Shown here: piece by piece, positions 1 through 55,141 of the stretch
Layout of the letters: each line of letters starts with the position of its first letter
How positions within the stretch are numbered: the first letter of the stretch is position 1
Assembly (NCBI GenBank): GCA_027366525.1
Contig: DAHXKG010000012.1
Span: 1-55,141 of the forward strand
Length of the DNA stretch: 55,141 nucleotides
Reading direction: 5' to 3'
Source of the DNA: a candidate division FCPU426 bacterium
Lineage (GTDB): Bacteria; Oederibacteriota; Muellerivitia; Muellerivitales; DAHXKG01
The notes under the pieces: generated by a model
What the model was told of the DNA's origin: nothing
The model's database searches: none
What the model saw: the letters and a program-made list of their open reading frames with translations, nothing else
Made by a program: the position numbers and the translations under genes

Positions 1-1
1 A

Positions 2-2707
2 ATTGAAAGCGAGATGGAAATCAATCGAGGCAAGTCGGAAGGAATTAAGCAACACCAACTGCTGTTAACGGATCAGTATAAGCATAATGAAGAAGAAACC
101 GTGAAATCCAAATTAAGAATAAATCAATTGAAGGTGTGGATTTCAGAGCGGCTAACTTTTTTCCAAACCCAAGAAGATCGTCGAAGTGAGAAATTGCTTA
201 AGCAAGGTGAACGCGAATCCAAATTAACGGAGCTTGAAAAAGAATTTATATTGAAAAATGAAATTTTAGAGAACAAAAATACCACGGCCTTAAATATTTT
301 AATGCATTCAGCCCAATTAACATCTGAACTCGAATCTGCACGAACTTATAAAAAAAATCTAGAAGTTCAACTCTCGGATTTGAAAAATTCTAGTTTGGCG
401 TTGCATCAAGAGCACACTCACCTCAAAGAAAAATTAATATTGATTCAACAAGAATCTGCTCAATTTATGGATCAGCGAAAAAAAATCCAAGAAGAAATTA
501 CGGATCTTCAGTTTCAACAGGCCTCAGCTGGTGAACAGGTTGAGAAAATATCCAGCCTAATTCAACAGTTCCAAACAGAGTTATCGGCGCTTCGATCGCG
601 TCATCAAATACTTGAAGAGCTACAAAATAAGTTTACGGGATATGATTCCGGTGTCAAATGTATCCTTCAATCCAAAAAAACAGAGCCTCTTATTTGGCAA
701 GATACTTTAGGAATTGTGGCAGATTTAATCACGGTGGATGCCAGCTGTGAAAATATTGTTGAATCGATTTTGGGAAGCCAATTGCAAGCTTTGGTGGTTA
801 AAAATCAAGAACAGGCCCTTGGGATTTCTAATAAACTTAAATTAGATGTTCAAGGGAAGGTGGGAATTTTAATTTTAAGCGATTTGAAACAATTAACTTT
901 TTCTGAAATTCCGCATGAATTACAGAAGCATGCAAGCTATCGTGGCGCATTGATTGATTTTTTAAAATATGACTCGGAAATAAAACCCATTGTTCAATTT
1001 CTCTTTTCAAAAGTTATTTTGGTTCGTGAGTTAGCTGAAGCGATTGAATTGAATACTCGTTATCCGGATTTCTTTTTTTTGGCAGAAGATGGAAGTTGGG
1101 TAGGACCACTAGGAGTTTGGAAGACAGGATCGGCATTAAAAGAAGTCTCGCTTTTAGGACGCCATCGAGAAATACTTGAAATCGATCAAAAAATAAAAAG
1201 CATTGAAGAGAGGTTAGATCAAGAAGAGATTCAATTAAAAGAGGCTCGAACGTTGTTAGCAACCATGATGGCAAGTCGAACTCAATTCGAAGGTCAAAAA
1301 GAAAAAATTCTTGAAAATATTTCTCAACTGGAACGTAGTGATTTTCAAACACATGAACTTTTAGAACAAGTTGAAAAGCGACAAGCTTCGCAAATGCAGC
1401 AACAGGATGATGCAGTTAAAAATTTAGAGGCCACCGATCAAAAAATTCATCAATTGTCAGCCATCTTGTCTCAAAATGAACAAACCCATCATTTAACTCA
1501 GGATGAAATTACTGCGGCACGCAAAGAAATCCAAGCTCTTCAATCTTCAAAAGAGGAGTGGATTAAGCAAGTGCTTCAAATCCGAATGGAGTTAGAAACT
1601 TTGGAAGCGGATGCAATGCGGGCTAAAAAAGAAGCGGAACAGTATCAACAGGAATTGGATCAAATGTTGATATTGAGCGATCAAAAAACTGAGGAAAACG
1701 TACATATTAATCAGCGTATGGAACATCTTGTGATGACTTTAAGTGAGTCCGAGCATCGGATACAGCAGTTGACTGAAAATTATTCTTCGTTAGATGCACA
1801 ACTTCAAAAAATACGTGTCGAGCGAGACCAATTTGTTTTATCAGTTCAAGATGCGATGCAGCAATTGAATGGTTTCCGAAGTGAAGCGGGGGAGAATCAA
1901 AAAATCCTTCATGAATTGGAACTACAAGAAATTGCGATGAATGTAGGGATGCGAAATATTGAAGAAAAACTGAGCTTGGAATATAAAGTGGATTTATCCA
2001 ATTTGCCGGTTGGACTTGATGAAAAATTTTCAATTAAAGATGCTGAAAAGGAATGTGCCGAACTTCAGTTGAAAATTGAAAAATTAGGTTTAATCAATAT
2101 GGTGGCCATGGAAGAGTATAACGATCTTACACAACGATGTAAATTTTTAGAAGAGCAACAGCAGGATCTGCTGAAGGCCAAGGATGATTTGAAAAAGGTT
2201 ATTAATAAAATTAATTTGACTTCTAAAGAATTGTTTCAATCGACCTTTCAAACCGTGCAAGAAAATTTCAAAGATATTTTCCAACGATTATTTGAAGGCG
2301 GACGAGCGGAGTTGCTTTTAGAAGAGGAAAATGTTTTAGAATCCGGCATTGAAATAGTCGTACGTCCTCCAGGGAAGCGTTTGCAATCAGTTAGCCTATT
2401 ATCTGGTGGGGAAAAGGCATTAACGGCTATAGCTCTTTTATTTGCTCTTTTTATGGTGAAGCCGAGTCCGTTTTGTTTAATGGATGAGATCGATGCTCCG
2501 TTAGATGAGGTAAACATTACGCGATTTATTCAACTACTCAAAGAATTCAGCAAAAAAACCCAATTTATTGTCATTTCTCATAATAAAACAACAATGGAGA
2601 CTGGTGATGTTATTTATGGGGTAACGATGCAAGAATCGGGGGTGTCCAAAGTAGTTTCTGCCAAGTTTAGGGAACATACCGAAGAGTCAACTTTAGTCTC
2701 TCAGTAG
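2..2707 (+). CDS. smc: Chromosome segregation ATPase SMC (5' part missing)
   Basis: SMC forms the dimeric ring ATPase of the condensin complex that organises and segregates the chromosome. The reading frame is open to the left edge, so the N-terminal head with its Walker A is outside the window. Visible in order: a coiled coil, a hinge at roughly bases 640-1130 (starting YDSGVKCIL), a second long Gln/Glu/Lys-rich coiled coil, then the C-terminal head with the ABC signature LLSGGEKALTAIALLFAL and the Walker B/D-loop region FCLMDEIDAPLDEVN. No scpA or scpB is in the window. ftsY follows after 27 bases, a common smc-ftsY pairing suggesting one operon. Confidence 0.96.
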   Translation: MESEMEINRGKSEGIKQHQLLLTDQYKHNEEETVKSKLRINQLKVWISERLTFFQTQEDRRSEKLLKQGERESKLTELEKEFILKNEILENKNTTALNILMHSAQLTSELESARTYKKNLEVQLSDLKNSSLALHQEHTHLKEKLILIQQESAQFMDQRKKIQEEITDLQFQQASAGEQVEKISSLIQQFQTELSALRSRHQILEELQNKFTGYDSGVKCILQSKKTEPLIWQDTLGIVADLITVDASCENIVESILGSQLQALVVKNQEQALGISNKLKLDVQGKVGILILSDLKQLTFSEIPHELQKHASYRGALIDFLKYDSEIKPIVQFLFSKVILVRELAEAIELNTRYPDFFFLAEDGSWVGPLGVWKTGSALKEVSLLGRHREILEIDQKIKSIEERLDQEEIQLKEARTLLATMMASRTQFEGQKEKILENISQLERSDFQTHELLEQVEKRQASQMQQQDDAVKNLEATDQKIHQLSAILSQNEQTHHLTQDEITAARKEIQALQSSKEEWIKQVLQIRMELETLEADAMRAKKEAEQYQQELDQMLILSDQKTEENVHINQRMEHLVMTLSESEHRIQQLTENYSSLDAQLQKIRVERDQFVLSVQDAMQQLNGFRSEAGENQKILHELELQEIAMNVGMRNIEEKLSLEYKVDLSNLPVGLDEKFSIKDAEKECAELQLKIEKLGLINMVAMEEYNDLTQRCKFLEEQQQDLLKAKDDLKKVINKINLTSKELFQSTFQTVQENFKDIFQRLFEGGRAELLLEEENVLESGIEIVVRPPGKRLQSVSLLSGGEKALTAIALLFALFMVKPSPFCLMDEIDAPLDEVNITRFIQLLKEFSKKTQFIVISHNKTTMETGDVIYGVTMQESGVSKVVSAKFREHTEESTLVSQ

Positions 2708-2734
2708 ATCATTGAATTTAAATTTGGGGGGTGC

Positions 2735-3652
2735 ATGGCTTTTTTTATTGAAAAGTTGAAAAGAGGACTCAAAAAAACAGCAGATCAAATTTCACAAAGT
2801 TGGAACGCTGTTATAAATTATCGGACGACTCCTGAAATCGATTTTAATAAATTGGAAGAGACACTTCTTTTAGCAGATATTAGCTTGCAAACGACCGAGA
2901 ACATTTTAAAAACGTTAAAATCGAGAATTGAATCCAATTCCTCTAAAAGTAATGATTCAGGCTTTATAGTAGAACAATTGCGACAAATACTGGTGGATAA
3001 ATTACAGATAAATAACCAGCGAGGTCCATTGTCTGAATCAACGATCATTCTTTTGGTTGGAGTGAATGGAGTTGGTAAAACTACGACGGCCGGAAAATTA
3101 GCACATCAATTGACGCATCAGGGACGTTCCGTTACTTTGGTGGCAGCCGACACTTTTCGCGCAGCCGCAGAAGAACAGCTGACACAATGGGCAAGTCGTG
3201 TTAAAGTAGATATAGTCAAAGGACTTGAAAATGAGGCTCCAGCGACTATTATTTATAAAGTACTTAAAAATTTTTCAGAGAGAACGCAAACAATCATCAT
3301 TGACACAGCAGGACGTCTTCATACAAGAGTAGGTTTAATGGAAGAATTAAAAAAATTGGTTCGGGTTGCAGAAAAAATGATTCCATTAACCATGTTGGAA
3401 AAATGGATTGTATTAGATGCGAATATGGGGCAAAATGCAATTCATCAAGTTGAAGAATTTCATCAGGGCATTGGATTAACTGGGATTGTTCTAACGAAAG
3501 TAGATGGAACCGCGAAAGGCGGAATTGTGATATCATTAGCAGATCGATTTCACATTCCTATTGTATATTTAGGAGTAGGGGAGACAATGGATGATATAAT
3601 TCCATTTGATGCTCAAGAATTTGTCTCGGCGTTATTACCCAAAGCAGGTTAA
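2735..3652 (+). CDS. ftsY: Signal recognition particle receptor FtsY
   Basis: FtsY is the membrane-associated GTPase that docks the SRP-ribosome complex at the Sec translocon. This 305-residue protein is the compact NG core: a helical N domain, then G1 GVNGVGKTTTAGKLA near residue 108, DTFRAAAEEQL near 139, DTAGRL near 190 and TKVDGTAKGG near 254. The long acidic A domain of E. coli FtsY is absent, as in many bacteria. DTFRAAA and the C-terminal GVGE...DDIIPFD motif separate it from Ffh, and there is no M domain. A G-rich ribosome-binding stretch precedes the ATG. Confidence 0.96.
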   Translation: MAFFIEKLKRGLKKTADQISQSWNAVINYRTTPEIDFNKLEETLLLADISLQTTENILKTLKSRIESNSSKSNDSGFIVEQLRQILVDKLQINNQRGPLSESTIILLVGVNGVGKTTTAGKLAHQLTHQGRSVTLVAADTFRAAAEEQLTQWASRVKVDIVKGLENEAPATIIYKVLKNFSERTQTIIIDTAGRLHTRVGLMEELKKLVRVAEKMIPLTMLEKWIVLDANMGQNAIHQVEEFHQGIGLTGIVLTKVDGTAKGGIVISLADRFHIPIVYLGVGETMDDIIPFDAQEFVSALLPKAG

Positions 3653-3675
3653 TTTTTGAAAGGAACATTTGTTAA

Positions 3676-4026
3676 ATGGAAAGACTGATTTTATCGACTC
3701 GAACAGCTATGTCGAATACATCAGTTGTAGTTTTAGATATTGGAGGCGTTCTCGATATTAATACAGTAGGAGAGTTCGAAACGGTTCTCCAAGATTTGTT
3801 TCAAAAAAAACAATATAAAATTGTTTTGAACTTTCAAAAACTTACCTATATCTCGAGTGCGGGCTTTGGCGTATTAATTAGTGTAATTAAAGATGTTCGA
3901 AAAAATCGTGGGGATATAAAAATTGCGAGCGTAAGTCCAGAAATTTATAAAGTATTTGATCTTTTGGAGTTGCCAGGTATTTTTCATGTTTTGAAAACGG
4001 AAAATGATGCAGTAAATGAATTTTAA
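3676..4026 (+). CDS. STAS-domain anti-sigma factor antagonist
   Basis: A single-domain STAS protein of 116 residues, like SpoIIAA/RsbV. Such proteins bind a serine-kinase anti-sigma factor and are switched off by phosphorylation of a serine. The motif YISSAGFGVL near residues 58-67 carries the candidate phospho-serine, probably Ser61, so it looks switchable. No cognate kinase or sigma factor is in the window, so the partner is unknown. It lies 23 bases after ftsY with a GAAAGGAAC ribosome site. An internal ATG at residue 12 (MSNTS) is an alternative start that fits the family's usual N terminus. Confidence 0.88.
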   Translation: MERLILSTRTAMSNTSVVVLDIGGVLDINTVGEFETVLQDLFQKKQYKIVLNFQKLTYISSAGFGVLISVIKDVRKNRGDIKIASVSPEIYKVFDLLELPGIFHVLKTENDAVNEF

Positions 4027-4053
4027 ATATTTTGGATGTTTTAAGTAACAAAG

Positions 4054-5601
4054 ATGGAAAAAATATTATTGAAAATCACAGAATCATTTAAAAAATTTTT
4101 TTTAACAAGTCTAATGATTACCATGATGTTGAATTTAGTGGCTTCACTTCAGGCGTATCCTATTCATTTAACTCTTCTTTTTACCGGTGATACACATGGT
4201 CAAATCACTCCTTTTTGGAATCATGCCCATACGCAACAGTGGGGGGGCGTTTCTCGCCGAATGACCTTAATTCGCCAAATTCAAAATGAAGTCGGCAAGA
4301 ACCATGTTTTGTTATTAGACAGTGGGGGTATTTTCCAAGGAACAGCACTCTCGCATTTTACGCAAGGTCAAGCTGTTTATTCCAGCTATCAAACCATGGG
4401 CTATCAAGCGGTCGTTTTGGGTAACCATGATTATGATTATGGAGAAGATTTTATTTTGCACTTAAAAGACGCTTTGAACTTTCCATGGCTTTCATCAAAT
4501 GCCATCATGCCTGCGTATTCGCACAATTTTGTGAAGCCTTTTATTTTGGAATACAAAGGTGTTCGGATTGCTATTTTAGGGTTGACTAATCCGCATACCA
4601 ATGTTGTGACGGGATTTAACCGCACGCAGGGTCTCCGATTTGATAGTCCATGGCAAGTCGCAGCAGGCCTGCATGCCATTCTGATTAAAAATGCTGATTT
4701 TTTTATTGGCTTGACGGATTTATCCTTGAGTCAACTTCAACAAGTGGCGCATAAAGATACATTTTTTTCAGTTATTATTGGAGGGCGATCTCATCGAATT
4801 TTAAAAAAACCTATTTGCTCTCAAGAGGCCGATGGTCAGGTCACGAGTCCGATTTTAGTTGAGACGGGGAATCGGGGAAGATACCTCGGACGATTGGATT
4901 TGACTCTAACGGGAAGTCCCGAGAATGGTTTTAGGGTTCAATATTTTCATTACCGCATGATCCCAATTAATGACCATATAGTGCCTGATGCTAAACTGCA
5001 AACGATGGTTCAAGCCAGTTTTCAAAAATTACCGATAGGTATTCATGATCCATTAACTGTTTCGAAGCACTATTTTAAACTATCGAATACAAGCGAATCG
5101 GTCATTGGACATTTAACCGCAGAGGCCATGAAAAAAATGGATCAAGGTCAAATCGCATGTATCAATAGTGCCGCATTTCGTGGAGGAATACCGCAGGGAA
5201 CAATTACGCGAGAAAATTTATATCATATTTTCCCATTTAGTTATAAATTAACAACACTTGAAATTTCCGGGTATGACCTTCAACGGCTTTTGGACGCAAC
5301 GTTTTTTCAACGAGGCACTGGGGCTTTTTTGCAAGTTGCAGGAATGACAATAAAAGATGATCATAAAAACCTTTTGGTGAGTATCAATGGCAATCCCTTA
5401 AATGATCATCGTTATTATAAAATGATAACTTCGGATTATTTGGCTCAAGGTAATGGTGGATATGCGTTTTTAAAAACCATTCATCAAATACCCAATGCTG
5501 CTGCAGTGACTTCCATTCGACGCTTAATTGAAAAGAAGCTTCAATCGAGTGTCACTTTTTCTGCTCAAAATTCTGATAATTGGATATTTGGAAAAAAGTA
5601 A
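4054..5601 (+). CDS. Secreted 5'-nucleotidase-like protein, metal site degraded
   Basis: A two-domain protein of the UshA/YfkN family with a signal peptide (hydrophobic segment at residues 15-33, likely cut after SLQA-34), so periplasmic or surface located. The metallophosphatase domain keeps FTGDTHGQ (D46, H48) and GNHDYDYG (N124, H125). Three other ligand positions differ: the family's DxGD is DSGG at 89-92, the expected THL is TDL at 221-223, and the expected GHSH is GRSH at 244-247. The C-terminal nucleotide-binding domain is recognisable (NSAAFRGGIPQG near 371, FPFSYKL near 393) but also diverged. It may bind nucleotides without hydrolysing them. Its stop codon lies 14 bases before the left end of an insertion element. 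Confidence 0.88.
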   Translation: MEKILLKITESFKKFFLTSLMITMMLNLVASLQAYPIHLTLLFTGDTHGQITPFWNHAHTQQWGGVSRRMTLIRQIQNEVGKNHVLLLDSGGIFQGTALSHFTQGQAVYSSYQTMGYQAVVLGNHDYDYGEDFILHLKDALNFPWLSSNAIMPAYSHNFVKPFILEYKGVRIAILGLTNPHTNVVTGFNRTQGLRFDSPWQVAAGLHAILIKNADFFIGLTDLSLSQLQQVAHKDTFFSVIIGGRSHRILKKPICSQEADGQVTSPILVETGNRGRYLGRLDLTLTGSPENGFRVQYFHYRMIPINDHIVPDAKLQTMVQASFQKLPIGIHDPLTVSKHYFKLSNTSESVIGHLTAEAMKKMDQGQIACINSAAFRGGIPQGTITRENLYHIFPFSYKLTTLEISGYDLQRLLDATFFQRGTGAFLQVAGMTIKDDHKNLLVSINGNPLNDHRYYKMITSDYLAQGNGGYAFLKTIHQIPNAAAVTSIRRLIEKKLQSSVTFSAQNSDNWIFGKK

Positions 5602-5615
5602 GCATTGTTTTTCAC

Positions 5616-5633
5616 GGTGTGTCTCAATTTGAA
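5616..5633 (+). repeat. Left terminal inverted repeat of IS1-like element
   Basis: GGTGTGTCTCAATTTGAA. It matches the complement of 7533-7551 apart from one missing base and one A/G difference. Confidence 0.65.
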
Positions 5634-5691
5634 TAAATGGTCGATTAGCAAGATGCTTGACCGTTTAGAATTAAATCCCTAAGATAGTAAT

Positions 5692-5916
5692 ATGAAAAAA
5701 CGAGACAAAGAAGATTTTACAAAAGACGCTTTTAGGGTATTTCAAGAAGCGATTGGCGAAAAACCATCAAAAAACCAAATAAAAGCCGCTATGTCCTACA
5801 TGGGACGAATGGGAGGCTTAAAGGGTGGAAAAGCGAGAGCAGAAAGTTTATCACCGGATCGACGGAAAGAAATAGCTAGAAAAGCCGCACAAAAAAGATG
5901 GAATAAAAATGATTAA
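5692..5916 (+). CDS. Small basic KGG-type protein
   Basis: A 74-residue lysine/arginine-rich protein. Its C-terminal half has the glycine-rich segment GRMGGLKGGKARAESLSP followed by RRKEIARKAAQKRW, a pattern seen in small KGG or 'histone-like' bacterial proteins of unknown function, often near mobile genes. It is the only intact reading frame inside the IS-bounded segment. Its stop overlaps the ATG of the downstream protease pseudogene (5909), so the two were probably translationally coupled. DNA or RNA binding is plausible from charge alone, but nothing in the sequence proves it. Confidence 0.7.
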   Translation: MKKRDKEDFTKDAFRVFQEAIGEKPSKNQIKAAMSYMGRMGGLKGGKARAESLSPDRRKEIARKAAQKRWNKND

Positions 5917-6546
5917 GGATTTCAAAGATAGTCCCTTTAACAAGTTAATAAGCAAAGTTAATCAAGCCCCAGAAACACGCAACGTGTAATCCGAGAAATT
6001 GAAAAATATTTAAAAGATCAAGTTGTTACTTTTTCCACTTCATTCAGCAAACCGAATGTGGTGATTACTGATGTAGATGCTGAAATGCTTGAAAGTGTTT
6101 TATTAGCCTAAACTAAAGATCAAAAACTTTATTTAATTTTAAATTCATCGGGTGGTGATATTTTAGCGGCTGAAAGAATTGTAAATCTATGTAGATCATA
6201 TTTTCCAAGCGAATTTGAAGTTATTGTTCCACATATGGCATAATCGGCTGGAACAATTATTTGCATTGGTACAAACGTCATTCATAGGAGCCAAACTTCT
6301 GAATTCGGTCCAACTGATCCTCAGTTTTATTATGTGGATAATAAGGGAAAACAGCAGGCTAGTTCCGCTCAAGATTATATAATTTCTTACGAAACCCTAT
6401 TCAACGAAGCCCGTTCGGGTCAATATTCGGTTATCCAACCTTATATGCAACAACTTGACAAATACGATGCTCGTTTAGTTCAAGAAATAAAAGTGGCTCA
6501 ACAGCTTTCCAAAAAAGTTGCTGTTCGACTATTACAAAATAAATGA
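5909..6546 (+). pseudogene. SDH-type (ClpP-fold) serine protease, broken
   Basis: A remnant of the SDH proteinase family, membrane-associated serine peptidases with a ClpP-like fold. The start MIKDFKDSPFNKLISK is in one frame and shifts near base 5980 into the frame reading QRVIREIEKYLKDQVVTFST. There follow LNSSGGDILAAERIVN, VIVPHMA, SAGTIICIG and TSEFGPTDPQF, in the order seen in intact homologues. Two in-frame TAA stops interrupt it, at 6109-6111 and 6241-6243. The second sits directly before the TCG codon of the conserved SAGT serine, where homologues usually have Lys. The 3' part (6334-6546) is still open but lacks the catalytic region. Confidence 0.82.
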
Positions 6547-6792
6547 TGAATGGTAAACAAGAACTTGAAATTACAAAAGCTATAGAGATATTTTTAATTC
6601 AAAAAAAATCATTATCACATGGCAGAGTGATTACAAGAGAGGAAGCAAAAGCAATTGGACTTAATGTTTCGGAAATCAATAAGAACAAAAGAATAGGATT
6701 GTTTGTGAGAATTATATGTAAGGTCAAATTGGATGACTGGAAATCAATGCGAAAAGTTAATAGAATCAAGTACAATAAGTGTAAGGAGTTAA
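6543..6792 (+). pseudogene. Companion of the SDH protease, broken
   Basis: A small gene starting at ATG 6543 inside the protease stop codon. Its beginning, GRVITREEAKAIGLNVSEI, is intact and resembles the short protein often encoded after SDH-type proteases. Near base 6685 the likely frame changes to one reading KE*DCL*ELYVRSNWM, in which TAG and TGA stand where Trp codons (TGG) would be expected, ending at TAA 6790-6792. The original frame stays open into the transposase remnant, but that longer product looks artificial. The family assignment is from memory of such neighbourhoods and is moderate at best. Confidence 0.5.
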
Positions 6793-6845
6793 GCCTTTAT
6801 GAACGAGACAACCCGAAACAATTCACGATTTATTTTCTGAAAATA

Positions 6846-7522
6846 GCCAGTTCTATAAAAAACAAGAATGTTATCGGCATAAATAGTAAACGTGTTCAAC
6901 GCGATGAAATTTGGAGCTTTTGTTATGCTAAGCAAAAAAACATCCAGTAATCTTAAAAATCCGAAAAGCAGGTGATGTTTGGACTTGGACAGCCACTGAC
7001 GCCGATTCAAAGCTAATATCAGCCCCATGGTAGGGGGGGAGAGTGATTCAGACTCAGCTATTCCTCTCATGGACGATTTACGCACAAGACTGACTAATCG
7101 GATTCAATTAACCACCGATGGCCACAAAGCCTATTTAGAAGCCGTTGAAGGAGCTTTCGGCGGTAACATAGATTATGCTCAACTGATTCAGCTTTATGGA
7201 TCTTCCGCTGATTACGTCAAGGGTCGTTATAGCCCCACTGAATGTACGGGAGCCCGCAAAACCCCTGTATCCGGCAAGCCCGAAGAAGCCCATATCAACA
7301 CAAGCTACGTTGGACGGGCTAACCTTTCGATGCGGATATGAATGCGCCATTTTACTCGTCTAACAACGCTTCTTGAAAAAGATGGAAAATCACTGTTATG
7401 TTTTGACATTATATTTCATGTTCTATAACTTCGTTAGGGTTCATAAGATCTTACGAGTTAGTCCAGCAATGCAAGCTGGTTTGACCGACAAGCTTTGGGA
7501 AATGGCTGACATTGTGGCTTAA
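6846..7522 (+). pseudogene. IS1-family transposase remnant
   Basis: Fragments in several frames join into an IS1-type DDE transposase: SKRVQRDEIWSFCYAKQKN (stop at 6948), GDVWTWTATDADSK in a second frame from 6971, LTTDGHKAYLEAVEGAFGG in a third frame from 7027, then MRHFTRLT after an in-frame TGA (7339-7341), and finally HCYVLTLYFMFYNFVRVHK to a stop at 7520. The first two catalytic Asp positions (RDEIW, TTDGH) survive. The conserved Glu of VERQNL is Gly here (VGRANLSMR). The N-terminal helix-turn-helix part is missing. With at least three frameshifts and a lost catalytic residue it cannot be active. Confidence 0.85.
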
Positions 7523-7532
7523 TTGATAAAGC

Positions 7533-7551
7533 TTCAAACTGAGACACTACC
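7533..7551 (-). repeat. Right terminal inverted repeat of IS1-like element
   Basis: The complement reads GGTAGTGTCTCAGTTTGAA, pairing with 5616-5633. It starts 10 bases after the transposase remnant's final stop. Confidence 0.65.
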
Positions 7552-7566
7552 TTTTTACATAAGTAT

Positions 7567-7594
7567 TTGACATTTTTTAAAATACTTGTAAAAT
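7567..7594 (+). promoter_or_regulatory. Promoter of glgA with repeated TAAGTATTT boxes
   Basis: A -35 box TTGACA (7567-7572), 16-base spacer and -10 box TAAAAT (7589-7594) lie about 50 bases before the glgA start. TAAGTATTT occurs at 7560-7568 and 7606-7614, and its inverse AAATACTT at 7580-7587, so the core promoter is framed by a possible operator. Confidence 0.6.
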
Positions 7595-7646
7595 GCCTTT
7601 TTTGTTAAGTATTTATAGTTAAAATTTTGTAACTTGGATCTTGAAT

Positions 7647-9134
7647 ATGGTTCAAAAGTCGCCATCTCGAAAAACACGAATTCCCAAAATAAAGATTTTA
7701 TTTGTAGCTTCAGAGGTAGTTCCTTATGCCAAAACAGGGGGATTAGCCGATGTTGCTGGAGCTTTGCCAAAAGCGTTAGCGGAATTAGAGTGCGAAGTGG
7801 CTATTGTGATGCCAAAATATCAGAGCATTTCAGATTCAAAATATCGTCTTTCGCCTTTAATATCACAAATGTGGGTCCCTATGGGAATGGGGGACGTGGA
7901 TGCAAGTGTTTTTCAGTCATTCATTGGGAATGATCAGGTTCCAGTTTATTTTATACAAAACAATCATTATTTTGATCGTGATCAACTTTACGGAACTTCG
8001 GATGGCGATTATCAAGATAATGCAGAACGATTTGCGTTTTTTTCCCGGTCGATCTTTTCCTTGATGAAAGAATTAAATTGGTATCCCGATATTTTGCATT
8101 TGAATGATTGGCAAACCGGGTTAGTAGCGGCTTATCAAAAAAATTTTTATCGCCAAGATGCCCACTTTAGTAAAATGAAAACATTATTTACAATTCATAA
8201 TCTTGCTTATCAAGGATTATATCCCAAATATTTCCTGCCCATGACTGGATTAGGATGGGAAGAATTCACAGCGGATCGAATCGAATATTATGATCAAATC
8301 AGCTATTTAAAAGCAGGTTTGGTTTATTCAGATTGTTTGACAACCGTTTCTCCGACGTATGCTGATGAAATTCAAACCGATGAGATGGGTTCGGGATTAC
8401 AAGGGGTCTTGCGGTCACGGACGAAGAATTTATTCGGCATATTGAATGGAATTGATCAAGACGAGTGGGATCCTGCGATCGATAGTTCTTTTCCCTATAC
8501 AGTAAAAAATTTAAAAAACAAACAAGAGGCTAAGCGAAAGCTGCTGGCTGAGCAAGGGTTGCGCTATGATCCTCAAACTCCCATTTTTGGTTTAATTTCA
8601 CGGTTGACGAATCAAAAAGGCTTAGATTTAATTTTTGATATTTTGGAGCCATTTTTGTCGATGGATATCCAATTGATTATTTTAGGAACAGGGGATGTAC
8701 GGTATCATCAGATGTTAGAGGACTTTAAAAATAGATTTCCAGAAAAAATCGGACTTAATCTTAAGTTCGATAATCGTTTAGCCCAGTTAATTTATGCAGG
8801 AAGCGATATTTTTTTAATGCCATCACGATTTGAACCATGTGGACTTGGCCAAATGATTGCAATGCGATATGGCACCATTCCTTTGGTTAGAAAAACAGGC
8901 GGCTTAGCAGATACCGTTAAAAATTTTTCACCCAATGCGAAAGAAAGCAATGGTTTTGTTTTTGAAAATTATTCAGGTCCAGATTTATTATCGTGTACAA
9001 AAAAAGCGGTTGAAGCTTTTCACCAACCTAAACTTTGGAAATTTTTAATTCAAAATGCAATGAAATGTGATTTTTCTTGGAAAAACTCTGCCAAAGAATA
9101 TTTGAAACTGTATTTGAATTTACAAAAATCCTAA
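7647..9134 (+). CDS. glgA: Glycogen synthase (ADP-glucose), GlgA
   Basis: GlgA adds glucose from ADP-glucose to the non-reducing end of glycogen. The GT5-type protein has its N-terminal substrate loop KTGGLADVAGALPKAL near residue 29, a DWQTGL/HNLAYQG middle and the C-terminal catalytic EPCGLGQM followed by KTGGLADTV. Its length (495 residues) is normal. I chose ATG 7647, 9 bases after a GGA; a TTG six bases upstream is the alternative. It is a single gene with its own promoter. No glgB, glgC or glgP is in the window. Confidence 0.93.
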   Translation: MVQKSPSRKTRIPKIKILFVASEVVPYAKTGGLADVAGALPKALAELECEVAIVMPKYQSISDSKYRLSPLISQMWVPMGMGDVDASVFQSFIGNDQVPVYFIQNNHYFDRDQLYGTSDGDYQDNAERFAFFSRSIFSLMKELNWYPDILHLNDWQTGLVAAYQKNFYRQDAHFSKMKTLFTIHNLAYQGLYPKYFLPMTGLGWEEFTADRIEYYDQISYLKAGLVYSDCLTTVSPTYADEIQTDEMGSGLQGVLRSRTKNLFGILNGIDQDEWDPAIDSSFPYTVKNLKNKQEAKRKLLAEQGLRYDPQTPIFGLISRLTNQKGLDLIFDILEPFLSMDIQLIILGTGDVRYHQMLEDFKNRFPEKIGLNLKFDNRLAQLIYAGSDIFLMPSRFEPCGLGQMIAMRYGTIPLVRKTGGLADTVKNFSPNAKESNGFVFENYSGPDLLSCTKKAVEAFHQPKLWKFLIQNAMKCDFSWKNSAKEYLKLYLNLQKS

Positions 9135-9386
9135 AGATGTTCAAAGTTATTTAAAATCTTGAATGTTTTTTTAAATCCAAATAAATTAAATATTGATTCA
9201 TCAGATTGTGGCTGAGATTTTTAAAAATGGTGATAATGGTATTTATTGATAAAATTCAATGAGACCATGAAATTTTGGAATGATTTTTGCTTAGCAGTAA
9301 GGCTTAAGGGGTTTACCTTTTTGAAACAATTTGTTAAGCTTTCGGTTTCATTTTCTAAACAAGTTACGGGTAGTGATTAAAATTTT

Positions 9387-12203
9387 ATGGATTACAAATC
9401 AACTTTAAATATTACACACACTGATTTTCCCATGAAGGCGAATTTATTTCAATCCGAATTAGATCGCTTGAAATTTTGGGATGAAATTGGACTTTACCAA
9501 AAAATTCGTGAAAAAAATAAAGGTAAAGTGAAATATATACTTCATGATGGTCCTCCATTTGCCAATGGCGATATCCATATGGGCACGGCACTTAATAAAA
9601 CTTTGAAGGATATTATTGTTAAGTTTATGTCTCTAAAGGGTTGGGATGCTCCTTTTGTTCCTGGATGGGATTGTCATGGAATGCCCATTGAGCATAAAAT
9701 TGTGGAACAACTAGGCGATCATATCCATCAATTGTCGAAGGTTGAAATACGTCAAAGATGCAGAGAATATGCATTAAATTATGTGAATCGTCACATTCAA
9801 CAGTTTAAACGACTAGGTGTTTTTGGAAACTTTGATAATCCGTATTTAACGCTTTCATTGGACTATGAGTCTAAAATTGTTGAAGCTTTTCATGATATGC
9901 TGAATCAGGGCTTTATTACACGGGGTGTGAAACCAATTTTGTGGTGTACGGTGTGTCATTCTGCTTTAGCAGAAGCGGAAGTTGAGTATGCAAGCCATGA
10001 ATCAACAGCGATTACGGTTGCCTTTCAAGTGAAAAAAGTTCCTCCCAACAGTTTGAAAAAGACTCCGTTGGAGTTTTTGAAAATATTAATTTGGACTACA
10101 ACGCCTTGGACTCTTCCAGCTAATCTTGGTATATGCTTGAATCCAAAATTTGTTTATGTGACTGTTAAAGTGAATTCAAATATTTATATAGTTGCTAAAT
10201 CTTTATTGAACTCGGTGGCTCAAACTTGTCAATGGAGCGATTATCAGATACTTGAAGAGATTACCGGTTCCGAGATGGAATATGCGGTTTGCCGACATCC
10301 ATTTTTGGAAAAAGATGTTCTGGTTATGGTCGGCGATCACGTGACGGCAGACACTGGAACTGGTTGTGTCCATACGGCACCTGGACATGGCCGAGAAGAT
10401 TTTGAAGCTGGGTTAAAGTATCATCTTCCTATCTATTCACCTGTTACAGAAAATGGTGTTTATGATTCCACTGTGGAAAAATATCACGGCCTTTCTATTT
10501 GGGAAGCCAATGAGAAGATAATCGAGCAGCTCCGTTTAACTGGAAACTTATTATTCAAGGACAAATTGGTACATAGTTATCCGCATTGTTGGCGATGTAA
10601 AAATCCAGTTATTTTTCGATCAACCACGCAATGGTTTATCCAAATTGAAAAGCATGAACTTCGCAATCGTTGTCTGGAAGCTATTCGACAGGTTCAGTGG
10701 CATCCAACTTGGGGGCAAGAGCGTATTTCAAATATGGTTCAGGGCCGAAGTGATTGGTGTATTTCAAGACAAAGAACTTGGGGAGTTCCGATTACCATTA
10801 TTTATTGTCAAACTTGTGAACAGCCTGTTATCGATAAACAACTAACGGAAAATATTTTAACATTGATAAAAAACCGAGGGGTGGACGCTTGGTTTGATAT
10901 CGAGTCTAAAGATTTACTTCCGCTGAACTATGTGCATACGTGTGGGGGAACCCAGTTCAAAAAAGAAAATGATATTCTGGATGTATGGTTTGAATCAGGA
11001 ATTTCTCATCTGGCGGTTTTAAAAATGCGTTCTGAACTTCAATGGCCAGCAGATCTTTATCTGGAAGGAGGAGATCAATATCGAGGTTGGTTTCAATCTT
11101 CCCTATGGATAGCGGTGGCTTTGATGGGGCAAGCACCCTATCATTCGGTTTTAACCCACGGATGGGTTTTAGATGCCCATGGTCGGGCAATGCATAAAAG
11201 TGCGGGAAATGTTATAAATCCAATGGAAATTGTTGAAAAGTTTGGGGCGGATATTTTACGATTATGGGTTTCTGCGCAGGATTATACCGAGGATGTTTCA
11301 TTTGGATATGAAATGCTTGAAAGGATATCAGAGGCTTACCGAAGAATTCGCAATACGTTTAGGTTTATGATGGGTAACCTTTATGACTTTGAACCAGTTC
11401 ATCATGAAATTAAAGATGAAAATCAATTAGAAGCATTAGATCAATGGGCTTTACTTGAAATGGGGCAACTCCTTTTAAGAATTACGGAATATTATGAAGC
11501 ATGGAATTTTACAAAAATATTTCATGAAATTGAATTTTTTTGTGCAGTGCAACTAAGTGCACGGTATTTTGATATTTTAAAAGATCGACTCTATACATTT
11601 GAAAAAGATTCTTTATCACGCCGTTCAGCACAAACGGCACTTTATCGGATCTTAAAAACCTTAGTGATTATTATTGCTCCCATTTTATCTTTTACCGCTG
11701 AAGAAATATGGGGAAAATTACCCGAAAGTTTTAAGATGGCTCCTAGTGTTTTCTTAACCAATTGGCCATCGACGGATTCCATGGAATTGCTGTCCCACGT
11801 GGTCGTAAAGGATGAATGGGAGAATTTGTTTTTGTTGAAAGAAGAAATTTCAAAATCCATTGAACATCTAAGAAAAGATAAAATTATTGGAAGTTCACTT
11901 CAAGCTGAAGTTTTTATTTTTTGTAAAGAGGACCAATGGAATCAGCTACTGGAAAAGCATTTTCAAAATCTTTCGTCCTATTTTTTGGTTTCTCAAGTTA
12001 CGCTTTCTCGAGAAGTTCCTCCAGCAGACGACGTTAAATCAACACTCATTCCTAAAATTAGTTTAAGGGTTCGAAAAACGGAACATCAGAAATGTGCTCG
12101 ATGCTGGAATTATTTTAGTTCGGTCGGAACGAATCTGGATTTTTCAGATTTGTGTGATCGCTGTATTCCCATTGTTCAAAAGCATTCACGTCTGGAAAAA
12201 TAG
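9387..12203 (+). CDS. ileS: Isoleucyl-tRNA synthetase
   Basis: Class I synthetase charging tRNA-Ile. The 938-residue protein has the HIGH-type motif ANGDIHMGTALNK near residue 59, the CP1 editing domain (about 180-390, with GTGCVHTAPGHG), a zinc site in the middle (CTVC, CRCKN) and the WTTTPWTLP motif. The KMSKS loop reads AMHKSAGN near 602, so only its second lysine matches the textbook motif. A C-terminal zinc ribbon (KCARCWNY...LCDRC) is present. The 252-base upstream gap shows no T-box. GG at 9277-9278 and GC at 9289-9290 have sigma-54-like spacing, but that alone is weak. lspA follows, a frequent ileS-lspA arrangement. Confidence 0.96.
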   Translation: MDYKSTLNITHTDFPMKANLFQSELDRLKFWDEIGLYQKIREKNKGKVKYILHDGPPFANGDIHMGTALNKTLKDIIVKFMSLKGWDAPFVPGWDCHGMPIEHKIVEQLGDHIHQLSKVEIRQRCREYALNYVNRHIQQFKRLGVFGNFDNPYLTLSLDYESKIVEAFHDMLNQGFITRGVKPILWCTVCHSALAEAEVEYASHESTAITVAFQVKKVPPNSLKKTPLEFLKILIWTTTPWTLPANLGICLNPKFVYVTVKVNSNIYIVAKSLLNSVAQTCQWSDYQILEEITGSEMEYAVCRHPFLEKDVLVMVGDHVTADTGTGCVHTAPGHGREDFEAGLKYHLPIYSPVTENGVYDSTVEKYHGLSIWEANEKIIEQLRLTGNLLFKDKLVHSYPHCWRCKNPVIFRSTTQWFIQIEKHELRNRCLEAIRQVQWHPTWGQERISNMVQGRSDWCISRQRTWGVPITIIYCQTCEQPVIDKQLTENILTLIKNRGVDAWFDIESKDLLPLNYVHTCGGTQFKKENDILDVWFESGISHLAVLKMRSELQWPADLYLEGGDQYRGWFQSSLWIAVALMGQAPYHSVLTHGWVLDAHGRAMHKSAGNVINPMEIVEKFGADILRLWVSAQDYTEDVSFGYEMLERISEAYRRIRNTFRFMMGNLYDFEPVHHEIKDENQLEALDQWALLEMGQLLLRITEYYEAWNFTKIFHEIEFFCAVQLSARYFDILKDRLYTFEKDSLSRRSAQTALYRILKTLVIIIAPILSFTAEEIWGKLPESFKMAPSVFLTNWPSTDSMELLSHVVVKDEWENLFLLKEEISKSIEHLRKDKIIGSSLQAEVFIFCKEDQWNQLLEKHFQNLSSYFLVSQVTLSREVPPADDVKSTLIPKISLRVRKTEHQKCARCWNYFSSVGTNLDFSDLCDRCIPIVQKHSRLEK

Positions 12204-12376
12204 TTTCATAATTGCTTTATGCGTTTACTTGTTTTATTGTACAAATTAAAGGTGAGATTTTTAAAAAAATTAAAATAGAAAATGCATATTGCAAGTAATA
12301 CCATGAAAAAAATAAAGATGGTTTTGATGGGCGCAAGGGCAGTGACCGTGTTAAGAAAAATAAAAATTGAATAAGC

Positions 12377-12883
12377 ATGCGAAATATTTTGAACTTTAAA
12401 GGATTGCCGATGTTTTTGTTGATTGGTGTAGCTTTAATTGTCGTTGTAATTGATCGGATCACAAAGCTATGGGTAATGCATACCATGCATTTGGGTCAAT
12501 CGATTGTTTTAATTCATAATATTTTTTATTTGACCTATATCCAAAATCCAGGTGCCGCATTTGGAATTCTGGATCGTGACAATCCCCATATTCTGAATCC
12601 GTTTTTCTACGTGATTACGGTTTTAGCCACGCTTTTTATTTTTGTTATTCAACGATTTATTCCTTATGATCAAAAGCTCCCACGTATCTCATTGGGTATG
12701 ATTTGGGGTGGCGCGTTAGGCAATTTTATGGACCGTTTTTTATATGGCAAAGTAGTTGATTTTATTGACATTGGGTATAAAATCTACAGATGGCCCGTTT
12801 TTAATATTGCCGATTCATGTATTAGTGTTGGGTTGGTTATTTTTATTTTTAGCTATATGTTTTTTAAAAAGGATGTTGACTAA
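12377..12883 (+). CDS. lspA: Lipoprotein signal peptidase II
   Basis: An inner-membrane aspartyl protease that removes signal peptides from diacylglyceryl prolipoproteins. It has about four membrane helices in 168 residues and the family motifs NPGAAFGIL near 57, GGALGNFMDR at 111-120 and FNIADS at 142-147. The last two give the catalytic pair Asp119 and Asp146. The stop codon overlaps the lgt ATG by one base, coupling the two lipoprotein-maturation enzymes. The 173 bases before it, after ileS, hold no supported gene. Confidence 0.95.
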   Translation: MRNILNFKGLPMFLLIGVALIVVVIDRITKLWVMHTMHLGQSIVLIHNIFYLTYIQNPGAAFGILDRDNPHILNPFFYVITVLATLFIFVIQRFIPYDQKLPRISLGMIWGGALGNFMDRFLYGKVVDFIDIGYKIYRWPVFNIADSCISVGLVIFIFSYMFFKKDVD

Positions 12884-13698
12884 TGTACCCTATTCTATTG
12901 ACCATTGGCTCATTTCATTTGTATTCCTATGGACTTTGTATGGCCACGGCATTCGCAGTTGGAATTTATTTAATTGCTCGAGATCTTTCAAAATATTTAG
13001 TTCCAGAGTTAGGCCTGAAGCGCGAAGAGATTTTCCAATCAACGTTTGATCTTTTCTCAGTGATCATTCCAGTATCTTTAATTGGAGCGCGGATATGGTT
13101 TGTATTGGAAAATCACCAGTTGTTTACGGGAAGTCATTGGATCCAAGCTTTCTATATTTGGCAGGGGGGACTCGTATGGTATGGAGGACTTTTAGGAGCT
13201 TTTGTTGCAGGCTTTTTTTGGCTCAAGCATAAAAAGTGGCCTATCGCTAAAGTCTTAGATTTAACAGCGCCTTATGTTTTATTAGGTCAGGGGATTGGAC
13301 GCATTGGTTGCTTTTTGAATGGTTGTTGTTATGGAGTTGTTTCAGCAAAATATGGAATGATTTTTCCTGCTATTGGAGATAATTTGCCGCATTTACCCAC
13401 AGAACTTTATGAAATGGTGGGTGATTTTGCGCTATTTGGTTTAATGCTATTATTGCGAAAAAAAACAATTCAATATGCTTGGTGGAATATTTGTTTTTAT
13501 TCGTTTACTTATGGTGTACTGAGATATATTCTCGAGTTTTATCGTCGAAATGGAAGCAAGCATTACTTGATTTATTTTCTTTCGCCCTCTCAAGCTTTTA
13601 GCTTTTTTCAAATGGTTATTTTTGGAATTTTAGTGGGATGGATTTCTTGTTATCATCTGTGGTTTAAAAAAAATCATCCTGCATTAGAGCATACATGA
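12883..13698 (+). CDS. lgt: Prolipoprotein diacylglyceryl transferase
   Basis: Lgt transfers diacylglycerol from phosphatidylglycerol to the lipobox cysteine, the step before LspA. The 271-residue polytopic protein has the Lgt signature GQGIGRIGCFLNGCCYG at residues 135-151, with conserved Arg140 and Asn146, the upstream GGLVWYGGLLGA segment and a C-terminal RYILEFYRRN. Its start overlaps the lspA stop. The pairing implies that lipoproteins are made; none of the other gene products here shows an obvious lipobox. Confidence 0.95.
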   Translation: MYPILLTIGSFHLYSYGLCMATAFAVGIYLIARDLSKYLVPELGLKREEIFQSTFDLFSVIIPVSLIGARIWFVLENHQLFTGSHWIQAFYIWQGGLVWYGGLLGAFVAGFFWLKHKKWPIAKVLDLTAPYVLLGQGIGRIGCFLNGCCYGVVSAKYGMIFPAIGDNLPHLPTELYEMVGDFALFGLMLLLRKKTIQYAWWNICFYSFTYGVLRYILEFYRRNGSKHYLIYFLSPSQAFSFFQMVIFGILVGWISCYHLWFKKNHPALEHT

Positions 13699-13707
13699 TT
13701 TCATATT

Positions 13708-14679
13708 ATGGATGATCAAGCTTTAGTATTTGAAGTTGATGAATCTCATCAGGCAATGCGGTTAGACCAGTTTTTGATTTCAAAACTCCCCAATGTTTCG
13801 AGAACTGTTATTCAGCGATGGATTCAAAATGGAAACATTTCTCTTCAAAATGAGGGGAATTCTAAAAAACTGAAAGCGAGCTTGCTAGTTCAGCAACATC
13901 AAATGTTCAAGGTTATTGTGCCTCCTCCAGTGAGTTCAGATATCAAAGCTCAACCCATAAAATTGGAAATCATTTTTGAGGATCCTCACGTAATTGTGAT
14001 TAATAAACCGATTGGAATGGTTGTTCATCCGGGGGCTGGTCATTTTGATCAAACGTTAGTCAATGCCTTGGTTTATCATTGTCCGGAAATTCAAGGTGTT
14101 GGAGGGGTTCGGCGTCCTGGACTGCTCCAGCGATTAGATAAAAATACATCAGGATTACTGGTTGTTGCTAAAACTGATTTGAGTTTTCAATTTTTAACTC
14201 GTCAATTGAAATCGAGAACTTTAACGCGAGAATATTTGGCAATAGTTAACGGGCAGTTGCCTAATAATGGCAGCATTGAAGCTCCAATTGGAAGACATCT
14301 GGTGCACCGAAAAAAAATGGCGGTGGAACCCATACATGGAAAATTTGCTTTAACCTTTTTTAGAGTTTTATATACTAACATAAAATTCAGCTTACTATTA
14401 TTAAAATTGGGAACGGGAAGAACGCATCAAATTCGTGTCCATTTAAATTATATCCATCATTCAATCGTTGGAGACGATTTATATGGTCAAAACCGTGATG
14501 TTACTTCGCGGCCGATGTTACATTCGTTTCGTATGTCGTTTCTACATCCAGTATCGCTTCAGCGTCAGCAGTTTTATGTTGCACCTCCGAATGATTTTAT
14601 TGACTGTTTGCAATTGGTAGGACTTCCGACTCCATCATGGGAAACTATTGACTGGGACGAAAACTTGAAAGAGCAATGA
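13708..14679 (+). CDS. rluD: RluD-type 23S rRNA pseudouridine synthase
   Basis: Isomerises uridines in 23S rRNA. An N-terminal S4 RNA-binding domain (about residues 15-75, RLDQFLISKLPNVSR) is followed by the RluA-family catalytic domain with LLQRLDKNTSGLLVVAKT, where Asp144 is the nucleophile, and GTGRTHQIRVHL further on. The family usually reads HRLDKxTSG; here the His is Gln. The S4-plus-RluA architecture fits RluD/YlyB rather than RluA, and the lspA-lgt-rluD order supports this, but the exact target uridine cannot be told. It starts 9 bases after lgt. Confidence 0.9.
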   Translation: MDDQALVFEVDESHQAMRLDQFLISKLPNVSRTVIQRWIQNGNISLQNEGNSKKLKASLLVQQHQMFKVIVPPPVSSDIKAQPIKLEIIFEDPHVIVINKPIGMVVHPGAGHFDQTLVNALVYHCPEIQGVGGVRRPGLLQRLDKNTSGLLVVAKTDLSFQFLTRQLKSRTLTREYLAIVNGQLPNNGSIEAPIGRHLVHRKKMAVEPIHGKFALTFFRVLYTNIKFSLLLLKLGTGRTHQIRVHLNYIHHSIVGDDLYGQNRDVTSRPMLHSFRMSFLHPVSLQRQQFYVAPPNDFIDCLQLVGLPTPSWETIDWDENLKEQ

Positions 14680-14705
14680 GGAGTAGACGATCGTAAATCT
14701 TTCTG

Positions 14706-14734
14706 TTGAAATAAGTGGTTAAAGTCGTTATAGA
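14706..14734 (+). promoter_or_regulatory. Promoter of the rnj-ftsK-lolA-rodZ cluster
   Basis: TTGAAA (14706-14711), 17-base spacer, TATAGA (14729-14734), in the 103-base gap after rluD. Close to the sigma-70 consensus with ideal spacing. Confidence 0.55.
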
Positions 14735-14782
14735 ATAAATAAAAAATAGGTAGTTTAATTCATAATTAAAGAAGGTACTGTT

Positions 14783-16429
14783 TTGGAAAAACTTCGTTTT
14801 ATTCCCCTGGGAGGCCTGGGAGAAATTGGAAAAAATATGGCCTTATTAGAATATCATAATCATGCCATTATGATTGATGCAGGGCTAATGTTCCCCGATG
14901 ATCAACATTTCGGCATTGATTATATTATCCCGGATTTTAATGCATATATTGATCGTCCAGGTTATTTAAAAGCCATTTTATTAACGCATGCGCATGAAGA
15001 TCATATTGGAGCTCTTCCATATTTGCTTCAAAAAGTAAATGTTCCCATTTATGGAACTAAGTTAACACTGGGACTTGTTCAGTCAAAACTGATGGAGTTT
15101 TCATGGATTCATGATCTTGTTTTAAAAGAAGTACAACCTCGAAAAACATATACAATTGATGTTTTTCGAGTGGAATTTATTCGAGTCACACACAGTATTG
15201 CGGACAGTTGTGGGTTGGCCATTCAAACCCCCGTCGGTATTGTAATACATACGGGTGATTTTAAAATTGATTCAACCCCTATTGATGGAATTACAACGGA
15301 TCTCAGTCGATTTGCCGAGTATGGCGAGAAGGGTGTTTTATTATTATTATCAGATTCAACCAATGTTGAAAGAAAGGGCATTTCGAATTCGGAGAAAAAT
15401 GTCGGTGAAAAATTCGATAATATTTTTCCAAACGTCCAAGGGAAAATTATTGTTACCTGTTTTTCAAGTAATATTCATCGCATTCAGCAGGTGATTAATT
15501 CTGCTAGGAAAATTGGAAGAAAAATTTGTATTTTGGGTCGTAGCATGATTCGAAATACTCAAGTCGCTCGCGAATTAGGATATATGCATGTTCCGGCCGA
15601 TCAACTGATTTTACCTGAAAATTTACAATCTGTTGAAGACAGCCAAGTAGTCATTATTACCACAGGCAGCCAAGGCGAACCGATGAGCAGTATGATGCGG
15701 ATGGCTTTGGATGAACATAAAGATATAAAAATTCATTCAGGCGATCTGATTATTTTTTCGGCGCGCACGATTCCGGGCAATGAACGCGCGATTTCACGGG
15801 TGATTAATTTACTCTATAAAAAAGGCGCGAATGTTTTATATGAGACCATTTCGGAAATTCACGCGACCGGACATGCTTGCCAAGAAGAACAAAAATTAAT
15901 GATTCTCATGGTAAAGCCTAAAAATTTTGTGCCGATTCACGGCGAGTATCGACATTTGGTTTTACATGCAGAATTAGCCCAATCCTTAGGTGTCCCGAAA
16001 GTTTTTGTAGTTGAAAATGGAGATCAACTCGAATTGAATTCGCAAATGATCCAACTTCATAAAGGATTACCGGTGGGCATTATGATGGTCGATCGCAATA
16101 ATTGGTCGGAAATTGGCGAAGTGGTTTTAAGAGATCGCAAACAACTTTCAGCGGATGGTGTGGTGGTGGCCTTTGTTATTGTCGACACATCCACGGGCAA
16201 CGTGATTAGCAAACCTGAGTTAATTACGCGAGGTTTTTCTGAAAATTCATCAGAAGAAATTATTCAAGAGGCCCGTGAATTAATTCTTGAAAATTTCAAT
16301 CAAGAAAAATATAGTTCAGAGACCAACTGGAACCATGTAAAAGAAGCGCTGCGTAAACGACTTCTGAAATTCTTTTTTCGAAAATCAAATCGTCGGCCAA
16401 TGATTCTTCCAATTATAATAGAAATTTAG
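14783..16429 (+). CDS. rnj: Ribonuclease J
   Basis: A metallo-beta-lactamase/beta-CASP nuclease with 5'-3' exo- and endonuclease activity in mRNA decay and rRNA maturation. The N terminus MEKLRFIPLGGLGEIGKNM is canonical. The metal motif is HAHEDH at residues 69-74, with HTGDFKID and the beta-CASP motifs (SDSTN, ARTIPGNE, HVSGHA-like EIHATGHA, VPIHGEYRHL) following. Its 548 residues match the family. The start is TTG, supported by AAGAAGG seven bases upstream and by the canonical N terminus. No RNase E is in the window. Confidence 0.95.
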   Translation: MEKLRFIPLGGLGEIGKNMALLEYHNHAIMIDAGLMFPDDQHFGIDYIIPDFNAYIDRPGYLKAILLTHAHEDHIGALPYLLQKVNVPIYGTKLTLGLVQSKLMEFSWIHDLVLKEVQPRKTYTIDVFRVEFIRVTHSIADSCGLAIQTPVGIVIHTGDFKIDSTPIDGITTDLSRFAEYGEKGVLLLLSDSTNVERKGISNSEKNVGEKFDNIFPNVQGKIIVTCFSSNIHRIQQVINSARKIGRKICILGRSMIRNTQVARELGYMHVPADQLILPENLQSVEDSQVVIITTGSQGEPMSSMMRMALDEHKDIKIHSGDLIIFSARTIPGNERAISRVINLLYKKGANVLYETISEIHATGHACQEEQKLMILMVKPKNFVPIHGEYRHLVLHAELAQSLGVPKVFVVENGDQLELNSQMIQLHKGLPVGIMMVDRNNWSEIGEVVLRDRKQLSADGVVVAFVIVDTSTGNVISKPELITRGFSENSSEEIIQEARELILENFNQEKYSSETNWNHVKEALRKRLLKFFFRKSNRRPMILPIIIEI

Positions 16430-16456
16430 AGTTTCAAATTTAAGGTGAGCCGCATT

Positions 16457-18850
16457 ATGGCAGGGAAGAAAAATGAGATGAATAAAAATCAACGCTTTTT
16501 CTTTTTAAAAGGATTAGTATTGGTTGGTGCGGAAGTGATACTGGTTTTATCCTTAATTCCCACTGGGGCTTCTACCGATTTAATGGGAACGCCAGGTTCA
16601 CTGATTGCCTACTTTTTATATTGGGGATTTGGAATTTGTGCGTGGATGATTCCGATTATTGATTTTCAATGGTTAATGCGCCATTTTCAGAAGAAACCGA
16701 TTCTTCCACCTGTTCAAAAAATCCTCGGCTTGGTTTTAAGTGCAGTCATTTTAATGACCCTGCTATATATTTTGTGGCCTTCACGGTCCTTGTTTGCTCC
16801 CGATCAAATGCAATCAGAAATTTTGATTAGTGGTCAATTGGGTCAAGTTATTGGAAATTGGTTTGAAGTTACTTTTACAAATGTTGGATCAATAGTTCTT
16901 TGTGTCCTTTTATTATTGCTTTCGATTTGGTTATTGGAAATTGAAAATAATATCATCACTGGAGTTAATTATTTGCTTCGTCAATATCCCAAATTAGCTC
17001 GAGTTCGCCAAGCGCTTTTTTCCATTCAGGATTTTCAAAAGCAGTTAAAGGATAAAATGATTATTTTTATTTCGAGATTTAAAAATCGGAAACCAAATCA
17101 ACCGGTTGAAACTGATGCCCCGACACATGACACCTCAAGTCGAACATGGTCGGATGACTTCAATATCGTCAAATCATCGGAACATTCTGAAAACCCAAAG
17201 GATTCAGCAGATTCGATAAATTTTAAACCAGTGTCTCAATCTGCTATTGATGAGAATAACGCGATGGATTTATTAGGAACGGGAAGATCAAGTTTGGATA
17301 AAAAGGTTCAAGGTTCTGAACAGTTGACTCGATTAATTGCTGAAAATAAAAAACCACAGCCTACTTTAATTCGAGCATGGAAGTTGCCAAGTTTAAAGAT
17401 TTTAGATTCAGCGGATGAGGAAACGGGTAAAGGAGAAGATCAGTATATTGATGTTCGTCAACAAATTATCCAAACGCTTAAAAGTTTTAATGTGAGTGGG
17501 CAGGTGGTAGGTGTTAATCCGGGACCCTCGGTTACTCAATATGAAGTACAACCTGCGGCAGGAGTAAAAATTTCTCAATTTGTTTCGTTAGCAAATGACT
17601 TGGCATTGGCATTGCAATGTGGGCAAGTTCGAGTAGTGGCTCCTATTCCAGGAAAAGCGGTTGTCGGAATTGAAGTGCCTAATCGAAAGAGTCAAAAGGT
17701 AAAATTGAAAAATATGTTATCATCAGATTCTTTTAAAGATTTAAATAAAAAACTTTGGGTTGGATTGGGCAAAGATATTTCAGGACAACCTGTTTTTTGC
17801 AATTTAAAAGAAATGCCGCATTTGTTAATTGCGGGTGCAACAGGATCAGGCAAGAGCATTTGCATTAACACACTTATTGCTAGTCTTATTTTTCATTTAA
17901 CGCCAGATGAAGTTCGCTTGGTTTTGATTGACCCCAAACGAGTTGAATTGACACTTTATAAAAATTTGCCCCATTTAGCATTGCCCGTTATTTGTGATCC
18001 CCGAGAAGCTTCTTTGTCACTCAAATGGGTTGTTAAGGAAATGGAAGAACGGTATTCTCGATTGGCGGAATTGGGTGTACGGGATATTGACGGGTATAAT
18101 GAAAAAATCGATCGCAATAAGGAAGACGATATTTCAAGTCATCGAATGTATTATATTGTAGTATTAATTGATGAATTAGCGGATCTTATGATGACTGCTC
18201 GAGATCGCGTAGAAGAAGAGATCACGCGTCTTGCTCAAATGTCTCGAGCCGTTGGCATTCATTTGGTTTTAGCTACCCAGCGTCCGACAACGGAAATTAT
18301 TACTGGAACGATTAAGGCCAATTTCCCTTCCCGAATTGCATTCCAAGTGTTTTCCAAGGTGGATTCGCGAACAATTTTAGACATGAATGGCGCTGAAAAT
18401 CTTTTAGGACGCGGGGATATGCTTTATTTGCCGGTTGGATTTTCAAAACCCTTGCGACTTCAAGGTTCTTATGTTACTTTGGAAGAACTTGAACGGCTTG
18501 TTCAGTTTTGGAAAAATCAAGGGACGGCGTCGTATGTCGCTGATTTAGCGGAGGAACTTCCAGATACGAATGTTGGTTTGTCAAAGAGTAGTGATGAATT
18601 ATATGAAGAGGCTGTTAGAATTGTCTTGGAAAGTCGACAAGCGTCTGCATCTTTTTTGCAGCGCAAATTGAAAATTGGATATAGTCGCGCAGCAAGGCTT
18701 TTAGATGAAATGGAACAGCAGGGTTTAATTGCTCATGCAGAAGGCAATAAACCGAGAAGAATTTTTGGAGATGCTGAAACTTGGGAATCGGTTCAGAACC
18801 CGAACGATTCATTCCCGTTAACTGAAGAAGAGAATAAATATGAAAAATAA
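16457..18850 (+). CDS. ftsK: DNA translocase FtsK/SpoIIIE
   Basis: A hexameric septal DNA pump that clears chromosome ends during division. It has an N-terminal region with about four membrane helices (residues 15-165), a Ser/Asp-rich linker, the motor with Walker A AGATGSGKSICIN near 460 and Walker B VVLIDELADLMM, and the C-terminal winged-helix gamma domain (SRAARLLDEMEQQGLI) that reads polar DNA motifs. ATG 16457 is preferred because GGTGAG lies eight bases before it; that stretch also contains a GTG at 16445, the other candidate. The 3' end overlaps the next gene by 11 bases. Confidence 0.95.
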   Translation: MAGKKNEMNKNQRFFFLKGLVLVGAEVILVLSLIPTGASTDLMGTPGSLIAYFLYWGFGICAWMIPIIDFQWLMRHFQKKPILPPVQKILGLVLSAVILMTLLYILWPSRSLFAPDQMQSEILISGQLGQVIGNWFEVTFTNVGSIVLCVLLLLLSIWLLEIENNIITGVNYLLRQYPKLARVRQALFSIQDFQKQLKDKMIIFISRFKNRKPNQPVETDAPTHDTSSRTWSDDFNIVKSSEHSENPKDSADSINFKPVSQSAIDENNAMDLLGTGRSSLDKKVQGSEQLTRLIAENKKPQPTLIRAWKLPSLKILDSADEETGKGEDQYIDVRQQIIQTLKSFNVSGQVVGVNPGPSVTQYEVQPAAGVKISQFVSLANDLALALQCGQVRVVAPIPGKAVVGIEVPNRKSQKVKLKNMLSSDSFKDLNKKLWVGLGKDISGQPVFCNLKEMPHLLIAGATGSGKSICINTLIASLIFHLTPDEVRLVLIDPKRVELTLYKNLPHLALPVICDPREASLSLKWVVKEMEERYSRLAELGVRDIDGYNEKIDRNKEDDISSHRMYYIVVLIDELADLMMTARDRVEEEITRLAQMSRAVGIHLVLATQRPTTEIITGTIKANFPSRIAFQVFSKVDSRTILDMNGAENLLGRGDMLYLPVGFSKPLRLQGSYVTLEELERLVQFWKNQGTASYVADLAEELPDTNVGLSKSSDELYEEAVRIVLESRQASASFLQRKLKIGYSRAARLLDEMEQQGLIAHAEGNKPRRIFGDAETWESVQNPNDSFPLTEEENKYEK

Positions 18851-19517
18851 ATGGTTGATCCAATTAGTATGGATAAGTGTGGTTATGGGGTCTGGACTGG
18901 CTAAGGCAAGTTCTTTAGTGGTTCACAAACAATCATCTCAAGTGCAATGGATTGCTCAACAAGTAGAAAAGGCGCAGACTACTTTTACAACTGTTCAAAT
19001 GAATTTGAATGAGCATGTGCTTGATTTGATTAATAAAACAAGCGAACTCGTGCGCGGGATAGTGATCATGAAAAATCCGAACTTACTATATGTACACTAT
19101 CAAGCACCGATTAATCAGTTTTTTTATATGACTCGACGTTATACTCAATTGTATCAACCAGATCAAAATATGGATTTTAAACAAAAAATTGGATCATCTG
19201 TTTCCATGGGATATTTTAGGGTCGGACAGCGATTAGATGAATATTTTAAAGACAGTTATGTTAGTCTCTGGAAAGAGACCGCTTCAACCGCGATTCTTTT
19301 ATTAAAGGCTAAAACCAATAAATATCATTTTCAAAGTATGAAAATTTTTATTTCAAAAAAAAATTGGTGGCCCTATCGAGTTGACGTGCGAACAAACAGT
19401 GTTCTTATTCGAATCGTCTTTAACCAGTTTAAATTTAATATTCCTGTTCGTAATGGTTTTTTCCATTTTGTACCACCTCGAGGAGTCTCTGTTGTTAAAG
19501 AGGGAATTGATTTTTAA
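18840..19517 (+). CDS. lolA: LolA-like outer-membrane lipoprotein carrier
   Basis: A 225-residue exported protein: signal peptide ending in GLAKASS near residue 23, then a beta-rich domain with the LolA pattern (QVQWIAQQVEKAQTTFTTVQMNL...VRGIVIMKNPNLLYVHYQAP...YTQLYQPDQN). LolA shuttles lipoproteins from LolCDE to the outer membrane. It sits directly after ftsK, overlapping it by 11 bases, as lolA does in proteobacteria, which supports the call. Sequence conservation is loose, so function is inferred from fold pattern and position. No LolB is seen. Confidence 0.78.
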   Translation: MKNKWLIQLVWISVVMGSGLAKASSLVVHKQSSQVQWIAQQVEKAQTTFTTVQMNLNEHVLDLINKTSELVRGIVIMKNPNLLYVHYQAPINQFFYMTRRYTQLYQPDQNMDFKQKIGSSVSMGYFRVGQRLDEYFKDSYVSLWKETASTAILLLKAKTNKYHFQSMKIFISKKNWWPYRVDVRTNSVLIRIVFNQFKFNIPVRNGFFHFVPPRGVSVVKEGIDF

Positions 19518-19563
19518 AAACAAGGCTGTTTTACAGGCACTTATGATTTAAGGAAATGGATGC

Positions 19564-20418
19564 ATGAATATTGGCGAAGCTTTAAAATCACATCGCGAAT
19601 CTCGAAAAATTTCGTTAGAAAAAATTTCTGAAAAAACTAAAATTAATACTGCAAATTTGATGGCAATCGAAGAAGGCAATTACGATAGTTTCCCCTCATT
19701 GGTTTATGTTCGTGGGTTTATTCGTTCCTATGCTAAAGCAATTGGCATGAATGGACCTGAAATTGCAGAACTCATTCGGCAATTTAATATGGAAATTAAG
19801 GATTTCAATCAGCTTCAAACCCAAGAGGAAAAAAAGTTCAAACAATTTTTAAGCTTAACCAAAACCTTGGATGAGCGAGTTGAAAATCGGAATATCAAAA
19901 ATTATGAACCGGAATCAGACACAGGAACTTCTGATAGTGTTGCTTCAACATATGCAAATCGTCCTTCTTTTTTCTTGGATAATTGGGTGAAAAGTTTAAA
20001 ACTATGGATCTCAACACAGTTGTGGTGGATTATTATAATTATTCTTATTGGGGGAGCGATTTTATTAGGGCGGGTGATGGAATCACAACATCATGGATCT
20101 AATATGAAAGTTGCTTCTCAATCCATTGTTCAACAGAATATACCCTTAGTGGCGCATAAACTGAAGATTGTCTGTACGCAACCGTGTTGGCTACAAATAT
20201 CGATTGATCATTTAAAACCCGAGCAATATGATTTGATTTCAGGGGAAATCAAGACATTTCAAGTTACTAAAACTGCCCAGTTGATTATTGGAAATGCTGC
20301 TGGAATTCAAATTCAATGGAATGGAAAAGTTTTAACCCATTTGGGTGGGAAAGGGCAAGTAATTCATTTTTCATTACCTAAATTTGCCATTAAGGTGAAT
20401 TCTAAAAATTCAATATGA
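19564..20418 (+). CDS. rodZ: RodZ-like cytoskeletal membrane protein
   Basis: Architecture of RodZ, the membrane protein that links MreB filaments to the cell-wall elongation machinery. It has an N-terminal Cro/Xre-type helix-turn-helix (residues 1-70, with KISEKTKINTANLMAIEEGNY and VRGFIRSYAKAIGM), a flexible linker, one membrane helix (WWIIIIILIGGAILLGRV near 158-175) and a periplasmic beta-rich DUF4115-like domain (CWLQISIDHLKPEQYDLISG onward). At 284 residues it is average for the family. The start follows an AAGGAA ribosome site. No mreB or rodA is in the window. Confidence 0.85.
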   Translation: MNIGEALKSHRESRKISLEKISEKTKINTANLMAIEEGNYDSFPSLVYVRGFIRSYAKAIGMNGPEIAELIRQFNMEIKDFNQLQTQEEKKFKQFLSLTKTLDERVENRNIKNYEPESDTGTSDSVASTYANRPSFFLDNWVKSLKLWISTQLWWIIIIILIGGAILLGRVMESQHHGSNMKVASQSIVQQNIPLVAHKLKIVCTQPCWLQISIDHLKPEQYDLISGEIKTFQVTKTAQLIIGNAAGIQIQWNGKVLTHLGGKGQVIHFSLPKFAIKVNSKNSI

Positions 20419-20627
20419 GTAAACAGGCGACTATTCGATTTTCCAAATTTATTTGACCTTTAGAACACTGGAAATGGTTTAAATAGCGATGGATCATCGA
20501 TTAAAATGAAGCCAGTCATGGTTGACGAAATTGAATTTTAAAGCATGTATGTATTATGGTACATTGGATTAAAAATATAAGCCATCGAGTTCAAATCATT
20601 TATTTTTAAAAAAGGAGCCCTACTCTG

Positions 20628-21533
20628 ATGTCGTCCTATGCACCGCTGGGTGTCAAATATAAACAATCACTCAAATTGATACGACCATTATTTCCTGCCT
20701 ATGTTATGCGGTTTTTGCTTTCACTAGTGAACACCATTTTATTGGGAACTTATGTTGTTTTAGTATTATCTACGACATTCAAGGGCATTCCATTTAATCA
20801 ATGGCAACAAACCTTTATCCAAGATCCTTCAATTTTATTTCAGGGATGGAATGCTTATTTGATTTTAAAGGCATTGATTTTTTTTGTTATTTTTTTTTTA
20901 GTTTCGATGACGTTGAGCGTGTTAATTAATGGAGGATTTTTAAGATGCTTATGGCTTTACTTGTCGAAACAAGAGGCGTGTACTTTCTCTGAATTTTGGA
21001 ATGAATCTTCAAAAGCTTTTTTCCCACTGTTTAAACTTTATCTAGTGTTTTTTTCAATATTGATTTTTGTTTTTTTGATATTGGATATCATTGGATCGGG
21101 GATTGGGTTGGTTTTGAATATGGTTTTAGAAAATTATCTTGGGAAAATGATGATGCTATTTTTAGATGGAATGGTTGAACTACTATTATTTATTCCGTTT
21201 ATGGTCTTGGCTTTGAATTTTTGGACATCGTTGAAAGTTTATTTCGTCAAGCAATCTCCGCGGATTTTGGATGCATTTCGAGAAACATGGTTGCGTTTTC
21301 GCGCCAATCATTGGCGCATTTTTTGGAGTGGGGTATGGTTGATGCTGATTTTTTTGATAGTCGGAATTGTTATGGATATTATATTAAAAATATTTTCATT
21401 TTTACCCATTGTTGGTATCATTTTTTCAGTCGCCTTGCTGGGACTTCAATTATTAATTTCAGCGTTTTGGTGGGGATATTTTCCCTCAACTATTGCGGTG
21501 TTGTTACAAGAGCTTGAAACCACTTCGCCATGA
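20628..21533 (+). CDS. Polytopic membrane protein of unknown function
   Basis: 301 residues with about six long hydrophobic segments (for example near 20-48, 76-106, 134-165, 180-200, 236-265 and 265-285) and very few charged residues. I do not recognise a family. The pattern resembles glycerophosphoryl-diester or DUF975-type integral membrane proteins, but no motif proves it. A strong AAAGGAG site lies before the ATG. The stop overlaps the recO start (ATGA), so the two are co-translated. The 209-base gap upstream has TTGAAT near 20530 and TATTAT-like boxes, only a weak promoter candidate. Confidence 0.75.
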   Translation: MSSYAPLGVKYKQSLKLIRPLFPAYVMRFLLSLVNTILLGTYVVLVLSTTFKGIPFNQWQQTFIQDPSILFQGWNAYLILKALIFFVIFFLVSMTLSVLINGGFLRCLWLYLSKQEACTFSEFWNESSKAFFPLFKLYLVFFSILIFVFLILDIIGSGIGLVLNMVLENYLGKMMMLFLDGMVELLLFIPFMVLALNFWTSLKVYFVKQSPRILDAFRETWLRFRANHWRIFWSGVWLMLIFLIVGIVMDIILKIFSFLPIVGIIFSVALLGLQLLISAFWWGYFPSTIAVLLQELETTSP

Positions 21534-22300
21534 GTCATGTTGACGATGTTCAAACCCGCGCGTTAGTTCTGCAAACTTTTCCGCTCAAGGAACAGGATAA
21601 ACGATTTGTTCTTTTTTCATGGACACATGGAAAAATTTTTGGAAGAGCCAAGGGAATACGAAAATTAACAAGTAAACTTTCAACCAGTTTGGAATTTTTT
21701 ACTGAATCAGAACTTTATTTAAAACCAACACGATTTTCATCGGAATATTGGATTCTTCAAGCGAAATTGATATCCTCCTATCCCGAATTAAAATGCAATT
21801 TAAAATTGATTTCAAGTCTTCAACTTATTGCTGAAATATTAATGCAAGTTTTGCCGGAGAACGATGCATCAATTCAAACGTATCAATTGGTTTTAAAAGC
21901 AGTCGAAACCTTAAAAACCTGGGGCACTTATTATCAGGAAATAATAAGCTCCTTTTTAATGCATTTTCTGAAACAATCCGGGTATTCTTTGGAACTCCAG
22001 TACTGTGTGGTATGCCAAGGAAAAAATAAGCATAACCAGTATTTTTTAGATCCAATGTATGGTGGCCTCGTCGGTACCACCTGCGAGGTGACCATCAAGT
22101 CAAAAATTGTGTTTTCTCTTCAGATTTCCGAATATTTAAAAAGTATGCAAAAAATGAACATTCATCAGGTTCATATTTTAAAGATCAATCTCAAATTAAG
22201 GTATCAAATTCTGCGAGTTTTATTGACATATTTAGAGTTGACAATTGAAAAAAAACTAAAAATGACGGAATATTTTTTGAATATTTGCCAACTTCCATAA
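21530..22300 (+). CDS. recO: DNA repair protein RecO
   Basis: RecO helps load RecA onto SSB-coated DNA in the RecFOR pathway. An N-terminal OB fold ([20 protein letters not shown], then TWG-like [14 protein letters not shown]) is followed by a helical domain. A reduced zinc-finger region, YCVVCQGKN then TTC, shows only three of the usual four Cys. The 256 residues fit the family. It overlaps the membrane protein gene by four bases and lies upstream of glyQ-glyS, a recO-glyQS order known from Firmicutes and others. Confidence 0.9.
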
Positions 22301-22383
22301 ATGGTTACATTGATCATGTTTTTTGCTTGCTTAACTTGCATAAATCACTTATTTTTGTTAAAGATTTAAAAACAGGAATAAAA

Positions 22384-23268
22384 ATGACTCTTTCATTGCA
22401 AGACTTGATGTTACAATTGCATCAATTCTGGGCTGAACAACGATGTGTAATTCAGCAGCCCTATGACTTGGAAAAAGGTGCTGGGACGTTCAATCCCGCA
22501 ACTTTTTTTAGAGTGCTTGGTCCGGAACCATATCGTGTAGCCTATATCGATCCATGCCGAAGGCCTAAGGATGGACGCTATGGTGCGAATCCGAATCGCA
22601 TGCAGTATTATTACCAATATCAGGTAATCTTAAAACCCTCACCGAAAGATATGATTAAAGTTTATTTAGACTGTTTGGAACGTATTGGAATTCATCAAAA
22701 TGAACATGACATTCGATTTGTTGAAGATGACTGGGAATCGCCAACTTTAGGGGCTTCAGGGTTAGGGTGGCAGGTATGGATGAATGGAATTGAAATTACA
22801 CAGTTTACTTTTTTTCAAACGTCCGGTGGGTTGGAGTTGAAGCCGATTTCTGGAGAGATTACATTTGGATTAGAACGCATTGCCGCCATTTTGCAAAATA
22901 AAAATAGTGTTTGGGATCTTCAATATGACTCGGTCTTGACTTATCGCGATATTTTTTTTCAAAGTGAAAAAGAGTTTTCAGCTTTTAATTTTGAATCTGC
23001 AAACGTGAAAATGTGTTTACGGCATTTCAAGGATTTTGAATCGGAAGTTTTCAGGTTGCTTGATGAAAAATTAGTTTGGCCAGCATACGATTATGTTATT
23101 AAAGCATCGCACATTTTTAATTTATTGGATGCTCGTGGCGCTATTTCAGTTTCAGAACGAACGCAATATATTGCTCGCGTGCGTGCGATGGCTAAAGCTA
23201 CAGCCAATCAATATGTACTTGAACGCGAAGCTTTGGGATTTCCTCTTTTAGAAAAGGGGAAGCTATGA
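22384..23268 (+). CDS. glyQ: Glycyl-tRNA synthetase alpha chain
   Basis: Catalytic subunit of the alpha2beta2 glycyl-tRNA synthetase. Nearly every conserved block is present: [21 protein letters not shown] in overlapping form at the N terminus, [37 protein letters not shown] and [20 protein letters not shown] (cited in parts). The frame stays open upstream to 22285, inside recO, but ATG 22384 has an AGGAA site and yields the usual 295 residues. The stop overlaps glyS by four bases. Confidence 0.96.
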
Positions 23269-25385
23269 GTTTAAAAAGCGCACTTTTGGAAATTGGATGT
23301 GAAGAATTACCCGCATCCTACATTCAACCGGCTGTTTCTCAAATGAAAAATTTAGTGGAGGCTCAACTTAAAGATCATCGCCTCTCATGCCAAAATATTG
23401 AAATGTTATATACTCCACGCCGTTTATCTTTATATTTGGTTGGACTCCCTGAAATGCAAGACGATGTCGTTCAAGAGGTGTTGGGTCCTCCGGTCACGGT
23501 TGCTTTTGATGTGCATGGTTTACCTACACGCGCTGGAGAAGGATTTGCTCGATCTCAAGGGGTGGCCGTGTCTTCATTAAAGCGCATGACAACACCGAAA
23601 GGTGAAGTTGTTATGGCTGTTCGGAAAATGCAGGGAAAATTAACATCAGAAATTTTGGGTTTGATTTTTCCAGAAATTATTCAAAAAATTCGATTTCCTA
23701 AAGTTATGCGGTGGGGAGAAACTAATTTTCAATTTGCTCGACCCATTCGATGGATTTGTGCGATTTTTTCGAAAACGATTATTTCATTTGAAATTGCGGG
23801 CGTTTGGAGTTCTCGAGAAACATATGGATTGCGTTCTTTGAAAAATGAGAGTAGTGATGTTACAAATGTAGATGAATATAAAGGAATTCTCAAGCAAAAT
23901 GGAGTTTGGGTCGATCCGCAAGAACGATTGAACCGCATTAAGGATTTACTCCAAACGGCTGCGCAGCAACTTGAGGCTCAACTGATTGAGGATCAGGCCC
24001 TTTTAGACGAGGTCAGCAATTTGGTCGAGTGTCCAGATGTCATTGTTGGAAAAATTGATCCCCGGTATCTGAATCTTCCTTCACCGGTAATTATTACCGC
24101 TATGCGGGAGCATCAAAAATACTTTGCACTTTCAGATAAAAATCAGAATTTATTACCGTACTTTATTGGAATTATCAATGGACGTCCTTTAAATAAACAA
24201 TTTATTATTCAAATGAATGAAAATGTTTTAAAAGCTAGGCTCGAAGATGCTTTGTTTTTTTATGAAGAAGATTTGAAAATATCGATTAATCAATGGGCCA
24301 AGAAGGCTAATGAGATTACTTGGCTTGAAAAAATGGGAACAGTGGGTGATAAATGTCAACGTCTTCAAGTCCTCGTTACGCAATTAGGGCACTTATTGAA
24401 ACTTGACTCAAGTAAAGTGATTTTTTTGCAAGAGGCAGCACAACTATGTAAAGCTGATTTGGCAACCAATCTAATCCGGGAAAAGGAATTTAATACATTG
24501 CAAGGTATTATGGGAGGTATTTATGCCCGGCTTCAGGATAAACCCCAAGAGATCGCTCAAGCTATTCAAGAACATTATCAACCCAGATTTTCAGAAGATT
24601 TGATTCCTCCGAGTGACTTGGGAGCTATTTTAAGTTTAGCCGATAAGTTGGACACTCTGTTTGGATGCTTTAAGTTAGGATTGGTTCCTACGGGGTCCAA
24701 AGATCCATTGGCTTTACGTCGTCAAGCTTTTGGAATTATTAAAATTATTTTGGATCGAGAATTTCCATTATCTATTCAAGACATTTTGAACCTAATGCAA
24801 GGGAAAAGAAATGACGGTAAATATTTATATGGGAAATCCATAAGCGTGAAAATTCAAACTATGATTAGTGAGTTTATTTTAGAGAGATTTCAGACAACGG
24901 TTTTGGAAATATACTCAAGGCAGTACCAGCTCAATATTTCGTCAGATATTCTACAAGCGGCTCTAAACAATGCGGAGACTCCGCTTCCAAAGCTGTTCGA
25001 GAAAGTTGAAATTTTAACTAGAAATAAACCCGAAAATTGGTTTATCGATATTACCAAAGCGGCTGTTCGAATTTCCCGTATTTTAGTTTCGGATGGTTCC
25101 AAGTCGCACTTCAAGGAAGAACTGTTGAAAATGCCGGAAGAAGTGGAACTCTATCGAGCCGTTGATAATGTTCAAAAAAAGTTTGCTCAATTGAAAAATC
25201 AATATGATTATGAAGCTCAATTAGAAATATTAAAAGATTTGTTAAATCCAATTAATAATTTTTTTGACAAAGTTTTAGTTATGGATAAAAATAAGGAAAT
25301 TCGTAATAATCGTTTTGGCCTTTTAAACCAGACGCTAGAACTTTTTATGAAAGTTTGTGATTTTAGAAAAGTTAGTTATTTTTAA
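23265..25385 (+). CDS. glyS: Glycyl-tRNA synthetase beta chain
   Basis: The tRNA-binding partner of GlyQ. The 706-residue protein begins with [15 protein letters not shown] and contains [19 protein letters not shown] and the HD-domain-like segment around [19 protein letters not shown], ending in the anticodon-binding region. ATGA overlap with glyQ ensures equal synthesis. This bacterial alpha/beta form makes a eukaryote-like single-chain GlyRS unlikely. Confidence 0.96.
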
Positions 25386-25414
25386 TTTCCTAAGTTCACC
25401 GATTTTTAGGAAAT
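25385..25414 (+). terminator. Hairpin after glyS
   Basis: ATTTCCTAA (25385-25393) pairs perfectly with TTAGGAAAT (25406-25414) around a 12-base loop, beginning at the glyS stop codon. There is no T-run after it, so it may be an RNA-stability hairpin or a weak terminator. Confidence 0.45.
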
Positions 25415-25431
25415 ATATATGTGAGATGTCA

Positions 25432-25459
25432 TTGAATTCAAAATTGCGTTTGGTACAAT
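25432..25459 (+). promoter_or_regulatory. Promoter of ppdK
   Basis: TTGAAT (25432-25437), 16-base spacer, TACAAT (25454-25459), about 70 bases before the ppdK ATG. Confidence 0.55.
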
Positions 25460-25529
25460 AAATGCCTTCTGAGTCACAAAATTTTGAATGCTAGAAAACT
25501 GATTGATTAAAATTTCGAGGAGGAATTGC

Positions 25530-28241
25530 ATGCCTGCCAAGACATCACGTACTAAATCCAAAAAATGTGTTTATTTTTTTGGAAATGGTAAAGCTGAAGG
25601 ACAAGGAACCATGAAAGACTTATTAGGGGGGAAAGGAGCCGGATTGGCCGAAATGACGAATGCGGGAATTCCCGTTCCTCCGGGATTTACGATTACAACG
25701 GATGTTTGCAAAATTTATTATGAAAATGGGAAAAAAATTCCAGAATCAATTGATCGGGAGATGTTAACTCATTTAGCACGACTTGAAAAAGTACTTGGGA
25801 AAAAATTTGGAGGCAATGTTGATCCACTTTTGGTTTCAGTCCGTTCGGGTGCTAAAGTTTCAATGCCTGGAATGATGGACACTATTTTAAATCTAGGCCT
25901 CAATGATGAAACCATTAAGGGACTCATTGCAGCAACGAGTAACGAACGGTTTGCTTATGATGCCTATCGACGATTCATTCAAATGTACGGAAATGTTGTT
26001 ATGGAAATGGATAAAGACTTTTTTGAAAAAGAATTAGAACACCTAAAAGAACAGCGTGGATTTAAAAATGACACACAATTAACTACCCAGGATTTAAAAG
26101 AACTGGTAGATCGATTTAAAAAAATAGTTCGAGCCAAAACCAATCGAGATTTTCCGCAAAATGTTTTAGATCAACTTCGTGGAGCACGAGATGCGGTATT
26201 TCGATCATGGATGAATGATCGAGCCATCGTTTATAGACGTTTGAACGATATTCCGAATGATCTCGGGACAGCGGTAAATGTTCAGTCAATGGTTTTTGGA
26301 AACATGGGAGATGATTCTGGAACCGGTGTGGGATTTACGCGAAATCCTTCAACCGGAGAAAAGAAATTTTATGGTGAGTATTTATTGAATGCTCAAGGTG
26401 AAGATGTCGTGGCTGGAGTTCGAACTCCCAAGCCCATTGATCAGTTGGAAAAAGAAATGCCGAAAGTATTCAAACAACTTTATGATACAACCAAAAAATT
26501 GGAAAAACATTATCGGGATGTTCAAGATTTTGAATTTACAATTGAAAAAAACAAATTGTTCATGTTGCAAACAAGGACCGGCAAACGGACGGCGGCGGCG
26601 GCAGTACGTATTGCGATTGATTTGGTTAAAGAAAAATTAATTAGTAAGGAAGAGGCGTTATTACGTGTTGCGCCTTCTCAGTTAGATCAATTATTACATC
26701 CAGTATTTGATCCCAAAGCACCTAGGGAATTGATTACGAAAGGGTTGCCAGCTTCTCCTGGGGCAGCAACCGGACAAGTTGTTTTTACCGCCGATAAAGC
26801 TGTTGATTGGGTTAACGAAGGTAAAAAGGTTATTTTAGTTCGTTTGGAGACTTCGCCTGATGATATCCATGGTATGGATGCTGCAAGTGGAATCTTAACA
26901 AGCCGAGGCGGAATGACCAGTCATGCCGCAGTTGTTGCACGGGGCATGGGAAAAACTTGTGTTGCCGGGTGCGAGTCTATTAAAGTTAGCGAATCCGAGA
27001 AAACATTTATGGTTGGTTCTTATGTAATTAAGGAGGGCGATTGGATTTCGCTGAATGGATCAACTGGAGAAGTGTTTAACGGAAAACTTGCAACCCAAGA
27101 TGCCGAATTGTCCGGTGATTTTTCAACATTAATGGGTTGGGCCGATGCTGTTCGCAAATTAAAAGTTCGAGCGAATGCCGATATTCCTCGTGATGCCAAG
27201 GTTGCACGAAAATTTATGGCTGAAGGTATTGGACTTTGTCGAACCGAGCATATGTTTTTTGCCGAAGATCGACTGCCACATGTTCAGGCCATGATATTGG
27301 CCAAAGATGAATCAAGCCGTCGTGAAGCACTCAAAAAGCTCTTGCCAATGCAAAAATCTGACTTTTTAGGCCTTTTTGAAGAAATGCAAGGTTTTCCTGT
27401 AACGATTCGATTTCTAGATCCTCCATTGCATGAGTTTTTACCCAAACGAGAAGAACTGATGGTTGAGATTGAAAAATTGAAATGTCAGCAGAAAAATGGA
27501 TCAGAACTTGAGTCGAAGCAAAAATTATTAGCACGCGTAGAGGAACTGCATGAGTTTAACCCCATGCTGGGACTTCGAGGATGCCGACTTGGGATTACAT
27601 ATCCAGAAATTACGGAAATGCAAACAGAAGCTGTTTTTGAAGCCGCATGTGAATTGGCAAAAAAAGGTAAGAAAATTGTTCCAGAAATCATGATTCCATT
27701 GGTGGGCGATGTAGGTGAATTAAAAAATCAAAAGCAAATTGTTGTTCGCAAAGCAATGGAAGTCATGAAGAAAAATTCAGTTCAATTAAATTTTCTTGTT
27801 GGAACAATGATTGAACTTCCCCGAGCAGCTCTCATGGCCGATGAAATTGCTAAAGAGGCGGATTTCTTTAGCTTTGGAACCAATGATCTAACTCAAACTA
27901 CCTTTGGGTTTTCACGAGATGATACGGGAAAAATCATTCGTTCTTATTTAGAATCAAACATCTATGAAAAAGATCCATTTCAAGTTTTGGATCGTCGTGG
28001 AGTAGGACAGTTGGTTCAAATGGGTGTTCAAAAGGGAAGAATGGTGAAATCCAACTTAAAGATTGGTATCTGTGGAGAACATGGTGGGGATCCTCAATCA
28101 GTGGAATTCTGCTATGAGACAGGGTTGGATTATGTATCATGCTCACCCTTTCGAGTTCCCATTGCTCGCTTGGCAGCTGCGCAAGCAGTTTTAAAAGAAA
28201 AACATAACGTTAAAGCAAGCCATTCCAGTCGAAAAAAATAG
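25530..28241 (+). CDS. ppdK: Pyruvate, phosphate dikinase
   Basis: Interconverts pyruvate + ATP + Pi and PEP + AMP + PPi, giving either a gluconeogenic entry or a PPi-linked glycolytic step. The 903-residue protein has the N-terminal ATP-grasp part (GGKGAGLAEMTNAGIPVPPGF, cited to 20), the phospho-histidine domain with GMTSHAAVVARG (His465) and the C-terminal PEP barrel with FSFGTNDLTQTTFG and GICGEHGGDP (Cys848). ATG 25530 is chosen because AGGAGG lies just before it; the frame opens 27 bases earlier. It is a single gene with its own promoter and terminator. Confidence 0.97.
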   Translation: MPAKTSRTKSKKCVYFFGNGKAEGQGTMKDLLGGKGAGLAEMTNAGIPVPPGFTITTDVCKIYYENGKKIPESIDREMLTHLARLEKVLGKKFGGNVDPLLVSVRSGAKVSMPGMMDTILNLGLNDETIKGLIAATSNERFAYDAYRRFIQMYGNVVMEMDKDFFEKELEHLKEQRGFKNDTQLTTQDLKELVDRFKKIVRAKTNRDFPQNVLDQLRGARDAVFRSWMNDRAIVYRRLNDIPNDLGTAVNVQSMVFGNMGDDSGTGVGFTRNPSTGEKKFYGEYLLNAQGEDVVAGVRTPKPIDQLEKEMPKVFKQLYDTTKKLEKHYRDVQDFEFTIEKNKLFMLQTRTGKRTAAAAVRIAIDLVKEKLISKEEALLRVAPSQLDQLLHPVFDPKAPRELITKGLPASPGAATGQVVFTADKAVDWVNEGKKVILVRLETSPDDIHGMDAASGILTSRGGMTSHAAVVARGMGKTCVAGCESIKVSESEKTFMVGSYVIKEGDWISLNGSTGEVFNGKLATQDAELSGDFSTLMGWADAVRKLKVRANADIPRDAKVARKFMAEGIGLCRTEHMFFAEDRLPHVQAMILAKDESSRREALKKLLPMQKSDFLGLFEEMQGFPVTIRFLDPPLHEFLPKREELMVEIEKLKCQQKNGSELESKQKLLARVEELHEFNPMLGLRGCRLGITYPEITEMQTEAVFEAACELAKKGKKIVPEIMIPLVGDVGELKNQKQIVVRKAMEVMKKNSVQLNFLVGTMIELPRAALMADEIAKEADFFSFGTNDLTQTTFGFSRDDTGKIIRSYLESNIYEKDPFQVLDRRGVGQLVQMGVQKGRMVKSNLKIGICGEHGGDPQSVEFCYETGLDYVSCSPFRVPIARLAAAQAVLKEKHNVKASHSSRKK

Positions 28242-28250
28242 TGATTTCTG

Positions 28251-28286
28251 AAAAGCCTAAAAATTTTTTTTAGGCTTTTCTTTTTT
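28251..28286 (+). terminator. Rho-independent terminator of ppdK
   Basis: AAAAGCCTAAA (28251-28261) pairs with TTTAGGCTTTT (28269-28279), followed by CTTTTTT. It begins nine bases after the stop codon. Confidence 0.92.
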
Positions 28287-28331
28287 AAATAAAATAGTTT
28301 TTTGTGATATAGTATGAGAATTGATTTCAAT

Positions 28332-28351
28332 TAACCTGAAAGGTTATTTTT
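28332..28351 (+). promoter_or_regulatory. Short hairpin plus T-run before the beta-helix gene
   Basis: TAACCT-GAA-AGGTTA followed by TTTTT, ending about 14 bases before the GTG start. It could be a small attenuator or a 5' stabilising hairpin. A TATAGT -10-like box lies upstream near 28309. Confidence 0.35.
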
Positions 28352-28364
28352 AAAAGGATGGTAT

Positions 28365-29936
28365 GTGAGCAAATTTAAATGGAGTATTTTGGCAATTCTT
28401 TTACTATATTCTCCACTTTATGCTGCTACTACAATTCAAGGAACATTATCGGGAAATACAGTTTGGAATCGTGTGAATGGACCGTATGATCTAGTTGGGC
28501 TTGTTGTTGTTCCTCGCGGATCTACGCTTACGATTGAGTCAGGAACCAAAATTGTTTTTGAGGGTAGCGCTTTTTTAGATATCCGTGGCGATCTAAACAT
28601 CCAAGGGCAGGCTGTTAGTCCCGTTATTTTAAATCTTGGGAAAGATGAATTATATAATAAAATTTTTATTGAGAATGGGAGCGCCTCCATTTTCAATGCC
28701 GTGATTCTTGGCGGCCTTTTTCAAGTTAGAAATTCAAATCTTACTATTCAGGGAAGTAATTTTACTCAAGGCGGTGGTATTTATTTACAAGGTCATACAA
28801 CTGCACAAATTCAAAATAATAAATTTTATGCCAATGCAGTTGGTATTACATCGGATGGACTTCGAGTCCAAGCCATTATTCGGTTCAATACCATTGTTCA
28901 AAATACCTATGGTTTGTTTTTGAAAAATTTCAAGCAACTTCAAATTCATGATAATAGTATTCACTCTAACCGATCCTATAATGCGGTGATTACCTCAACA
29001 CAAGTACCGAATCTTTCTAAAAATTATTGGGGTACTGAAAATTTAAGCAGCATTGAAACAACCATCAAGGGCACTGCGCGATTGACACCCACTCGATCAT
29101 TAGATGGAATTTTGAGAATTGTAATTTTAAAGCAGTTGCCAAATATTCCACATAATCGCATTGTGGCCATGATTCATAAAATTAATGCCCAAAAACAGAA
29201 AAGGAAAGCATTATCATATCAAGCTAGAATGGAAGCGATCAAAGAAGAATCCCGATTAGCGTTATTGAAACAAAAATCCTTCAAAAATAACAGTTCACCA
29301 ACGCCAGCACCTTCGCTTTTAATTCCCACACCATCGCCGACGCCCATCATCCCGGTCGCCACATTGCCAATATCATCGCCGGTTCAAGTTTCTTCTGCAC
29401 CGGCATGGAAAAATTCTTCAACCGCTGTAGTAATTCCGCTAGCTCCTGCTCCATATCATTTAACGCCCATTCCTAATCTTCCTCCACAATTAGGGACTTG
29501 GATAGCACCTGAAACCTCAAGTCCCTCAGTTGCATCCTCAATACCTTCTAGTTCTCCGACAGTTGCACCTGCAAGTTCGACGACCACAAATATAATATCA
29601 GCTCCAGTACCAAATTCATCATCTCCATCCACGTCATCTTCAGCACTTCCCCCATTACCTCCATCAATGTCTAATACGACATCAACTTCTCCCAACAATG
29701 CTGGTACGGCTCCATCTGAAAATTTACCGATTCCTTCTCAATCGGGAAGCTCAAATTCAAACAACAACTTAAATACGATTCCACTACCGCCCTCTCTTGA
29801 ATCTCAAAGTGATACTACCACAGCTAATCAATCTATTTCATTACCTCCGATTAACGATGTTAATGCTCCGCCACCGCAAGATCTTCAATTGCCGCCAACG
29901 AGCAATTTGGGGAACATGAGTTTTCAATCTAAGTAA
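28365..29936 (+). CDS. Secreted beta-helix protein with Pro/Ser/Thr-rich tail
   Basis: 523 residues. A signal peptide (about 1-21, ending LYA) precedes a right-handed parallel beta-helix (about 25-240). The helix contains repeated turns such as GSTLTIESGTKIVFEGSAFL, ASIFNAVILGG and NSNLTIQGSNFTQGG, plus the NYWG motif typical of nosD/pectate-lyase-like folds. A short Lys-rich coil follows (about 265-310), then a long tail of Pro, Ser, Thr and Asn (about 310-523) without a membrane anchor or sorting signal. The start is GTG with AAAAGGA upstream. Substrate and location beyond secretion are unknown; it may be a cell-surface or carbohydrate-binding protein. Confidence 0.8.
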   Translation: MSKFKWSILAILLLYSPLYAATTIQGTLSGNTVWNRVNGPYDLVGLVVVPRGSTLTIESGTKIVFEGSAFLDIRGDLNIQGQAVSPVILNLGKDELYNKIFIENGSASIFNAVILGGLFQVRNSNLTIQGSNFTQGGGIYLQGHTTAQIQNNKFYANAVGITSDGLRVQAIIRFNTIVQNTYGLFLKNFKQLQIHDNSIHSNRSYNAVITSTQVPNLSKNYWGTENLSSIETTIKGTARLTPTRSLDGILRIVILKQLPNIPHNRIVAMIHKINAQKQKRKALSYQARMEAIKEESRLALLKQKSFKNNSSPTPAPSLLIPTPSPTPIIPVATLPISSPVQVSSAPAWKNSSTAVVIPLAPAPYHLTPIPNLPPQLGTWIAPETSSPSVASSIPSSSPTVAPASSTTTNIISAPVPNSSSPSTSSSALPPLPPSMSNTTSTSPNNAGTAPSENLPIPSQSGSSNSNNNLNTIPLPPSLESQSDTTTANQSISLPPINDVNAPPPQDLQLPPTSNLGNMSFQSK

Positions 29937-30075
29937 CGTTTAATTTAAATATAGTCAATCAATTCAGTGATCCAGTCGAATTTCGTTTTTTATTTGGATA
30001 ATCTTTTCTTGGAAAATAGCTTAAAATTCGTTAAAGTAATTTTGAAAATAATAAGTAGTATTAGGAGCCTTGGTT

Positions 30076-30552
30076 ATGGAAATTCGTTGTGCTTTTATAA
30101 CTGTCGGTGAAAAATATATTTCTAAACAAATGAAGGATGAATGCGGAGATATTTTAGAATCAGCTTGCAATCGTATGGGATGGAAACTGGTTGAACGACA
30201 TGTTTTGGGTGATCAGGAATCGGAAATCATTAACTGGCTTATTACTAAATCGGATCAGGAAAAAGTGAATATTATTTTCACGATTGATGGCATTGGATCG
30301 TCAAGGACCCATCGAGTTCCAGAAGCGCTTTATCATGTTTGTGAAAAGTGGCTTCCTGGTGTTTCAGAATTTATTCGTTTCAAAATATCCGAAAAGTATC
30401 CTTGGATTATATTTACACGGGGACAAGCGGGCATGCGCGGAAAATCAGTTATTATTAATTTACCGGCATCTCCAGGGGCGATTAAGGATGCACTCGATCT
30501 GATTAAAACTCAACTGCGGCCTTTTTTGGAACAGGTATCGGAAGAAAATTAA
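30076..30552 (+). CDS. Stand-alone MoaB/MogA-like domain protein
   Basis: 158 residues with the fold pattern of MogA/MoaB, which adenylylate molybdopterin. Conserved blocks include RCAFITVGEKYIS, the late VIINLPASPGAIKDAL and GMRGK. The central signature is altered: the family's TTGGTG..RDVTPEA reads TIDGIGSSRTHRVPEA, losing the second Gly-Thr pair and the Asp. No other molybdenum-cofactor gene is in the window. It may have another substrate or be degenerate. ATG 30076 is eight bases after AGGAG; a TTG two codons earlier is too close to that site. The stop codon shares its bases with the stop of the opposing gene. Confidence 0.72.
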   Translation: MEIRCAFITVGEKYISKQMKDECGDILESACNRMGWKLVERHVLGDQESEIINWLITKSDQEKVNIIFTIDGIGSSRTHRVPEALYHVCEKWLPGVSEFIRFKISEKYPWIIFTRGQAGMRGKSVIINLPASPGAIKDALDLIKTQLRPFLEQVSEEN

Positions 30553-32828
30553 AATCCCTCAATTGAACTGCTGCTGGGGGTAGCCGTCGGAATCGGCGTG
30601 AAAACTGGATTGAAAGCTGGATTCGAAATTTTCGAGTGAACTTGTGGATGCAGGAGATCAAAAAGGTGATTTGAAATTACAGCCGTGGCGGTGGGCTGGG
30701 GTACGGAAGCTCGATGCGATTCAATCATGTAAATATCACCAGAACTTGTTGGAGCATTTTTTATTGGTGTAGGTTGCGATGCAACAACGTTTGTACTTAG
30801 CGATCCATAGAAACTGGAAATTTGATTAAAGGTTCCTTTACAATGGCGAAGTGGAACCGTGTCTTTTTTGAAAACTTCAAGAGTCGTATGTTGACAACAC
30901 CCGGGTATGGCCAAAAGGCCTGTTCTATTACAGATGCGTTTTTCAACAATCCCAGGTGGAACAGTGAAATTTTCAGGTTTTTGATTTTCAAGTGCATGTT
31001 TCATAAAATTTTCCCAAATCGGCGCTGCGGCATACCCTCCGACTTCATTAGGTCCGATGCTTTGACGTTGATCATAGCCAACCCAAACGCCACAAGTTAA
31101 CTGTGGCGTATATCCAATAAACCATGCATCAATTTCATTATTGGTGGTTCCAGTTTTACCTGCTGCTGGATAGGTAAATCCCAGTTGCCGAATTAGTTGT
31201 CCGGTTCCATGATTGATAACGGATTCCAGTGTGTGCGTAATGATGTAGGCGGTTTGTGGATCAATGACTGAAACAGCCTGAGAATGAGTTATTTCAATTG
31301 TTTTACCGTTCGCATTTTTAACATATAAAATACCAAATGGTTCAACTCGAATACCCTGATTATCAAAAATCGAATAAGCACGCACAAGTTCCTCAAGCGT
31401 TACATCGGAACTTCCTAACGCCAAAGTTAAATTTGGAGTAAGTGGAGAAGTAATGCCCATTTTGCGGGCCATCCGAATGACGGGATCAATCCCAATATTA
31501 TTCAGTAATTTAATAGTAACCACATTAATGGAGTTTTCTAGAGCATAATGGAGTGTTGTTGGGCCATGAAAGTGATTATCATAATCTTCAGGACTCCAAG
31601 TTGTTCCATTGGCATTTTTAAAAACGATAGGAGCGTCTAGGATAATATCAGCCATGGTATAACCTTGTTCTAAGGCGGTAGTATAGACAATAGGTTTAAA
31701 AGACGATCCAGGTTGTCGTTCAGCTTGAATCGCTCGATTAAACATGCTTTTATTAAAGTTGCGCCCTCCAACCATAGCTCGAATAGCTCCCGTATGGGGA
31801 TCAATGCACAATAAAGCAGCTTGTAGCGGTTGCTGATTTGGAATATTGGCATAAATAATTTTATGGGTTCGATCTTCAATTTGTTTTAATCCTTCTTGGA
31901 CGGCTTTATGTGCAGCTTCTTGAAGGCGCAAGTTTAAAGTTGTATAAACGGATAGTCCATCCTTATAAACCGCTTGGGGACCAAATTCATTTTCAAGTTC
32001 TTGTTGAACATATTCCACAAAATAGGGAGCATTTTCCACATTGGTGCTTTTCAGAACAAGCGGTGCAATTTCAGCGAGTTCTTCTTCGGACTTAGTAATA
32101 TAGCCCTGGGAATGCATGGCTTTAAGCACAAGATTTCTGCGTGCAACTGCTTGGATCGGATGAACGTATGGATCATAGTAGCTAGGTGCTTTGGGAAGGG
32201 CGGCAATCATCGCACATTCGGGCAGGGTTAGATCTTTGCAATTTACTCCAAAATAAATACGACTAGCTGCTTCAATACCATAAGCACCTTGCCCAAAATA
32301 AATTTGATTAAAGTACATGTCTAAAATTTGATTTTTTGTAAAATTTTTGGCTAATTGAATAGCTAGAAGCGCTTCGCGAATTTTTCTCGAAAGAGTTCGT
32401 TGAGGTGTTAAAAAAAGATTTCTGGCTAGCTGCTGCGTAAGGGTACTGCCACCCTCTAGTACGCCACCGTGAAGCACATTGATAATAAAGGCTCGAGCAA
32501 TTCCAATATAGTCTAAAGCTCCATGGTCATAAAACCGAGCGTCTTCAATTGAAATCAGAGCTTTTTGCATAATAAGTGGAATGTCCGAGAGAGGGACAAA
32601 GGTGCGTTGTTCAGAGCCTATTTGGGCAATTAATTTTCCATGAATGTCATATAAACGCGTGGCATGCATGGGTTTAAATTCACTTAAATTTCGGATATCG
32701 GGTAACTCTTGCAAGTGGGCATATAGAATACCCATGAAGATACCGGTAAACGCTAAAAAAACAAAAATTAAACCAATCAATAATCGATGGGATTTAGGTT
32801 TAGCCGATGGACTAATTTTAGTTGGCAA
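30549..32828 (-). CDS. mrcA: Bifunctional penicillin-binding protein 1A
   Basis: Class A PBP that polymerises and cross-links peptidoglycan. After one membrane helix (residues 15-38) comes a GT51 transglycosylase with IEDARFYDH (Glu95), GGSTLTQQLARNLFL, RKIREALLAIQL and YFNQIYFGQGAYGIEAA. The transpeptidase follows with SSFK near 374, SINV and KTGTT near 557. The C-terminal extension has four cysteines (CNRTG, GCC, HC) and a Pro/Ser/Thr-rich end. The start is TTG, nine bases after AAAGGAG. It is convergent with the MoaB-like gene and divergent from tyrS. Confidence 0.95.
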   Translation of the reverse strand: MPTKISPSAKPKSHRLLIGLIFVFLAFTGIFMGILYAHLQELPDIRNLSEFKPMHATRLYDIHGKLIAQIGSEQRTFVPLSDIPLIMQKALISIEDARFYDHGALDYIGIARAFIINVLHGGVLEGGSTLTQQLARNLFLTPQRTLSRKIREALLAIQLAKNFTKNQILDMYFNQIYFGQGAYGIEAASRIYFGVNCKDLTLPECAMIAALPKAPSYYDPYVHPIQAVARRNLVLKAMHSQGYITKSEEELAEIAPLVLKSTNVENAPYFVEYVQQELENEFGPQAVYKDGLSVYTTLNLRLQEAAHKAVQEGLKQIEDRTHKIIYANIPNQQPLQAALLCIDPHTGAIRAMVGGRNFNKSMFNRAIQAERQPGSSFKPIVYTTALEQGYTMADIILDAPIVFKNANGTTWSPEDYDNHFHGPTTLHYALENSINVVTIKLLNNIGIDPVIRMARKMGITSPLTPNLTLALGSSDVTLEELVRAYSIFDNQGIRVEPFGILYVKNANGKTIEITHSQAVSVIDPQTAYIITHTLESVINHGTGQLIRQLGFTYPAAGKTGTTNNEIDAWFIGYTPQLTCGVWVGYDQRQSIGPNEVGGYAAAPIWENFMKHALENQKPENFTVPPGIVEKRICNRTGLLAIPGCCQHTTLEVFKKDTVPLRHCKGTFNQISSFYGSLSTNVVASQPTPIKNAPTSSGDIYMIESHRASVPQPTATAVISNHLFDLLHPQVHSKISNPAFNPVFTPIPTATPSSSSIEGF

Positions 32829-32973
32829 AGCTAAAAGCTCCTTTCAACCAGATCAAATTTTATAAATTTGGTTAACCATTCAACAGTGTTTTTCTAAAAA
32901 TCAAGTTAGAGTCGATTTTATAAGATTTTTTGATTTTTAAGTATGTTTTTTTTAGTTAAACTATGTGTTCTAT

Positions 32974-34221
32974 ATGGAACCTATTTTTAAAAAAAAACCA
33001 GACGATCAATACGAACAACTTACCGAAGGGATTTTGGAAATTATTAGCGGTAAGGAGTTTATTGAAAAACTCAATCAGTCTTATTATCGACAACAACCAT
33101 TGAAAATCAAGTGGGGAGCAGATCCTTCGGCACCGGATATTCACCTAGGGCATTCTGTGGTTCTTAAGAAGCTTCGGCAATTTCAAGACTTAGGTCATCG
33201 TGTTCAATTTTTAATTGGTGATTTTACAGCAATGATTGGAGATCCAACGGGTAAAACGGTTACTCGTCAACCACTATCCCGTGAACAAATTGAGATCAAT
33301 TCAAAAACATATTTAACGCAGGTTTTCAAAGTTCTTGATGATGATCCTGAAAAAATTGAAATTCGATTTAATAGTGAATGGTGCCGTCCAATGTCATTTG
33401 AGGATGTGATTCGCCTAGCTTCCAAGTATACGGTTGCTCGCATTTTGGAACGTGATGATTTTTCAAATCGATTGAAAGCAAATCGTCCGATTGAATTACA
33501 TGAAATACTTTATCCTTTAATTCAGGGCTATGACTCTGTAGTGCTTCAGTGCGATGTGGAAATGTGTGGAAGCGATCAAAAATTTAATTGTCTTGTTGCG
33601 CGCGCTTTGCAGCAAGAAAGCGGGCAGGCTCCAGAAGTCATTATATCAATGCCCATCTTAGAGGGTTTGGATGGCGTAAAAAAAATGTCGAAGAGTTATG
33701 GAAATTATATTGGATTAATGGACACTCCGCATGACATGTTTTCCAAGTTGATGAGTATTTCAGATGCACTGATGATGCGATATTATGCTTTGCTTTGGGA
33801 TTCCATCACTGAATCGAAAGATATTTGTGATCAGGTGCGTCAAGATCAATTGCATCCTAAAACAGCCAAGCTGAAATTGGCTCATGGAATCACCGAACAG
33901 TTTCATGGAAAAGAATTAGCCGATGAGGCACAAACCTATTTTGAAAATCGATATCAATTTTCAGAAGAAGTCTCATATACGACACATGCTTTAAAGCCGG
34001 GAGAGTATCGGATATCAGATTTATTGGTTCATTTAAAGCTTGCGTCGAGTAAAGCCGAAGCCAAACGCATGGTTCAACAAGGTGCGGTATTATTGGGACA
34101 ATTTAAGCAAGAAACACCGAATCAAATCAAACAATTTAATTATCTCATTTCATTTCAACACGGTGAACATTGGCTGTTGAAATATGGAAAAACATTTCTC
34201 AAACTAGCAATTGAGTTATGA
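32974..34221 (+). CDS. tyrS: Tyrosyl-tRNA synthetase
   Basis: Class I synthetase of about 415 residues. It shows KWGADPSAPDIHLGHSVVLK (HLGH at 57-60), FLIGDFTAMIGDPTGK, the KMSKSYGN loop near 236 and a C-terminal S4 domain (YRISDLLVHLKLASSKAEAKR). The K-MSKSYGN and DPTGK features fit the TyrZ-like subgroup. No clear ribosome site is visible; I chose ATG 32974, and GTG 32965 is the alternative. No T-box is seen in the 145-base divergent gap. Confidence 0.95.
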   Translation: MEPIFKKKPDDQYEQLTEGILEIISGKEFIEKLNQSYYRQQPLKIKWGADPSAPDIHLGHSVVLKKLRQFQDLGHRVQFLIGDFTAMIGDPTGKTVTRQPLSREQIEINSKTYLTQVFKVLDDDPEKIEIRFNSEWCRPMSFEDVIRLASKYTVARILERDDFSNRLKANRPIELHEILYPLIQGYDSVVLQCDVEMCGSDQKFNCLVARALQQESGQAPEVIISMPILEGLDGVKKMSKSYGNYIGLMDTPHDMFSKLMSISDALMMRYYALLWDSITESKDICDQVRQDQLHPKTAKLKLAHGITEQFHGKELADEAQTYFENRYQFSEEVSYTTHALKPGEYRISDLLVHLKLASSKAEAKRMVQQGAVLLGQFKQETPNQIKQFNYLISFQHGEHWLLKYGKTFLKLAIEL

Positions 34222-34358
34222 TTAAAAAGTCAGGCGAAGATTAATCTGGCCATCAATGCGGCAAGATACGCTATTTAGGTGTAATTTATTGGAAATTTAG
34301 AGTGTTTCATATTATGATATCCCAAGATACAAAATTATATTATTTTTTAAAAGATTAC

Positions 34359-34387
34359 TTGACGAGTTATAAATAATTTAGTATAAC
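34359..34387 (+). promoter_or_regulatory. rRNA operon promoter
   Basis: TTGACG (34359-34364), 17-base spacer, TATAAC (34382-34387), with an A/T-rich tract just upstream that could act as an UP element. It lies about 127 bases before mature 16S. Confidence 0.7.
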
Positions 34388-34394
34388 TTTATCC

Positions 34395-34418
34395 CCTGCA
34401 AAAAATATGTTTTGCAGG
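34395..34418 (+). promoter_or_regulatory. Leader hairpin of the rRNA operon
   Basis: CCTGCAAAA pairs perfectly with TTTTGCAGG at the very start of the transcript. There is no T-run, so an antitermination or stabilising role is more likely than termination. Confidence 0.45.
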
Positions 34419-34430
34419 AGGTTAACATCG

Positions 34431-34456
34431 GTCTTTGAAAACTAAATAGTGCATCT
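34431..34456 (+). promoter_or_regulatory. 5' half of the pre-16S processing stem
   Basis: These 26 bases pair with 36144-36169 with a single mismatch, bracketing 16S as an RNase III-type processing stem. Confidence 0.75.
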
Positions 34457-34514
34457 GAAGTTCAATTGGGTGCTTTTCAATTGTTTTGGGTTTTTAAAAA
34501 GAGCTAAATCAGTA

Positions 34515-36073
<1,559 letters not shown>

Positions 36074-36143
36074 TGGAGAACATGGATAGCCTTTCATAGT
36101 GATGAAAGGGCTGATCCGTAACTCCAAGTGGATACTCAATTGA

Positions 36144-36169
36144 AGATGCACTATTTAGTTTTGAAAGAC
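36144..36169 (+). promoter_or_regulatory. 3' half of the pre-16S processing stem
   Basis: Complement of 34431-34456 with one mismatch, between 16S and tRNA-Ile. Confidence 0.75.
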
Positions 36170-36218
36170 CGACTGGTTTAACTGAGCTGTTGGAGCTGAG
36201 CGGTGAACCCGATACAAT

Positions 36219-36295
<77 letters not shown>

Positions 36296-36317
36296 GTGTT
36301 TGTATGGCGGGTTAAGA

Positions 36318-36393
36318 GGGGATGTAGCTCAGTTGGGAGAGCACCTGCTTTGCAAGCAGGGGGTCACCGGTTCGATCCCGGTCATCTCCACCA
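36318..36393 (+). tRNA. tRNA-Ala (TGC)
   Basis: Acceptor GGGGATG pairs with CATCTCC (one G-U), the anticodon loop is TTTGCAA, the T arm is GGTTCGATCCC and CCA is encoded. It lies 22 bases after tRNA-Ile, the classical Ile-Ala spacer pair. Confidence 0.98.
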
Positions 36394-36591
36394 GTTTGTG
36401 TTAGGAATGAGGTTTAAGAAAGAAGTTTTGCATACTTGGCCGTACGCGACTAAGTATGGAACACTTCTTCCAGTTATTAAAGGAAAGGTTCTGAATACCG
36501 TAAGGTATTCTGCTCTTTGATAAGAGAATGGAAAATACTATTAGCTGAACCGAGTGCATTAAGATTATTATGCGGTGATAGTAAATCATGT

Positions 36592-39617
<3,026 letters not shown>

Positions 39618-39710
39618 GTGATTTATTATATCCACATGATAGTATTTGATGTATTTCGGTAGGCTTGTTTTTCCATTCTCTTGATTTATAATTGCTTTTG
39701 ATTTATGTGC

Positions 39711-39830
<120 letters not shown>

Positions 39831-39835
39831 TTTAT

Positions 39836-39885
39836 GAGCCTCATTTTTGAATTTATCAAAAATGAGGCTCTTCTATTTTATTTCT
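39836..39885 (+). terminator. Terminator of the rRNA operon
   Basis: GAGCCTCATTTTTGA (39836-39850) pairs perfectly with TCAAAAATGAGGCTC (39856-39870) around ATTTA, followed by a T-rich tail. Starts about six bases after 5S. Confidence 0.95.
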
Positions 39886-39977
39886 TTCTTAAAAATGCAC
39901 CCACAATCGCTTTACATCCCCAATCAGGGTATTTCGCATATGTTTGAGATCATTTTTAAAGATCATTTTTTGGATTT

Positions 39978-40008
39978 ATACTTGACTTTTTTGTCAAGAT
40001 TGTACAAA
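39978..40008 (+). promoter_or_regulatory. Promoter/operator of the suf operon (IscR-like box)
   Basis: CTTGAC-TTTTTT-GTCAAG (39981-39998) is a perfect inverted repeat that includes a -35-like TTGACT (39982-39987); TACAAA at 40003 could be the -10 with a short 15-base spacer. With the preceding ATA it resembles the IscR type 1 half-site ATA-C/G-YYGAC, though the gap is one base shorter. It lies 45 bases before the Rrf2 gene, fitting autoregulation. Confidence 0.6.
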
Positions 40009-40042
40009 CTTAAGTTGAATTTGATAAAACTAGGACAGAAGC

Positions 40043-40606
40043 ATGAAATTTTCAGCCTTAGAAGAATATGGACTTCGATGTATACTTCAAATGGCCAAGC
40101 AAGGGTCTGATGAAGTAACCACCATCCAAGATTTAGCTGAAAAAGAAGCCATTACTCCAGCTTATGTTGCCAAATTAATGCGTATTTTAAGGAAAGCCAA
40201 ACTGGTTCAAAGCATTCGAGGGCAACAGGGGGGATATCAATTGGCGCGAGCAGCGGACCAAATTACGATTTATCAGGTTTTAATTGCTTTGGGAGGACCT
40301 TTGTATTCAGGTGATTATTGCCACCAATACCCGGGGGTCGTTCACGTTTGTGTGCGGTCCGTCGATTGCTCAATTCGGTCACTTTGGGAGGGCGTCAATC
40401 ATCTTTTTGCTCAAGCGCTTTCTAATTGTAAATTGACGGATTTATTAGTGGGGGAAATAAAAATGAATCAATGGATCAAAACAAATTGGCCTGAAACTCC
40501 AAAAGAAATATCGGATCCCAGCCGAAATAACCGAGTGATTCATTCTTCAACACGGACTCGATCATCTTCCAAGATGCATTCTGGGCTTTCAAAGGATCAA
40601 GCATGA
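40043..40606 (+). CDS. Rrf2-family iron-sulfur regulator of the suf operon
   Basis: An IscR/SufR-like transcription factor that senses cluster status. A winged helix covers residues 1-85 ([38 protein letters not shown] in part, GGYQLARA). Three cysteines, Cys93, Cys103 and Cys109 (in [20 protein letters not shown]), can ligate an Fe-S cluster. The roughly 45-residue Ser/Arg-rich tail after residue 140 is longer than usual. It is the first gene of the operon, overlapping sufB by four bases, and probably represses the operon through the inverted repeat upstream. Confidence 0.9.
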
Positions 40607-42051
40607 CTTCTTCTCTGAAAAAAAATTCAGCCAATCAGTATACCGATGAAAAATACCGCTATGGATTTACGACGTCCATTGAATCCGAGCAAGCTCCGCC
40701 GGGATTAAACGAAGAAATTATTCATTGGATCTCGGAAAAGAAAAATGAGCCGACGTTCATGCTTAATTGGAGATTGAAGTGCTATCATGCATGGAAAAAA
40801 ATGCGTGAGCCGAGGTGGTCCTCCGTTCATTATCCGCCGATTCAGTATGAGGAAATTATTTATTATTCGTCAGCGCAAAAACAAGCGCCTAAAAGCCTTG
40901 ATGAAGTTGATCCGGAAATTCTTAAAACATTTGAAAAACTTGGTATTCCTCTGCACGAACGCGAGGCTTTGGCAGGGGTTGCGATTGATGCGGTTTTCGA
41001 TAGCGTTTCTGTTGGAACGACATTTAAGGAAAAACTTTCAAAACTGGGAATTATTTTTTGTTCATTTTCCGAGGCCGTTCAACAACATCCCGAGTTGATT
41101 CAAACTTATTTAGGATCAGTAGTTCCGTATAATGATAATTTTTTTGCTGCCTTAAATTCTGCTGTTTTTTCCGACGGATCTTTTTGCTATATCCCTAAAC
41201 ATACGCGATGTCCCATGGAGCTTTCTACGTATTTCCGAATTAATGCGGCCAAAACGGGGCAATTCGAGCGAACATTGATTATTGCCGATGAAGGCAGCTA
41301 TGTCAGTTATTTGGAAGGATGTACGGCTCCGATGCGCGATGAAAATCAACTTCATGCAGCTGTAGTGGAACTCGTGGCTTTAGATCGTGCGGAAATTCGA
41401 TATTCCACGGTTCAGAACTGGTATCCAGGTGATGCCCAGGGGAAAGGTGGAGTTTATAATTTTGTTACCAAACGCGGTGCTTGCCGAGGCTACCGCTCTA
41501 AAATTTCATGGACACAAGTCGAAACCGGATCCGCGATTACCTGGAAGTATCCTTCTTGTATTCTTCAAGGGGATGAATCGGTAGGCGAATTTTATTCCGT
41601 GGCGGTCGCCAATCATTTTCAACAAGCGGATACCGGAACTAAAATGATCCATTTAGGTAAAAATACTACAAGCACGATTATTTCCAAGGGTATTTCAGCA
41701 GGCCAAGGGCAAAATACCTATCGAGGATTAGTTCGAATACAAAAAAAGGCTGCCCAGGCTAGAAATTATACTCAATGTGATTCATTGTTGATGGGCAGTC
41801 ATTGTAGTGCACAAACCCTTCCTTCCATTGAAGTTAAAAATCCAACGGCTAAGGCGGAGCACGAGGCATCGACTTCTAAAATCAGCGAGGATCAGATTTT
41901 TTACTGTCGGCAACGCGGACTTTCTACGGAAGATGCTGTTAATTTGATTGTCAATGGATTTTGTAAGGAGGTTTTTAAGAAACTTCCAATGGAATTTGCA
42001 GTTGAAGCTCAAAAACTTTTGGCGGTTACGCTTGAAGGAAGTGTGGGATAA
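40603..42051 (+). CDS. sufB: Fe-S cluster assembly scaffold SufB
   Basis: Core of the SufBCD scaffold on which clusters are built. The 482-residue protein has [57 protein letters not shown] (each cited in part) and the late [13 protein letters not shown] with the conserved cysteine, then EHEASTSKI. The N-terminal YRYGFTT segment is typical. It abuts sufC with no gap. Confidence 0.97.
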
Positions 42052-42843
42052 ATGAATCAGAACAGAGAAATGCTTGCAATTAAAAATTTACATGCATGTA
42101 TTAATGAAAAAGAAATTTTGAAAGGTATTGAACTAACAATTCGCCCGGGGGAGATCCATGCAATCATGGGCCCCAATGGGTCAGGCAAGAGTACCTTGGC
42201 GAATATTCTGGCTGGACGAGAATATTGCCAAGTCACTCAGGGCAGTATCATGTTTGAAAACCAAAATGTCTTAACTATGGCCCCAGAAGAACGTGCACAA
42301 CGAGGTATTTTTTTAGCCTTTCAGTATCCCGTTGAAATTCCAGGGGTTAATAATGCTTATTTTTTGAAGGCGGCCTTGAATGCACAACGCCAAAGCCTTC
42401 ATGAAGCTGAATTGGATGCTGTCGATTTTTTGGAATTGGCCAAAATCAAGCTCAAAGAGCTTCACATGGATGAATCCATTCTGCAACGTTCGGTAAATGA
42501 GGGGTTTTCAGGTGGAGAAAAGAAAAAAAATGAAATTCTTCAATTGGTTATGTTGAACCCCAAGCTAGCCATTTTGGATGAAACCGATTCGGGGCTTGAT
42601 ATTGATGCATTAAAAATTGTTGCTGCAGGAATTAATGCTTGGAAAAAGGCCGATCGTTCTGTTCTGATGGTTACGCACTATCAACGACTGCTGGATTATA
42701 TTACACCCGACTATATTCATGTATTGATTCAGGGAAAAATTGTGAAAACCGGTGGAAAAAATCTTGCGTTGGAATTAGAGCAAAAGGGCTATGGCAATTT
42801 GGATTCCTTGCAATTAACGGCTATGCACGAGCAACGCCAATGA
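42052..42843 (+). CDS. sufC: Fe-S assembly ATPase SufC
   Basis: ABC-type ATPase that drives conformational change in SufBCD. Walker A is GPNGSGKSTLANIL, the signature is GFSGGEKKKNEILQ and Walker B is LAILDETDSGLDIDAL, the latter two characteristic of SufC. It has 263 residues and no membrane segment. The ATG follows directly after the sufB stop, and its stop overlaps sufD. Confidence 0.97.
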   Translation: MNQNREMLAIKNLHACINEKEILKGIELTIRPGEIHAIMGPNGSGKSTLANILAGREYCQVTQGSIMFENQNVLTMAPEERAQRGIFLAFQYPVEIPGVNNAYFLKAALNAQRQSLHEAELDAVDFLELAKIKLKELHMDESILQRSVNEGFSGGEKKKNEILQLVMLNPKLAILDETDSGLDIDALKIVAAGINAWKKADRSVLMVTHYQRLLDYITPDYIHVLIQGKIVKTGGKNLALELEQKGYGNLDSLQLTAMHEQRQ

Positions 42844-44177
42844 TTCCCAGGGAAACCCAACCATTGATTTCAAACGCGGAGCTTGAAAAGATCTTGATCT
42901 CGTTTGAATCCGAGGATCCTTCTTGGTTTCATCAGATACGCCAGATAGCAAGAGAAGAACTTAAAAATAACGGTTTTCCTGATTTTAAAACCGAACAAGG
43001 CAGCTATACCCCGTGGGACAAAGTGTTGCTTCCACTAAAATTTTCGGGACGACCAATAGAAAGGTTTTCAGCAAATACTGACCTTTTATCATCCTTAGAC
43101 TGGAATCAAATCGAATCGGTGATTGGCCAATGGCCTTACCGGATTGTGATGTTGAATGGACAGTACTCGATTCAACATAGTATCTTACCTTCGGGGCTTG
43201 AAATTGAAAGTATTCGATCCGTCTTGAAAAACTCGTTAAATATTCCGATCCAATCAATGTTTTCAAAATTGAATTTAAAGGAGTTGGGACCAGTCTTGAA
43301 TTTAGCTTGCTTCAAGGACGGTTTTTACCTTCATTTTAAATCGAACCAGTGCTTGGATTACCCGCTGGTGATGCTCCATATTGCCACGCAAGCTCAAGAT
43401 TACTTTTCGTGTTCACACAATGTGATAGTCATGGATGAATATAGTTCTGGAACGATTTTGGAATATTTTATAAGTGGAAATGAGGATCAATCCAGTTTGA
43501 ATTCCGAGATGACACAAATTTATTTGCGACCTCAAAGTCAACTCGCCCATGCCGCGGCCTATTTAAATGGGATTCATAAGAACCAATGGTCGTTTCAGAC
43601 GGTTGAGCAACAAAGCGGTAGTTCCTTTTCCTCCCGGATTTTTATCTTGGGTGGTGCATGGACTCGGCATGAGCAAGTGATCGCGTTGAAACAACCGCAA
43701 GCTTCCTGTGGTTTGGAAGGCCTTTGGATGACCCAAGACCATCAACAAGCTGAAAATTATACCTTTATTGATCATCAAGCCCCCAATTGCACGAGTCGTG
43801 AAAAATTCAAAGGCATTGCCAATCATGATTCCGTCGGTGTTTTTGATGGTTGTATTTTAGTTCGGGAGAATTCAATGAAGACGGATGCTAGTCAGGAGAA
43901 TAAAAATATCCTTCTTTCTTCTAATGCACAGATTTATTCAAAGCCTCAGTTGAAAATTTATGCGGATGATGTGAAGTGCTCACATGGATCAGCAACTGGA
44001 CAATTGGATGCGGAAGCCCTATTTTATTTACAATCGAGAGGCATCCATCCGGAAGCAGCTCAACAAATGTTGATTGATGGATTTTCTCGTGAAATTGTGG
44101 ATGCCATTCCATGGCCAGAATTTAAAACCAGCATTTGGAACCGGGTGAATCAGTTTTACAAGGGGAACTCGAAATGA
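42840..44177 (+). CDS. sufD: Fe-S assembly protein SufD
   Basis: SufB-related beta-helical partner in the SufBC2D complex. The 445-residue protein is less conserved than SufB but ends in the diagnostic block KIYADDVKCSHGSATGQLD, then YLQSRGIHPEAAQQMLIDGF and REIVDAIP. An N-terminal region with TPWDKVLLPLKF and the DEYSSGTILEYF strand precede it. The frame is open to 42639 inside sufC, but ATG 42840 overlaps the sufC stop as ATGA. Confidence 0.93.
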   Translation: MIPRETQPLISNAELEKILISFESEDPSWFHQIRQIAREELKNNGFPDFKTEQGSYTPWDKVLLPLKFSGRPIERFSANTDLLSSLDWNQIESVIGQWPYRIVMLNGQYSIQHSILPSGLEIESIRSVLKNSLNIPIQSMFSKLNLKELGPVLNLACFKDGFYLHFKSNQCLDYPLVMLHIATQAQDYFSCSHNVIVMDEYSSGTILEYFISGNEDQSSLNSEMTQIYLRPQSQLAHAAAYLNGIHKNQWSFQTVEQQSGSSFSSRIFILGGAWTRHEQVIALKQPQASCGLEGLWMTQDHQQAENYTFIDHQAPNCTSREKFKGIANHDSVGVFDGCILVRENSMKTDASQENKNILLSSNAQIYSKPQLKIYADDVKCSHGSATGQLDAEALFYLQSRGIHPEAAQQMLIDGFSREIVDAIPWPEFKTSIWNRVNQFYKGNSK

Positions 44178-45442
44178 AATCTTCCTTACCAATGCAAACG
44201 TCGAGTTTAAAAAATGAACTCGAAGGGGAATATTTGGAAAAAATCCGAAAGGATTTTCCGATATTGCAACAAAGTGTTCATGGGAAACCCCTCGTTTATT
44301 TAGATAATTCTGCAACCACACAAAAACCTAAAACGGTCATTGAAGCACTGAAGTCTTTTTATGAAGTTTACAACGCCAATGTTCACCGTGGCATTCATAC
44401 GTTAAGCGAGAAAGCGACCGAGCGTTTTGAGCATACCCGACAACAAGTTCACACATTTCTGAATTCCACCAACGAAAAAGAAATTGTTTTCACCCGCGGA
44501 GCTACGGAGGCCATTAATCTTGTTGCTCAGACTTATGGACGTCAAGTACTTCAACCGGGCGATGAAATCCTTCTTTCGGCGATGGAACATCATTCCAATA
44601 TTGTACCGTGGCGGTTATTGGCGGAAGAGAAAAAAGCCCTGATTCGAGTTATTCCCATGGATCTGCAAGGGGAATTAGATTTAAATGCATATGAAAAATT
44701 ATTGTCGCCGCGGACTCGATTGGTTGCCATTACGCATGTTTCCAATGTTTTGGGAACCGTGAATCCTATTGAGCAGATTATTCAATTGGCCCATCGCCAG
44801 AATATCCCGGTATTAGTTGATGGAGCTCAAGCGGTGGCTCATCGTTTGGTGAATGTACAATCCTTGGATTGCGACTTTTATGTTTTTTCAGGGCATAAAA
44901 TGTTTGGCCCCACAGGGGTAGGGGTTCTTTATGCCAAAGAATCTATTTTAAAAAACATGCCACCCTACCAAGGGGGGGGCGAAATGATCGTCACGGTTTC
45001 ATTTGATCACATTACCTATAAAAGCCATCCGTACCGTTTTGAAGCAGGGACTCCGGCCATTGCAGAAGTGATTGCTTTGAGCGAGGCGATTACGTATATT
45101 CAAAAAATTGGATTTTCATCGATTCAGGAACATGAAAATCGTCTTTTGGATTATTCCACACAAGCGTTATTAAAAATTCCAAATTTGAAAATTATTGGAA
45201 CAGCCAAAGAGAAAGAAGCTGTTTTATCCATGACTTTAGGTGACATTCATCCGCATGATATTGGGACTATTTTGGATGAAGAGGGGGTTGCTGTTCGGGC
45301 AGGACATCATTGTGCCCAACCAGTTATGGATTTTTTTGATATTCCTGCCACAGCAAGAGCTTCGTTTGCTTTCTATAACACTCAGGAGGAAATTGATCGA
45401 TTGATCAAGGCGCTATGGAAAGTGTTGGAGGTACTCGGCTAA
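44174..45442 (+). CDS. sufS: Cysteine desulfurase SufS
   Basis: A PLP enzyme that takes sulfur from cysteine as a persulfide. YLDNSATTQKPK, NVHRGIHTLSEKAT and TRGATEAINLVA lead to the PLP lysine in SGHKMFGPTGVG (Lys242). The active cysteine lies in RAGHHCAQPVM (Cys380), the group II RxGHHCA motif that separates SufS from IscS. ATG 44174 overlaps the sufD stop and follows AGGGGAA; the frame is open somewhat further upstream. 422 residues. Confidence 0.97.
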   Translation: MKSSLPMQTSSLKNELEGEYLEKIRKDFPILQQSVHGKPLVYLDNSATTQKPKTVIEALKSFYEVYNANVHRGIHTLSEKATERFEHTRQQVHTFLNSTNEKEIVFTRGATEAINLVAQTYGRQVLQPGDEILLSAMEHHSNIVPWRLLAEEKKALIRVIPMDLQGELDLNAYEKLLSPRTRLVAITHVSNVLGTVNPIEQIIQLAHRQNIPVLVDGAQAVAHRLVNVQSLDCDFYVFSGHKMFGPTGVGVLYAKESILKNMPPYQGGGEMIVTVSFDHITYKSHPYRFEAGTPAIAEVIALSEAITYIQKIGFSSIQEHENRLLDYSTQALLKIPNLKIIGTAKEKEAVLSMTLGDIHPHDIGTILDEEGVAVRAGHHCAQPVMDFFDIPATARASFAFYNTQEEIDRLIKALWKVLEVLG

Positions 45443-45918
45443 TGTCTGATTTGCGGGATCTTTATCAGGAATTAATTTTAGATCATCAAAAAAATCCAAG
45501 AAATTTTGGGGAATTGCCGGATGCCAACCATCATGCCAATGGCTTTAATCCGCTGTGTGGCGATAAAATATCCTTGGATTTCAACACTGACGAAAACGGT
45601 TTAATTCATGATATTCGATTCCATGGCTCAGGATGCGCGATTTCGAAAGCCTCAGCCTCCATGATGACTATGGCCCTAAAAGGGAAAACCATTCCTGAAG
45701 CTGATGCGCTTTTTCAAGTCTTTCATCATCTGGTACTTGGAAACTTGGTGACTGAAGAGCAAATCGAGCATTTGGGTCGTCTTAAAGTTTTTCAAGGCAT
45801 TCGAGATTATCCTTCTCGCGTGAAATGTGCGAGTTTGCCATGGCATACCTTTAAGGCCGCGTTGAATCATAATTCAAAAACGATTACGACAGACTCAGAC
45901 AATGATTCGGTGAATTAG
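45442..45918 (+). CDS. sufU: Sulfur-transfer protein SufU
   Basis: Zinc-dependent sulfurtransferase that accepts the persulfide from SufS in SufE-less systems. The 158-residue protein shows NPLCGDKI (Cys39, Asp41), HGSGCAISKAS (Cys65) and SRVKCASLPW (Cys129), the zinc and acceptor ligands. The spacer before RVKC has the SufU-type insertion that IscU lacks. ATG 45442 shares a base with the sufS stop and has GGAGG upstream. Confidence 0.95.
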   Translation: MSDLRDLYQELILDHQKNPRNFGELPDANHHANGFNPLCGDKISLDFNTDENGLIHDIRFHGSGCAISKASASMMTMALKGKTIPEADALFQVFHHLVLGNLVTEEQIEHLGRLKVFQGIRDYPSRVKCASLPWHTFKAALNHNSKTITTDSDNDSVN

Positions 45919-45926
45919 GGGGATAT

Positions 45927-46487
45927 ATGGGATCGGAATTAATTACGTTAAATCGAGATTGTGCCGCGGTGCTTATTCCCTCGGGTGTATCGGCCTTGTT
46001 ATTTGAAGGCGAAAAGGTTTATTTAACGCAAACCTTGGGTGGAAGTTTTACTGTTCAACGAGATAATGGTCAATTGGTTCGCATTCATGGATTGGATGCG
46101 GATGCTTTAGGAAAAAAAATTCCGGCCGAAATGCAAAAACCTGCCACTCAAAATTCAGGACAACCGTTAGATGAGGTTCAAATTGAGCAAAAGGTTTGGG
46201 AGCAACTCCGCAATTGCTATGATCCAGAGATTCCAGTGAACGTGGTTGATCTCGGCTTGATATATGGGTGTACGCTCAAGTCTACTTCCGAAGGAAAACG
46301 AGTCGAAGTTACCATGACTTTAACAGCTCCGGGGTGCGGTATGTCCACGGTTCTAAAGAGTGATATTGAAGCGCGATTACAAGCGATTCCCGGCATTCAC
46401 GAAGCCTTGGTGGATGTGACCTTTGATCCTCCCTGGGATCAAAGCCGGATGACGGAAGCTGCCCGACTCCAATTAGGCATGTTTTAA
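45927..46487 (+). CDS. sufT: SufT-type Fe-S maturation factor
   Basis: 186 residues. An N-terminal SufT-specific domain of about 75 residues (ALLFEGEKVYLTQTLGGSFTV, cited in part) is followed by a MIP18/DUF59 domain with DPEIPVNVVDLGLIYG and the LTAPGCGM cysteine, ending in DPPWD. SufT helps deliver clusters to apo-proteins. It is the last gene of the suf operon, 8 bases after sufU, with a GGGGG-type ribosome site. Confidence 0.93.
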   Translation: MGSELITLNRDCAAVLIPSGVSALLFEGEKVYLTQTLGGSFTVQRDNGQLVRIHGLDADALGKKIPAEMQKPATQNSGQPLDEVQIEQKVWEQLRNCYDPEIPVNVVDLGLIYGCTLKSTSEGKRVEVTMTLTAPGCGMSTVLKSDIEARLQAIPGIHEALVDVTFDPPWDQSRMTEAARLQLGMF

Positions 46488-46594
46488 AAATCGTTCAAAC
46501 TTTTCAATCATAGTTTTAGAGTTCATTGAAAAATCATGAATCTAAAGTACTATTTATCTGACGAGTTTTGCATGCTCGAAATTTCTAGTTTTTA

Positions 46595-46624
46595 TTGAAT
46601 AAAATCGAAAAAAATCGCTATAAT
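46595..46624 (+). promoter_or_regulatory. Promoter before yebC
   Basis: TTGAAT (46595-46600), 18-base spacer, perfect TATAAT (46619-46624). The predicted start near 46631 lies just before a strong hairpin terminator. Confidence 0.6.
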
Positions 46625-46642
46625 TATAGGTGAGAAAATTGG

Positions 46643-46690
46643 AAGTTCGCTTTCGTCGACTTAGAAAGCGAACTTTTATTGTTTTTAAAG
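46643..46690 (+). terminator. Terminator between the suf operon and yebC
   Basis: AAGTTCGCTTTC (46643-46654) pairs perfectly with GAAAGCGAACTT (46664-46675) around nine bases, followed by TTATTGTTTTT. It can end suf transcripts and, because a promoter precedes it, may attenuate yebC-ruvC or make a short RNA. Confidence 0.85.
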
Positions 46691-46735
46691 ATTTTAAAAA
46701 TTGTAAAAGAAGTTGAACAATAAGGACATGAGCCG

Positions 46736-47497
46736 ATGAGCGGACATTCAAAATGGGCCAAAATTAAGCGAACTAAAGGCGCTTTAGATCAAAAACGAGG
46801 AAAAATTTTTTCAAAAATCGGACGGGAGATTCAATTAGCCGCTAAAGCCGGTGGAGGCAGCCCGGAAACCAATATACGCCTACGCAATATATTACTGAAA
46901 GCCAAAGAGGTCAGTATGCCCTCGGATACGATTAAACGGGCAATAAACAAGGGGATTGGAACCGAGGCTAGTGACTTATTAGAGGAAATGGTTTATGAAG
47001 GGTATGGTCCCGGAGGTGTTGCCATCTTAGTTGAAGTTGTTACCGATAATCGCAATCGAACTGCCTCTGATATCCGCTCTATTTTTACAAAAAACAATGG
47101 AAATATGGGAGAAAGCGGATCGGTGGGTTTTTTATTTGATAAAAAAGGCTTAATTCTGATTAAAAAAGATTTAATTCGTGAAGATGCTCTTATGGAATTA
47201 ATTCTCAACTCCGGAGCGGAGGATTTGAAAACCGATAAACAAGATATATACGAAATTATTTCGTCCGTTGAGAATTTTTCAAATGTCAGAAGTGCTCTTG
47301 AAAAAAAAGAGATTCTTTTGGAAAGTGCTGAAATCACGATGATTCCTAAAACGCTGATAGCACTGGATGAAAAAAAAACAGAAGCGGTTTTAAAATTAGT
47401 AGATGCCTTGGATGATCATGATGACGTGCAAAATGTTTTTTCCAATATAGAAATTAGCGAAGCCCTGATGGATAAGTTTGAAAAAAAAGAAATATAA
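46736..47497 (+). CDS. yebC: YebC/PmpR family protein
   Basis: Members of this family act in translation of proline-rich stretches or in transcription control. MSGHSKWAKIKRTKGALDQK, RGKIFSKIGREI and AGGGSPETNIRL are the hallmark N terminus, and YEGYGPGGVAILVEVVTDN and DVQNVFSNIEI are the other conserved blocks. 253 residues, normal length. The yebC-ruvC-ruvA order is widespread. The gene's end overlaps ruvC by 20 bases across an eight-A run. Confidence 0.96.
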   Translation: MSGHSKWAKIKRTKGALDQKRGKIFSKIGREIQLAAKAGGGSPETNIRLRNILLKAKEVSMPSDTIKRAINKGIGTEASDLLEEMVYEGYGPGGVAILVEVVTDNRNRTASDIRSIFTKNNGNMGESGSVGFLFDKKGLILIKKDLIREDALMELILNSGAEDLKTDKQDIYEIISSVENFSNVRSALEKKEILLESAEITMIPKTLIALDEKKTEAVLKLVDALDDHDDVQNVFSNIEISEALMDKFEKKEI

Positions 47498-48077
47498 TCC
47501 ATTATCAAAAATCGTCTTGGGAATTGACCCTGGTTTGGCTAGAATGGGTTATGCTAGTTTAAAAATGGAGCCACCCAAGATCACACTATTGCAGTGTGGT
47601 CTGTTGACTTCCAGTCGTGATGAGTCGACTCCAAGGCGATTGTGTTCGCTTTATGAAGGTTTAACACGCGTATTTGAACAAATGATGCCGGATGAAGTTG
47701 CAATCGAAGAGCTTTTTTTTGAGCAGAATGTCAAAACAGCCATGGAAGTCAGTCAAGCCAGAGGAGTGGCTTTATTGGTGTGTGGGTTATTTCAAAAGCC
47801 GGTATATGAATATAAACCGGTTCATGTGAAACAAGCGGTAACTGGATTTGGCAGAGCGACGAAAGATCAAATCCAAAAAATGATTCGAATTTTATTGAAT
47901 TTGACGAAAGCGCCTCAGCCTGATGATGTCGCCGATGCAGTGGCTTTGGCATGGACGCATATTCAAATGGATAAATGGCAACGGGAACGTCCGGATCTCG
48001 GACGAAACAGGATGGCTATTGATGTGAGTTTAAAGCCGGATCGATCAGTAAGAATTTATCGAGGAGAAAAGGCATGA
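47478..48077 (+). CDS. ruvC: Holliday junction resolvase RuvC
   Basis: Endonuclease that cuts Holliday junctions after RuvAB branch migration. The acidic active site is visible: Asp17 (GIDPG), Glu77 (IEELFFEQN), Asp150 and Asp153 (PDDVADAVALA). The length of 199 residues includes a C-terminal tail of about 35 residues beyond the core. The start is uncertain: TTG 47478 within yebC has GGAT upstream; TTG 47517 is possible but would cut the family N terminus close to the first Asp. Confidence 0.95.
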   Translation: MKKKKYNPLSKIVLGIDPGLARMGYASLKMEPPKITLLQCGLLTSSRDESTPRRLCSLYEGLTRVFEQMMPDEVAIEELFFEQNVKTAMEVSQARGVALLVCGLFQKPVYEYKPVHVKQAVTGFGRATKDQIQKMIRILLNLTKAPQPDDVADAVALAWTHIQMDKWQRERPDLGRNRMAIDVSLKPDRSVRIYRGEKA

Positions 48078-48643
48078 TCAAATGTAAAAATTGTAGAAAT
48101 AAAGTGGCAGAAGATGCCCGGTATTGTGCCGAGTGTGGATATCCATTAGATGATAAGTTTTTGGTCACCAAAGAAGATTTTTTGAAAAATACAGTTGATA
48201 AAGGCATCACGGATAAATTGAGTCCCGATAGTAATCAACCCATGCATCTTTTGGAACATCAAAATCATGAATATTTATGGGATGAAGAAAGCTTAGGAGT
48301 TTGGATTGATCGAGCTATTATTGAATCGATCGATCGTGAAGCCGCTCAAGTCGTTTTTGAAAACTTGGATCCCACCGATCAAAAGTATTTTAATCATGCC
48401 CGCGATCACATCAAACTTCGTGCATCGGGATTAAAAAGCCCAATATCCGATCAGGAACTGGATGAACATTATTATAAGGCCTTAGTTATTGACGAAGATT
48501 ATGAATCCAAAGGTATTTGGCTTGATCAAAACGTCATTTCCTTTTGGTATGCGGCAACACAAAACAAGGATATTCCGGCTTTAACGCAAATTGAGGAATT
48601 ATTACATATTCTCGTTCATTTGAATTTTTTAGATGATAACTAA
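48074..48643 (+). CDS. Zinc-ribbon protein of unknown function
   Basis: 189 residues beginning with a zinc ribbon, CKNCRNKVAEDARYCAECG (residues 4-22), four Cys as two CxxC pairs. The rest is acidic and mostly helical, with no recognisable motif (EDYESKGIWLDQNVISFWYA near 150, cited in part). It overlaps the ruvC stop as ATGA with AGGAGAAAAGG upstream, so it is made together with RuvC, and ruvA follows 41 bases later. A link to recombination or ribosomes is possible by position only. Confidence 0.75.
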   Translation: MIKCKNCRNKVAEDARYCAECGYPLDDKFLVTKEDFLKNTVDKGITDKLSPDSNQPMHLLEHQNHEYLWDEESLGVWIDRAIIESIDREAAQVVFENLDPTDQKYFNHARDHIKLRASGLKSPISDQELDEHYYKALVIDEDYESKGIWLDQNVISFWYAATQNKDIPALTQIEELLHILVHLNFLDDN

Positions 48644-48684
48644 GAGCGAGTTTATTCAGCTGGTTTAATTGAGGGAATCACTTC

Positions 48685-49296
48685 ATGATCGCGTTTATCA
48701 ATGGCAATCTCAAAACGAAATGGGCGGATCATGTGGAAGTTGAGGTACATGGGATTGGCTATGAAATTTGGGTTTCGCAGTTGACTTTACAGCAGTTACC
48801 CGCCGTGCATCAGCCCATTTTTTTTAAGACGTATCTCCATGTAAGAGAAGAATCCCTTCAACTATTTGGCTTTATGGATGACATGGAACGCCAAGCGTTT
48901 ATGTGGTTGATGAGTGTTTCAGGAATTGGTCCCAAAAGTGCGATGCATATTCTTTCTGCATATGCACCGATGACCTTATACCAATTGATTCTTAAAAATG
49001 ACATTGTACAATTAAAAGCGATTTCTGGTGTTGGACTTAAAACAGCGCAGCAAATCGTCCTGACTTTAAAAGAAAAGGTCACTAAATTCTTAAATACTTC
49101 TGAAAAATCGGATTTGATTCTAGAAGCTCGAAAAGAAAACCCACTGTTGACAGATGCCATACAGGCCTTGCTTGCATTAGGGTTTTCAAGTGGGGAGTCT
49201 CAAATCGCCGTTGAACAAGCTATGCAGCAATTGGGGGCTAATGCAAGACTTGAAGAAGTGGTACGAATTAGTTTAAAATTAGTGAGGTCGGTTTAA
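48685..49296 (+). CDS. ruvA: Holliday junction DNA helicase subunit RuvA
   Basis: Tetramer that binds four-way junctions and recruits RuvB. The 203-residue protein has the OB fold start MIAFINGNL with EVHGIGYEIWVS, THLHVRE-like TYLHVREESLQLFGF, two helix-hairpin-helix motifs (SGIGPKSAMHIL, SGVGLKTAQQIVLTLK) and a C-terminal RuvB-binding domain (DAIQALLALGFSSGESQIAV). ruvB is not in the window. Confidence 0.96.
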   Translation: MIAFINGNLKTKWADHVEVEVHGIGYEIWVSQLTLQQLPAVHQPIFFKTYLHVREESLQLFGFMDDMERQAFMWLMSVSGIGPKSAMHILSAYAPMTLYQLILKNDIVQLKAISGVGLKTAQQIVLTLKEKVTKFLNTSEKSDLILEARKENPLLTDAIQALLALGFSSGESQIAVEQAMQQLGANARLEEVVRISLKLVRSV

Positions 49297-49318
49297 TGTT
49301 AGAGCTAAGGTGAGGATC

Positions 49319-49498
49319 ATGAAAGCATTTAGCGTTCCACGATTGGTTGTATGTCTTCTTTTTGTTAATTATACATTGTTGTGCTTGACGGGGTTGCTTT
49401 GGGCAGGGCAATTTTGGATTTTTAATAATCTCCTTTTAAGCATTATTATGTTATTTATTGAAATGATTTTTATTGGAGTCATTCAGGATGAATCGTAG
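49319..49498 (+). CDS. Small membrane protein
   Basis: About 59 residues with two hydrophobic segments (near 9-30 and 35-55) and an acidic end, QDES. A GAGG ribosome site lies five bases before ATG 49319; a GTG at 49310 would add three residues. It follows ruvA by 22 bases and could be part of the same operon. I do not recognise a family. Confidence 0.5.
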   Translation: MKAFSVPRLVVCLLFVNYTLLCLTGLLWAGQFWIFNNLLLSIIMLFIEMIFIGVIQDES

Positions 49499-49586
49499 GA
49501 AAATTTCAGATAGCCTCTAGATTAAAAAACGCGGTAAAATTCAAGGTGTCAGTTGAAGATAGACGATTACTTGATCGGAGGAACGA

Positions 49587-49883
49587 ATGACGAATAAACC
49601 ATCGAATACGCCTTATGGGCTTAATCCCAAAGAATCTCGAAAGCTAGGCTTGGTTCAACCCTCGTCTTCCAATCCGAAGGATGTTGAATTAGAAGCAGCT
49701 ATTGCGAGGCAGATTCGCGGGATGGGGAATGGAAAAATTCGAGTTCGCGCTAAGGCTGGAAAAATATCGCTGTCAGGTGTGGTTGATGATTTTGGAACAA
49801 AGCGTTCCATTGCGGATGTGGTTCGCACCATTCCCGGTGTTCGGAAAATTTTGAATGAAATTAAAGTTTTATCTTCTGATTGA
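49587..49883 (+). CDS. Single BON-domain protein
   Basis: 98 residues with a strong GGAGGAA site. Residues 33-95 form a BON domain (ELEAAIARQIRG, GKIRVRAKAGKISLSGVVDD in part, IADVVRTIPGVRKILNEIKV). BON domains usually bind lipid or surface proteins at the periplasm, but no signal peptide is seen here, so the protein may be cytoplasmic. The first 30 residues are Asn/Pro/Ser rich and unstructured. Confidence 0.8.
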   Translation: MTNKPSNTPYGLNPKESRKLGLVQPSSSNPKDVELEAAIARQIRGMGNGKIRVRAKAGKISLSGVVDDFGTKRSIADVVRTIPGVRKILNEIKVLSSD

Positions 49884-50007
49884 AGTCAATGAGAATCATC
49901 CTAAATTAATTTAAGGATGAAGGCTTTAATGGAAAAAATTGGAAGCGAATGCTACAATTGTCTGGTTTTGGCAGTGAGAAAGTTTTTGTAATTCGAAAGG
50001 AGTAATT

Positions 50008-50613
50008 ATGTCGATGAAGCAAATTTTGTTCGGGTTGATCGTGATAGGAAGTTTATGCGTTGGGAGGAGCTGGGCTCAACAACCGACCGCCTCCAATGGA
50101 CTGCGAAATTCAGGTGTTTTGTTGGTTCAAAATTTTTCAGATCATAATCCAAAAATTGGTGGAACGTACAAAGATTCAAAGGGATCGTCGGTTCAATATA
50201 TGATCCATCGGGTGAAATCTACGAATTACTTACTGGTCAAGTATAATTTGAAAAATGGGGGCTATTGTGGTTTTTGGTATCGAGCGGGATCAGATTGGGA
50301 TGGGCAAAATTGGACGAAGGCTAAAGCGATTTCATTTGATATTCGAACCCTTAAACCCCTGATTATTCAAATTAATTTTGATGATGTTAACAATCAGAAT
50401 TATGTTGCAAATACCAGCACCATTCCGCCTAGTCATAAATGGCAGGTTGTAAGTATTCCCATGAGTGCGTTTGGGTTGAATCCTTATTATCAGCCTGCAA
50501 ATGCAGAAAAGGGCAAACCCGAGGATTTAAGTTTAATTAAAACCTTTACCGTTGCTCCTCAAACGCCAGGTCATCATTGGTTTGAAATCACCAATATCGT
50601 TCTTAAAAAATAA
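50008..50613 (+). CDS. Secreted protein with carbohydrate-binding-like fold
   Basis: 201 residues. A signal peptide (1-23, ending SWA) has an AAAGGAG site before the ATG. The mature part is beta-rich with Trp and Tyr: GGYCGFWYRAGSDWDG, ISFDIRTLKPLIIQINFDD, WQVVSIPMSAF and HHWFEITNIVL. This pattern of jelly-roll strands resembles CBM11 or CIA30-type ligand-binding domains in outline; the family is not certain. It is a single gene with no obvious partner. Confidence 0.7.
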   Translation: MSMKQILFGLIVIGSLCVGRSWAQQPTASNGLRNSGVLLVQNFSDHNPKIGGTYKDSKGSSVQYMIHRVKSTNYLLVKYNLKNGGYCGFWYRAGSDWDGQNWTKAKAISFDIRTLKPLIIQINFDDVNNQNYVANTSTIPPSHKWQVVSIPMSAFGLNPYYQPANAEKGKPEDLSLIKTFTVAPQTPGHHWFEITNIVLKK

Positions 50614-50635
50614 CTGAAGAATCCAAATGTAGTTG

Positions 50636-50670
50636 GTGTTCATGAGTCGAGTGGTTCGACTCATGAACAC
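50636..50670. terminator. Perfect 15-bp hairpin between convergent genes
   Basis: GTGTTCATGAGTCGA (50636-50650) pairs perfectly with TCGACTCATGAACAC (50656-50670) around GTGGT. No T-run follows on either strand, so it is not a typical intrinsic terminator, yet its place between convergent genes suggests a bidirectional one. Confidence 0.5.
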
Positions 50671-50709
50671 GCAGGTCGAACTATTTAGAAGCATTTTTTA
50701 AGTTCTACG

Positions 50710-51339
50710 CTATTTCCAACCTGAAATCAGAAAAATTGTGAATTTCCGTTGGTCTTGATTGGGAACAGACCGCATCGTTTCTGCGGCTGTTTGGACTTGA
50801 GTGTTCCGGAATCCTGCTTTTTCAAAAAGATGGGATAAAGCGGTACGATCAAATCCATGGTGAAAAACTCCGTGATTATCCTGATGAAATAAACCGTCCT
50901 CACGATCCAAATCAGCTAATGCCAGAATGCCTTTGGGCTCTAAAAGCTGATAGAATTTATCCAGAATCTTTTGGGTATCAGGAACATGATGGAGTGTCAT
51001 ACTACTTACAATCACATGAAATTTTTCTGAAAGTGTGTCCTCATGTTCAAGATCTAAATAACGAATTTTTACATTGAGCAGATGTTGGGTATCCACTTTG
51101 TTTTGAAAGACTTTTAACATTCCTTGAGAAGTATCAATGCCTGTAATGGTTTGAACATGAGGCTGAATGGCAAGCGAGATGAGTCCGGTTCCGCATCCAA
51201 AATCCAATACATGCATCGAAGAGTCAAAAGGAATTGTTTTGAGCATCGATTGACTAACATTCTTGGCGATTTTTACCCGTTCTGGCTTTTCTTCCCAAAC
51301 GGCGGCTTCCTGATCAAAATTTCTTCGTTCATTTTCCAT
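50710..51339 (-). CDS. Class I SAM-dependent methyltransferase
   Basis: 209 residues of the Methyltransf_11/25 type. The SAM-binding motif is VLDFGCGTGLISLAI near residues 44-58, followed by the acidic GIDTS and the post-motif VSSMTLHHVPD. A His-rich region HQDNHGVFHHGFDR near 153-166 resembles UbiE-like small-molecule methyltransferases, but the substrate cannot be told. AGGA precedes the ATG. It is divergent from the exonuclease gene across 148 bases. Confidence 0.85.
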   Translation of the reverse strand: MENERRNFDQEAAVWEEKPERVKIAKNVSQSMLKTIPFDSSMHVLDFGCGTGLISLAIQPHVQTITGIDTSQGMLKVFQNKVDTQHLLNVKIRYLDLEHEDTLSEKFHVIVSSMTLHHVPDTQKILDKFYQLLEPKGILALADLDREDGLFHQDNHGVFHHGFDRTALSHLFEKAGFRNTQVQTAAETMRSVPNQDQRKFTIFLISGWK

Positions 51340-51487
51340 AGATATCCTGTAAAATCATTATTCAATTCAACCGGTAGCATAACGATAATAATTTTGGATT
51401 GTTAAATCAAGGTGAAATTAAAAGAGACCATTTTCACATCAATGATTCAACACCCTTGGACCGGATTGATTTCTTAAAGGAGAGCCT

Positions 51488-52081
51488 TTGAATTCCCAAA
51501 ATATTCAACGTGAAATAAATCCTAGCGCGTTGCCGTCTGCAACAGGCCCTATTGTTTTTGATATTGAAACCCAATTTTTAGCGAAGGAGATTCCCGGAGG
51601 TTGGAGTAATTTACCTGGACTTAAATTAGCCTGTGCTGTGGTTTATGATGTAGAACAAGAACGATATTTTACTTATGTAGAAAATCAAGTTCAAAATTTA
51701 ATTCATCATTTGAAAATTTCTCGATTGGTTATTGGCTTCAATACGCTTGGATTTGATTACAAAGTTCTTCAGGGTTATACGACCGTTCCATTACAAACCT
51801 TACCATCGCTTGATTTAATGGATAGTCTTTATAAAATATTGAAACATCGACTCTCACTGGCTCATTTAGCCCAGTATACTTTAGGTGGGGCCGAAAAGAT
51901 GGCAGATGGCGTTTTGGCAGTGCAATGGTGGCGCGAGGGCAAACACGATCAAGTGATCCAATATTGTCAACAGGATGTTAAGTTGACCTATGATTTGTGG
52001 CAATTTGGGAAAGAAAAAGGGTATATTTTATTTCAAAAACGCTCGAGTGAGCAAATTGAAAAATGCTCGGTTCATTGGTAA
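51488..52081 (+). CDS. DnaQ-like (RNase H fold) 3'-5' exonuclease
   Basis: 197 residues with DEDD-type exonuclease motifs: VFDIET (ExoI, residues 23-28), IGFNTLGFDYKVL (ExoII, near 82-94) and YCQQDVKLTYDLW (ExoIII, near 160-172), where the Tyr and Asp stand in DEDDy-like spacing. It resembles the YprB-type ribonuclease-H-like proteins. The start is TTG, backed by a strong AAAGGAG eight bases upstream. No helicase partner is adjacent. Confidence 0.8.
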   Translation: MNSQNIQREINPSALPSATGPIVFDIETQFLAKEIPGGWSNLPGLKLACAVVYDVEQERYFTYVENQVQNLIHHLKISRLVIGFNTLGFDYKVLQGYTTVPLQTLPSLDLMDSLYKILKHRLSLAHLAQYTLGGAEKMADGVLAVQWWREGKHDQVIQYCQQDVKLTYDLWQFGKEKGYILFQKRSSEQIEKCSVHW

Positions 52082-52759
52082 ATATTACGGATGATTCTCA
52101 ATTTATGGAGTATGCATTAGGACAACCTTTTTAAAATTTTGATGCCATGAAGTGAGTTTTAAAGGCCAGTTGAAATAAGCACGTGTCCTGGTAGTGCGAG
52201 AATTTTTTTATTGCAAAAGCAACACGATATTAAAGAAAGTAGATTGGTTCAAATTTTTTTTAGTAACACTTAGAATTGCGTAATAAAGATATACGGTCTG
52301 TTCTCGATATTCCTTTGCCAATTGTCAGGGAATAGGCATTCAAGTACAAGTGTAAAGTTAAAATCAATGGTGGATGTTATACGTTTTGGAATAAAAAAAC
52401 AAATGATTTTTTTGATTTGGATTAAAAAACAAGCAATAGGCTTATAAAAAAATCCAACCCACTTTAAATCATTCTAGAGAAGTCATGATTTGTTTCCGGT
52501 TAAGAGAAATATGTGTTGCAGATCTTCAGTAGATCCACCGAAATCAAAGTTAACAAGTCGATCGGAAGGTGAACAAGCCAAGTCCGGTGCTTATGACAAA
52601 TCTAGATTGTGTTTTAAAAACAATTCTGCAGACTAGTAGAAAGTAAAAGGCTAAGGTTTCTAAAAAAGAGATGTTTTAAATGAAATTGAATTAAACTTGA
52701 AAAACAATTTATAGCTTTAAAAATTTGTGGTAAAGTTAAATCATTTTACGACAAGCTTC
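52082..52759. other. Gene-free stretch before tRNA-Thr
   Basis: 678 bases, AT rich, with no reading frame that looks coding on either strand and no RNA family I recognise. I looked for 6S, tmRNA, RNase P and SRP RNA landmarks without success. It may hold worn gene remnants. Confidence 0.55.
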
Positions 52760-52835
<76 letters not shown>

Positions 52836-53206
52836 TTTTTGAGAATGGGTACTCCAAAGATTTTCAAGTCCTGTTTATCATTGAAAATATTTTATAAATC
52901 TTTGACCACAAGGATGTTTAAACTTATTATTGTGTGGTTGAATTTCTTCATATTTGAGCAGTGGTTTGTTCTCCAAGAATTGATTTTATTATAATATTAA
53001 TGAAAAAATCGAATTAGGCGTGATGGGACATGAAAAAATTTTATTTGGGCAAAGTTTTACTGGAGCATGAGTGACTCAAAATTCAGATCGGGTAATGGCT
53101 AGGGTTATCTAGGATTTCTCCTGTTAGAGGAGTTTTCCTTTGGGGTCGCATAAATTGTCCATAACGGATAAAGGTTTTGGGCAAAATTTAGGAAGTTTAA
53201 TAAATG
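52836..53206. other. Gene-free stretch after tRNA-Thr
   Basis: About 370 bases with no supported gene. A short stem CTCCT-GTTAG-AGGAG followed by TTTTCC near 53128-53147 could be a weak terminator or hairpin. TTGATTTTATTATAATATT near 52980 is promoter-like. Confidence 0.45.
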
Positions 53207-53219
53207 AAAGGAGGTCAGT

Positions 53220-53531
53220 ATGGCCTGGTATGTTTATGTGTCATATTTTTTTGGAGGGGCTTTTTTGGGAAATGTTGTGCCTCATTTTGTGAATGGAGTT
53301 TCAGGAAGGAAGTTTCCATCACCTTTTGGAAAACCGCCTGGAAGAGCTTTATCGTCACCCTTGATCAATGTTCTTTGGGGCAACTTTAATTTGCTCATTG
53401 CCTATTTTTTGATTTTCAGAGTTGGAAATTTTGACATTCGGCAGTTAGCTCAGGTGGGAATGGTTGGTTTGGGGATATTATTTATCAGTGTTCAGCTGGC
53501 AATTGTTTTTGGAAGCGTAAAACACTCGTAG
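53220..53531 (+). CDS. Small conserved-looking membrane protein
   Basis: 103 residues with a very strong AAAGGAGG site. It has three hydrophobic segments (near 3-20, 45-65, 78-98) and a loop with VVPHFVNGVSGRKFPSPFGK and PPGRALSSPLINVLWG, a pattern I associate with a family of uncharacterised small membrane proteins in many bacteria. No function is known to me. It is the only clear protein gene between 52.1 and 54.0 kb. Confidence 0.75.
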   Translation: MAWYVYVSYFFGGAFLGNVVPHFVNGVSGRKFPSPFGKPPGRALSSPLINVLWGNFNLLIAYFLIFRVGNFDIRQLAQVGMVGLGILFISVQLAIVFGSVKHS

Positions 53532-53990
53532 TCCAAATGTAGTTTACGGTTGTCCAAGTGGAGAAGTTATCGTCAAACCGAGCCAGAACTTACATGGTGC
53601 AGTTGACGATTTGGATTTATTTTGGGCCAGATCTGGTTTTAAAGAAACTAATTTGGACAGACAATTTAGATATTTTTTGAAAAAATTATGGATTTGGATA
53701 TGAAACCTAGAGATCATGAGGATGGATTTGGTTTTGTAGACAAATGAGAACTACCACCTGTCATTTCCAAACTCTAAAAAAGCTGCATTTGAAAAAATCT
53801 CCGAGAATGCTGGAAAATGATTAAAATGGTGATCTAGAACTAGATGCTTTTTTATATCTACTCGCCTATAGAACTGGAATTTTTGTCCGTGATTACGGGT
53901 AATTAAGAACCTTCAAACCTGAATTTTAGGAACGGTTTTTCTAGTTGAAGATAAATGGTTGTTTTGATTTTTTTAAGTGTATAAAAACAT
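53532..53990. other. Gene-free stretch
   Basis: About 460 bases without a credible gene. The frames are broken into pieces under 40 codons with no ribosome sites. Nothing recognised. Confidence 0.5.
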
Positions 53991-54027
53991 TTGATTTTAA
54001 CGTTAAATCTTATATGATAATCATATA
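53991..54027 (+). promoter_or_regulatory. Promoter with a palindromic operator
   Basis: TTGATT (53991-53996), 16-base spacer, TATGAT (54013-54018). The -10 lies inside the perfect palindrome TATATGAT-A-ATCATATA (54011-54027), whose core TGATAATCA resembles Fur-family boxes. A second palindrome, TTAACGTTAA, fills part of the spacer. Confidence 0.5.
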
Positions 54028-54045
54028 ACTTTATTATTTTTCTTT

Positions 54046-54303
54046 TTGACAGGGTTTGATCAGGTTTGCGACGATCTAATTTTTGGGAGGTTAACTACGT
54101 ATCCACTTAAATTTTTATTTATAAAGGAAAACGATTTACTTAAATGGAAGATTCTTGCTATCAAGTTGATTAGAGTTCTACAGGCTATGCCGGTAGTTGA
54201 AAGGCAAGTTCGAGGAAGACACGGCAAGCAAATTTTAATGCATTTTGAATTTAATACCACAAAATATACATTGGTAATTACTGGTGGTTTTGACTTTCGA
54301 TAG
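54046..54303 (+). CDS. Possible 85-residue protein of unknown function
   Basis: An open frame that begins about 20 bases after the palindromic promoter and ends 10 bases before the next gene's ATG. The only early start is TTG without a ribosome site, so it may be leaderless, start elsewhere or not be expressed. The product is basic, with VERQVRGRHGKQILMHFEFN and ITGGFDF near the end. I recognise no family. Position favours it being real; codon evidence is inconclusive. Confidence 0.35.
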   Translation: MTGFDQVCDDLIFGRLTTYPLKFLFIKENDLLKWKILAIKLIRVLQAMPVVERQVRGRHGKQILMHFEFNTTKYTLVITGGFDFR

Positions 54304-54313
54304 AAAGGAACTC

Positions 54314-55141
54314 ATGAAGCATTGGATTCAAATAGCTCTCATTACTTTTTTGATCGTGGGAATTATTTCTAAAGTTCAAGCTCAAACATGCCCCATGATT
54401 TCATTTGTAACAGGTAGTGCGGCAGCAACGGTTGCACCATCCGGTTCTTCTATGGGTATTACTCTTTCAGGACCTCAAACTATAGTTGCCGGCCAAGATG
54501 TGGTTATTGTTGTTTCAATGCGGAATGATGTTAGCGGTTCAAGTGTTACTGCGGTGACAGACAACGGTGGCAATGTTTATTCCAATCCTGTGAGCATTTA
54601 TTCAGACAATAGCATCAATCCTGGTTACCCAGGTTTATACATTTGGTGGACGCATGCACAAACCAATGCTACCTCTATTAATGTTCAACTGGGAACATCT
54701 GTAAGAAATTGGACTGTTTGCATAGCACAATATACGAATGTGGCGAACTTAGGATCAGCAGTAACTGCCGAAGGGACAACAGCAGGCATGACAGTTGTTT
54801 TCAATTCTGCCAATGCGAACGATTATATTGTAGGCGGTTATGCTTTGGCGCAAAGCGGGACCATCTCTGGAAACATTGGAACGTTAAGAGCAACCGTTTC
54901 TAGCAATAGCGGATCGTCTGGAAGTAATGTGGAAGGAGGGCTGAGTGATAATTTCTCAGTTTTTTCTGGGGCAGTAACAAATGCTGTTATCTCGTCGACA
55001 GCAGCTGATTGGGTTGCTGGAGCAATTCAGCTTTTGGCAGCAGTTTGTACTCCAACAAGTACGCCGACCAACACACCAATGAACACACCGACGAACACGC
55101 CAACCAATACCCCCACGAATACACCGACGAACACACCGACG
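54314..55141 (+). CDS. Secreted protein with TPTN repeats (3' part missing)
   Basis: The frame is open from ATG 54314, after GAAAGGAAC, to the right edge: 276 codons. Residues 1-23 are a signal peptide (ending KVQA). Residues 24-245 are a beta-rich, Ser/Thr/Gly/Ala-rich domain (TLSGPQTIVAGQDVVIVVS, ITDNGG-like VTDNGGNVYSN, YIWWTHAQTNA, DYIVGGYALAQSG, ADWVAGAIQLL), a pattern like immunoglobulin-type domains in phage or surface proteins. From residue 246 a Thr-Pro-Thr-Asn repeat starts and continues past the edge. It is probably a cell-surface or secreted protein with a glycosylatable linker. Confidence 0.8.
   Translation, partial: MKHWIQIALITFLIVGIISKVQAQTCPMISFVTGSAAATVAPSGSSMGITLSGPQTIVAGQDVVIVVSMRNDVSGSSVTAVTDNGGNVYSNPVSIYSDNSINPGYPGLYIWWTHAQTNATSINVQLGTSVRNWTVCIAQYTNVANLGSAVTAEGTTAGMTVVFNSANANDYIVGGYALAQSGTISGNIGTLRATVSSNSGSSGSNVEGGLSDNFSVFSGAVTNAVISSTAADWVAGAIQLLAAVCTPTSTPTNTPMNTPTNTPTNTPTNTPTNTPT
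55049..55141 (+). repeat. 12-bp tandem repeat encoding TPTN
   Basis: About eight copies of a degenerate 12-base unit ACN-AAY/AGT-ACN-CCN, encoding Thr-Pro-Thr-Asn with variants (TPTS, TPMN), running off the right edge. The copies vary mostly at third codon positions, so selection is on the protein. Confidence 0.85.

What the first reader, a model, noticed from the sequence alone, without database searches (positions are those of the whole stretch)
5616..7551. IS1-like element that carried a KGG/SDH-protease cassette
Near-identical inverted ends of 18-19 bases bracket a 1.94 kb segment. Only its last third is transposase. The rest is a KGG-type gene, an SDH-type protease gene and a third small gene, translationally coupled by overlaps. 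IS1 elements normally carry nothing but transposase. A protease cassette travelling inside one would be a new kind of passenger, possibly a defence or addiction module. Seen directly: ends, gene remnants and overlaps. Inferred: that they moved together.
Basis: partly seen in the sequence, partly recalled or inferred. Interest (0 to 1): 0.7.

Follow-up and report, generated by a model that had tools for sequence, protein, structure and literature searches.

The report
Dead jumping gene with protease passenger
A worn-out bacterial jumping gene here still carries a small basic-protein gene and a broken protease gene; intact relatives in other bacteria carry the same kind of small gene next to exchangeable passengers that are often anti-virus or toxin-antitoxin genes.

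Summary
The observation largely holds and the main inference is supported. Window 5616-7551 is a decayed IS1-type transposon with a passenger. Its right end equals the consensus end of a large family (GGTAGTGTCTCAGTTTGAA, 19/19); the left end lacks a base. In 5 of 5 same-order genomes read there, the nucleotidase-glgA gap is empty. The 'third gene' is not a gene: it is the frameshifted SDH C-terminus, a small-ORF remnant and a transposase fragment. Passengers are normal in this branch: of 80 genome loci with a related transposase, 67 have an end pair around it and 57 an exact 8-bp target duplication (shifted controls: none). Of 86 transposase-bearing elements chosen for that duplication (genome and viral contigs), 81 carry a KGG gene, usually near the left end; 8 elements, plus a named plasmid copy, carry an SDH-type protease. 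Other cargo is enriched in defence and toxin-antitoxin families over matched flanking ORFs. KGG co-diverges with the transposase, whereas cargo is scattered over its tree, nearly at random. I found no description of this KGG-transposase family in the open papers searched; the main IS reviews were not held. This copy is dead: stops, frameshifts, no convincing target duplication. That its cargo is defence is inferred.

The parts
5616..5634 (+). left terminal repeat, one base short of the family consensus GGTAGTGTCTCAGTTTGAA
   Evidence: consensus
5692..5916 (+). KGG gene, 74 aa, intact frame; carries both conserved parts of the transposon-borne KGG family (RD..A..V....GE and GGLKGGKARA..LS..RR.EIA.KAA..RW)
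   Evidence: highest identity 56%, to the KGG protein of element L156
5909..6792 (+). SDH-type (ClpP-like) serine protease pseudogene: frameshift near 5986, TAA 6109-6111, TAA 6241-6243, frameshift ~6543, frameshift ~6675 and further stops
   Evidence: 84% aa identity over 185 residues, 75% nt identity over 1069 bases, to the intact gene region in G002
6799..6860 (+). remnant of a small ORF that follows SDH in G002 (63 aa, ...ETIHDIFPAESKSYKK...); end approximate
6846..7525 (+). IS1-like transposase remnant lacking about the first 51 codons, in several frames with stops
7533..7551 (-). right terminal repeat, identical to the family consensus
4054..5601 (+). flanking gene, nucleotidase by my reading of the sequence (left side of the empty site)
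   Evidence: name recalled, no family call
7641..9134 (+). flanking gene, glgA by my reading of the sequence (right side of the empty site)
   Evidence: name recalled, no family call

Best explanation
The segment is the dead remnant of a cargo-bearing IS1-type transposon. The intact form has 19-bp ends, a small basic KGG gene near the left end, an exchangeable passenger slot between KGG and transposase (sometimes a second slot to the right), and a single-ORF IS1-like transposase. The transposase moves everything between the ends and makes an 8-bp target duplication (the duplications are shown in relatives; the act is inferred). Here the cargo was an SDH-type ClpP-fold protease plus a small ORF, inserted between the nucleotidase and glgA genes, and it then decayed. 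Because KGG co-diverges with the transposase while cargo mostly does not, KGG is most likely a second core component (a DNA-binding regulator or helper of transposition; inferred). The protease cassette most likely acted as a defence or toxin-antitoxin-like module that gave host or element a selective hold (inferred from the cargo of relatives).
For: Ends. Empty site: nucleotidase-glgA gap 78-343 bp (to the first aligned glgA codon) in 5 of 5 same-order genomes fetched, 2039 bp here, 103 bp without the element. Same architecture with exact 8-bp duplications: 80 genome loci, 67 with an end pair, 57 with the duplication; shifted controls 0 of 201 distinct comparisons (one search prints 402 because each was counted twice). 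106 elements in all, 86 with transposase, 91 with KGG, 81 with both. KGG 81 hits in 269 kb inside against 7 in 678 kb outside. SDH cargo in 8 elements and in a named plasmid element with the duplication AAGCCGAG on both sides. PADLOC: RmrA 14, PD-Lambda-2_B 11, RmrT 5 of 146 cargo ORFs, against 5 families with at most 6 hits among 146 length-matched flanking ORFs. KGG-transposase distances: rho 0.62, n 80, largest of 999 permutations 0.23; 0.56 among 961 pairs with different cargo. Cargo labels on the transposase tree: 29 changes, shuffled mean 30.1, as low in 66 of 200. Horizontal origin: SDH 84% identical to G002, while IleRS is 56% and nucleotidase 35%.
Against: No convincing target duplication and a damaged left end at this copy. 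The genome holds no second copy, so movement of this very unit is not seen. The nearest SDH (G002) sits without recognisable ends in 14 kb and in a genome without a related transposase. None of the 8 SDH-bearing elements has a close relative of this SDH (27-39% identity over 76-316 residues to the G002 protein). No PADLOC model hits the window's SDH or KGG, nor the SDH cargo of L205 or L044. KGG similarity also follows cargo class after allowing for the transposase (0 of 1999 permutations as low), so KGG may be partly tied to cargo. One cargo class, PD-Lambda-2 type, is clustered on the transposase tree (6 changes, shuffled mean 9.3, 3 of 500 as low), and transposases of the same cargo class are slightly closer than chance (0.038).
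Confidence: 0.82

Rival explanations
1. A plain IS1-type element landed beside, or recombined with, a resident KGG-SDH cassette; the association here is accidental.
For: G002 has the KGG-SDH-small ORF cassette without recognisable ends in 14 kb and no related transposase in its genome.
Against: The cassette lies between both ends; the site is empty in 5 of 5 relatives read; the window KGG is of the transposon-borne type; KGG, cargo and transposase between ends with duplications is the usual arrangement in relatives, with SDH in 8 of them and on a named plasmid.
Confidence: 0.1
2. KGG is part of the cargo (for example its regulator or antitoxin) and not of the transposition core.
For: KGG-SDH with an 8-base overlap occurs outside a recognisable transposon in G002; KGG similarity follows cargo class beyond what the transposase explains; a KGG-like stretch begins P63C-type cargo proteins (L022).
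Against: One KGG family goes with many unrelated cargo types; its divergence follows the transposase also between elements with different cargo (rho 0.56); element L156 holds KGG and transposase within 1365 bp.
Confidence: 0.3
3. The SDH cassette has nothing to do with defence; it is a housekeeping-type or phage-derived protease picked up at random.
For: A relative of the SDH reading is found in 37 of 192 genomes searched (most not examined for transposon ends); the reading also matches head-maturation-protease families weakly; no PADLOC model hits it.
Against: SDH is scattered over the transposase tree (8 changes for 8 rows) among elements whose other cargo is enriched in defence and toxin-antitoxin families over matched flanking ORFs.
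Confidence: 0.35

Closest known systems
IS1 family (single-ORF transposases named 'IS1 family transposase' by NCBI)
   Same: Transposase matches NF033558 transpos_IS1 and PF03400 in 15 of 16; several plasmid relatives are annotated IS1 family transposase; short ends; 8-bp duplication.
   Different: Below the curated cut-offs for the member shown (58 bits against 100; 19.1 against 24.1). Elements are 1.3-4.3 kb, median 3.2 kb, with KGG and cargo; classical IS1 is about 0.77 kb with two overlapping frames (recalled).
tIS, insertion sequences with passenger genes (term seen in passages of PMC7986276), and the IS1595 family
   Same: Passenger genes between the ends of an IS-type element. Siguier et al. 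[quoted passage not shown]
   Different: The IS1595 model matches more weakly than IS1 (22 against 58 bits for L015). A near-constant KGG gene plus interchangeable defence-like cargo is not described in anything I could read; the IS reviews were not held.
Tn3-family transposons with toxin-antitoxin passengers (PMC7157771, listing and abstract start only)
   Same: Toxin-antitoxin passengers carried by a transposon.
   Different: Tn3 has another kind of transposase and larger elements (recalled); here the near-constant partner is KGG.
Tn7-like transposons with defence cargo (PMC8649781, listing and abstract start only)
   Same: Highly diverse defence cargo.
   Different: Here a few genes in about 3 kb and a single transposase gene.
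RosmerTA (PMC10440598, passages read)
   Same: Relatives carry full-length RmrA-like cargo (L211: residues 1-364 on model positions 1-362 of 363, 7.9e-124).
   Different: The window's own cargo is SDH, not RosmerTA.

Membership tests
IS1 family | IS1-type DDE transposase | tested here: inconclusive
   15 of 16 match transpos_IS1 and DDE_Tnp_IS1, but below curated cut-offs for the member shown; IS6, IS1595 and IS481 models match more weakly. The window's own fragments alone match no family.
IS1 family | short inverted ends and 8-9 bp target duplication (feature recalled) | tested here: met
   Relatives: 57 of 67 end pairs with an exact 8-bp duplication. Window: ends yes, duplication not convincing.
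tIS (passenger-bearing IS) | genes unrelated to transposition between the ends | tested here: met
   in the window SDH.
tIS (passenger-bearing IS) | the whole unit moves together | tested here: met
   Relatives by duplications outside the passenger; for the window copy only by the empty site. No movement was watched.
IS1595 family | IS1595-type transposase | tested here: not met
   Best NCBIfam match of L015 is IS1 (58 bits) over IS1595 (22 bits, cut-off 75); 10 of 16 match IS1595 at all.
SDH_protease (PF01972) | ClpP-like SDH domain | tested here: met
   41.9 bits against a cut-off of 31.3, read with X at the stops.
SDH_protease (PF01972) | functional gene | tested here: not met
   Stops and frameshifts in the window; G002 relative intact.
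known anti-phage systems (PADLOC) | match to a described system | tested here: not met
   Window KGG and SDH: none; 6543-6878: AbiA 0.0011, judged chance.

The most novel reading that the evidence does not exclude
A widespread family of about 3-kb transposons, here called KGG-IS1 elements, is a dedicated shuttle for single immune or toxin-antitoxin modules. Its core is two genes, an IS1-like transposase and a KGG protein that helps or regulates transposition. The slot between them is refilled so often that cargo is nearly random with respect to transposase ancestry, and relatives without a transposase reading move in trans. SDH-type proteases are one of its recurrent, still unrecognised immune cargos.
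Probability: 0.5. Interest if true: 0.82.

Novelty: new variant of a known kind. Interest (0 to 1): 0.7.

Why it matters
If true, a very small transposon type, annotated in the two plasmid records read only as 'IS1 family transposase' beside hypothetical or loosely named genes, is a systematic carrier of anti-phage and toxin-antitoxin modules. Its ends could then be used to find new defence genes: the 73 cargo ORFs without a relative in the set (some will be spurious) are candidates. It also makes two questions directly testable: what the KGG family, which has no convincing Pfam match here, does, and how an IS swaps cargo while keeping its core.

Tried and rejected
Third gene as a separate coupled gene: rejected. 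A second copy of the element in the own genome: none (in one search the 15-mer with up to 2 mismatches gives 13 places against 2 for the reversed control, only the two known ones exact). The own family holds no other genome. Transposase in the phylum: own plus one genome, 2 of 45; that one (G018) has it near a contig start, so its left side cannot be read. Closer SDH relatives in viral contigs: none confirmed. KGG in Pfam: two families hit one of 58 members each at E 0.002-0.007, judged chance; no PDB relative up to E 1; model three helices, pLDDT 82.8, pTM 0.41, so I did no fold search. Promoter word TGCTTGAC: 39 of 81 stretches upstream of the transposase, 1 of 79 upstream of KGG, 42 of 1620 control stretches; the window and G002 have it upstream of KGG, unexplained. 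My first end-detection script missed the true ends because it looked too near the transposase; replaced.

Selection and losses to keep in mind. Of them 13 had no end pair by the script and 10 had a pair without exact duplication. Its shifted control repeats each comparison, so 402 means 201 distinct. The 106 elements were chosen for an exact duplication. Where no transposase was called, an element was oriented by its KGG gene, so strand agreement is counted only on the 81 with both. Cargo set A2: 146 of 163 ORFs (the two longest of 110 aa or more per element, of 184); the 17 left out by hand are 15 of 113-156 aa and two transposase-like ones of L246 and L254. Some ORFs are probably spurious. 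PADLOC and Pfam counts are per family and may share members. Cargo class labels in the tree are my names for phmmer clusters; checked members: RmrA L028, L211 and PD-Lambda-2_B L026, SDH by blastp, P63C in 4 of 5 records of that cluster, none in that of L246; 'AAA' rests and inspection. The tree used 80 of 86 transposase elements plus the window piece and G018; 33 of 82 rows had no label, and one row with two labels was left out of changes, which gave 28 for 48 rows. Of 20 elements without a transposase call, L246 and L254 do hold one, and L107, L153, L175 look like copies of one another.

Paper searches: (10 of 10 used). Passages were read only of PMC10440598 and PMC7986276; everything else is listing only.

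Full report
What is there. The segment 5616-7551 has inverted ends GGTGTGTCTCAATTTGAA and GGTAGTGTCTCAGTTTGAA. The shared 15-mer matches exactly only at these two places in the window and in the genome, and the right end's 19-mer appears in none of 100 shuffles of the window. Inside are an intact 74-aa KGG frame (5692-5916), a broken SDH-type protease and a broken IS1-like transposase that lacks about its first 51 codons. The names nucleotidase, glgA, IleRS, STAS and dinB for other genes are my reading of the sequences; no family call was made for them.

The third gene. The frame 6543-6950 is not a third coupled gene. Its first part matches phrog_11747 at 199-258, and the preceding frame matches the same 290-position family at 12-195. 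An intact homologue in a genome of the same order (G002) is one protein of 295 aa across both; the DNA is 75% identical over 1069 bases, from inside KGG to past the SDH stop. After the SDH stop the window keeps a remnant of the small ORF that follows SDH in G002 (ETIHDLFSENSQFYKK against ETIHDIFPAESKSYKK). Transposase sequence follows at once, so an internal deletion removed the end of the small ORF and the start of the transposase (inferred). The KGG-SDH overlap of 8 bases is real and present in G002 too.

The empty site. Of 8 same-order genomes, 7 have a nucleotidase match; I fetched the region in five. In G001, G002, G003, G004 and G006 the order STAS gene, nucleotidase, glgA is kept. From the nucleotidase stop to the first aligned glgA codon there are 343 (G006), 284 (G004), 202 (G003), 78 (G002) and 103 (G001) bases, 5 of 5 without an insertion. 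The window has 2039, or 103 without the element. A target duplication at the window copy is not convincing (one search prints the flanks).

A family of elements with the same ends. A transposase piece of the window found 39 related viral-contig loci. Many have the same kind of ends, with the left one usually well over 1 kb upstream of the transposase. A genome scan gave 574 confirmed relatives, the best 80 kept. Of these 80, 67 have a pair of ends around the transposase motif and 57 of those an exact 8-bp duplication; shifted controls gave 0 of 201 distinct comparisons. Pooling genome and viral loci, 106 elements have an exact duplication: 86 with a transposase, 91 with KGG, 81 with both. Transposase-bearing ones are 1323-4251 bp long, median 3239. 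The consensus end is exact in 42 of 86 left and 44 of 86 right ends. In 79 of the 81 with both, KGG is on the transposase strand, and in 78 it also starts within 900 bp of the left end, median 246 bp. KGG hits number 81 in 269 kb inside and 7 in 678 kb outside. In 78 of 79 the KGG-transposase gap exceeds 400 bp, and in 27 of 79 there is also more than 400 bp right of the transposase.

Named examples. On a plasmid of Acidiphilium multivorum the ends GGTAGTGTCTCAGTTTGAA and GGTAATGTCTCAGTTTGAA with AAGCCGAG on both sides enclose KGG, an SDH-type protein and an 'IS1 family transposase'. On a plasmid of Mesorhizobium loti two GGTAGTGGGTCAGTTTGAA ends with CGCTGGTG on both sides enclose a KGG gene annotated 'histone H1', a helix-turn-helix gene and the transposase.

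SDH is a recurrent passenger. The G002 SDH finds cargo of 8 elements at E below 1e-8 (L044, L205, L231, L213, L021, L024, L267, L239), at 27-39% identity. A further hit (L262, 0.002) was not counted. In L044 KGG, SDH and transposase follow each other on one strand as in the window, with a further ORF before KGG and two on the other strand after the transposase; in L205, L213 and L231 SDH is on the other strand. So the window's SDH is of the G002 type, not that of any sampled element.

Cargo. Among 146 cargo ORFs Pfam finds HTH_3 20, Peptidase_M78 16, P63C 14, AAA_22 9, SDH_protease 8, nSTAND1 8, SocA_Panacea 5, N6_N4_Mtase 3, NYN 3, PemK 2 and others. PADLOC finds RmrA 14, PD-Lambda-2_B 11, RmrT 5, mad8 5, PD-T4-5 4, PtuA 4, MTase_II 4 among the 25 of 301 families shown. 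For 146 length-matched ORFs from the flanks of transposase-bearing elements it finds 5 families with at most 6 hits. Single checks: L211 is RmrA over its full length (7.9e-124), L028 RmrA (2.6e-122), L026 PD-Lambda-2_B (6.3e-45), while the P63C-type L022 and the SDH of L205 have no PADLOC hit. RosmerTA is described as a phage-defence toxin-antitoxin system with an ImmA protease antitoxin in PMC10440598 (passages).

Core and cargo. Over 80 elements the KGG and transposase distances correlate (rho 0.62; the largest of 999 permutations is 0.23), also among 961 pairs with different cargo (0.56). On the transposase tree the cargo classes need 29 changes against a shuffled mean of 30.1 (as low in 66 of 200); SDH needs 8 for 8 rows. 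The exception is the PD-Lambda-2 type, which is clustered (6 changes, shuffled mean 9.3, 3 of 500 as low). L021 (SDH) and L247 (PD-Lambda-2 type) have transposases 91.5% identical. So cargo is exchanged while KGG largely stays with the transposase. Against this, KGG is more alike among elements with the same cargo class even after allowing for the transposase (0 of 1999 permutations as low). Of 20 elements with ends and duplication but no transposase call, two do hold one; ten of the 20 have KGG. The rest may move in trans (inferred).

Origin of the window copy. SDH is 84% identical to G002, while IleRS is 56% and the nucleotidase 35%, so the cassette most likely moved horizontally. The transposase is found in 2 of 45 genomes of the phylum, G002 not among them.

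How it works. Shown: ends, duplications in relatives, near-constant KGG, variable cargo, empty site, decay. Inferred: the transposase moves the unit as in IS1; KGG helps or regulates; SDH with its small partner was a defence or toxin-antitoxin-like module. The KGG model is three helices with low pTM and does not decide its function.

Known or new. Passenger-bearing insertion sequences (tIS) are a known kind (PMC7986276 passages), as are Tn3 and Tn7-like transposons with such cargo (listings). I therefore call it a new variant of a known kind.

Noticed in passing
L285 (G002:C2:200000-214000), reverse strand, from about rc 7396: Just downstream of the intact KGG-SDH cassette in G002 lies a partial duplicate of the start of a dinB-like gene (name recalled), whose full copy is further along the same contig: a possible trace of the cassette's own insertion or of recombination.
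   Followed up: no
L098, L118, L148, L149, L165, L173, L177, L181 (coordinates): Elements with the same ends, exact 8-bp duplications and KGG, some with cargo, but no transposase reading (0.8-3 kb): likely non-autonomous cargo carriers.
   Followed up: partly
L016:2952-4448 and L017:2851-4410: Cargo reading that looks like an N-terminal-nucleophile, proteasome-like hydrolase (label recalled from the motif, no family call).
   Followed up: no
upstream of transposase genes in the elements: Conserved promoter-like word TGCTTGAC, often followed by AAGCATA, a possible operator; 39 of 81 against 42 of 1620 control stretches. In the window and G002 the word precedes KGG instead.
   Followed up: partly
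L022:3585-4625 and cluster 0: P63C-type cargo proteins can begin with a KGG-like stretch (KGGKARA..LPPERRKEIAK.AA.ARW in L022), as if KGG had fused to cargo.
   Followed up: partly
L220 and L231 (one MAG); L255 and L262 (one Nitrospirales genome): Single genomes hold more than one of these elements, with cargo of different sizes.
   Followed up: no
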